DNA of 35,797 bases from Methylotenera sp. (GTDB lineage Bacteria; Pseudomonadota; Gammaproteobacteria; Burkholderiales; Methylophilaceae). The notes below the pieces were generated by a model that saw only the letters and a list, made by a program, of their open reading frames with translations, did no database searches and was not told where the DNA came from. The stretch lies in contig JAQTXW010000022.1 of NCBI GenBank assembly GCA_028688575.1, forward strand, positions 1 to 35,797, read 5' to 3'. Position numbers and translations under genes: made by a program. Of this stretch, positions 1 to 35,797 are shown in pieces (positions within the stretch are counted from its first letter, which is position 1; every line of letters starts with the position of its first letter).

Positions 1-26
1 TTACTAATCAACAAGGGAGTGTTCTG

Positions 27-467
27 ATGAACAGAAGAGAGTTGTTATTGAGCGGTGTTGCGCTTGCCAGCGCAGCAATTGTTGGCAAAGTGCAAGCGGC
101 AGACGGACACGAACATCATCACCAACATGGTGGTGCCGTGAATACTGGCTTAACTGCAGCTACATCGGATTGCATACAAAAAGGACAAGTTTGCCTGAGC
201 CACTGCCTGACTTTGCTAGGGCAGGGCGACAAAGAGATGGCCGCCTGCGCACAAAGCGTAAATCAAATGCTGGCGGTATGTGGCGCATTGCAACAACTGG
301 CCAGCCAAGAGTCTAGTTATTTAAAAAGCCAAGCCAAAATTGCCATGGATATCTGCAAGGAGTGTGAGGACGAGTGTAAGAAACATGCGGATAAGCATGA
401 TACGTGCAAGGCTTGCATGGAGGGTTGTCGGGCCTGTTATAAAGAGTGCAAGAAAATAGCAACATAA
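27..467 (+). CDS. Csp1-like four-helix-bundle copper storage protein
   Basis: Likely an exported cuprous-ion store. Residues 1-24 form a signal peptide with a twin-arginine start (NRRELLLSG) and an AQA-type cleavage region, suggesting Tat export of the folded protein. A His-rich stretch follows (HEHHHQH, about residues 29-35). The remainder is helical with 13 cysteines, many in CxxxC spacing and dense near the C-terminus (CKEC, CKAC, CRAC). Csp1 of methanotrophs is also Tat-exported, lines a four-helix bundle with Cys thiolates, and as I recall has 13 Cys. The start is supported by a strong AAGGGAG ribosome site. No copper chaperone or exporter gene is adjacent. The family call (DUF326/Csp) is fairly firm; copper binding is inferred from the family. 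Confidence 0.85.
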   Translation: MNRRELLLSGVALASAAIVGKVQAADGHEHHHQHGGAVNTGLTAATSDCIQKGQVCLSHCLTLLGQGDKEMAACAQSVNQMLAVCGALQQLASQESSYLKSQAKIAMDICKECEDECKKHADKHDTCKACMEGCRACYKECKKIAT

Positions 468-765
468 GTCTCAGGCCGTTGCGTATTGGTAACCATATGA
501 TCTCGCCAATCTTGCTGCTATGACGTGTGAATAACCAGCCAAAGCAGGTATACCTACGGGTGAGCCCATCGCGGGTATGGCCGTGCAAGATTGGTACTGG
601 AGATCTTGCATATGAGCTTGCCGATTTAGCGGTTTTAGCAAACTGATTGCGGCTGCCGCATATGGGATTACGGTTGATTCCAGACTTTCCATAATTAGGC
701 GGTTTTGCATCAGCTTGCCCAATTTGAATGGAAAATCTGGGTTAAAACTTGAAGTACGTGCGGAG
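468..765. other. Gene-poor stretch with no supported feature
   Basis: About 300 bases between the copper storage gene and the ctpA terminator. An 83-codon minus-strand frame lies here (471-722), but it has no recognisable domain and no convincing ribosome site. CATATG-type words recur, yet I find no clear repeat or RNA. Confidence 0.4.
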
Positions 766-804
766 AATAATCAAGCCGCTTCTAGCGCAGGCGGCTTGAT
801 TATT
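766..804 (-). terminator. Intrinsic terminator of ctpA
   Basis: A perfect 14-bp inverted repeat (AATAATCAAGCCGC at 766-779 against 791-804) with an 11-nt loop lies 10 bp beyond the ctpA stop. Its AT-rich base gives a U-rich 3' side on the minus strand. Confidence 0.8.
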
Positions 805-813
805 AGATTGGCA

Positions 814-2265
814 TTAATCTGCTTTGGCAGCATCTGCCTTAGGTGGCTCAGACTGAATGACAGGTAAACCTTTAAGTAGATTCATCGCTTGCATAAACTG
901 AATGTCATCTTTGCTTGTTGGCTCAATTGGGGCCGCAGGCTCAGCAAATTTCTTTTCATTTATCTTCTCTTTTGAGATGTCTTTTTTAGTGTTACTTGCT
1001 GGTTTTTCAGTCTCTTTGTTTGAAGCATCATTATCTTTAGGATTTGATAAATGCCCAGTTAAATCTGCCTCATGTACGGCATTGGAGTGATCGGTGCCGT
1101 CATCTACGATATAGTCTGGCACAATTCCTTTAGCCTGAATTGAGCGGCCATTTGGCGTAAAGTAGCGAGCAGTCGTGAGCTTGATAGCTGCACCATTATT
1201 CATGGGCATGATGGTTTGTACTGAGCCTTTGCCAAAGCTTTGCGTGCCCAGAACCGCGGCGCGCTTATGATCCTGAAGCGCACCCGCCACGATTTCTGAG
1301 GCTGAGGCTGAGCCGCTGTTGATGAGTACTACCATAGGCACGGTTTTTATATCAGCAGGCAGATCGCGCACGTAGTCGTTCGCAGCCCCTCCGCGCACGT
1401 AGTTTTCTGGCACAGCAGTTAGCTGCATTTTTGAGTCAGGCGCACGACCTTCAGTGTAAACCACCAGCTCACCTTTAGGCAGGAATGCGGCAGACACACC
1501 AACAGCGCCATTTAGCAGCCCACCTGGGTCGTTACGCAAATCTAAAACAAAGCCTTTAAAAGCGCCTTTATTCTCTTCATGCATGGTTTTAATCGCTTTT
1601 GCTAAATCTTCGCCTGTGCGCTCCTGGAACTGCGTGATTCTGGCATAGGCATAACCTGGCTCGGTTAATTTATATTTCACACTCTTACTCTTGATGATGG
1701 CGCGAGTCAGAGTGAATAAAATCGGTTTACTTTCACTTTTGCGTAACACCGTCAATACAATTTTCGTGTCGGGTTTGCCACGCATGCGTTTAACCGCGTC
1801 GTTCAGTGTCATGCCTTTAACTGGCGTTTCATCCAGCTTCACAATCAGGTCGCCACTTTTCAAGCCTGCCGCATAGGCGGGAGAATCTTCAATGGGTGAA
1901 ATGACTTTTACCAAGCCATCTTCCATGCCTACTTCAATCCCTAAGCCGCCGAATTCGCCTTGGGTGGCCACTTGCATATCCTTGAATGCATCTGGATCCA
2001 TATAGGTGGAGTGGGGGTCAAGTCCTGTCAGCATGCCGCTGATGGCTTCAGAGATGAGTTTTTTGTCTTCAACTGGCTCTACGTAATCGGTTTTGATTTT
2101 ACCGAACACTTCCGCAAAGGCGCGCAAATCATCAAGCGGCAACTGAGGTTTGGTGATCTTTTCTGCGACAGCTGAATAAGTGAGGCTTAGCATAAGCCCA
2201 AGAATTAGCCCAGAACCTAATAGTCCGATTTTTGTCAGCCGTTGATGTTTGTTATTTACTTGCAT
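814..2265 (-). CDS. ctpA: Carboxy-terminal processing protease, S41 family
   Basis: Periplasmic serine protease that trims the C-termini of envelope proteins. An N-terminal hydrophobic segment (about residues 12-35) is a signal or anchor. A PDZ domain follows (about 98-180, with GGLGIEVG and the SPAYAAGLKSGD loop), then the S41 catalytic domain. The nucleophile is Ser321 in GSASASEI and the general base is Lys346 in GTQSFGKGS, the 25-residue spacing usual for the CtpA/CtpB group. The Lys/Glu/Ser-rich region from about 395 to 445 is probably a disordered linker; length (483 aa) is normal. It is transcribed alone and ends at a strong hairpin. In many proteobacteria ctpA lies in an envelope or cell-division neighbourhood, not seen here. 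Confidence 0.93.
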   Translation of the reverse strand: MQVNNKHQRLTKIGLLGSGLILGLMLSLTYSAVAEKITKPQLPLDDLRAFAEVFGKIKTDYVEPVEDKKLISEAISGMLTGLDPHSTYMDPDAFKDMQVATQGEFGGLGIEVGMEDGLVKVISPIEDSPAYAAGLKSGDLIVKLDETPVKGMTLNDAVKRMRGKPDTKIVLTVLRKSESKPILFTLTRAIIKSKSVKYKLTEPGYAYARITQFQERTGEDLAKAIKTMHEENKGAFKGFVLDLRNDPGGLLNGAVGVSAAFLPKGELVVYTEGRAPDSKMQLTAVPENYVRGGAANDYVRDLPADIKTVPMVVLINSGSASASEIVAGALQDHKRAAVLGTQSFGKGSVQTIMPMNNGAAIKLTTARYFTPNGRSIQAKGIVPDYIVDDGTDHSNAVHEADLTGHLSNPKDNDASNKETEKPASNTKKDISKEKINEKKFAEPAAPIEPTSKDDIQFMQAMNLLKGLPVIQSEPPKADAAKAD

Positions 2266-2512
2266 GTATGAAAATGTCCCTGCTAAGTTTTAATTATTAA
2301 AATTTCAGTACTCAATTTTGAGCACTTACAGTACTTAGATGCTGTGTTAATTTGGTAAGATAGCGTCTAAGTTATATGCTTTAATTTGGGTTAAGCTTGC
2401 TTTAGCGTAAATTATCAATCACTATGAGTGTTTAATCGTTTTTAAGTTTCAAACTGAAGCCAGCATAATTATTTAATACACATATTAAACGATATCGGTC
2501 AGGACATACAAA

Positions 2513-2806
2513 TTGAGTGAAAATCTTGTGGAAATTAATTATTGCACGCAGTGCCGCTGGTTGTTAAGGGCGGCATGGCTGGCGCAGGAATTATTAACCA
2601 CTTTTGAGCAGGATCTAACAAGTGTTGCATTAAAGCCAGGCACAGGCGGAATTTTTGATATTAAGTTAAATGGGCAATTGATTTTTTCTCGCAAGGAAGC
2701 GGGGCGATTTCCTGAATCAAAAGAAATCAAGCAGATTATCCGCGACCAAATTGACCCTTTACGGGATTTGGGGCACAGCGACAGAGCGCGTGTTACAGAG
2801 AATTAG
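2513..2806 (+). CDS. SelT/SelW/SelH (Rdx) family thioredoxin-like protein
   Basis: Small cytosolic thioredoxin-fold protein of 97 aa. The N-terminus carries EINYCTQCRWLLRAAWLAQELL, the Rdx signature in which CxxC replaces the CxxU of selenoprotein W. Downstream GTGGIFDIKLNG and FSRKEAGRFPESKEIKQ are the conserved strand and FP(D/E)xKxIKQ motifs of the family. The start is TTG, preceded by AGGACA at normal spacing, and translation begins where family homology begins. The substrate is unknown; a thiol redox role is inferred from the fold. No terminator is obvious before the convergent nlpC-like gene. Confidence 0.85.
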   Translation: MSENLVEINYCTQCRWLLRAAWLAQELLTTFEQDLTSVALKPGTGGIFDIKLNGQLIFSRKEAGRFPESKEIKQIIRDQIDPLRDLGHSDRARVTEN

Positions 2807-2846
2807 CCAATTACGATATGATTCAAGACTTAGTTGGCGGCCTTGA

Positions 2847-3404
2847 TTAGTCAGTTGTTTTTGTAGAGTCTATCCGCTGTGCACCGTTATAGCGCTTTTG
2901 CCAATAACTGTTTTGCATGTCTTCCACGCGCACACCGCCTCCGCTGCTCGGTGCATGTATAAAACGATTATTGCCTACATAGATGCCCACATGTGAAAAA
3001 GCCGATTTAAGTGTGTTAAAAAACACTAGGTCACCAGGTTTTAGTTCTTGCTTGGGTATGGTTTTGCCCAGTTGGCTAATCGCACGCGCGCTGTGAGGCA
3101 GGCTTAAACTTGTCGCCTGCTGATAAACATAGCGCACAAAACCACTGCAATCAAAGCCTGATTCAGGCGAGTTGCCGCCATATTGGTAACGTACACCCGT
3201 TAAACTAAGCGCGTTTAATAATACTTCGCGCGCCTGCTCTGGCCATGAGAGCTCATCAACTTGCGCGGTTGCTGGAGAGGTTATTGCAGGTTCATTTTCC
3301 ACGGTTGCGGGCATTGCGGGAGCCGCAGCGCAGGACACGCTCAACAGAGCTAACAAGGTGCATAGCGCACTGCGTATTAAAGAAAATCCAAACATGGGTC
3401 TCAT
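2847..3404 (-). CDS. NlpC/P60 (C40) peptidoglycan endopeptidase lipoprotein
   Basis: Predicted outer-membrane lipoprotein that cleaves cell-wall peptides. The N-terminus from this ATG has a hydrophobic signal ending in a lipobox-like LSVSC. After a linker, the NlpC/P60 domain covers the C-terminal two thirds: the catalytic Cys in GFDCSGFVRYVY, the His in FSHVGIYVG, and the third polar site in NRFIHAPSSGG. It resembles the Spr/MepS type in size (about 185 aa). A longer form starting at TTG 3431 is possible but would put nine residues ahead of the signal peptide; neither start has a strong ribosome site. It is divergent from the helicase gene at 3484 and may share its promoter region. Confidence 0.88.
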   Translation of the reverse strand: MRPMFGFSLIRSALCTLLALLSVSCAAAPAMPATVENEPAITSPATAQVDELSWPEQAREVLLNALSLTGVRYQYGGNSPESGFDCSGFVRYVYQQATSLSLPHSARAISQLGKTIPKQELKPGDLVFFNTLKSAFSHVGIYVGNNRFIHAPSSGGGVRVEDMQNSYWQKRYNGAQRIDSTKTTD

Positions 3405-3483
3405 TATAATTAACTTACTTAAAACGGCCAAACTTCTTAATTTTTAAAGTCTAGATATGCAAGTCATGGGATAATCTTAGCGT

Positions 3484-5427
3484 ATGAGTGAATATAATAT
3501 CCGTCATGTTTTTGAAAAAGACGGCATTTTAGCCAGCTATATTGATGGCTATCATGCGCGTAGCCAACAGGTTGAAATGGCGCAGGCCATTGCCGATGCC
3601 ATTACACATAACAGCTTGCTGGTTGCGGAGGCTGGCACTGGTACGGGTAAAACTTTCGCATATTTGGTGCCAGCTTTACTGATGGGTGGAAAAGTGATTA
3701 TTTCCACGGGGACCAAAAATCTGCAGGATCAGCTTTATAACCGCGATTTACCCAATATACGCGATGCGTTAAAAGTACCTGTCACCGTAGCGATGTTAAA
3801 AGGGCGTGCAAACTATGTGTGCCATTATCACTTGGCGCGTGCCGAGAATGAGGGAAGATTTACCACGCGTGAAGATGCAAAATACGTGCACATCATCAAA
3901 AATTTTGCAGAAAACAGCAAAACGGGTGATAAAAGCGAGTTAAATACAGTCCCTGAAAATGCGGCGGTTTGGGCAAGTGTGACTTCTACTCGTGATAACT
4001 GCATTGGTGGTGATTGCAATTTCTATAAAGAATGCTTTGTGATGGATGCGCGCAAACTGGCGCTTGCGGCCGATGTGGTAGTGGTGAATCATCATCTGTT
4101 TTTTGCCGATGTAATGCTGCGAGATGAAGGCGTGGCCGAATTGCTGCCGAGTGCCAATACCGTGATTTTTGATGAGGCACACCAACTGCCAGAAGTGGCA
4201 GGTTTGTTTTTCGGTGAAGATGTTTCCACCAGCCAGTTGATTGAGCTGGCACGTGATTGTACTGCGGCACATTTGAGTTTGGCTAAAGATTGCGTCGCGT
4301 TGGGCGAGGCAATTCCTTTGTTAGAAAAAGCCTGCAAAGACTTCAGGCTGGTTTTTGCTTATGAGGGCTCGCGTATGCCCGTGCAAAAAGCGCTGGCTTT
4401 AAATGGTTTTCAGGCAGCCTACGACCATATGTTAAAGCAATTACAAAGTCTTGCCGCAGCCCTTGAATCGCAAGCAGCCCGCGACCCGCTATTGGAAAAG
4501 TGCTGGCAGCGCAGCATGGGGTTGTCAGATTTGCTGAGTCGTTGGCAGATGGCTGAAAACAATAATCTGGTGCGCTGGGTGGAGGTGTTTACGCAGTCGG
4601 TGCAGTTGCATGCGACGCCACTGAGCGTGGCAGAGGGGTTTGGCAAACAAATAAACGCACAGCCGCGCGCCTGGGTTTTTACCTCAGCGACCTTGGCGGT
4701 AAGAAATGATTTTAGTCACTATTTGGCGCAAATGGGTTTGCAGGCCGCACAGACCGCCTCATGGCAAAGCCCATTTAATTATCAGGAGCAGGCATTGTTT
4801 TATGTGCCACCAGATATGCCAGACCCCAATAGCCCAGACTACACCCGCAGTGTGGTTGCAGCCGCACTACCTGTATTGCAGGCAAGTGGTGGCAGGGCGT
4901 TTGTGCTTTCTACCAGCTTACGTGCCATGCGAGAGATACATGCTTTGCTTAAAGAGACTTTTGCCGAGAACGGTATTGAAAGCCCGTTGTTGCTGCAGGG
5001 GGATAGTTCACGCACCGAGTTGCTGGAGCGTTTTCGCAAATTGGGCAATGCCGTTTTGGTGGGCAGCCAAAGTTTTTGGGAGGGTGTCGATGTGCGCGGT
5101 GAAGCGCTGAGTGTGGTGATTATTGATAAATTGCCGTTTGCACCGCCTGATGATCCTGTGTTATCAGCGCGGGTGGATAAACTCAACGCCGAAGGTAAAA
5201 ATGCCTTTATGGAGTATCAGTTGCCGTATTCAGTGATTACCCTCAAACAAGGTGCAGGGCGGCTGATACGTGATGAAAATGACCGAGGCGTGTTAATGAT
5301 TTGCGACCCACGCCTTATCACCAAAGCTTATGGCAAAAGAATCTGGCAGAGTCTGCCACCGTTTAAGCGCACGCGTGAATTAGTCGATGTGCAGGCGTTT
5401 TTTGAGCATACGAATCAATTAAGCTGA
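3484..5427 (+). CDS. DinG/YoaA-family XPD-like ATP-dependent DNA helicase
   Basis: 5'-3' superfamily 2 helicase with an iron-sulfur domain. Walker A is AEAGTGTGKT (residues 48-57) and the DEAH box is at 230-233. The four likely Fe-S cysteines are Cys113 (YVCHYH), Cys173, Cys178 and Cys184 (CIGGDCNFYKEC). C-terminal helicase motifs include LVGSQSFWEGVDVRGE and QGAGRLIRDENDRG. At 647 aa and without a nuclease domain it matches YoaA/DinG of proteobacteria, which repair blocked forks and R-loops; YoaA works with HolC in E. coli. This is interesting next to the HolD-like gene about 1.7 kb downstream. The stop overlaps the start of arfB by one base (TGATG), so the two are probably translationally coupled. 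Confidence 0.9.
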   Translation: MSEYNIRHVFEKDGILASYIDGYHARSQQVEMAQAIADAITHNSLLVAEAGTGTGKTFAYLVPALLMGGKVIISTGTKNLQDQLYNRDLPNIRDALKVPVTVAMLKGRANYVCHYHLARAENEGRFTTREDAKYVHIIKNFAENSKTGDKSELNTVPENAAVWASVTSTRDNCIGGDCNFYKECFVMDARKLALAADVVVVNHHLFFADVMLRDEGVAELLPSANTVIFDEAHQLPEVAGLFFGEDVSTSQLIELARDCTAAHLSLAKDCVALGEAIPLLEKACKDFRLVFAYEGSRMPVQKALALNGFQAAYDHMLKQLQSLAAALESQAARDPLLEKCWQRSMGLSDLLSRWQMAENNNLVRWVEVFTQSVQLHATPLSVAEGFGKQINAQPRAWVFTSATLAVRNDFSHYLAQMGLQAAQTASWQSPFNYQEQALFYVPPDMPDPNSPDYTRSVVAAALPVLQASGGRAFVLSTSLRAMREIHALLKETFAENGIESPLLLQGDSSRTELLERFRKLGNAVLVGSQSFWEGVDVRGEALSVVIIDKLPFAPPDDPVLSARVDKLNAEGKNAFMEYQLPYSVITLKQGAGRLIRDENDRGVLMICDPRLITKAYGKRIWQSLPPFKRTRELVDVQAFFEHTNQLS

Positions 5428-5825
5428 TGATTTTTATCTCGGAAACTGAATACGAACTAACGGCTATCCGCGCTCAGGGCGCAGGTGGGCAAAACGTGAA
5501 CAAAGTGTCGAGTGCGATTCATTTGCGTTTTGATATTTATGCGTCGTCATTAAGTGACTGGCTCAAAGAACGCTTGCTGCACCTCAAGGATAACCGTATC
5601 AATGCAGAGGGTGTTTTGGTATTAAAGGCGCAGCAGTACCGCACGCAGGAAGCTAACAAAAGAGATGCTGTTAAACGCTTGCATGAGATTGTGAATGCGG
5701 CCAATCAGGCTAAACCCACGCGCTATGCTACGCGGCCAAGTTGGAGTGCAAATAAACGCAGACTGGAAAGTAAAACGCAACGCGGGCATATTAAACAATT
5801 ACGTGGCAAAATAGCGGCTGAATAA
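5427..5825 (+). CDS. arfB: Alternative ribosome-rescue factor ArfB (peptidyl-tRNA hydrolase)
   Basis: Releases nascent peptides from ribosomes stalled on broken mRNAs. It has a release-factor domain 3 with the catalytic GGQ at residues 20-22 (RAQGAGGQNVNKVSSA), and the basic C-terminal tail (about 105-132, rich in R and K) that family members place in the empty mRNA channel. Length (132 aa) matches ArfB/YaeJ rather than RF1/RF2, and the codon-recognition domains are absent. Translation is coupled to the helicase gene upstream. A hairpin follows the stop by about 75 bases. Confidence 0.92.
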   Translation: MIFISETEYELTAIRAQGAGGQNVNKVSSAIHLRFDIYASSLSDWLKERLLHLKDNRINAEGVLVLKAQQYRTQEANKRDAVKRLHEIVNAANQAKPTRYATRPSWSANKRRLESKTQRGHIKQLRGKIAAE

Positions 5826-5899
5826 GCAGCGTTCTGATTTTCCGCGGTGTCAGGTTTATGCTTTGCGTTCAAGATGAGTAGTATCGAATGTTAAACATC

Positions 5900-5917
5900 G
5901 CCATATGCTGATATGGC
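5900..5917. other. Hairpin between arfB and tsaB
   Basis: GCCATAT at 5900-5906 pairs perfectly with ATATGGC at 5911-5917 around a 4-nt loop, followed by only three T residues. It may be a weak terminator for arfB or an mRNA structure ahead of tsaB. Confidence 0.35.
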
Positions 5918-5965
5918 TTTGGCAGCGGCGCATGTGGCGCAATGAGAACGATGCAGAATTGGAAT

Positions 5966-6655
5966 ATGAATTTACTAGCTTTTGACACTTCTACAGAATA
6001 TTTATCACTGGCAGTGATGCGTGGTGAGGCTGTTTATCGCTTTGATTGTCTGGCAGGGCAATCGCATTCTCAGTTGATTCTCCCGCAAATTCAGTTGCTG
6101 CTGGATGAGGTCAGATTATCATTGCAGGAGTTGCAAGGTGTAGCTTTTGGTGCAGGGCCAGGCTCTTTTACTGGCGTGCGAATTGCTGCTGGCGTTGCGC
6201 AAGGCTTGGCCTTTGGTGCAAATATACCTGTATTAGGCGTATGCACATTATTGGCCTTGGCTGAGGCCTCTGGCAAAAATAAAGTAATCGCCTGCTTAGA
6301 TGCGCGCATGGGAGAGGTTTATCATGCGGCTTACGAAAAAATTTCCAATCAGTGGCAGGTGGTGAGCGCGCCTGGATTATACAAACCCAATGCAGTGCCT
6401 CAGCTAGTTGCGGAGGGGTGGGCGGGTGCTGGCAGTGGCTGGCAGACTCATTCTGTAGCGTTAAGCCTAGCCTATCAAGGCCAGCTGGAGATGCTGTTGC
6501 CTGAGTTACTTCCTAGTGCTGGCGCTGTCCTGAGTTTGACTTACCCTGATTTCGAGCGTGGTGAGGGTAAGGCCGCCTATGATGCCTTGCCAATCTACAT
6601 ACGCAATCGGGTTGCGCTAAAAACTGCAGAGCGTGTGCAAGGCTTGAAGCTATGA
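5966..6655 (+). CDS. tsaB: tRNA threonylcarbamoyladenosine biosynthesis protein TsaB
   Basis: Non-catalytic partner of TsaD in making t6A37 on ANN-decoding tRNAs. The N-terminus NLLAFDTSTEYLSLAV is the ASKHA-fold start of the family, followed by GQSHSQLILPQI and GAGPGSFTGVRIAAGVAQGLAF. The ATG at 5966 is chosen because TsaB proteins begin directly with this strand; ATGs at 5942 and 5951 would add eight or five extra residues. The stop overlaps rimI by 4 bases (ATGA). The tsaB-rimI order is common in beta- and gammaproteobacteria. Confidence 0.92.
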   Translation: MNLLAFDTSTEYLSLAVMRGEAVYRFDCLAGQSHSQLILPQIQLLLDEVRLSLQELQGVAFGAGPGSFTGVRIAAGVAQGLAFGANIPVLGVCTLLALAEASGKNKVIACLDARMGEVYHAAYEKISNQWQVVSAPGLYKPNAVPQLVAEGWAGAGSGWQTHSVALSLAYQGQLEMLLPELLPSAGAVLSLTYPDFERGEGKAAYDALPIYIRNRVALKTAERVQGLKL

Positions 6656-7119
6656 GTGCAGTCAGGCATGATGAATCGGTTTATGGATTTCGGCCTATGC
6701 TGGAACAGGATTTAGAGGCCGTTATGGCTATAGAGCCACACATTTATTCACATCCATGGACACGCGGCAACTTTAATGACTCGCTCAAATCTGGGCATAT
6801 TGCACAAGTGCTTGAGCATCATACTGTTTTGATGGGATATTCTTTGGTGATGATGGTGCTGGATGAGGCACACTTGCTCAATTTAAGCATCGCTAAACAT
6901 TATCAGAAGCAGGGGCTGGGGCGGTTTTTGCTGGAGCACATGATACAACTGGCCAAGTGTGCTGGTGCGGCGAATATGTTTCTCGAAGTGCGGCCGAGTA
7001 ATGTTTCTGCCATCGCCTTGTATGAAAATGTCGGGTTTAACGAGATGGCCATACGCAAAGCTTATTATCCCGCACATAATGGGCGTGAGGATGCCGTGCT
7101 GATGGGGTTGGCCTTATGA
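6652..7119 (+). CDS. rimI: Ribosomal protein S18 alanine N-acetyltransferase
   Basis: GNAT-family enzyme that acetylates the N-terminal Ala of ribosomal protein S18. GNAT motifs are visible: MVLDEAHLLNLSIAKHYQKQGLG, with the acetyl-CoA-binding QxxGxG variant, then RPSNVSAIALYENVGF and the C-terminal RKAYYPAHNGREDAVLM, which is very typical of RimI. Length (155 aa) is normal. It overlaps tsaB upstream and the HolD/UDG-like gene downstream (ATGATGA), so the three form one operon. Confidence 0.93.
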   Translation: MSAVRHDESVYGFRPMLEQDLEAVMAIEPHIYSHPWTRGNFNDSLKSGHIAQVLEHHTVLMGYSLVMMVLDEAHLLNLSIAKHYQKQGLGRFLLEHMIQLAKCAGAANMFLEVRPSNVSAIALYENVGFNEMAIRKAYYPAHNGREDAVLMGLAL

Positions 7120-7763
7120 TGACGCGTGAAGATATGCTACAGGAGCTAGAGTTGCTACCTGTTTGGTCGCAGCGCTTGCCATTGCCCAAGCCCGTGCTAG
7201 GTGCTGCGCTTTCGTCGTTCAGTCAAGCTGCAGTGCAAACGGCCCAATCTGTCTTGATCGATTCCACCGTGGTTGAAGGTGCAGCGCACACCTTGGAATC
7301 GTCAGTGACTTTGACGGCAGCGTCTGCGATACCCGTTGAGACAACACCTCAAGCATCAGTAACGCTACGCCTGCTGGTGAGTGACTCTGCCGAGTTTTCG
7401 TTTTTACTTTCAGGCTCTTTAGAAGATGCTGACCTGCTGGCGTTGGAAACATTGTTACAGAATATATTTAAAGCCATGAAAGTAGTGTGTCACCAAGATG
7501 TGCGCAATGCCAGTGTGCAGCAACTGCAAGATAGTGCTGGCAAGGTCATTGTTGTCATGGGCGAGGCTGCGGCAAATATATTGTTGGGTCAGTCTCGGAC
7601 ATTAGAAGATTGGCGTAGCATTCAAAAACAACAGCAACTTGCATATCAAGGCATGCCTGTCGTTGTGACTTATCACCCACTGCATTTATTGCAGAATTTG
7701 TCAGATAAGACCAAGGCCTGGGCAGACTTATGTAGGGCTAAAAAAATCCTGCAGGATATTTAG
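7116..7763 (+). CDS. HolD (Pol III psi)-like protein with a UDG-like C-terminus
   Basis: I do not know this gene by name; two resemblances can be seen. The N-terminus (LQELELLPVWSQRLP, about residues 10-24) resembles the E. coli psi clamp-loader peptide LQQLGITQWSLRRP, and holD is the neighbour of rimI in E. coli. The C-terminal half (about 150-215) has KVIVVMGEAAANILLG and VVTYHPLHLLQNLSDKTKAWADL, like the closing motifs of family 4/5 uracil-DNA glycosylases. However, the GE(A/P)PG catalytic motif and the Fe-S cysteines are missing, so glycosylase activity is unlikely. Residues 25-90 are low-complexity and Ala/Ser/Thr-rich, probably a linker. My best guess is a psi subunit analogue built on a dead UDG fold. 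It may start at either ATG (7116 or 7119) and overlaps rimI. Confidence 0.6.
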   Translation: MMTREDMLQELELLPVWSQRLPLPKPVLGAALSSFSQAAVQTAQSVLIDSTVVEGAAHTLESSVTLTAASAIPVETTPQASVTLRLLVSDSAEFSFLLSGSLEDADLLALETLLQNIFKAMKVVCHQDVRNASVQQLQDSAGKVIVVMGEAAANILLGQSRTLEDWRSIQKQQQLAYQGMPVVVTYHPLHLLQNLSDKTKAWADLCRAKKILQDI

Positions 7764-7788
7764 CCGATTGTATTCAAGAGCTTTTAAA

Positions 7789-8418
7789 ATGCGTTTCTGT
7801 ATATCTGTTTTAGTATTTATTTTTTCTGCCCAGGTGCATGCTGCGATGGACGATATCAATCGTATTTATCGTCAGCAGCCCATGCTAAATGCGTTTGATG
7901 TCTGCTTGGGCGGTGGATGTGTAGAGGTTAAGCGTGTTGCCATACTTGATGCTGAGTGGCAGCGTGTTGAGCGGCTATTTGTAGGTGTTGACGGGAGTGC
8001 GGAGCTGGAGCGCCAGCAAATCGCCTTAGCAATAGGTGAGTTGGAGAAAATTGTCGGTGCAAAGATTGGGTCAGCGTCTGATCGGGCAGGCACATTTGGT
8101 AATGCTGACTTTCCTAATCAGCAGGATTGTAATGATGAAGCCATTAACAGCACCACTTATATGCGCCTGATGCGCAAAGCAGGATTGATTCAATTACACG
8201 CGATTGAAGACATGCGCACCCGAAACTTCTTTTTTTCTGGATGGCCGCATAGCACAGCCGTGATACACGAAATCAGAACAGGCGAGCGATACGCGGTTGA
8301 TAGCTGGTTTTATGATAACGGCTTTCCTGCCACAATCGTGCCGTTTGCATTGTGGAAGTCAGGTTACATTCCCGAAGACAGTCCAGTTGTAAAGTCTTCA
8401 GCCAAGGCCAAGCCTTAA
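7789..8418 (+). CDS. Exported protein of unknown function
   Basis: I do not recognise this family. From the ATG at 7789 there is a clear signal peptide (MRFCISVLVFIFSAQVHA, then AMDD), so the product is periplasmic; a TTG at 7768 would only add residues before it. The mature part has two Cys-containing stretches (FDVCLGGGC and NQQDCNDE), a conserved-looking DCNDEAINSTTYMRLM segment, and FFFSGWPHSTAVIHEIRTGERYAVDSWFYDNG. The Cys, His and Asp arrangement (DCNDEA, PHSTAVI, AVDSWF) is reminiscent of a transglutaminase/cysteine-peptidase-like fold, but this is only a suggestion. It starts 26 bases after the preceding operon and may be co-transcribed. Confidence 0.65.
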   Translation: MRFCISVLVFIFSAQVHAAMDDINRIYRQQPMLNAFDVCLGGGCVEVKRVAILDAEWQRVERLFVGVDGSAELERQQIALAIGELEKIVGAKIGSASDRAGTFGNADFPNQQDCNDEAINSTTYMRLMRKAGLIQLHAIEDMRTRNFFFSGWPHSTAVIHEIRTGERYAVDSWFYDNGFPATIVPFALWKSGYIPEDSPVVKSSAKAKP

Positions 8419-8507
8419 AGCGAATGCTTGTCGTAATAACTAATACTGACTAACGTGCTGATTAACGGTAAAATTCAATTTTTACTTAGCTTGAATACAA
8501 TCACACT

Positions 8508-10214
8508 ATGCGCGCATCACAATTTTTCTTTAACACTCAAAAAGAAGCACCGAACGAAGCCGAGCTACAAAGCCATATTTTAATGGTGCGTGCAGGTTTG
8601 ATTAAGCGTTTGGGTTCAGGATTATATAGCTGGATGCCGCTGGGCTTGCGCGTGTTGCGCAAAGTTGAGGCGATTGTGCGCGATGAGATGAACAAGGCTG
8701 GCGCCCTGGAGTTGCTGATGCCAGCCGTGCAGCCTAAAGAGCTGTGGGAAGAAACCGGTCGCTGGGCAGTCTTTGGGCCACAGATGCTTAAAATTCAGGA
8801 TAGGCATGCACGTGAATTCTGTTTTGGCCCTACCCACGAAGAGGTGATTACGGACATCGCCCGCAAAGAGATTCGCAGCTACAAACAGCTACCGCTCAAC
8901 TTTTACCAGATTCAAACCAAATTCCGTGACGAGATTCGCCCACGCTTTGGCGTGATGCGTGCGCGTGAATTTATGATGAAAGATGCTTACTCATTTCATA
9001 CAGATTTTGCCTCTTTAGAGCAAACCTATCAGACTATGTATCAAGCCTACAGCAATGTATTTACGCGTTTAGGCCTCAAGTTTCGCGCGGTGAAAGCCGA
9101 TACAGGGGCTATAGGCGGTGAAGGTTCGCATGAGTTTCATGTGCTGGCAGATTCAGGTGAGGATGGTCTTGCGTATTGTGAAACTTCAGATTTTGCAGCT
9201 AACGTAGAGTTGGCAGAGGCGCGGCCCTCTGCGATTAGCCGTGCTGCAGCGGCTGCTGCTATGCAAGAGGTGGAAACACCTAAACAGACAGCATGTGAAG
9301 ATGTGGCAAAATTATTGGGCATCAGCGTTGAAAAAACCGTTAAAGCAATTGCGTTAATTGCGGGCGATCAATTCTATTTGGCGTTATTGCGCGGTGACCA
9401 TCATTTAAACGAAGTGAAGCTGGCTAAACTGGCAGGACTTGCTGATTTTAGATTCGCAACAGAAGAGGAAATTCGCGCAAACCTCAATTGTCCGCCTGGC
9501 TTTATCGGGCCTGTAGGTGTTGGTGCACATGTGATGGTGATTGCAGATAAAACGGTTGCCCTGATGAGTGACTTTGTCTGCGGTGCCAACAAACCTAAAT
9601 ATCACCTGAGTGGCGTGAATTTCGGCCGCGACTTGCCAGAGCCTGCAGTGGTTGCGGACATTCGTAATGTGGTTGAAGGGGATGCAAGCCCAGATGGTAA
9701 AGGTGTGCTGTCATTATGCCGTGGCATTGAAGTCGGGCACATCTTTCAGTTGCGTACCAAATACTCAGAAGCGATGAGCGCAACTTATCTGGATGAAAAC
9801 GGACAAACCAAAGTGATGGAAATGGGCTGCTACGGTATTGGCGTGTCACGTATCGTTGGTGCGGCAATTGAGCAGGGCAACGATGAGCGCGGCATTATCT
9901 TTCCTAAGAGCATGGCGCCATTTGAAGTGGTGATCTGTGCGATAGGTTATGATAAGTCTGATAATGTGAAATCAGCGACCAATCAACTGTATGATGCGTT
10001 ACAGGCTGCGGGTGTGGATGTCTTGCTGGATGACAGAGGTGAGCGTCCAGGTGTGATGTTCGCTGAGGCCGATTTGATGGGAATTCCTCATCGGTTTGTT
10101 ATTGGCGAGCGTGGCTTGGCAGAGGGTAATGTGGAATATAAGGCAAGAACAGAAGCCGATGCCAAGACTGTTCCATTGCACTCAGTGGTTGGCTTTGTGC
10201 AAAAACTGCCTTAA
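8508..10214 (+). CDS. proS: Prolyl-tRNA synthetase, bacterial type
   Basis: Class II aminoacyl-tRNA synthetase that charges tRNA-Pro. Motif 1 region ([19 protein letters not shown]), motif 2 ([21 protein letters not shown]) and motif 3 ([13 protein letters not shown]) are all present. Between motifs 2 and 3 lies the YbaK-like editing insertion (about residues 220-400), which hydrolyses Ala-tRNA-Pro. The C-terminal anticodon-binding domain follows (about 470-565, with [25 protein letters not shown]). Length (568 aa) is typical of the editing-domain form. The gene appears to have its own leader and is followed closely by a lytic transglycosylase gene. Confidence 0.97.
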
Positions 10215-10247
10215 GCTTGCTGGATACGCTAGTTTGTTTGGAGCTTG

Positions 10248-10877
10248 ATGTTTAAATTTTTTCTAATTGGTTTGTGGGTCCTTGCTGGGGCTTTGGTTTC
10301 AGCAACGGGTTTTGCTGGCTCTCAAATTGAAGAGCCGCTATCTAACAGCGTCAAGGCGTTGATGCAGCGCAGTGTGAGTGACCGTGCGGCTCCTAGGCTG
10401 ACTTTTGCTACTGAAGCCGAAGGTCAGGCATGGTTGAATGAAATGTCTAAACGTTTGCAAAAGCGCATGCCCGACAAAACGCATCGTGAAGATTTTTTAC
10501 GCACAGTTCATTATGAGGCCAGTCGTGCAGGCTTGGATCCGCAAATGGTGCTGGGGTTAATTCAGGTTGAGAGTGGTTTTAAGAAATATGCGGTGTCATC
10601 AGTCGGTGCGCGCGGATTTATGCAGGTGATGCCTTTCTGGGTACGCAGTATTGGTGCTGAAGATCATAATTTGTTTCTACTTCGCACCAACTTACGCTAT
10701 GGCTGCACAATTTTAAGGCATTATTTGGATATTGAGCGAGGTGATTTGTATCGGGCTCTTGGACGCTATAATGGTAGCTTAGGTAAGCCACAATATCCTA
10801 ACATGGTGCTTGGTGCCTGGCGCAAGCACTGGGATTACAAGCCAATTCAATGGAACGAGATCCCTAAAAACATCTAG
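10248..10877 (+). CDS. Lytic transglycosylase, SLT domain
   Basis: Periplasmic enzyme that cleaves the MurNAc-GlcNAc bond of peptidoglycan. It has an N-terminal signal peptide (MFKFFLIGLWVLAGALVSATGFA) and a C-terminal SLT domain starting near residue 85. Its catalytic Glu is in LIQVESGFKKYAVSSVGARGFMQVMP, followed by NLRYGCTILRHYL and LGRYNGS. The start is ATG 10248 with GGAG four bases upstream. It follows proS by about 30 bases and is probably co-transcribed with it, as is seen in related bacteria. Confidence 0.9.
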   Translation: MFKFFLIGLWVLAGALVSATGFAGSQIEEPLSNSVKALMQRSVSDRAAPRLTFATEAEGQAWLNEMSKRLQKRMPDKTHREDFLRTVHYEASRAGLDPQMVLGLIQVESGFKKYAVSSVGARGFMQVMPFWVRSIGAEDHNLFLLRTNLRYGCTILRHYLDIERGDLYRALGRYNGSLGKPQYPNMVLGAWRKHWDYKPIQWNEIPKNI

Positions 10878-10903
10878 TTGGAAATCGTTTTGTCTTTAGC
10901 TAC

Positions 10904-10933
10904 TTTGTTACATTTGCCGACATAAGTAACAAA
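10904..10933. promoter_or_regulatory. Inverted repeat upstream of the DUF1097 gene
   Basis: TTTGTTAC at 10904-10911 and GTAACAAA at 10926-10933 form a perfect 8-bp dyad with a 14-bp spacer. There is no T-run, so it looks more like a protein-binding site than a terminator. It lies about 155 bases before the DUF1097 start in an AT-rich leader. Confidence 0.35.
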
Positions 10934-11088
10934 ATAGTGCAAAAAAGTTTACATTTTTACAAAATTCATTCAGTATGCCCCTAGCGTTTATGTATTAGGG
11001 TGTCTGATTCCGTATTTATTCGCCCTATTCATTATGCTGAAGTTCGTACTCACTTGAAATTCAACTAAAATATTTGGGAGAAAAAAGT

Positions 11089-11610
11089 ATGTCGAAATTA
11101 ACTGCATTGGCTTTAAGTATTGCAATCTTGGGTGGAGTTTGGGCATTTTTAGCATTAGGCCCGCTTGCTGGATCAGTATTGGTTTGGGCTGGATTTATTG
11201 CTTGGGGAAGTTATTTTCACAGTGGTGCGGATGGGGCAGCGTTACAAAAAACCATCGCAGGCACGATTTACGGCGCCATTTTAGCAGGTATTGCATTATT
11301 TTTAGTGGTGAATAACCCAGTAGGTCTGCCTGGTGCGATAGCGGCGCCTGCCTATGTTGCTGTCACAGTCTTTTTCCTGGTGATTGTCGCCAGCATTAAC
11401 CTGCTGTCAGTGGTTCCTGCGAATGTGTATGGCTATGCCGCGACGGTTGCATATGCGTTACATCAGCCAACAGCAGATGGGGTTGGCCCTTTGGCCAGCC
11501 TTACAGCGGCAGATCTAACTAATCCAGTATTGTTGCTATCACTGTCATTTGTGATTGGTGCTTTGTTTGGACTGGTTTCTGGTAAGCTCGCAGGTGTGCT
11601 TGGTAAGTAG
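11089..11610 (+). CDS. DUF1097 inner-membrane protein (YcdZ-like)
   Basis: Small polytopic membrane protein of unknown role. Five or six hydrophobic segments cover almost the whole 173 residues, with short Gly- and Pro-containing loops (GVWAFLALGPLAGSVLVW and SWGSYFHSGADGAALQKTIAG-like region, SLSFVIGALFGLVSGKLAG). The pattern fits DUF1097 proteins such as E. coli YcdZ. The ATG at 11089 is set by GGGAG at 11076-11080. A long AT-rich leader upstream (over 200 bases) suggests independent regulation, and a clean terminator follows. No function is proposed. Confidence 0.75.
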   Translation: MSKLTALALSIAILGGVWAFLALGPLAGSVLVWAGFIAWGSYFHSGADGAALQKTIAGTIYGAILAGIALFLVVNNPVGLPGAIAAPAYVAVTVFFLVIVASINLLSVVPANVYGYAATVAYALHQPTADGVGPLASLTAADLTNPVLLLSLSFVIGALFGLVSGKLAGVLGK

Positions 11611-11630
11611 CGGATAGCCTGGGTTTAGAA

Positions 11631-11654
11631 AGCCACCTTTGGGTGGCTTTTTTG
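11631..11654 (+). terminator. Intrinsic terminator after the DUF1097 gene
   Basis: AGCCACC at 11631-11637 pairs with GGTGGCT at 11642-11648 around a 4-nt loop and is followed by a T-run. It lies 20 bases past the stop. Confidence 0.85.
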
Positions 11655-11668
11655 TTACCAGGCCCACG

Positions 11669-12541
11669 TTAGTTCTTTTGGAATTTAAATCCGTAATAGG
11701 TGCCAAATTCACCTTCTGGCTCGTGATAAACAAACAGCATTTCATTGGCGTAGCCTAAACCAGAATAGTAATTATTGGCGCGTAATTTTAGTGTTTTAGG
11801 TAGTTCTGAGCGGCCTATGTATTTGCCTGTGATGTCAAACACGAGAATTGCCTTATGATCAACATCCAGCAATGCGAACTCTTCGCCTTTTACGGCAGTA
11901 TAGGCAACAAAAGCATCACTAATGTCATCAACTTTTGCTCCCGCCTTGTCAAGTTCTAGATTAATTTCCCCGACTTTTTCTCGTGCCTTAGGGTTTACAA
12001 CAAATACTTTGTTACTGCGAGCCTGCTTTGCATAATAGAGGTTATTTTCGGCATCATAAGATGGCATGGTGCTGGCATGCCCGAATGCAGGGTTAAATTG
12101 AGAGATTTCGTCAGAAGTGCTTTTAAGTTCTCCCGAATCAGTTAAGTGGATAGAAAAAATACCAGAGTTAGGCGCAAATCCTAAATCACTGGAAATGTTG
12201 TAAGTGATCGTTTCAAGTTGGTGAGTATTGATGTTGTAATAAATGGAACGGTTATCATAGCCAGGTTGCGATGAGTTAATATAATTGCCCTCGTCATCAT
12301 AGGCGTGTATGAGTGACTTTGAATAAGGCGCCTCTGTTTCGCTGCCTAAAGGAGCCAACCCGCCATCAGCGATGTAGTAGCGCTTTAATCCTGGGATGTG
12401 AGCCACCGTCATTGGCCTTGTGCTTGGTTTTTTAACCAGCGTGATTTTAATGCCTGTTTGTGCTTCTGACAGAAGCTCTGCCTGTGCCATTGGGGCAGAC
12501 GCGATTGAAATTAAGGATAAAAGCAGAAGTGAAGTGCGCAT
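11669..12541 (-). CDS. Exported protein of unknown function, possible beta-propeller
   Basis: I do not recognise this family. The N-terminus (MRTSLLLLSLISIASAPMAQA) is a Sec signal peptide. The mature protein (about 270 aa) is rich in short strand-turn units such as RYYIADGGL, LIHAYDDEGNYI, IFSIHLTDSGEL, NLYYAKQARSNKVFVVNPKA and AILVFDITGKYIGR, which look like blades of a beta-propeller of the NHL or YncE kind. It is monocistronic between queA and the convergent DUF1097 gene. Confidence 0.65.
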   Translation of the reverse strand: MRTSLLLLSLISIASAPMAQAELLSEAQTGIKITLVKKPSTRPMTVAHIPGLKRYYIADGGLAPLGSETEAPYSKSLIHAYDDEGNYINSSQPGYDNRSIYYNINTHQLETITYNISSDLGFAPNSGIFSIHLTDSGELKSTSDEISQFNPAFGHASTMPSYDAENNLYYAKQARSNKVFVVNPKAREKVGEINLELDKAGAKVDDISDAFVAYTAVKGEEFALLDVDHKAILVFDITGKYIGRSELPKTLKLRANNYYSGLGYANEMLFVYHEPEGEFGTYYGFKFQKN

Positions 12542-12620
12542 ATTTTTCTCTGTTGGTAACGGGTTGTAATTGTTTCAATGGCGTGCCTAACCTTTAGTAG
12601 CATTAGTGGACGTTTTACTC

Positions 12621-13652
12621 TTATGGTTCATTTTTTTCTACCAGCATCGCATCCCCGTAACTAAAAAACCGATACTGCTGTGCTATGGCATGAGCATAGG
12701 CTTTTTTGATTAGAGTAAATCCTCCAAAGGCTGATACGAGCATAAGCAAAGTGCTTTTGGGTAAGTGAAAATTGGTAAATAAGCGGTCTACTACTTTGAA
12801 TTTGTAGCCTGGTGTAATGAAAATACTAGTCTCGCCACTGCCTGCTTGTAAAGTGTTATTGCAAGCAGCACTTTCTAGCGCGCGCATGGCCGTTGTGCCT
12901 ATTGCCATTACACGGCCGCCATTTTTTTTGGTGTCTAAAATGAGGTCAACGGTGGTTTGCGGTATATCGTATAGTTCGCTGTGCATTTTATGCTCATGGA
13001 TATCATCCACGCGCACAGGCTGAAAAGTCCCCGCGCCAACGTGTAAGGTCACATAGGCGATGTTTATGCCTTTTTTCTTAATTTTGTTTAAAGTGGCTTC
13101 ATCAAAATGTAAACCAGCAGTGGGAGCTGCGACCGCACCCAAATGCCTGCTATATACAGTTTGGTAGCGCGTCTCATCTTGTGCTGTTGCCTCATGAGTG
13201 ATGTAGGGGGGTAATGGCAGCGCACCAAATTTCTCAAGTAGATTAAGTACAGGTTCATCGCTCAAAAAGACTAATTCAAACAAGTCGTCATGGCGTGCGC
13301 TGACTTTAGCATCAAATGCGTCTGACAAGCGCATTTTACTCCCCACTTTAGGCGAACGAGAGGCCCTTACATGTGCATAAACCGTATGCTCGTTAATCAC
13401 GCGCTCGACTAATACCTCAACATTGCCTCCCGAGTGTTTTTTTCCAAATAAACGCGCTTTAATCACCTTGGTGTCGTTAAACACCAGCAAATCACCAGCT
13501 TTTAAAAAATGAGGCAATTCTTTAAAGGTGTAATCGGAAATCTCATTGTCAATTCCACCCACGTGCAGCATGCGGCTTGCGCTTCGTTCAGTAGGGGGGT
13601 GCTGTGCAATTAAGTGATCGGGTAATAAAAAATCGAAATCAAGGGTTCGCAT
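12621..13652 (-). CDS. queA: S-adenosylmethionine:tRNA ribosyltransferase-isomerase
   Basis: Transfers the ribosyl group of SAM to preQ1 at position 34 of GUN-anticodon tRNAs, giving epoxyqueuosine. The N-terminus [24 protein letters not shown] is diagnostic. Other hallmarks are [19 protein letters not shown], TYHxG-like [28 protein letters not shown] and the C-terminal [19 protein letters not shown]. Length (343 aa) is normal. In many bacteria tgt and yajC follow queA; here they do not, and an exported unknown lies downstream. The gene is divergent from tRNA-Leu. Confidence 0.97.
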
Positions 13653-13714
13653 AAGTGAAAGAGCTTGCTATAATAGCGAAATCGCAATTATACAGTAATG
13701 TATAACCCAAATAA

Positions 13715-13799
13715 GCCCAGGTGGCGGAATTGGTAGACGCACGGGACTCAAAATCCCGCGCCGCAAGGCGTGCCGGTTCGATTCCGGCCCTGGGCACCA
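13715..13799 (+). tRNA. tRNA-Leu (anticodon CAA)
   Basis: An 85-nt class II tRNA including an encoded 3' CCA. The acceptor stem is GCCCAGG/CCTGGGC, the anticodon stem is CGGGA/TCCCG with loop CTCAAAA (anticodon CAA), a long variable arm is present (CGCCGCAAGGCG), and the T arm is GCCGG-TTCGATT-CCGGC. It reads UUG codons. Confidence 0.96.
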
Positions 13800-13807
13800 A
13801 AATAAAT

Positions 13808-13840
13808 AAAAGCTTACGATTCTGTCGTAAGCTTTTTTTA
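13808..13840 (+). terminator. Intrinsic terminator after tRNA-Leu
   Basis: A 9-bp perfect stem (AGCTTACGA at 13811-13819 with TCGTAAGCT at 13825-13833), a 5-nt loop, flanking A/T pairs and a run of seven T residues lie eight bases past the tRNA. Confidence 0.92.
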
Positions 13841-14300
13841 TTTCTTTGCACTTCACTCAGCACTTTTTATCAAAAAATCAAAAATCGTCAAAAGTTTAAA
13901 TGTTCAACGTCTAGTAAAGCTAGGGCAGGCAACATGATTTTTAAACGGACTTTTTTCAGAGTCTGGTGGTAGTGCTATTGGGGGCAGGTCATTCTATTTG
14001 ATTGAATCATAAATCGTAAAGCTTAAGGTTGTCCATTCCCCAAGTTCGAAATTAAACTTGCTTGCGTGAAACAAAGAGTGACGCGCGGAGCATTGAGCTA
14101 GCGACTGCTGATTATAGCCAAGGCAAATTATTTGCCACTAACGTTGCTGTAAACATGGCATATAAAGACTTTAAGAATTACTAATCAGGAAATTCATTAC
14201 TTCGCAACTTACTTTTCCAATTCTAAATATTAGTATTGTAGCGACATAGATAAACAACACTCATTCTCTGTTGCCACAACAACTTTTTCACCTACTTCTT
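13841..14300. other. Gene-poor stretch with a possible short coding remnant
   Basis: About 460 bases without a confident gene. A plus-strand frame open from 14056 to a TAA at 14182 ends in a protein-like tail (ATADYSQGKLFATNVAVNMA then YKDFKNY) but has no good start or ribosome site. It may be the decayed 3' end of a lost gene; I do not recognise it. Confidence 0.3.
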
Positions 14301-15287
14301 TTACGCGCCACGCACCATAGACATGACCTGAGTCACATCCAGTGTGCTAGCTTTCTGCTGAATTTGTGGTAAGTATTGTGTTTGTAATTGCTTTGCTGGG
14401 CCAAGTAGGTTCTGAAATGTGTCGCGTAAAATGTTGCTATTCATCACCCGCCCACCCACATAATAACGTTTGGCAGCTTGCCCCAGCGCATAGGTGGTGG
14501 CAAAAGAGAACGCCATACCAGTGGCCGCGCTACCAATCCCCCCCACAGTTTTACCCGCCATTTTGCCTAATAGTCCGCCCAGTAGTTTACGACCGAACTG
14601 CTCAAGATATTGTGAGGTGAGGCCAACTCCAGCGGCGGCAATAAATTCTTTAATGTGCCCCGTATCGAGCTCAACGCCGTGCGCTTTTCCTATGCGATAA
14701 ACCATTTTAATCTGCAAGGGAATAATTGCCATGGAGGCCCAGGACTGGGGCAATAATTCCAGAGCACCATTCAGAATTGAATAATTTAGAATCATTTTAT
14801 CAAGTTCAGCTTCTGGCACATTTGCCACAGCCGCAATAACAGGTTCACTGGAGGCTTTTTCTTGCGATGACAGCGTAACAACTGTCGCAGGAAACGCCGG
14901 ATTATCAACCAAACTGGCAAGTTCACCTGCCTCATACTCTACTTGTTCAATTTGCTCCGCACTTAGCCCAAGCGCTACTTTCAGGTCATCTAGAAATCGT
15001 CGTTCAGTCGCTGTTTGTATGCCATCAGCATCGCATACGCAAACAGCCATCTCATAGGCAAGTTGGCGATGGCTCTGGTCATCAAGCAATATGGTCGCGC
15101 TATCCACACTGACACGTTTGAGCAATACGTCCTGATATAGCTTGGCAATATCTTGAGTGCCTGTGTCGCTGCCGAGTGATTCAGCTAATTGTCGAATTTG
15201 CTCACGTTCACGGTCATCTTTTTTACCGTCTGCAAAGGCTGCAAATAAGGCAATTGTGAGGATGGCTTTTTGTTGATCGTGATTCAT
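14301..15287 (-). CDS. TerB-like domain plus DUF697-like protein
   Basis: Function unknown. The N-terminal about 125 residues resemble the all-helical TerB/DnaJ-regulatory fold with paired acidic sites: LFAAFADGKKDDREREQIRQLAE and later CVCDADGIQTATERRFLDDL, both shaped like the ADG...E repeats of TerB. The C-terminal part (about 165-295) resembles DUF697, a membrane-associated helical domain found with GTPases: SWASMAIIPLQIKMVYRIG, then a Gly-rich GGLLGKMAGKTVGGIGSAATG and FATTYALGQAAKRYY. The hydrophobic Gly-rich run suggests membrane insertion. It is transcribed toward the tRNA-Leu region, alone or after the decayed ATPase. Domain names are from memory of motif shapes. Confidence 0.6.
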   Translation of the reverse strand: MNHDQQKAILTIALFAAFADGKKDDREREQIRQLAESLGSDTGTQDIAKLYQDVLLKRVSVDSATILLDDQSHRQLAYEMAVCVCDADGIQTATERRFLDDLKVALGLSAEQIEQVEYEAGELASLVDNPAFPATVVTLSSQEKASSEPVIAAVANVPEAELDKMILNYSILNGALELLPQSWASMAIIPLQIKMVYRIGKAHGVELDTGHIKEFIAAAGVGLTSQYLEQFGRKLLGGLLGKMAGKTVGGIGSAATGMAFSFATTYALGQAAKRYYVGGRVMNSNILRDTFQNLLGPAKQLQTQYLPQIQQKASTLDVTQVMSMVRGA

Positions 15288-15313
15288 ATATTTAAGTCTT
15301 ATCCTTTACGCTT

Positions 15314-15720
15314 TTAGGGGCGCCCTTTAGTCATTAAATGGAACAATTTAACGGCAAGCTTACGCATTTCATCCAGCAGCAACAAGCTTGAAGCTACTAA
15401 TACAGCCCAAAGCCAGTCCTCCATGCGTAAATCTATTGTGCCGAAAATGATTTGTGCAGGTTGCCAATGAACTACCATGACCTGCAAAGCAAGTAGACTT
15501 AGCAAAGCCAGCCACAATTTACCATTACGAATTTAGATTGACATTAAAAACGCTGTTATGTTCCGCACGAGCATTAAATACATTAAAGAACTGAAACAAA
15601 AAAACGTAGTAAAGGCCAGTGTTAGTGCGTAGGTCAAGCTCTGCGTATCGAGCCCATATTGAACATGAATGCAGTACCAGTCATCATCGTGGCGCCTATC
15701 GGCGTAAATGTCTGGTACTT
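15314..15720 (-). pseudogene. Decayed C-terminus of a P-type cation-transporting ATPase
   Basis: Read on the minus strand, this segment encodes the last membrane domain of a P2-type (Ca2+/Mg2+-like) ATPase. The pieces are TFTPIGATMMTGTAFMFN, then LDTQSLTYALTLAFTTF, then WLALLSLLALQVMVVHWQP, IIFGTIDLRMEDWLWAVLVA and LLLLDEMRKLAVKLF. These match the Cation_ATPase_C layout (…LDxxxARTxAFTTLV…, LLQxxVVYxPxLQxxFGTxPL…). Two lesions are visible: a frameshift near 15650-15665 and an in-frame TAA at 15533-15535 that interrupts SI/IRNGKLWL. The rest of the ATPase (over 700 residues including the DKTG site) is absent from the window. So this is a remnant, not a working gene. Confidence 0.75.
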
Positions 15721-15975
15721 GCACTAGGCTACGCTGGGCTAATGTAGGCATTAGATGAAACGCGTAAATATTGGTTGCGGTGATCTGTGGCGAAATGCTT
15801 GATTGGGTCGACTCAGGAAGTGTAGTCTTCACACTCGAAGGTCAGCTAAGGGGATTAAGCAGCCGATTATCTTTGATTTTCGTATGTCTGCTGTTGAGTG
15901 TCATTTGCTGTTCAATACAGTGAAACGGTCTCTATCCAGTGCCCACCTTCATCATCTTTGGCGCACTATAAAATC
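15721..15975. other. Unassigned stretch upstream of a strong plus-strand terminator
   Basis: About 250 bases between the ATPase remnant and the terminator at 15976. Short frames on both strands have neither ribosome sites nor recognisable domains. Because a plus-strand terminator follows, a small RNA or the tail of a lost gene is possible. Confidence 0.3.
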
Positions 15976-16005
15976 AATGACTTACTTAACGTAAGTCATT
16001 TTTTG
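15976..16005 (+). terminator. Orphan intrinsic terminator
   Basis: A perfect 10-bp stem (AATGACTTAC at 15976-15985 and GTAAGTCATT at 15991-16000) with a 5-nt loop and a T-run on the plus strand. No plus-strand gene precedes it within 2 kb. Confidence 0.85.
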
Positions 16006-16107
16006 TCTGTTTATCTCAGGCAAGTTTCATTTTTTAATCAGTGTGCCTATATATTTGCAGCAAATGCAACCACAGCATATAGGCAGGCTGCATCTATGTG
16101 GCTTGCA

Positions 16108-17028
16108 TTACCCTAGTGTCGTACTAATTGGTGTTCTAATTACAACAGTTTCGTTGCCATGTGTTTGATGTGTGTGGTCTATAGCGCTATAGATTGTTTT
16201 AAAATACTCAATCGGTTTTGGATGTAGCAAGCTTAAATGGGCTAAGCATTGCTTTCTCCAATGTTCAAGTTGCACTAAATTAAAATTTTTAAGCTCTGGC
16301 TCAAAAAGTGGCTGATGGCCACGCATCACAGCACCTATCTCATAGATTGCAGATTGAGTTTTTGCCACATAATAAACAAAGTGCCTACTGACACGTTGAT
16401 CTAGGCGCTGAGCGAGATGGAAAATAAAGTGTGGCAGTTTGACCAAGCGCAATAGCCCATCGGCCCAGGCCAGGCGCTTAATAGCGGCGTTGGTGATATG
16501 ATCTGGGCATCTGAAATGCTGTGAGATGAACTTGGCTAGTATGAGCTGATGTTGTAAAAGCAGGCGCTTGGGCGTTGTTTCGACCAAAGGTGCAAGGTAG
16601 GCGTCCATAGCCCATTCAGCGGTGACATGGGTAAAGATCGTATTTTTTAGCCACATCGCCTCATGCGCTGGTACAAAATGGTGGTGTGCGATCACATCAA
16701 TATATAAATGACTGGCATAACCAATTGCAATGGCGGTTTCTTCTTCTGTTTGTGCGACTTTTAGAAAGTGATGTGCATTCTCCCACAAGTGCGTGTGGCG
16801 AAAGCGTTGGCTGACAATTGCCAAATCGGGTAAGCAGGCACCCGCCATGACAAGCTCGGGGAATTGTTTAATCGCTTGCTGAAAACGTTTGTCCAGCAGC
16901 GGCATAGCCCATAATAGCGAGTGCGCAAAGTACAGGTGGGTCATTAGCCCCCATGCGTTTGCTTCGATTGAGTATAAGCACAGTGGTAGCCACCAGCACA
17001 GCTTATTGATGCATTTAAGCGTTTGCAT
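16108..17028 (-). CDS. Secreted zinc-dependent phospholipase C (PF00882 type)
   Basis: Predicted to hydrolyse phospholipids to diacylglycerol plus a phospho-head group. Residues 1-25 from this ATG form a signal peptide ending in EANA. The mature protein would then begin WGLMTHLYFAHSLLW, placing Trp first, as in clostridial alpha-toxin and Bacillus PC-PLC, where the N-terminal Trp is a zinc ligand. Further zinc-ligand-like residues are in GACLPDLAIV, RHTHLWENAHHFLKV and GYASHLYIDVIAHHHFVPAHEA. The start is debatable: GTG 17037 has TAAGGA seven bases upstream, but that sequence overlaps a predicted -10 (17047-17052), which favours ATG 17028 with a short leader. It is divergent from a glucosyltransferase-like gene, and both carry Pho-box-like promoters. 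Confidence 0.78.
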   Translation of the reverse strand: MQTLKCINKLCWWLPLCLYSIEANAWGLMTHLYFAHSLLWAMPLLDKRFQQAIKQFPELVMAGACLPDLAIVSQRFRHTHLWENAHHFLKVAQTEEETAIAIGYASHLYIDVIAHHHFVPAHEAMWLKNTIFTHVTAEWAMDAYLAPLVETTPKRLLLQHQLILAKFISQHFRCPDHITNAAIKRLAWADGLLRLVKLPHFIFHLAQRLDQRVSRHFVYYVAKTQSAIYEIGAVMRGHQPLFEPELKNFNLVQLEHWRKQCLAHLSLLHPKPIEYFKTIYSAIDHTHQTHGNETVVIRTPISTTLG

Positions 17029-17046
17029 GCATTGCACTTTGTCATC

Positions 17047-17091
17047 CTTATATGAAAAAAAGATGACATTGAGATGATGAATACGTGACAT
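17047..17091 (-). promoter_or_regulatory. Pho-box-like promoter of the phospholipase gene
   Basis: On the minus strand, 7-mers ATGTCAC, TCATCAT, ATGTCAT and TTTTCAT start at 17091, 17080, 17069 and 17058, exactly 11 bp apart, resembling the CTGTCAT PhoB half-site. Six bases after the ATGTCAT unit (ending 17059) comes TATAAG (17052-17047) as a -10. This is the same layout as at pstS. Confidence 0.6.
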
Positions 17092-17118
17092 TTCATTCTG
17101 TACGCATTGAGTGTGTCA

Positions 17119-17152
17119 TTTTCATGTGTTTGTCATAAATCGTCGTTATATT
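17119..17152 (+). promoter_or_regulatory. Pho-box-like promoter of the glycosyltransferase gene
   Basis: TTTTCAT (17119-17125) and TTGTCAT (17130-17136) lie 11 bp apart on the plus strand, each followed by a 4-bp spacer. After six bases comes TATATT (17147-17152) as a -10 hexamer. The transcript would start near 17159, giving a leader of about 36 nt. Confidence 0.6.
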
Positions 17153-17194
17153 TTGCTAACCTGATGATGAATCAAACTTGAGAGGTGTTGGCTA

Positions 17195-18397
17195 ATGAAA
17201 ATATTATTTATCTCGGATGTTTACTTTCCACGCGTCAATGGGGTTTCCACTTCAATCCGTACATTTGTAGAGCAAATGCAATTGCACGGGCATGAAGTAC
17301 ATTTAATTGCGCCTGATTACGGTGAATTAACGCGAGATGAAGTTTGGATTAAACGTATTCCCGCACGTGAAATCTATTTTGACCCTGAGGATAGGCTCAT
17401 GAAGTACGGTGAAGTTATACGCATGCTTCCCGAACTGCGACAACAGCAATATGAGGTGGTGCATGTACACACGCCGTTTGTAGCGCATTATCTAGGCCTT
17501 AAACTGGCGCGAGCACTTGGTGTGCCATGTGTAGAAACCTATCACACATTTTTTGAGGATTATTTACACCATTATTTGCCTTGGATTCCTCGGCCTGTTG
17601 CACGAGGCGTGGCAAAAATGATATCCAAACGGCAGTGCAATGCTGTAGATGCGGTAGTCGCACCTTCGCAACCCATGCTGGATGTATTGCGTGCCTATGG
17701 TGTGAATGTTGCCGCAGAGGTAATTCCTACAGGGTTGCAGAGCAATAGTTTTAAAGCGGTCGATGGTACGGCGTTTAGAGCTTTGTATGGGATTGCACTT
17801 GATCGTCCTATGCTTTTGTACGTAGGGCGTGTAGCATATGAGAAAAACATCGATTTTTTGTTAAACATGCTTAAAGCGCTCATCGCGCAGCAGCCCGATG
17901 TGTTGTTGGTGATTGCAGGCCAAGGCCCGGCAGAGACGCATTTGCACAAATTGGTGATTCAGTTGGGGATTGAAGATCATGTTAAATTCATTGGTTATCT
18001 AGACCGTAATACTGAACTTAATGCCTGCTACCAAGCGGCAGATGTGTTTGTGTTTTCTTCAAAAAGTGAAACGCAAGGTTTGGTTTTACTCGAAGCCATG
18101 GCGCAGGGAACACCAGTAGTGGCTATCGCAGAGTTAGGCACGGCTTCTATTTTAGTGGAAGGCGAGGGGGCTTTGATTGCGCCTGATGACATTGGTCAGT
18201 TTGCAGACAAAGTGAACAGCTTGCTGATTAATCCTGAAGAAAGATTTGAGTTGGGATTTAAAGCAAAGCGCTATGTGCTGGAAAAGTGGACTGCACAATT
18301 GCAAGCTGAACGTCTGCTTAACTTTTATCGGCAGGTAGTAACTGAAAAAGCTTTGTACGGCGATACGGGGGTCGCATTAGCAAAAATTAATGGTTGA
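17195..18397 (+). CDS. GT4 glycosyltransferase, diacylglycerol glucosyltransferase-like
   Basis: GT-B retaining glycosyltransferase of 400 aa, likely peripheral on the inner membrane. The N-terminal acceptor domain starts MKILFISDVYFPRVNGVSTS, the Gly loop of lipid glycosyltransferases. It contains TYHTFFEDYLHHY (115-127), close to the TYHTxYEDYxHY motif I associate with 1,2-diacylglycerol 3-alpha-glucosyltransferases (alMGS/LafA type). The C-terminal donor domain has GRVAYEKNID (211-220) and an EX7E motif (Glu292-Glu300 in ETQGLVLLE). AGAGG at about 17182 sets the start. With a Pho-box promoter and a divergent phospholipase C, a role in replacing phospholipid by glucolipid during Pi starvation is inferred. 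A PimB-like mannosyltransferase is the main alternative. Confidence 0.8.
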   Translation: MKILFISDVYFPRVNGVSTSIRTFVEQMQLHGHEVHLIAPDYGELTRDEVWIKRIPAREIYFDPEDRLMKYGEVIRMLPELRQQQYEVVHVHTPFVAHYLGLKLARALGVPCVETYHTFFEDYLHHYLPWIPRPVARGVAKMISKRQCNAVDAVVAPSQPMLDVLRAYGVNVAAEVIPTGLQSNSFKAVDGTAFRALYGIALDRPMLLYVGRVAYEKNIDFLLNMLKALIAQQPDVLLVIAGQGPAETHLHKLVIQLGIEDHVKFIGYLDRNTELNACYQAADVFVFSSKSETQGLVLLEAMAQGTPVVAIAELGTASILVEGEGALIAPDDIGQFADKVNSLLINPEERFELGFKAKRYVLEKWTAQLQAERLLNFYRQVVTEKALYGDTGVALAKING

Positions 18398-18424
18398 TAC
18401 ATTTGCCATGGTAAATTAAAGATT

Positions 18425-18452
18425 AAAAAGCCAGCATGACTGCTGGCTTTTT
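18425..18452. terminator. Bidirectional terminator between the glycosyltransferase and pstB
   Basis: A perfect 12-bp stem (AAAAAGCCAGCA at 18425-18436 with its complement at 18441-18452), a 4-nt loop and U-rich tails in both directions. It serves both convergent transcripts. Confidence 0.9.
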
Positions 18453-18496
18453 AATTGAGCTGGTTAGTCAAGATTTACTAAGTCAAACGCACCTGG

Positions 18497-19276
18497 TTAG
18501 CCAAATTTACCTGTAATGTAATCTTCTGTTTCCTTGCGTTCTGGACGGGTGAAGATTTTATCTGTTTCGCCGTGTTCAATCAGCTCCCCAAGGTACATGT
18601 AGGCTGTGTAATCAGATACGCGTGCTGCCTGCTGCATGTTGTGGGTCACCACCAGTATGGTGAGCCTTTCACGTAGCTCACTCATCAGCTCTTCAATATT
18701 CGCCGTAGCAATAGGGTCAAGCGCTGAAGTTGGCTCATCAAACAGCATAATTTCAGGGTCGGTGGCCAGTGCGCGTGCAATACATAAGCGCTGTTGTTGG
18801 CCACCAGATAGATTAAATGCTAAATCCTGCAGGCGATCTTTAACTTCATTCCAGATAGCAGCGCCTTTTAACGCTTCTTCAACTTTTTCGTCAATGACAC
18901 GTTTGTTTTTCTCACCACGTACACGCAAACCATAGGCCACATTTTCATAGATGGATTTTGGAAATGGGTTGGGTTTTTGAAACACCATGCTGATGCGCAT
19001 GCGTACTTCAATCGGGTCTACTTCTTTTTCCAGAATGTTGGTATTGTCTGGATGCATGACAATCTGACCCTCATATTTGTTGCCAGGGTATAAATCATGC
19101 ATGCGGTTAAAGCAGCGCAAGAATGTAGACTTGCCACAGCCAGAGGGGCCAATAAGCGCGGTGATTTTGTTTTCATACAAAGGCATGGAAACATTTTTTA
19201 CCGCATGGTTGCCGCCATTATAAAAAAAGTTAAGGTTGCGCGCTTCAGCTTTGATTGAACTGGTTGCTTTAATCAT
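18497..19276 (-). CDS. pstB: Phosphate ABC transporter ATP-binding protein PstB
   Basis: ATPase of the high-affinity PstSCAB phosphate importer, on the cytosolic face of PstA/PstC. Walker A is GPSGCGKST (43-51), the Q-loop region is [21 protein letters not shown], the ABC signature is LSGGQQQR (156-163), Walker B is IMLFDE (176-181), followed by the H-loop [23 protein letters not shown]. Length (259 aa) is normal. It is last in the pstS-C-A-B order, and no phoU follows; the glycosyltransferase gene lies convergently beyond a terminator. Confidence 0.97.
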
Positions 19277-19322
19277 GAAAATTAGATTCCTGTTGATAAT
19301 TATTCAGTTATTTGATGGTTGA

Positions 19323-20270
19323 TTACCATTTAATGTTTTTGCGCATTTTGTAGCGCATGCGGATGGCAAACCCGTTCATCACCAGTGTGACCAAGATAAT
19401 AATGACTCCAGCGGCGGCTGCATTTACATGAAATGCCTCACTTGGCCTGGATAGCCAGCTAAACATCTGGATCGGTAACACCGTAAAACCAGAGGATAGC
19501 CATTCAAAGTTTAAAAATGGCGCAGTAGTGGTAATGGGTGATGGGGGTAAAAATGCAATAAAGGTCAGTGCGCCAATGGTGATAATAGGCGCTGTTTCAC
19601 CAATAGCGCGCGCCATGCCGATAATCACACCCGTGAGTATGCCGCCAAATGAATATTTAATCACATGGTCATACACCACCTGCCATTTGGTGGCGCCTAC
19701 TGCATAGGCGGCCTCTCTAATCGCAACAGGGATGCTGCGTATAGATTCACGGGTTGCCACAATCACCACAGGCATAATGAGTAGGCCCAAGGTGAGGCCA
19801 GCGGTTAAAATACTTTGGCCAAAATCCAGCATATACACAAATAAACCCAGCGCCAGTAAGCCGTAAATAATGGAGGGTACGGCGGCCAAGTTGGACACGT
19901 TGATTTCAATCAGGTCGGACAGCCAGTTTTTGGGTGCGTATTCTTCAAGGTAAATCGCTGCCATAACGCCGATAGGCACGGCAGACACAAAGGTCACCAG
20001 CATCACCAGTGTTGAGCCGACTAGTGCTGATAGCAAGCCAGCACTGGAAGCACGGCGTGACGGGAAGTCTGTGTAAAAACTGGCTGAAAATAACTTAGGA
20101 TAGCCTTGTTGAATCAAATCGATAAACAAGGTGAGCAGGGTAAGCAAACCTACCATCAGGCAAAGTAGACCAATAACCGAAAAAATATAATCATTGAACT
20201 TGTGGCGCTTAATCATCGCGCGCACTTCATCAAGATTTTTGATGGGCTTGGTGGGTGAGTGTTGTTGCAT
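19323..20270 (-). CDS. pstA: Phosphate ABC transporter permease PstA
   Basis: Inner-membrane permease of the Pst importer with six hydrophobic segments. The cytosolic coupling (EAA-like) loop is REAAYAVGATKWQVVYDHVIKYSFGGILTGVIIGMARAIGETAPI, and the membrane segment YLEEYAPKNWLSDLIEINVSNLAAVPSIIYGLLALG is typical of PstA. Its N-terminal cytosolic stretch of about 30 residues is normal. The start lies 2 bases after the pstC stop, so the two are translationally linked. Confidence 0.95.
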   Translation of the reverse strand: MQQHSPTKPIKNLDEVRAMIKRHKFNDYIFSVIGLLCLMVGLLTLLTLFIDLIQQGYPKLFSASFYTDFPSRRASSAGLLSALVGSTLVMLVTFVSAVPIGVMAAIYLEEYAPKNWLSDLIEINVSNLAAVPSIIYGLLALGLFVYMLDFGQSILTAGLTLGLLIMPVVIVATRESIRSIPVAIREAAYAVGATKWQVVYDHVIKYSFGGILTGVIIGMARAIGETAPIITIGALTFIAFLPPSPITTTAPFLNFEWLSSGFTVLPIQMFSWLSRPSEAFHVNAAAAGVIIILVTLVMNGFAIRMRYKMRKNIKW

Positions 20271-20272
20271 GA

Positions 20273-21220
20273 TTAATATCTCTCGCTATATTTCTTACGG
20301 GTGATGTGCCCAATAATATTGAGTGTCAGTGTCATTAGCATCAGTACCAGACCTGCGGCAAAAATGCTTTGGTAGCCAATGCTGCCGTGCGGCAGGTCAC
20401 CCATGGCCACTTGTACAATGTAGGCAGTGATGGTGGCTGCGGCATCCATGGGGTTAAAGCTCAGGTTTGGCTGTTGGCCAGCCGCAATGGCTACCACCAT
20501 GGTTTCACCAATTGCACGAGAAATACCAAGAATGTAAGCGGCAACAATGCCTGAAACAGCCGCTGGGGTGACGACTTTTAGTGCGGTTTGAAAGCGTGTC
20601 GCTCCCATGGCGTAAGAGCCCTCACGCATGCTCATGGGTACGGCGCGCATGGCATCTTCAGAAAGGGATGCAATGTAGGGAATAATCATGATACCAATCA
20701 CAATGCCTGAACTTAGCATGTTAAAGGTCGGCAACCCTGGGATAATGCTTTGCAAAATCGGCGTGACAAACAGCAGGGCAAAAAACCCAAACACAATAGT
20801 TGGAACACCCGCGAGCAGTTCTAAAACAGGCTTCACCGTTTCACGTGTTTTATGGCTGGCAAATTCAGAAAGATAAATGGCACTGACAGTGCCGATTGGG
20901 ATGGCAATTAACAATGCAACACCCGTTACAGTCAAAGTACCAGATACTAGCGGCAAAATGCCGTAGTGCGGATTTTCAAATAAGGGCGTCCAAACTGTAT
21001 CCGTTAAAAAGTCAACAATGGATACATGTTCAAAAAACGTATAGGACTCATAAAGTAAAATGCCGATAATGGCGGCTGTGGTCAGGACAGCAGATAACGC
21101 GGCCAGCAACAAAATAAGCTCAATCACCCGCTCTTTAAAATGGCGCGTGAAATTTTTGGATAATCGGTCACTTATTTCTAGGTTGATTGGGTTATTTAAC
21201 ACTTGATTTACCGTATTCAT
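20273..21220 (-). CDS. pstC: Phosphate ABC transporter permease PstC
   Basis: Second membrane subunit of PstSCAB. Six hydrophobic segments, IYLSEFASHKTRETVKPVLELLAGVPTIVFGFFAL, and the coupling loop REGSYAMGATRFQTALKVVTPAAVSGIVAAYILGISRAIGETMVV are characteristic. The N-terminal 35 residues are cytosolic and charged. It lies 84 bases downstream of pstS; the intervening spacer holds no obvious hairpin, so the four pst genes are probably one transcript. Confidence 0.95.
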   Translation of the reverse strand: MNTVNQVLNNPINLEISDRLSKNFTRHFKERVIELILLLAALSAVLTTAAIIGILLYESYTFFEHVSIVDFLTDTVWTPLFENPHYGILPLVSGTLTVTGVALLIAIPIGTVSAIYLSEFASHKTRETVKPVLELLAGVPTIVFGFFALLFVTPILQSIIPGLPTFNMLSSGIVIGIMIIPYIASLSEDAMRAVPMSMREGSYAMGATRFQTALKVVTPAAVSGIVAAYILGISRAIGETMVVAIAAGQQPNLSFNPMDAAATITAYIVQVAMGDLPHGSIGYQSIFAAGLVLMLMTLTLNIIGHITRKKYSERY

Positions 21221-21304
21221 GTTGTTTGCACCTGCGGATTGCAGTGTGAATAGAAAATATTATAAGGGTACTGCAAGGATGCAGATACCCTTATTTCACT
21301 ATGA

Positions 21305-22303
21305 TTATTTAATACGTGCTAATAACTCTTCAATTTTAACCCCAACTTCGGCTTTGCCGCCAAACCCTGTACCAGGTTTTAGTTCTTTCCAATGTTTGAT
21401 CACAGCTTTTTGCTCATTGGCAGGCAGAGCTACATATTTAACTTCTTCAATCAACGGTTTGCTTTGCTCTAAATAATAATTAACATAGGCCTTAACTTCT
21501 GGTTTGAATGCAGCAGCTGTTGCATTAACATAAATAAATAATGGGCGTGCTAACGGCTGATATGTGCCATCCTGAATGGTTTCTGCTGAAGGCAAGACTG
21601 CTGGCTTTCCTGATTTTTGAGTGATGGCAACAGCGGTTAATTTGTCCTGATTTTCTTCATAATAAGCATAGCCGAAATAACCTAATCCACCGATATCCCC
21701 TACAACGCCTTTCACCAGCACATTGTCATCCTCAGAGGCGGTAAAGTCGCCACGGCTTGATTTTGCTTTACCAACAATCGCTTCTGTAAAGTAGTCAAAT
21801 GTGCCTGAATCTGCGCCTGGGCCAAATAATTTAACAGGTGTATTAGGCCATGCAGGGTTGACCTGATTCCAGGTTTTTACCTTACCTTGTGCTGCTGGCT
21901 CCCATAGTTTTTTAAGCTCGGCCGCAGTCATTTTTTTAGCAAACTCATTTTTAGGATTAATCACAACTGTGATTGCATCGTAGGCGATAGGCAACTCAAT
22001 GAATTGCACACCAGCTTCTTTACATGCGTCGATTTCTTTTTGCAGAATCGGACGTGACGCATTTTGCACATCGGTTTCACCACGGCAGAATTTTTTAAAA
22101 CCGCCGCCAGTGCCAGAAATACCTACAGTCACTTTGGTTTTGGTTGCTTTTTGAAACTCTTCTGCAACGGCTTCTGTGATCGGGTAAACCGTACTTGAGC
22201 CGTCAATTTTGATAATTTTTTCTGCGGCTAGCACGGTGTTGGTTGAAAATGTTGCGGCGATTAAAGTGCTGATACTTAAAGATTTAGCCAGTACGGTCTT
22301 CAT
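21305..22303 (-). CDS. pstS: Phosphate-binding periplasmic protein PstS
   Basis: Periplasmic receptor of the high-affinity phosphate importer. From this ATG the signal peptide is MKTVLAKSLSISTLIAATFS plus TNTVLA, and the mature protein starts AEKIIKIDGSSTVYPITEAVAE. The phosphate-binding motifs are IDGSSTVYP, GISGTGGGFKKFCRGE (containing the SGTGGG loop) and FGPGADSGTFDYFTEA. GGAG at 22310-22313 lies six bases before ATG 22303, so that start is preferred over in-frame ATGs at 22306 and 22315. A Pho-box promoter lies 44-77 bases upstream. Confidence 0.96.
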   Translation of the reverse strand: MKTVLAKSLSISTLIAATFSTNTVLAAEKIIKIDGSSTVYPITEAVAEEFQKATKTKVTVGISGTGGGFKKFCRGETDVQNASRPILQKEIDACKEAGVQFIELPIAYDAITVVINPKNEFAKKMTAAELKKLWEPAAQGKVKTWNQVNPAWPNTPVKLFGPGADSGTFDYFTEAIVGKAKSSRGDFTASEDDNVLVKGVVGDIGGLGYFGYAYYEENQDKLTAVAITQKSGKPAVLPSAETIQDGTYQPLARPLFIYVNATAAAFKPEVKAYVNYYLEQSKPLIEEVKYVALPANEQKAVIKHWKELKPGTGFGGKAEVGVKIEELLARIK

Positions 22304-22346
22304 CATGATCTCCATTTGAGTTAGGTTTAGTTTTTAACTGGTATGA

Positions 22347-22380
22347 ATTTTAGTGATGAAATATGACAGTTTGATGACAA
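22347..22380 (-). promoter_or_regulatory. Pho box and -10 of pstS
   Basis: On the minus strand, TTGTCAT (22380-22374) and CTGTCAT (22369-22363) are 11 bp apart with 4-bp AT-rich spacers, almost exactly the PhoB consensus. Six bases later comes TAAAAT (22352-22347) as -10, the usual arrangement where PhoB replaces the -35. The leader would be about 37 nt. Confidence 0.88.
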
Positions 22381-22397
22381 ATATTAATTTGATAAAA

Positions 22398-22417
22398 AAG
22401 GTCTCCGTAGAGACCTT
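22398..22417 (-). terminator. Intrinsic terminator of the DUF47-pit operon
   Basis: AAGGTCTC (22398-22405) pairs with GAGACCTT (22410-22417) around a 4-nt loop; on the minus strand the stem is followed by a T-run. It lies just 30 bases beyond the pit stop and just upstream of the pstS Pho box. Confidence 0.88.
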
Positions 22418-22446
22418 GATTTGATTGCGAGCAGAGCGTAGTTTTG

Positions 22447-23448
22447 TTATAGAAAAGTTTTGCCAAAGTGGTAGGAGATGGCAGCGATTAAGCCCGCGCA
22501 AGGGATGGTGAGTACCCAGGCCCATACAATGCGTGAAGCTAAACCCCAGCGGACAGCAGAGGCGCGACGAGACACTCCAATGCCGACAATTGCCCCAGTG
22601 ATGGTGTGTGTGGTAGACACAGGAATACCTAAGGATGTGGCTAAGAATAACGCAATGGAGCCAGAAGTCTGCGCACAGAATGCACCTGTGGGGCGTACTT
22701 TGGTGATGCCCATGCCCATGGTGCGTACAATGCGCCAGCCACCAAAAAGTGTGCCTGCGGCCATGGCTACATGGCATGAAATAACAACCCAGAATGGCAC
22801 GCCAAAGTCACCTTCTAAAAAGCCGTTGGCAAACAAAAGCACAGTGATAATGCCCATGGTTTTTTGGGCGTCGTTTGCACCATGCCCCAAGCTAAAGAGT
22901 GATGATGAAATAAATTGTAATTTATTAAAGCGATTTTCGGTTTTATAAGGGGCGGATTTTTCAAACAACCATAAAACAAGCACGGACATAAGCAGCGCTA
23001 ACACCATGCCAAACAATGGTGAAAGTACAATGCCTAGTGCAGCAGTCATGAGTTTGCTGCCGAGTATAATGCCTTGGGTGCCAGCATGTGCAACTCCTGC
23101 ACCTAGCAAGCCACCAATGAGTGCGTGTGAAGATGAAGAAGGAATACCAAACCACCATGTAATCACGTTCCATGCGATAGCGCCGCACAGTGCGCCAAAT
23201 ATCACGGCATTATTGATGATGTTGGGGTCTATAATACCTTTGCCGATGGTGTCGGCTACATGTAAACCAAAAAATGCGAACGCGATAAAGTTAAAAAATG
23301 CTGCCCATATCACCGCGGCTTGTGGCGTAAGTAAGCGGGTTGAAACCATCAGTGCGATGGAGTTAGCTGCATCGTGAAAGCCATTCATGAAATCGAACAT
23401 CAAGGCTACCACAATCAGCAACCCCATAATCAGAATTGCGTGTTCCAT
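22447..23448 (-). CDS. pit: Pit-family inorganic phosphate transporter
   Basis: Low-affinity, ion-coupled phosphate permease of the PiT/PHO4 family (333 aa, about ten membrane segments). The two inverted family signatures are visible: FMNGFHDAANSIALMVSTR near residues 24-42, and SLGHGANDAQKTMGIITVLL near 186-205. GIPSSSSHALIGGLLGAG and SLGIPVSTTHTITGAIVGIG are the matching S/T-H motifs. It lies 9 bases after the DUF47 gene, its usual partner. It shows no Pho box of its own and so probably gives constitutive uptake beside the inducible Pst system. Confidence 0.93.
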   Translation of the reverse strand: MEHAILIMGLLIVVALMFDFMNGFHDAANSIALMVSTRLLTPQAAVIWAAFFNFIAFAFFGLHVADTIGKGIIDPNIINNAVIFGALCGAIAWNVITWWFGIPSSSSHALIGGLLGAGVAHAGTQGIILGSKLMTAALGIVLSPLFGMVLALLMSVLVLWLFEKSAPYKTENRFNKLQFISSSLFSLGHGANDAQKTMGIITVLLFANGFLEGDFGVPFWVVISCHVAMAAGTLFGGWRIVRTMGMGITKVRPTGAFCAQTSGSIALFLATSLGIPVSTTHTITGAIVGIGVSRRASAVRWGLASRIVWAWVLTIPCAGLIAAISYHFGKTFL

Positions 23449-23457
23449 GTTGGCCCC

Positions 23458-24114
23458 TTAAATGCGCTCTAGCACTACACCGTGAATTACATCTGAGACA
23501 TCCTGGCAGCTATCAATCGCTTCTTCAAAAATATCGTAGAGTTCTTTTGAGCGGATGATGGTGCGTGCATCGGATTCTTCATTAAACAAACGATACATGC
23601 CTGCGCGCATCACGTGGTCACCTTCACCTTCGATGAGGTTGATTTCTTCGCAGGTGCTTAAAATACGTTCAGAGTTTTTCATGTCGGATAGCATATGCAC
23701 CGTGTCACGCACTTTTTCTGAGGCACGCAGCAGGATTTGCGCAAGTGCGACCATTTCAGGCGTGAAGCTGCTATGGCCATATATTTTTGCGCTTTGCGGA
23801 ATGTCTTCCATGTAGTCGATGATGTCATCCAATGCCATGGCTAATTCGCGGATTTCACGTCTGTCAAACGGGGTGATAAAGGTTTTATGCAGAGACAGCA
23901 GAATTTCTTTGGTGTAGCTATCAGCTTCAGATTCAATTTTTCTGATTTCAGCAAAATGTGCTTCAAATTTTTCTGGCTCTTTGACTGCGGTCAGCATTGC
24001 CAGCACTTTTGAACCACGCACTGCACAGTCCGCAAGCTTGTTGAACAACTCGAAGTAATTATCGTTACGTGGTGTTATAGCCGCCATTAACCGACCTAAA
24101 GTAGCATTTGCCAT
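23458..24114 (-). CDS. DUF47/PhoU-like accessory protein of Pit transporter
   Basis: Cytosolic all-helical protein related to PhoU, usually encoded directly upstream of pit and thought to regulate that transporter. Family features are FELFNKLADCAVRGSKVLAML, the acidic metal-binding helix pairs EIRKIESEADSYTKEILLSLHKTFITPFDRREIRELAMALDDIIDYMED, and INLIEGEGDHVMRAGMYRLF. ATG 24114 is preferred because GGGAG ends nine bases before it; ATG 24123 would abut the ribosome site directly. Length (218 aa) is normal. It forms a two-gene operon with pit. Confidence 0.9.
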   Translation of the reverse strand: MANATLGRLMAAITPRNDNYFELFNKLADCAVRGSKVLAMLTAVKEPEKFEAHFAEIRKIESEADSYTKEILLSLHKTFITPFDRREIRELAMALDDIIDYMEDIPQSAKIYGHSSFTPEMVALAQILLRASEKVRDTVHMLSDMKNSERILSTCEEINLIEGEGDHVMRAGMYRLFNEESDARTIIRSKELYDIFEEAIDSCQDVSDVIHGVVLERI

Positions 24115-24295
24115 TGTTCTCATCTCCCAGAATATTACATTTTTATTACAATTTTATGAATGTGCGTAGTTTAACCGCCTATGCATAAATCTGCGAGTAT
24201 TTATCGCAGATAATTCTGTGTTTCTATCTACTTTTTGACCTGGATTAAACTTAATGCAGCTAGAATTAGCAATGAATTGGAATGGGAGAGTAAAA

Positions 24296-24709
24296 ATGAG
24301 TGACGTCACGATTTATCACAACCCCGCCTGTGGCACATCACGCAATGTGCTGGCGATGATCAGAGCGAGCGGTGTTGAGCCTGATGTGATTGAATACCTT
24401 AAAACGCCGCCTAACCGAACTCAGTTGGAGCAGTTGTTATTGGCAATGGGAATCTCTGCACGAGAATTATTGCGTGAAAAAGGCACGCCCTATGCTGAAT
24501 TGGGTTTGGACGAAAAGTGCTTGTCGGAAGAGGTGTTAATTGAGGCGATGTTGCAGCATCCGATTCTTATTAACAGACCAATTGTGGTGACGCCTCTCGG
24601 TGTGAAATTATGCCGTCCATCAGAGCTGGTGCTGAGTATTTTACAAAATCCGCTCATGGGTACTTTTACAAAAGAGGATGGTGAAGTGGTCAATGGCTTG
24701 CCTAGGTGA
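24296..24709 (+). CDS. arsC: Arsenate reductase, glutaredoxin-dependent type
   Basis: Reduces arsenate to arsenite with glutathione/glutaredoxin in the cytosol. The N-terminus from this ATG, SDVTIYHNPACGTSRNVL, carries the catalytic Cys12; LKTPPNRTQLEQLLLAMG, RPIVVTPLGVKLCRPSE and its Arg residues match the ArsC family. GGGAG ends eight bases before ATG 24296, so the in-frame ATG at 24254 is unlikely. No arsR, arsB or acr3 lies nearby. Arsenate enters through Pst and Pit, so its place beside those genes may be meaningful. Confidence 0.93.
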   Translation: MSDVTIYHNPACGTSRNVLAMIRASGVEPDVIEYLKTPPNRTQLEQLLLAMGISARELLREKGTPYAELGLDEKCLSEEVLIEAMLQHPILINRPIVVTPLGVKLCRPSELVLSILQNPLMGTFTKEDGEVVNGLPR

Positions 24710-24768
24710 GGCTGTTTGCTAGATGATGTATAATGCTGGGTTTAGTCATTTTTAAGTGTAATTTTGTC

Positions 24769-25873
24769 ATGGAAGCAGAACAACTTAATCTTATTGCTCA
24801 TCGATTAAACGATTTGGCAGAGCGTAACTTGGCACTTCGGGGGTATCTTTGACTTTGAAACAAAAAGTCAGCGCTTGGCAGAGGTGAATGGCTTGCTGGA
24901 AGACCCTAAAGTTTGGGACGATAACGCAAAAAGCCAGAAGCTGGGCAAAGAAAAACGTGAGCTTGAGCTTACCGTCAATACACTCACTAGCGTGCAGGCA
25001 GGACTTAAGGATACGCAAGAGCTGTTTGAAATGGCGCGTGAAGAAAATGACGATGATACTTTAGCCAGTGTCGAGCAAGACTCGCTTTTCATCGAAAAGC
25101 AAATCGCAGACATGGAATTTAAACGCATGTTCTCGGGTGAGTTGGATAGTGCGAACTGTTTCGTGGAGTTCCAGTCAGGCAGCGGTGGTACTGAGGCACA
25201 GGACTGGGCGGCGATGTTGCTGCGTATGTATTTGCGTTATTGTGAGCGTAAAGGCTTTAAAGTAGAAGTGCTGGAAGAATCTGACGGTGATGTGGCGGGC
25301 ATTAAAGGCGCATCGCTCAAGGTGACGGGCGATTATGCTTACGGCACTTTGCGCACTGAAAATGGCGTTCATCGCTTGGTGCGTAAATCGCCGTTTGACA
25401 GTAACGCCAAACGCCACACCAGTTTTGCCAGTGTGCAGATATTCCCAGAAGTAGATGATTCGATCCAGATTGAAATCAACCCTGCAGATTTGCGCGTTGA
25501 CACTTATCGCGCCAGCGGTGCGGGTGGACAGCATATTAATAAAACTGATTCGGCCGTGCGAATTACGCACATTCCTACCAACACAGTAGTGCAGTGCCAG
25601 AATGACCGTTCACAACATCGCAATCGTGAAGAAGCGATGAATATGCTAAAAGGCGCGCTATATAATCTTGAATTAAATAAGCGCAATCAGGAAAAGCAAG
25701 CTTTGGAAGATGCTAAAACTGATATAGGCTGGGGGCACCAAATTCGCAGTTATGTGCTAGACCAGGGCCGCATTAAGGATTTGCGTACAGGTGTTGAGAT
25801 AGGCAATACGCAAGGCGTGCTAGATGGCGACCTTGACCCGTTTATTACAGAGAGTTTGAAGCAGGGCGTTTGA
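24769..25873 (+). CDS. prfB: Peptide chain release factor 2, with programmed frameshift
   Basis: Recognises UAA and UGA stop codons and triggers peptide release. A first frame of 27 codons starts at ATG 24769 ([20 protein letters not shown]...) and meets TGA at 24850. Translation continues in the +1 frame from 24851 ([14 protein letters not shown]), giving about 367 residues. The second frame has the SPF tripeptide (RKSPFDS) that reads UGA/UAA and the catalytic GGQ in [18 protein letters not shown]. In many proteobacteria lysS follows directly; here about 6.9 kb intervenes. The TGA stop at 25871-25873 abuts an inverted-repeat element. Confidence 0.96.
24839..24852 (+). promoter_or_regulatory. 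prfB programmed +1 frameshift site
   Basis: An internal Shine-Dalgarno-like GGGGG (24839-24843), a 3-nt spacer TAT, the slippery CTT (24847-24849) and the in-frame TGA (24850-24852) followed by C reproduce the classic RF2 autoregulatory site. Low RF2 lets the ribosome slip to the +1 frame. Confidence 0.96.
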
Positions 25874-26032
25874 TTTCTAGTTGCATTCAAACTAATTACA
25901 GCGTTATGCCACAAGGGGATTCCGACTTTCTATGCGCTGAATCGCATGAAAGATCGTATATCGGCTCTTGCCGTACTCATTTGTAATGTCTGCGAGCTCC
26001 TGTCTTGTCTTCGTAAGAATGCAACTAGAAAT
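25873..26032. mobile_element. 160-bp MITE-like element with 16-bp terminal inverted repeats
   Basis: ATTTCTAGTTGCATTC at 25873-25888 recurs as its exact reverse complement at 26017-26032. TTG flanks both ends (25870-25872 and 26033-26035), which could be a 3-bp target duplication. The left repeat begins in the last base of the prfB stop codon. Inside is a minus-strand coding-like remnant. No transposase is present. Confidence 0.55.
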
Positions 26033-26035
26033 TTG
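25904..26035 (-). pseudogene. Short remnant resembling a DnaA-type helix-turn-helix
   Basis: A minus-strand frame of 43 codons, closed by stops at both ends and without a start codon, reads LTKTRQELADITNEYGK then SRYTIFHAIQRIESRNPLVA. Its spacing resembles the DnaA domain IV helix-turn-helix (…EIGxxFGGRDHSTVxHAxxKIE) or the similar tail of some REP-type Y1 transposases. It sits wholly within the 160-bp element apart from three bases. The identity is tentative and could be chance. Confidence 0.35.
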
Positions 26036-26041
26036 TTAGAC

Positions 26042-26070
26042 TTGCATTTAAAAAACTCACGCCATATACT
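26042..26070 (+). promoter_or_regulatory. Candidate vapBC promoter
   Basis: TTGCAT (26042-26047), a 17-bp spacer and TATACT (26065-26070) make a plausible sigma-70 promoter. Transcription would start near 26077, about 29 nt before vapB. Confidence 0.5.
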
Positions 26071-26071
26071 T

Positions 26072-26089
26072 ATGCGATATACATTGCAT
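26072..26089. promoter_or_regulatory. Candidate VapB operator
   Basis: ATGCGAT (26072-26078) and ATTGCAT (26083-26089) form an inverted repeat with one mismatch and a 4-bp spacer, overlapping the predicted transcription start. VapBC complexes usually bind such dyads to repress their own operon. Confidence 0.45.
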
Positions 26090-26105
26090 TTCAGGAGTCA
26101 ATATC

Positions 26106-26339
26106 ATGACTACCAGCACCGTTTTTACTAATAACCGCACACAAGCTGTGCGCTTGCCAGCCGATGTGCGCCTGCCTGAAGATGTGAAACAAGTCAGTGT
26201 GCGCGCTGTGGGTAAAGAGCGCATTATCGCGCCGTTACAATCCAGTTGGGATAGCTTTTTTATAAGCGAAAATAAAGCGACTGATGACTTTATGGTTGAG
26301 CGAGACGCTCTAAATGATTGCATATTTACTAGATACTAG
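26106..26339 (+). CDS. vapB: VapB-type antitoxin
   Basis: Antitoxin of a type II pair. The N-terminus has the swapped-hairpin AbrB/VapB look (TSTVFTNNRTQAVRLPADVRLPEDVKQ, VRAVGKERIIAP), with NRTQAVRLP being the typical DNA-binding motif. The C-terminus (about 45-77; SSWDSFFISENKATDDFMVER) is the toxin-binding tail. CAGGAG nine bases upstream sets the start. It overlaps vapC by 26 bases, so toxin translation is coupled to antitoxin. Confidence 0.9.
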   Translation: MTTSTVFTNNRTQAVRLPADVRLPEDVKQVSVRAVGKERIIAPLQSSWDSFFISENKATDDFMVERDALNDCIFTRY

Positions 26340-26718
26340 TATTGTTATCTATGTGATTAAACGCCGCCCTATTGAGGTGATGGCTACGTTTAATCAAAAC
26401 GCTAGCCGCATGGCAATTTCTAGCATCACCTTGGCAGAACTCATGCACGGTGCAGAAAAAAGTAGCCAGCCAGCGCAAAATCACATGGTGATAGAAGATT
26501 TTTTTAGCCGATTAGAAGTATTGCCTTACACACCCAAAGCAGCCCAACACTACGGCAGCATCCGTGCCGAACTGGAAAAAACAGGTCAACCCATTGGTGT
26601 AAATGACTTGCACATTGCCGCCCATGCGCGAAGTGAAGGTTTGGTGTTAGTCACCAATCACATACGCGAGTTTGAGCGTGTACCAGCTTTGCAATTAGAA
26701 AATTGGGTAGCTAACTAA
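26314..26718 (+). CDS. vapC: VapC-type PIN-domain ribonuclease toxin
   Basis: Mg2+-dependent endoribonuclease; family members cut initiator tRNA or rRNA. The PIN acidic residues are visible: Asp7 in LLDTSIVIYVIK, Glu42 in TLAELMHGAEKS, Asp98 in GVNDLHIAAHA, and the TN of VLVTNHIREFERV (114-115). Length (134 aa) is normal and the gene seems intact. It ends about 20 bases before jetA, so read-through into the Wadjet-like genes is possible. Confidence 0.93.
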   Translation: MIAYLLDTSIVIYVIKRRPIEVMATFNQNASRMAISSITLAELMHGAEKSSQPAQNHMVIEDFFSRLEVLPYTPKAAQHYGSIRAELEKTGQPIGVNDLHIAAHARSEGLVLVTNHIREFERVPALQLENWVAN

Positions 26719-26738
26719 AATTTATAGGGCAAAACATT

Positions 26739-28025
26739 TTGCATCAATTTGACGAAAGCGCGTTTCAAGACTTTTTATCCGCTGGCGTATCGCCGCGCGA
26801 TGTGGATGCGCTTTTTCCCCTATTACAATCGGCCAATGTGATTCAAGCTTTAATCGCGCTGTTTCGCGGTGGTAGCGAAGAGGTGATGATACGGTTGGCA
26901 ATTCTGCGTGAAATTGCCTCGCGCGCAGACGCGCCAGAATGGACGCCGCAACAATTACAAAATCATTTAAGTTTTATTGATAATACCAAGTTAGAAACCG
27001 TGCTTAAGCGCTTGCGCGAGCATGATTTATTGCTTTGGGATGGCGAACGCAGGTTGTATCAACTCTCCAGTTTGGCGCGGATGATATTATCTTCACTTTC
27101 AAACCTAGTAAGTTTTGGTAGCCAAGATGACGAACTGGGTTATTTGTTTTCACAAATTGCGGCGGGTGATGCGGTTGGGCAACTAAGCGCAGAAACGCTG
27201 AATAATTTATTGGCGCGGTTAAATGAGCTTGAAAGCTTCTTCTCACAAGCGGTATTGTCAGGCTCTGAATTTAGATTAAAAGCAGCGCAAAACCGTTTAG
27301 CCGCCGCGCAAAAATGGATGGCACGCGGTACAGAGATTTTGCAAAATTTAGGCGAAAACGGTTTTGCCGATGATGCCAGTTGGAAAATTGCGCAAAAAAT
27401 CGGCGACAGCCAATCGCGCATGATGCGCATGACTTCAGTTTTTCAAAATGAGTTGGCAAAAATCGCACGACAACGGGTGATGTTGTCAGAAGGTGGTTTA
27501 AGTTCGTCAGAATTAGCTGCTTGGCTAAAAGCGCAAAGCGTTGAAAAACTGGCTGATTTAAGCGCACATAACATTGCCCAAGTGCCTGAGCCACTGTATT
27601 TACTGCCCGATGTGATGTTAGACGTTGCCGAGGCGTTTTTAGAGCGCGATATTATAGATAAAAAAGTATCTGCCATGCCGCCACCTGTTGATATTGAAGT
27701 CGCGCAGGATGTGCCGTTTGAATACCCGCCACAGTTGCAGAGCTTAAACAATATGCTATCGCGCATTGAGCGCAGTGTTGTGTTAGCCGATATTGTGGTG
27801 GGGGGCGATTTTAGTGCGGCTTCATATCGTTATTCACTACTCACGTTTTTAGGCGAGCAAAATGTAGATGCCGATTTAGCAGCTTTGGCCGAGCAGCCTG
27901 TGTTGGTTCTGCATGATGACACGGCAGCTTTGCAAGCTATTCACCAAAATGAAATTGCTTTTATGAGCACAGGCACGATTAGCCCAATCAACCCTTCAGT
28001 ACGGAACAAACCCGATGGAACTTAA
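26739..28025 (+). CDS. jetA: Wadjet-like JetA, kleisin/MukF-like subunit
   Basis: First gene of a four-gene SMC-like anti-plasmid system. The protein (428 aa) is almost all helical. It has a winged-helix-like N-terminus (IRLAILREIASRADAPEWTPQQLQNHL, then LETVLKRLREHDLLLWD), a long central helical bundle (about 130-260) and a C-terminal part after a PPPVDIEVAQDVPFEYPPQLQ linker. This layout fits MukF/MksF/JetA kleisins. The start is TTG; AGGG lies about 11 bases upstream, which is weak, and no better start is seen before residue 49. It overlaps jetB by 11 bases. Assignment relies on operon context more than on sequence. Confidence 0.75.
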   Translation: MHQFDESAFQDFLSAGVSPRDVDALFPLLQSANVIQALIALFRGGSEEVMIRLAILREIASRADAPEWTPQQLQNHLSFIDNTKLETVLKRLREHDLLLWDGERRLYQLSSLARMILSSLSNLVSFGSQDDELGYLFSQIAAGDAVGQLSAETLNNLLARLNELESFFSQAVLSGSEFRLKAAQNRLAAAQKWMARGTEILQNLGENGFADDASWKIAQKIGDSQSRMMRMTSVFQNELAKIARQRVMLSEGGLSSSELAAWLKAQSVEKLADLSAHNIAQVPEPLYLLPDVMLDVAEAFLERDIIDKKVSAMPPPVDIEVAQDVPFEYPPQLQSLNNMLSRIERSVVLADIVVGGDFSAASYRYSLLTFLGEQNVDADLAALAEQPVLVLHDDTAALQAIHQNEIAFMSTGTISPINPSVRNKPDGT

Positions 28026-28731
28026 CCCACAACAATTCACTGCCAGGCTCATTGCCAGCCGCTATTTGCCGCGTGAAGACAGCGCAGTGCGTAAACTGTT
28101 GGTGGACTTAGGCTTTAGGCAAGAAGTAGAAGCCAATTTAGCGGCTTGTGGATTGCGTTTGCTAGACCATCCGTTTGCAGCGTATATTGCCGTGGCACTG
28201 TTGCGCGAAACAGAAGGCGCAGTGTTTGACGATGGCGAACAGTGGCAAGCCAGTAATATAGCGCTACCTAAAGATGCGGTTGCACTACTGGTGGTGCTGT
28301 GGGCGTTAATTATTTTGCCTAAACGTGAACGCCAATTAGGACGCGAGGTTGAAGACGGTCAAGGTGATATGTTTGGCAACATCGTCAAGGCCGTGGGTGA
28401 CGATGTTTCACGCGGCATTGCAGAGAGCGTATTGCTGGAAGATTTTGGTAAATTATTTGGCGGCAAAGGGCGTATCAGCATTAACTTGGGTGTGTTGAGC
28501 CGATTAGGCTTAATTGAACGCAAAAATAAAGTGATTTGCGAAGGCCCATTGTTAGATTTAGTGTTTGATTACGCCGAAATGGCGCCGCGTATTATTCACG
28601 GTGCAATGGGTGATTTAATTCGTGCACAAAATGGCATTGCGCCATTGCAAGAAAATGATGAAAACGAAGAAATGAATGATGACGAAACACAACAAGAAGA
28701 CGACTTGCTAGAAGGTAATCAAGATGTTTAG
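28015..28731 (+). CDS. jetB: Wadjet-like JetB, MukE/MksE-like subunit
   Basis: KITE-type winged-helix partner of the kleisin. The N-terminal region (FTARLIASRYLPREDSAVRKLLVDLGFRQEVEANLAACGLRLL) and the central LPKDAVALLVVLWALIILPKRER resemble DUF4194/MksE proteins. GRISINLGVLSRLGLIERKN is a winged-helix wing region. The C-terminal 25 residues are very acidic (ENDENEEMNDDETQQEDD). Length (238 aa) suits JetB. It overlaps jetA by 11 and jetC by 8 bases, showing tight translational coupling. Confidence 0.75.
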   Translation: MELNPQQFTARLIASRYLPREDSAVRKLLVDLGFRQEVEANLAACGLRLLDHPFAAYIAVALLRETEGAVFDDGEQWQASNIALPKDAVALLVVLWALIILPKRERQLGREVEDGQGDMFGNIVKAVGDDVSRGIAESVLLEDFGKLFGGKGRISINLGVLSRLGLIERKNKVICEGPLLDLVFDYAEMAPRIIHGAMGDLIRAQNGIAPLQENDENEEMNDDETQQEDDLLEGNQDV

Positions 28732-31495
28732 GCTCACCAACTTAGAAGTCATCCATTGGGATTACTGGCAACGATTTACCTTACCGTTAGATGCATCAAT
28801 CGTGACGATTGTGGGGCCTAATGGCTCAGGAAAAACTACTTTATTAGATGCCTTGCGTACTTTGTTAGCCCTAGATTGCTCTAAAAAACGCGATTACAAA
28901 CGCTATGTGCGTCGCAACGGTGAAAGCTTTGCGTGGCTACGCGGCGTGGTGGACAACAGCCGCCTAATTAACAGTAGCAAACGCCCGTTTGGCTTACCTT
29001 ACACCAACGACAAAATTACCTTAGCTTGCCGTATTGATAAAAAAGGCGGTGATTGGGAGCGTAAATACTGGATTGCCGAAGGTGATGTGAGCATTGAGCA
29101 AGTAGAATCTTTAGGGCAAGTGTTTGGGGTAAAAGATTTTCAGCGGCAGTTACACGCCGCAGGTTTGTCGCCCGCCATTGCTAAAGTGTTGTCACTAGAG
29201 CAGGGTCAAACCGATAAATTATGTGAGCTGTCAGAGCGTGAGTTACTGAAACTTGTATTTGAAGTGTTTGGTGATGAAGAAGTGCTGACGCGTTACCAAG
29301 AAGCACGCCATCACCAACAGCAAACTGCGCGCGAGCTGCAAGACACAGAAAATAACTTAAAGGCGCAAGAAAACCATTTGCAAGCCTATGAAACGCGCGT
29401 GAATCGTTATTTGGAATGGCAAAACTTAAACCAAGAGCGCAATGTGTTGGTAAGTGAGTTTAAGCCACGTTTAGAGTTTTATGCGCTGACTGAAGAGTCT
29501 GAGCGTGCCAGAAATACGCTAAAAGCCTCTAAGCGTGACTGGTTTGCTAAAAGGCAAGAGCGCGTGATAGTCAAAAATCAGCAATCGCAAAAGCAAAGTG
29601 AAATTACAGAATTTGAAGCGCGTAAGGCCTTGGCAGAGCTAGCGGAAACTGACATCAATACCAAACTCGGTGAAGTGAATAAAGCCTTAGGCCGTGTAGA
29701 AGTCATTGTTGAACAACAAGAAGCCTTACTGAAGCAAGCTAAAGAAGCTGGGACTGACAGCGCACAAGACGCACAAAATTTAGATGCCCTAGAGAATCAG
29801 CGTGATGATATACGGCAAAAATTGGCAGGCCTAAACGCACAAGAAGCACAGCTGAATGAAACCTTAGAAAACTTGGCTAATGGCAAACGCGCCGACCCGT
29901 TTGATGTGGCAAACTTTAGGCAAGCGCTAGATAAAGCAGGCATTGCACATGACTTATTGACTGATTTAGTTGAAATTACTGATACCAGCTGGCAGTCGGC
30001 GGTAGAAGCAGTGCTGGCTTCGTCTGCGCATATTGTGTTGTTGGCGGATAAAAAAGATGAAGCGCGTGCCTTAAGTTTGGGCGAGCAACTCAAATATCGC
30101 CATTACATTGTGCCTGAACGTGCGCCACCGCCCCTTGCACCTAAAGGCTCATTGTTGGAAATTGTTAAATTTTCACGTGATGTGCCAGAGTGGGTTTCAC
30201 GTGTGTTGGCAGGGATTACGCGGGTAGAAGACGCTAAAGCAGGTGCGAGTTTGCCGCGCAATGAGGATTGGGTAACAAGGCAAGGTTACTTGCGCGAACG
30301 GCGTGGTGGCCGTTATGCCGCACCAGAGCAGCCGCGCTTTGGACGTGCGCGTGTGGAGGCTTTGCGTTCGCAGTTAGCGGATGTACAAAAAAAGTCGCGA
30401 GGATTGTTAGATAAGCTAAAACCCATCAATACGGATATTCAAAGCATTAAAGCACGTTTGGCTGGCATTAACGCAACGGCGCAGCTTGCCAGCCGCAGTG
30501 GCGAGTTTGCCGAAGCGCGTACTGAATATGACCGCTTAGTTGCTGAACGTCGCGCAATTGGTGAAAAATCTTACGAAGCAACAGCAGCCAGAAAGCAATT
30601 AGAAAGCGCCATAAGCGATGCCAGAAGTACATTACAAACATTGGCAAACCAGCTAGAGCGTTTAAATCGCGAAATTGCAGATAAAGAAAACCGCGACGGC
30701 CGAACTGAGCAAGCCAAACGTTTGCTGCGCTTGCGCCATGATAAATGCAATTTACCGATTGCCTGGCAAGATGCGAATGACAATAAGCAACTTGCGGAAA
30801 AGTGGGAAAGCGTCAAGTTGATTGATATTAAAGTGGACGAAATTGAACGCCGCTTTGAAACCGAAACTTGGGAAAAAGACGAAACTGTCATCGCGCTTCG
30901 CAATAAAATCAAAGCGGATTTTGAAACGCAATCTAAAGATTTAGAAACCCGTCGTCGTGATAATGACACTGCACGTCACCAAACCGATGCTGCGCGTGAG
31001 CAATATATTAAAGTGTTGCGCCACACGGTGGGGCGTTATACCAAAAATCTAAAAGTGTTAGGTGACATGGCGGGTATTGCGGTAGATCATGAAGCCGTGA
31101 TGCTCTCTGCCGATGATGTGAGCCTTTCGCAAGCGGGGTTAGTGGTGCGTTTTGGTTTTGATGATAAAGGCTTTGCGGGCATGAATGATGGCGATGCTTC
31201 GGGTGGGCAGCAAGTGATGAAATCACTCATTTTGCTGGTGGCACTGATGATGGAAGATTCGCGTCCGGGCGGTTTTGTGTTTATTGATGAGCCGTTTGCG
31301 CATTTGGATATTTTTAATATCAAACGCGTAGCGAGTTTTTTGCAAGCCACTAAAGCGCAGTATTTGCTCACCACGCCAGTTACGCATAATGTGAATGTGT
31401 ATGATCCTTCTATGCTGACATTAGTGACCTCAAAAAAGAAAGCCGATACCCAATGGGCGCCGCGTGTGGGCGTGCTGGTGCGTGAAAAGTCTTAG
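28724..31495 (+). CDS. jetC: Wadjet-like JetC, SMC-type ATPase
   Basis: Motor of the complex, expected to extrude DNA loops. The N-terminal half-ATPase has Walker A GPNGSGKT (31-38). Coiled coils rich in E, Q, K and R occupy about 190-380 and 540-760. Between them lies a hinge-like globular part (about 395-530; TDTSWQSAVEAVLASSAHIVLL, then a basic RERRGGRYAAPEQPRFGRARVEAL). The C-terminal half has the signature DASGGQQ (824-830), Walker B FVFIDEP (Asp855, Glu856), and a TTPVTHN switch (His888). At 923 aa it is shorter than the roughly 1,100 aa I expect for type I JetC, so the coils are short. All ATPase motifs are intact. Confidence 0.85.
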   Translation: MFRLTNLEVIHWDYWQRFTLPLDASIVTIVGPNGSGKTTLLDALRTLLALDCSKKRDYKRYVRRNGESFAWLRGVVDNSRLINSSKRPFGLPYTNDKITLACRIDKKGGDWERKYWIAEGDVSIEQVESLGQVFGVKDFQRQLHAAGLSPAIAKVLSLEQGQTDKLCELSERELLKLVFEVFGDEEVLTRYQEARHHQQQTARELQDTENNLKAQENHLQAYETRVNRYLEWQNLNQERNVLVSEFKPRLEFYALTEESERARNTLKASKRDWFAKRQERVIVKNQQSQKQSEITEFEARKALAELAETDINTKLGEVNKALGRVEVIVEQQEALLKQAKEAGTDSAQDAQNLDALENQRDDIRQKLAGLNAQEAQLNETLENLANGKRADPFDVANFRQALDKAGIAHDLLTDLVEITDTSWQSAVEAVLASSAHIVLLADKKDEARALSLGEQLKYRHYIVPERAPPPLAPKGSLLEIVKFSRDVPEWVSRVLAGITRVEDAKAGASLPRNEDWVTRQGYLRERRGGRYAAPEQPRFGRARVEALRSQLADVQKKSRGLLDKLKPINTDIQSIKARLAGINATAQLASRSGEFAEARTEYDRLVAERRAIGEKSYEATAARKQLESAISDARSTLQTLANQLERLNREIADKENRDGRTEQAKRLLRLRHDKCNLPIAWQDANDNKQLAEKWESVKLIDIKVDEIERRFETETWEKDETVIALRNKIKADFETQSKDLETRRRDNDTARHQTDAAREQYIKVLRHTVGRYTKNLKVLGDMAGIAVDHEAVMLSADDVSLSQAGLVVRFGFDDKGFAGMNDGDASGGQQVMKSLILLVALMMEDSRPGGFVFIDEPFAHLDIFNIKRVASFLQATKAQYLLTTPVTHNVNVYDPSMLTLVTSKKKADTQWAPRVGVLVREKS

Positions 31496-31498
31496 CTA

Positions 31499-32683
31499 AT
31501 GAACAGTGATTTAAAGGTTGAATATCTAGACAAGCTGAGTTTGCCAAAAAAGCGCAGACGGTTTTCAGAAGCGCCCCCAGCTTCACTGGTAACGATTCCA
31601 GCAGAATGGCGCGAATTATTAGAGCAATGGGTGCGCTTGGGTGGTAATAGTCGCTGGGATACGCTCATTAAAAAAGCGGGTTTGGATAGAAAATCTTCTG
31701 CAGAAACTTTGCTGAATTGGCTTTTAGAGCATGGTTGGGCATTCGTAAATGAAGAGCGAAAGCATGGCGATTGGTGGCCATATCGCGTGGAGTTGCGTGA
31801 AATTAAAGCTTTACGTAAGCAGCTGGGTTTGCCCGATGTGGATGAAGTGGCAGCACAATGGCAAAGTTTACGTGCAAGTTTGAAAATGTATGCCGATAAT
31901 GATGCGCCAGTGCTTGCTGCCTTAAGCGCTTTAGATGCCATGCCGATTACCCGCGCAATTACACGTGCTAGCTTGGTGCAGTCACTATTAGCTTGGCATG
32001 CCGACGGGCGCGCAGGTACTTACCGTGATTTTTCTCTGCATGCCCGTGGTGCCACAAAAGAAATCAGCAAAACTGAATGGGCTTGGTTAGAGGCGCATTT
32101 TGATTTAGCGGAGTTTAATGTAGAGCAACATACGCCTTTATTGTTAATTTCTGCCAATATTATTTTGCATACCAGTTTAGGTGACATTCACTTAAGTGCT
32201 ATGCTGGATTTTGCCGCTTTAACGCCCGCGACGATAAAAAGCATACAGTCTGCACACAGCAACGTCACCACTTGGGTTCTAGTGGAAAATCGCACCAGTT
32301 TTGAACGTGTGGCACGCAGTCGCAAAATCAATGAAGGTGTGATCTGGTTGCCAGGTTACCCGCCAAGTTGGTGGAAAGAAGCCGTGATGTATTTAATAAA
32401 TATTGCCCCAGCGCCAGCGAAAATTGCCTGTGACCCAGACCCGGCAGGTATTGCTATTGCTATAAGTGCTACTGACTTATGGATGGCGCTAGGACAAGAA
32501 GCTGAAACCTGGAAGATGGGCGTAGAGGAATTGCAGAATTTAACGAATAAGCGTTTGCTTACTGAGTTTGACCAAAAGCAACTCATTGGCTTGTTGACGC
32601 AGGATTTACCTGCCAACCTGAGGCATCTGGCTGAGTATATGCTGGCCTGCGGCCAAAAAGGTGAGCAAGAAGGTTATTTATAG
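31499..32683 (+). CDS. jetD: Wadjet-like JetD, toprim-domain nuclease subunit
   Basis: Topoisomerase-like nuclease that in Wadjet systems cleaves small closed-circular DNA. The N-terminal half (1-190) is a DUF3322-like helical arm with WDTLIKKAGL and the FSLHARGATKEISKTEW segment. The C-terminal half (about 215-394) is the DUF2220/toprim domain: WVLVENRTSFERVARS gives acidic Glu263, VIWLPGYPPSWWKEAV follows, and CDPDPAGIAIA supplies the DxDxxG motif (Asp312, Asp314, Gly317). All expected metal-binding acids are present, so it looks active. It starts 3 bases after jetC with no clear ribosome site, implying coupling. The subtype (I, II or III) cannot be settled here. Confidence 0.82.
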   Translation: MNSDLKVEYLDKLSLPKKRRRFSEAPPASLVTIPAEWRELLEQWVRLGGNSRWDTLIKKAGLDRKSSAETLLNWLLEHGWAFVNEERKHGDWWPYRVELREIKALRKQLGLPDVDEVAAQWQSLRASLKMYADNDAPVLAALSALDAMPITRAITRASLVQSLLAWHADGRAGTYRDFSLHARGATKEISKTEWAWLEAHFDLAEFNVEQHTPLLLISANIILHTSLGDIHLSAMLDFAALTPATIKSIQSAHSNVTTWVLVENRTSFERVARSRKINEGVIWLPGYPPSWWKEAVMYLINIAPAPAKIACDPDPAGIAIAISATDLWMALGQEAETWKMGVEELQNLTNKRLLTEFDQKQLIGLLTQDLPANLRHLAEYMLACGQKGEQEGYL

Positions 32684-32797
32684 TGCAGTGTGCTGTCATG
32701 GGAATTGAGTGATGAATTTACCAAGTATTTAAGAATGGTTGCGCAAATGTAATAAAATAGCAACTTGGAAAATTAAGCAGGTTTTAGAGAGCGAATA

Positions 32798-34333
32798 ATG
32801 ACTGACCAAGATAACGTAACAACTCAAATTGACGAAAACCACGTGATTGCCGAGCGTCGTGAAAAATTAAAAACGATACGTGACAATGCCAAGGCAAACG
32901 GTGGTGCTGCCTTCCCTAATGATTTTAAACCAGATTATCAGGCATCAGTGCTACATGCAGAGTTTGGTGGCTTTGACAATGAAGTGTTAGACCCCAAAGC
33001 CGTGCATGTGAGTATCGCAGGGCGCATGATGCTGAAACGTGTGATGGGTAAAGCGAGCTTCGCCACTGTGCAGGATAGCACGGGCCGCATTCAGTTGTTT
33101 ATTTCAAAAGATAATCTCATAGATGCGAATAGCGAGGCGATTTATGATGCTTTCAAACATTGGGATTTAGGCGATATTATCGGCGCTAAAGGGGTATTGT
33201 TCAAAACCAAGACTGGCGAGCTTTCTGTTAAGGTTTCTGAGTTACGATTGTTGACTAAATCGCTGCGCCCGCTACCTGAAAAATTCCACGGTTTGCAAGA
33301 TCAGGAAGTGAAATACCGTCAGCGTTATGTGGATTTAATTGTCTCAGAAGAAACGCGTACAACCTTTATTGCGCGTAGCAAAGTGGTTTCAGCCATTCGC
33401 GGCTTTATGCTGGAAAATCAGTTTTTAGAAGTTGAAACGCCCATGCTGCACCCAATTCCAGGAGGCGCCTCTGCCAAGCCATTCATCACGCACCACAATG
33501 CGCTGGATATGCAGATGTACATGCGCATCGCACCAGAACTTTATTTAAAACGTTTGGTGGTTGGCGGTTTTGAGCGAGTGTTTGAGGTGAACCGTAATTT
33601 CCGTAACGAAGGTTTGAGTGTGCGCCATAATCCTGAATTTACCATGATGGAGTTTTACGCGGCTTATACCGATTACCTGTGGCTGATGGATTTTACCGAG
33701 CGTTGTATCCGTACTGCAGCCATTGCCGCGACAGGTTCTGCGGTATTGCAATATCAAGGCCGTGAGCTCGATTTGAGCAAGCCGTTTCAACGTTTGACCA
33801 TTGTGGGCGCAATACAGAAATACGCACCACAATATACGCTTGAGCAACTTAATGATGCGGCTTTTCTGCGAGCAGAAATCCTTAAATTTGGCACTAAGCC
33901 ATTTGACCATGCGGGTTTAGGTGCATTGCAATTGGCCTTGTTTGAAGAAACAGCTGAAAGCCAGTTATGGGAGCCAACTTACATTATCGATTACCCTGTT
34001 GAGGTTTCACCTTTAGCGCGTGCTTCTGATGCGAACCCTGAAATCACCGAACGCTTTGAACTATTTGTGACAGGGCGTGAAATCGCCAATGGTTTTAGTG
34101 AGTTGAACGATGCTGAAGACCAAGCGGCACGTTTCCACGCGCAGATGAAAGCCAAAGAAGCAGGCGATCACGAGGCCATGTATTACGATGCTGACTTTAT
34201 TCGTGCTTTAGAGTATGGCATGCCGCCGACAGGTGGCTGTGGTATTGGTATCGACCGTTTAGTGATGATGATAACAGACAGCCCCAGCATTCGTGATGTG
34301 ATACTGTTCCCGCACATGCGCCCTGAGGCGTAA
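32798..34333 (+). CDS. lysS: Lysyl-tRNA synthetase, class II
   Basis: Charges tRNA-Lys. The N-terminal OB-fold anticodon-binding domain spans about 60-170 ([34 protein letters not shown]). The class II catalytic domain has motif 1 around [30 protein letters not shown], motif 2 [20 protein letters not shown] and motif 3 [12 protein letters not shown]. At 511 aa it is normal. It follows the defence island by 114 bases and has its own leader; prfB, its usual upstream neighbour, is 6.9 kb away. Confidence 0.97.
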
Positions 34334-34344
34334 ATGTCAAAAAG

Positions 34345-34378
34345 CGCGTGATTTGCAAATTAAAATCACGCGTTTTTT
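34345..34378 (+). terminator. Intrinsic terminator of lysS
   Basis: CGCGTGATTT (34345-34354) pairs perfectly with AAATCACGCG (34363-34372) around an 8-nt loop, followed by six T residues. It lies 12 bases past the stop. Confidence 0.93.
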
Positions 34379-34457
34379 ATAATTTATTCCTGAAACTTTA
34401 TTCTGTGCCCCCTCAAAAATATCGGCTTTACTCTCTGGATGCACCTGTCACTGTCGC

Positions 34458-35453
34458 TCAATTGCGTGATGGACTTAGGATAAATTGACCAAAAGCGCGA
34501 CTTTTATCACCCGTTTTAATGGTTGTGAGTAATTGATTGGTTTGAGTGTCAATAACACTGACATCATTACTCCCCCAATTTGCGATATAAGCGCGATGCA
34601 GGGCGTGATCTATGCTGATGCCTTCAGGTGTGCTGCCTACCTGAATTGTTGCTTCAGTTTTTCCGCTGTGGATGTCCAATACAGTGACCGTGTCATCTTG
34701 CGTGTTGGTCACATAAAGCCTTGTTTCATCTAAGTTAAACGCCGCACAATAAGGGTGATAGCCCACTTTCATGATTTGCTGCTGGTCATTCTGAGTGTTG
34801 ATCAAACTGACTGTGTCATCTTGTACATTGACGCTGGCCAACCATAATCCGCTAGGGCTAAGCGTAATACCAAAGGGATGCTTGCCTACGGGTATTCTGC
34901 GCTGGATAGACAGTGTTTGGGTGTTGACTACAGCGATGTCATTGCTATCACGATTTGCGATATAAAGCATTTGGTTGTCTGGGCTGACCACCAGACCTGC
35001 TGGCGCCAGACCTACATTTACTTCCCTCATGTTGCTCGGTGTTTCTGTTTCAATGGCAATAATACGATTATCAAACCAATCTGCAACGTAAAGTGTCTTG
35101 CTGTCTGGCGAAATGGTGAGTCCAACGAGCGAGCCCTTCACTCGGATGCTCTCTATTGGCTTGTTAGTCAGGGTGTCAATCACCGAAATTTCCTGGCTTT
35201 CAACGTTTGAGATGTAGGCGCGCTGCAACTGGTGAGAAACTGCTACCCCAACAGGCGCTTTGCCCGCTCGAATGGTGGCAATCAATGTGTTTGTATCTGT
35301 ATTGATGACTGAAACTGTGTTTTCACCTTGATTGGTGATGTAAGCATAGCCAGGATCAATATGAGTGGTTTTTGAACTGCACGCAAAAAGAAACATGCTG
35401 CCAGCGAGCCATAAGATGCGATAGATTTTCTTGGATAATGAGGTAAATTTCAT
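34458..35453 (-). CDS. YVTN-repeat seven-bladed beta-propeller lipoprotein
   Basis: Predicted surface or periplasmic lipoprotein. From ATG 35453, a signal peptide ends in lipobox LFAC with Cys25. The mature part holds seven repeats of about 42 residues with the pattern N-D/T-VSVIDTxTNxLxxTIxVGxxPxGIxxSPD. Examples are NTVSVINTDTNTLIATIRAG, QEISVIDTLTNKPIES, NDIAVVNTQTLSIQRRI, DTVTVLDIHSGKTEAT and NDVSVIDTQTNQLLTTIKTG. Seven blades suggest a closed YVTN/YncE-type propeller. In methylotrophs such proteins may accompany PQQ or cytochrome systems, but nothing here shows that. An upstream ATG at 35528 would add 25 residues before the signal peptide. Confidence 0.82.
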   Translation of the reverse strand: MKFTSLSKKIYRILWLAGSMFLFACSSKTTHIDPGYAYITNQGENTVSVINTDTNTLIATIRAGKAPVGVAVSHQLQRAYISNVESQEISVIDTLTNKPIESIRVKGSLVGLTISPDSKTLYVADWFDNRIIAIETETPSNMREVNVGLAPAGLVVSPDNQMLYIANRDSNDIAVVNTQTLSIQRRIPVGKHPFGITLSPSGLWLASVNVQDDTVSLINTQNDQQQIMKVGYHPYCAAFNLDETRLYVTNTQDDTVTVLDIHSGKTEATIQVGSTPEGISIDHALHRAYIANWGSNDVSVIDTQTNQLLTTIKTGDKSRAFGQFILSPSRN

Positions 35454-35558
35454 ATAACTGGATTTAAATAAGGAATGAAGCAAATGGTTGCTTTCAATAA
35501 TGCGCGAAATATGAAAAAATTGCATCATATTTTATAACAGTATTAGGCAGCAGATGTT

Positions 35559-35797
35559 ATGTTAGATCGTGACGGGTTTCGCCCGAATGTTGGCATTATT
35601 TTATGTAATGCCAACAATCAGGTGTTTTGGGGCAAGCGCATACGTGAACATGCCTGGCAGTTTCCGCAGGGCGGAATCAATTATGGCGAAAGTCCAGAGC
35701 AGGCCATGTATCGTGAGTTGATGGAAGAGGTAGGCCTAAAGCCAGAGCATGTCAAAATTCTAGGCCGCACAAAAGATTGGCTGCGCTATGAAGTGCC
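35559..35797 (+). CDS. rppH: RNA pyrophosphohydrolase RppH, 5' part
   Basis: Nudix hydrolase that removes pyrophosphate from 5'-triphosphorylated mRNA and starts its decay. About 79 residues are visible: [46 protein letters not shown], and the Nudix box [34 protein letters not shown] is diagnostic of RppH/NudH rather than other Nudix enzymes. The gene runs off the end of the window. It is divergent from the beta-propeller gene. Confidence 0.95.

Follow-up and report, generated by a model that had tools for sequence, protein, structure and literature searches.

Pi-starvation lipid remodelling by PlcP and Agt is described for Phaeobacter, SAR11, Pseudomonas aeruginosa and Methylosinus (PMC4796936, PMC8528852, PMC9239053), and genomic, metagenomic and metatranscriptomic surveys have used plcP as a marker of Pi-saving lipid remodelling (PMC9239053, PMC4796936). 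The locus analysed here, found in a Methylotenera-type genome within a window of 35,797 nucleotides (the whole stretch of DNA that was analysed), shares with that system a putative diacylglycerol (DAG)-forming phospholipase gene coupled to a GT4 glycosyltransferase gene, a Pho box, and ornithine-lipid genes in the genome. It differs in that the phospholipase is a predicted exported PF00882 zinc enzyme, whereas PlcP is calcineurin-like, in that no plcP was found in its own genome, and in that relatives often carry DgkA and PAP2 genes close by. Known PF00882 enzymes, among them PC-PLC, are secreted proteins, and His14 is among the PC-PLC zinc ligands. The other ligands are Trp1, Asp55, His69, His118, Asp122, His128, His142 and Glu146 (PMC10420013). 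With the PC-PLC of Bacillus cereus the phospholipase C of this locus (PLC) has in common the Pfam family, the nine expected zinc ligands and a predicted processed N-terminal Trp; in contrast to it, the PLC belongs to a compact subfamily with W-x4-H spacing, has no PDB sequence match and no such enzyme among the best 50 of 160 Foldseek rows, and occurs in lipid islands of Gram-negative bacteria. The glycosyltransferase (GT) shares its GT4 domains and the GRVAxEKN donor motif with the GT4 DAG glycosyltransferases (Acholeplasma-type Mgs and Agrobacterium and SAR11 Agt; PMC8231724), although it scores well under the equivalog cut-off and has FSSKSETQG where SAR11 GTcp has FPSxTDTFG. As for OlsBA ornithine-lipid synthesis, OlsB- and OlsA-type genes are present in the same genome (contig C15) and in the PLC islands of other families, but in this window they do not adjoin the PLC-GT pair.

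Results

The gene pair and its products

In the ORF list of the window, the PLC gene (16108-17028, minus strand, 306 aa) is divergent from the GT gene (17195-18397, plus strand, 400 aa), as the initial annotation had described. The pst operon that it placed next door is likewise present and adjoins the pair, with pstB (18497-19276, minus; TIGR00972, 387 bits against an NCBIfam equivalog cut-off of 343) and pstS (21305-22315, minus; TIGR02136 for the PstS subfamily, 309 bits against 207) above their cut-offs, and with pstA (19323-20270, minus) and pstC (20273-21220, minus) as ORFs named by position and sequence, the homologues of which occupy the same place in relatives. Antisense to the 3' end of the PLC gene lies what is left of a PAP2 phosphatase gene's own 3' end (16100-16150, plus; reading frame GLHYPSVVLIGVLITT; tblastn 14 aa, 79%, E 0.23), and an intact PAP2 gene is found at G000:C36.

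The PLC matches PF00882 at 70.6 bits (cut-off 26.8). Its start is probably at 17028 rather than at 17091 as first annotated, because a Sec signal peptide predicted by reading the sequence (residues 1-25; 16954-17028, minus) then falls at the N-terminus. The predicted cut between A25 and W26 (EANA/WGLMTH) agrees with the earlier proposal of a secreted PLC with a mature N-terminal Trp, and A25, W26 and G27 are invariant in all 123 loci that hold this stretch, out of 124 tallied. Assignment by pattern and spacing, with H115/H117 taken as one position, recovers each of the nine expected zinc ligands: W26, H31, D68, H80, H107, D111, H115, H134 and E138 are invariant in 123 or 124 of the 124 loci, and among the ligand candidates only H117 varies (one locus), one N-terminus being missing from the tally. 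The model of the mature protein is all-helical with a pLDDT of 92.6 (79.6 for the precursor). Foldseek with the mature model returned no PDB match at E <= 0.001, the top rows having a TM of about 0.1-0.2; no known PLC was among the rows listed for the precursor or for the mature model (best 50 of 160 rows for the latter), and PDB sequence and profile searches found none. A second PF00882 match in the same genome reached 19.8 bits, below cut-off, and a plasmid search with the PLC gave no match. A class-level search found the PLC in two of 274 genomes, namely the window's own and one that showed no match to the searched lipid genes within the 16 kb examined.

The GT matches PF00534 (145 bits) and PF13439 (115 bits), and its motif ETYHTFFEDYLHHY is close to the TYHTxxEDYxHY quoted in the initial annotation. 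The best of its 52 NCBIfam matches is NF049988, the alpha-monoglucosyl-DAG synthase, at 136 bits (cut-off 400), and the GT falls far under every cut-off among the matches listed. In other Methylophilaceae, members of this GT lineage have PlcP as their partner, as do the orthologues in other genera, and in the gammaproteobacterium Candidatus Thiodictyon a GT homologue (51%) is divergent from PlcP (53%). A quick GT tree of 60 rows contained no experimentally characterised Agt or Mgs, so that the substrate class is judged from partners and profiles. Set against a possible grouping with non-lipid enzymes, a DAG synthase as best if sub-threshold profile and PlcP as the partner of its orthologues make the GT a probable diacylglycerol glycosyltransferase.

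Distribution of PLC, GT and PlcP

Among 187 Methylophilaceae genomes the PLC occurs in 117 and the GT in 145, and of the 114 with both, 113 carry them on one contig. These same-contig pairs include 79 that are divergent with a gap of less than 400 bp, 19 with a gap of 400-1000 bp and 11 with one of 1000-2500 bp; in the inspected gapped loci dgkA fills the space between PLC and GT. Eight genomes have the GT with neither PLC nor PlcP, and three have the PLC with no GT at threshold. PlcP is found in 24 of the 187, all of which have the GT, and together with PLC in only one, where PlcP lies on a different contig from the GT and four of eight scanned surrounding ORFs match phage families. The survey of PF00882 genes beside GT4 genes that had been proposed at the outset thus yields close linkage and a near-complete exclusion of PLC and PlcP. 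In the window's own genome (98% complete) plcP gave no matches at E 1e-20; the sole PlcP profile match, at 35.7 bits, was rejected as plcP, its ORF being read as LpxH.

The same exclusion is seen in the order, Burkholderiales in GTDB, where PLC is found in 57 of 399 genomes, PlcP in 196 and both in none, against 28 expected with no correction for phylogeny. Some of the 196 may not be PlcP, given the low identity of the listed matches: 145 of the 196 lie outside those listed at >=60% identity to the query, the matches listed outside the family have 47-56% identity, and the weaker ones of the family 35-48%. Eight families contain both PLC genomes and PlcP genomes. A tree-controlled test of the exclusion had only five pairs on starred branches (p 0.06-0.125), and a sign test over the eight mixed families (p 0.008) carries no weight here because those families were picked for holding both kinds. 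Per-genus counts that presuppose a numbering of unlisted genomes by genus are likewise set aside. On the 60-row GT tree at least six changes between PLC and PlcP occur, and within one genus the same island slot holds GT-PLC-PAP2-GT4b-dgkA in one locus (L237) and GT-PlcP-GT4b-dgkA in another (L262). Together with the absence of a plcP match in the genome at hand, this supports the initial suggestion that a PF00882 enzyme takes the place of PlcP.

Gene content around 20 order-level PLC genes was assessed by tblastn within 8.5 kb. A second GT4 gene was found near 15 of them, PAP2 near 15, dgkA near 11, an OlsA-like acyltransferase near nine (two weak) and OlsB near seven; a second GT4 or pst genes are close to the PLC in 16 of the 20 inspected loci, and GT4 is out of reach in five. 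In Gallionella and Sideroxydans the PLC is divergent from pstS, and two of the three loci also have OlsB- and OlsA-type genes.

Pho boxes

The GT promoter carries a Pho box, TTTTCATGTGTTTGTCAT (17119-17136, plus; shuffle p 0.022 by consensus, 0.051 by matrix), followed 10 bp further by a candidate -10 element, TATATT (17147-17152, plus), read from the sequence; similar T/A-rich hexamers stand at the same spacing in many of the listed loci. On the PLC side there is a weak Pho-box-like match, ATGTCATCTTTTTTTCAT (17052-17069, minus; 11/14; shuffle p 0.016 by consensus, 0.010 by matrix), and within the window alone the GT-facing site is no better than this one. Upstream of pstS lies the Pho box TTGTCATCAAACTGTCAT (22363-22380, minus; 13/14 match), which was among the 30 sites used to build the matrix and so is not independent. 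Across 48 PLC-GT intergenic regions the GT strand has a matrix z of 22.8, reached by none of 200 shuffles, whereas the PLC strand has no conserved Pho box (matrix z 1.5, 10 of 200 shuffles; consensus z 2.5). PhoB-like repeats had been claimed for both promoters; since the GT strand is conserved and the PLC strand is not, the claim has a sound basis only in the case of the GT. The upstream regions of 20 order-level PLC genes likewise showed no Pho boxes (z -1.1), and a Pho box for the PLC gene itself is not generally supported. The PLC strand of 21 PLC/dgkA regions gave a z of 4.3, but only seven of the 21 sites were above zero, five of these being near-identical; the PLC of some genera may thus have its own Pho box. 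Further GT scores were z 10.0 and z 5.5, the latter from loci of the family that have PlcP or lack the PLC. Pho boxes also stand upstream of GT4b (z 11.3), PAP2 (z 18.6), PlcP (z 9.2) and OlsB (z 12.1) in relatives, and the OlsB gene of the window's own genome carries a strong one.

Discussion

Taken as a whole, these data favour, with a probability of roughly three in four, a reading in which the PLC-GT pair is the core of a Pi-starvation membrane-remodelling module and the exported zinc PLC does the job of PlcP. The initial idea of lipid remodelling is well supported by comparative genomics, and the PLC is best read as a non-homologous, exported stand-in for PlcP. The sequence basis of this reading consists of the family, the ligands, the conserved linkage, the exclusion of PlcP, the same-slot replacement and the GT Pho box, and from it we infer activities, substrates, a periplasmic site, a DAG flip and PLC induction. 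The model proposes that low Pi would activate PhoB, which would bind the intergenic Pho box and switch on the GT, and perhaps also the PLC from the shared intergenic region. The PLC would be exported by Sec and cut between A25 and W26, the new N-terminal Trp completing a three-zinc site, and in the periplasm it may cut the cell's own phospholipids to DAG and a phospho-alcohol, from which phosphatases could release Pi for uptake through the neighbouring PstSCAB. The DAG would cross to the cytoplasmic face of the membrane, where the GT4 enzyme may glycosylate it with a UDP-sugar, probably UDP-glucose, to a phosphorus-free lipid. The DAG pool could be balanced by DgkA, which turns DAG into phosphatidic acid, and PAP2, which does the reverse; the genes of both neighbour the PLC-GT pair in many relatives.

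An alternate scenario, raised in part by the initial annotation for foreign phospholipid, is that the PLC is a secreted scavenger of Pi from foreign or dead-cell phospholipids and that the GT is coincidental or merely co-regulated. The signal-peptide-like N-terminus, the adjoining pst genes and the secretion of known PF00882 enzymes such as PC-PLC would all suit such an enzyme. However, scavenging gives no cause to exclude a cytoplasmic PlcP (both in 0 of 399 genomes), to place the PLC in PlcP's slot between GT and GT4b-dgkA, or to link it with dgkA and PAP2 across families, and no Pho box is generally conserved before the PLC gene itself; scavenging is therefore disfavoured and appears unlikely.

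It could also be argued that the DAG handling of the island serves some other envelope function, such as lipid-waste recycling with DgkA, that Pi limitation is secondary and that the exclusion is mostly ancestry. Outside the family the PLC is indeed accompanied more often by dgkA (11/20) and PAP2 (15/20) than by the orthologous GT (4/20), order-level PLC promoters show no Pho boxes (z -1.1), and the phylogeny-controlled exclusion test fails to reach 0.05. Yet the Pho boxes upstream of GT, GT4b, PAP2, PlcP and OlsB, the presence of OlsB/OlsA and pstS as PLC neighbours, and the at least six PLC/PlcP changes on the GT tree with a replacement inside one genus make this account distinctly unlikely.

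P1/S1 nucleases are related to PF00882 enzymes, P1 nuclease has Asp at the last-ligand position, and the W-x4-H spacing of the PLC resembles P1 nuclease rather than PC-PLC. That the protein cleaves another phosphodiester, as those nucleases do, and is no true phospholipase is very improbable, for although the P1-like spacing and the lack of a PLC among the best 50 of 160 Foldseek rows would fit, Pfam at E 0.1 matches PF00882 alone, the last ligand is Glu, as in PC-PLC (Glu146; PMC10420013), and the neighbours are DAG enzymes.

Under the preferred reading, that of a remodelling module with the PLC in the role of PlcP, a broader view can be put forward with the balance of probability still somewhat on its side. 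Many lineages of Betaproteobacteria may remodel their membranes with no PlcP, a Sec-exported, three-zinc PF00882 PLC having been swapped repeatedly with PlcP, at least once in the same slot; phospholipid breakdown would thereby move from the cytoplasm to the periplasmic face, and DgkA and PAP2 would form a DAG-balancing cycle. If an exported phospholipase from a different family does take on the role of PlcP, surveys that rely on plcP only would overlook remodelling in 116 of the 187 Methylophilaceae genomes, in some members of at least 15 further families within the order, and in Gallionella and Sideroxydans, and the first step of remodelling could occur outside the cytoplasm.

Results

The PLC-GT gene pair

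The window corresponds to a single contig from a 2.25-Mb genome (completeness 98%) whose closest relatives bearing a genus name are Methylotenera. Open reading frames and domain matches bear out the arrangement described in the initial annotation, in which a PF00882 zinc phospholipase C gene (PLC, 16108-17028, minus strand) is divergent from a GT4 glycosyltransferase gene (GT, 17195-18397, plus strand) that is followed by pstBACS, with pstA and pstC named by position. A PLC start at 17028 (306 aa) appears preferable to the less likely first ATG of the ORF at 17091, because it yields a signal peptide with an ANA|WG end. PLC scores 70.6 bits against PF00882 (Pfam cut-off 26.8), and residues A25, W26, G27, H31, D68, H80, H107, D111, H115, H134, and E138 are invariant in 124 loci (one N-terminus missing), with H117 varying at a single locus and position 23 mostly Ala. 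These loci (76 named loci from the family, 3 from Gallionellaceae, and order-level groups of 25 and 20) do not represent 124 independent genomes, because the two order-level groups overlap each other and many named loci duplicate surveyed genomes. His14 is one of the zinc ligands of PC-PLC. The conserved residues match the ligand set given for that enzyme, Trp1, Asp55, His69, His118, Asp122, His128, His142, and Glu146 (PMC10420013), and, by the D-x5-H spacing, H117 fits better than H115 as the His128 counterpart. The predicted mature PLC is all helical in a confident model (pLDDT 92.6), and no known PLC occurs among the best 50 of 160 Foldseek rows for this model.

We infer the sugar and acceptor of GT; its top NCBIfam model is alpha-monoglucosyl-diacylglycerol (DAG) synthase (136 bits, under the cut-off of 400), with GlcN-PG synthase ranking second (126 bits, under the cut-off of 480), and it contains GRVAYEKN, the donor motif quoted for a SAR11 enzyme (PMC8231724). 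Elsewhere in the window, an exported-looking 290-aa protein (11669-12541, minus strand) has no Pfam match at E 0.1. Another PF00882 match, sub-threshold at 19.8 bits, lies on a contig of only 3.2 kb of the same genome (G000:C1:2267-2584), in a 331-aa ORF with no obvious signal peptide (L002:1288-2283, plus strand).

Linkage in Methylophilaceae

Among 187 Methylophilaceae genomes (GT at E <= 1e-60, PlcP at E <= 1e-20), 117 carry PLC, 145 GT, and 24 PlcP, the calcineurin-like phospholipase of classical remodelling; the combinations are PLC with GT (113), PlcP with GT (23), all three (1), GT alone (8), PLC alone (3), and none (39). The neighbourhood survey that had been suggested for PF00882 beside GT4 places both genes on one contig in 113 of the 114 genomes having both, divergent with a gap below 400 bp in 79. 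Wider gaps measure 400-1000 bp in 19, 1000-2500 bp in 11, and 6.7 kb and 10.7 kb in one each, and in two genomes the genes are far apart. The gapped loci inspected hold an intervening DAG kinase gene collinear with GT, assigned by Pfam at two loci (PF01219, 123 and 121 bits) and by similarity at the remainder. Three genomes of the window's genus with GT and neither PLC nor PlcP (G117, G136, and G146) have PAP2 directly upstream of GT. In the closest relative (L098), a convergent PAP2 overlaps the PLC 3' end; the window retains its last codons antisense to that end (16100-16150, plus strand), and an intact PAP2 with 81% identity to that of L098 lies on another contig (G000:C36:17971-18498), so that the overlap was probably broken by rearrangement.

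Pho boxes

PhoB-like repeats had been proposed at both promoters, and a matrix built from 30 pstS upstream sites upholds the GT side only. In 48 PLC-GT intergenic regions, the GT strand scores 11.7 on average versus -2.1 when shuffled (z 22.8), often with T/A-rich -10-like hexamers about 10 bp beyond the box, and the PLC strand has no conserved box (z 1.5), nor has the region upstream of 20 order-level PLC genes (z -1.1). In 21 PLC/dgkA regions the PLC strand reaches z 4.3, though 14 of the 21 sites fall below zero. The GT box has z 10.0 in dgkA-type loci (23) and is weaker (z 5.5) in family loci with PlcP or lacking PLC (19). Boxes also precede PAP2 (60 loci, z 18.6), GT4b, a second GT4 lineage (18, z 11.3), PlcP (22, z 9.2), and OlsB (15, z 12.1). 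At three Gallionellaceae loci the box points to pstS (z 8.3), with z 1.1 on the PLC strand.

Neighbours outside the family

Outside the family, 50 genomes of the order have PLC; 20 of them, picked to cover families, were fetched, and neighbours were scored by tblastn (E <= 1e-6, within 8.5 kb of PLC). GT4b and PAP2 each accompany PLC at 15 loci, dgkA at 11, an OlsA-like acyltransferase at 9 (including L233 and L234, where acyltransferase matches of 22-24% are the sole neighbours scored), OlsB at 7, orthologous GT at 4, and pstS at 2. Five loci have no GT4 (L229, L233, L234, L243, and L247); PLC of L229 adjoins pstSCAB, the L243 contig spans 3.9 kb, and L247 has none of the searched neighbours. 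GT4b (e.g., L174:11382-12605, minus strand, and L228-L247) is about 25% identical to the window's GT, often accompanies PAP2 and dgkA, and has GlcN-phosphatidylglycerol synthase as its top NCBIfam model, under cut-off. In Gallionella and Sideroxydans (3 loci), a pstS-type gene is divergent from PLC (PstS of L174, 422 bits, over the equivalog cut-off), with PAP2 and GT4b close by and, at the two longer loci, dgkA, OlsB-type, and OlsA-type genes also near.

Beyond the order PLC is seldom found: of 274 class genomes, 2 have it, the window's own included. In Candidatus Thiodictyon syntrophicum, a GT homologue (51%) is divergent from a PlcP homologue (53%; L268:3991-4803, minus strand, plasmid pTs417), whose annotation as UDP-2,3-diacylglucosamine diphosphatase is probably mistaken. 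These lipid islands repeatedly contain a secreted-looking protein of some 240 aa (L063:2970-3689, minus; L065:3520-4245, minus; L187:6430-7131, plus), in places next to PlcP-OlsB; Pfam gives no match for the copy in L063, and the protein could be an outer-membrane protein linked to Pi starvation.

PLC versus PlcP

The suggested check for plcP in the window's genome gave no match at E <= 1e-20 in this 98%-complete assembly; its lone plcP profile match (35.7 bits) is an ORF read as LpxH instead. All 24 family genomes with PlcP have GT, mostly as a neighbour: the two genes overlap or abut in G046 and G049, and they are separated by dgkA in G035, G036, and G037, divergent at 1.4 kb in genus g16 and 2.5-5 kb apart in g2, and on separate contigs in G033, G034, and G141. 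In small Methylophilaceae genomes of g16 and g2 (L187, L184, and L183), PlcP lies next to OlsB and close to PAP2-GT. Genus g5 is mixed, with PlcP in G036 and G037 and PLC in G038. Only G141 of the 187 genomes has both; its PlcP-like phosphoesterase gene (L185:5518-6285, plus strand) is set among short ORFs, and of eight scanned ORFs there, PlcP included, four match phage families of unknown function; PlcP itself does not.

Across the order, PLC occurs in 57 and PlcP in 196 of 399 genomes, jointly in none versus 28 expected (hypergeometric 2e-19, uncorrected for ancestry), and eight families contain both types. At least 51 of the 196 PlcP matches reach 60% or higher identity with the query; the others outside the family, among the matches listed, have 47-56%, and each of three inspected (L254, L259, and L260) adjoins a GT4 gene. 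In genus g96, the islands GT-PLC-PAP2-GT4b-dgkA (L237) and GT-PlcP-GT4b-dgkA (L262) carry sister GTs. The GT tree, a quick one of 60 rows from which half of the family PLC rows were dropped, implies at least six partner switches. An independent-pairs test on starred branches gave five pairs, with PlcP opposite in 4.3 on average (p 0.06-0.125), so the exclusion is consistent, yet falls short of significance under full tree control.

Discussion

Taken as a comparative-genomic case, the proposed PLC-GT lipid-remodelling module is strong. The module is proposed to work like PlcP-Agt remodelling (PMC4796936, PMC9239053, PMC8528852, PMC8231724), but it is not a PlcP system, because PlcP was not found in the window's genome. 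In lake sediment, plcP transcripts assigned to Methylotenera made up 3% of PlcP homologues (PMC9239053); in the family survey, G141 is the only genome of the window's genus with a PlcP match. Titles and abstract beginnings, covering few subscription journals, yielded no link of PF00882 to phosphate-starvation remodelling. Contig C15 of the window's genome carries neighbouring candidates for OlsB and OlsA (183 bits versus 320 and 143 versus 300, respectively, for the NCBIfam equivalogs), and the Pho box of the OlsB candidate (L253:3873-4643, plus strand), TCGTCATTAAACTGTCAT, 37 bp ahead of the start, is the best among the 15 OlsB loci. Pho-controlled olsB has been described (PMC11828411), and, because this candidate has so strong a box, ornithine lipids may provide the organism with a second phosphorus-free lipid.
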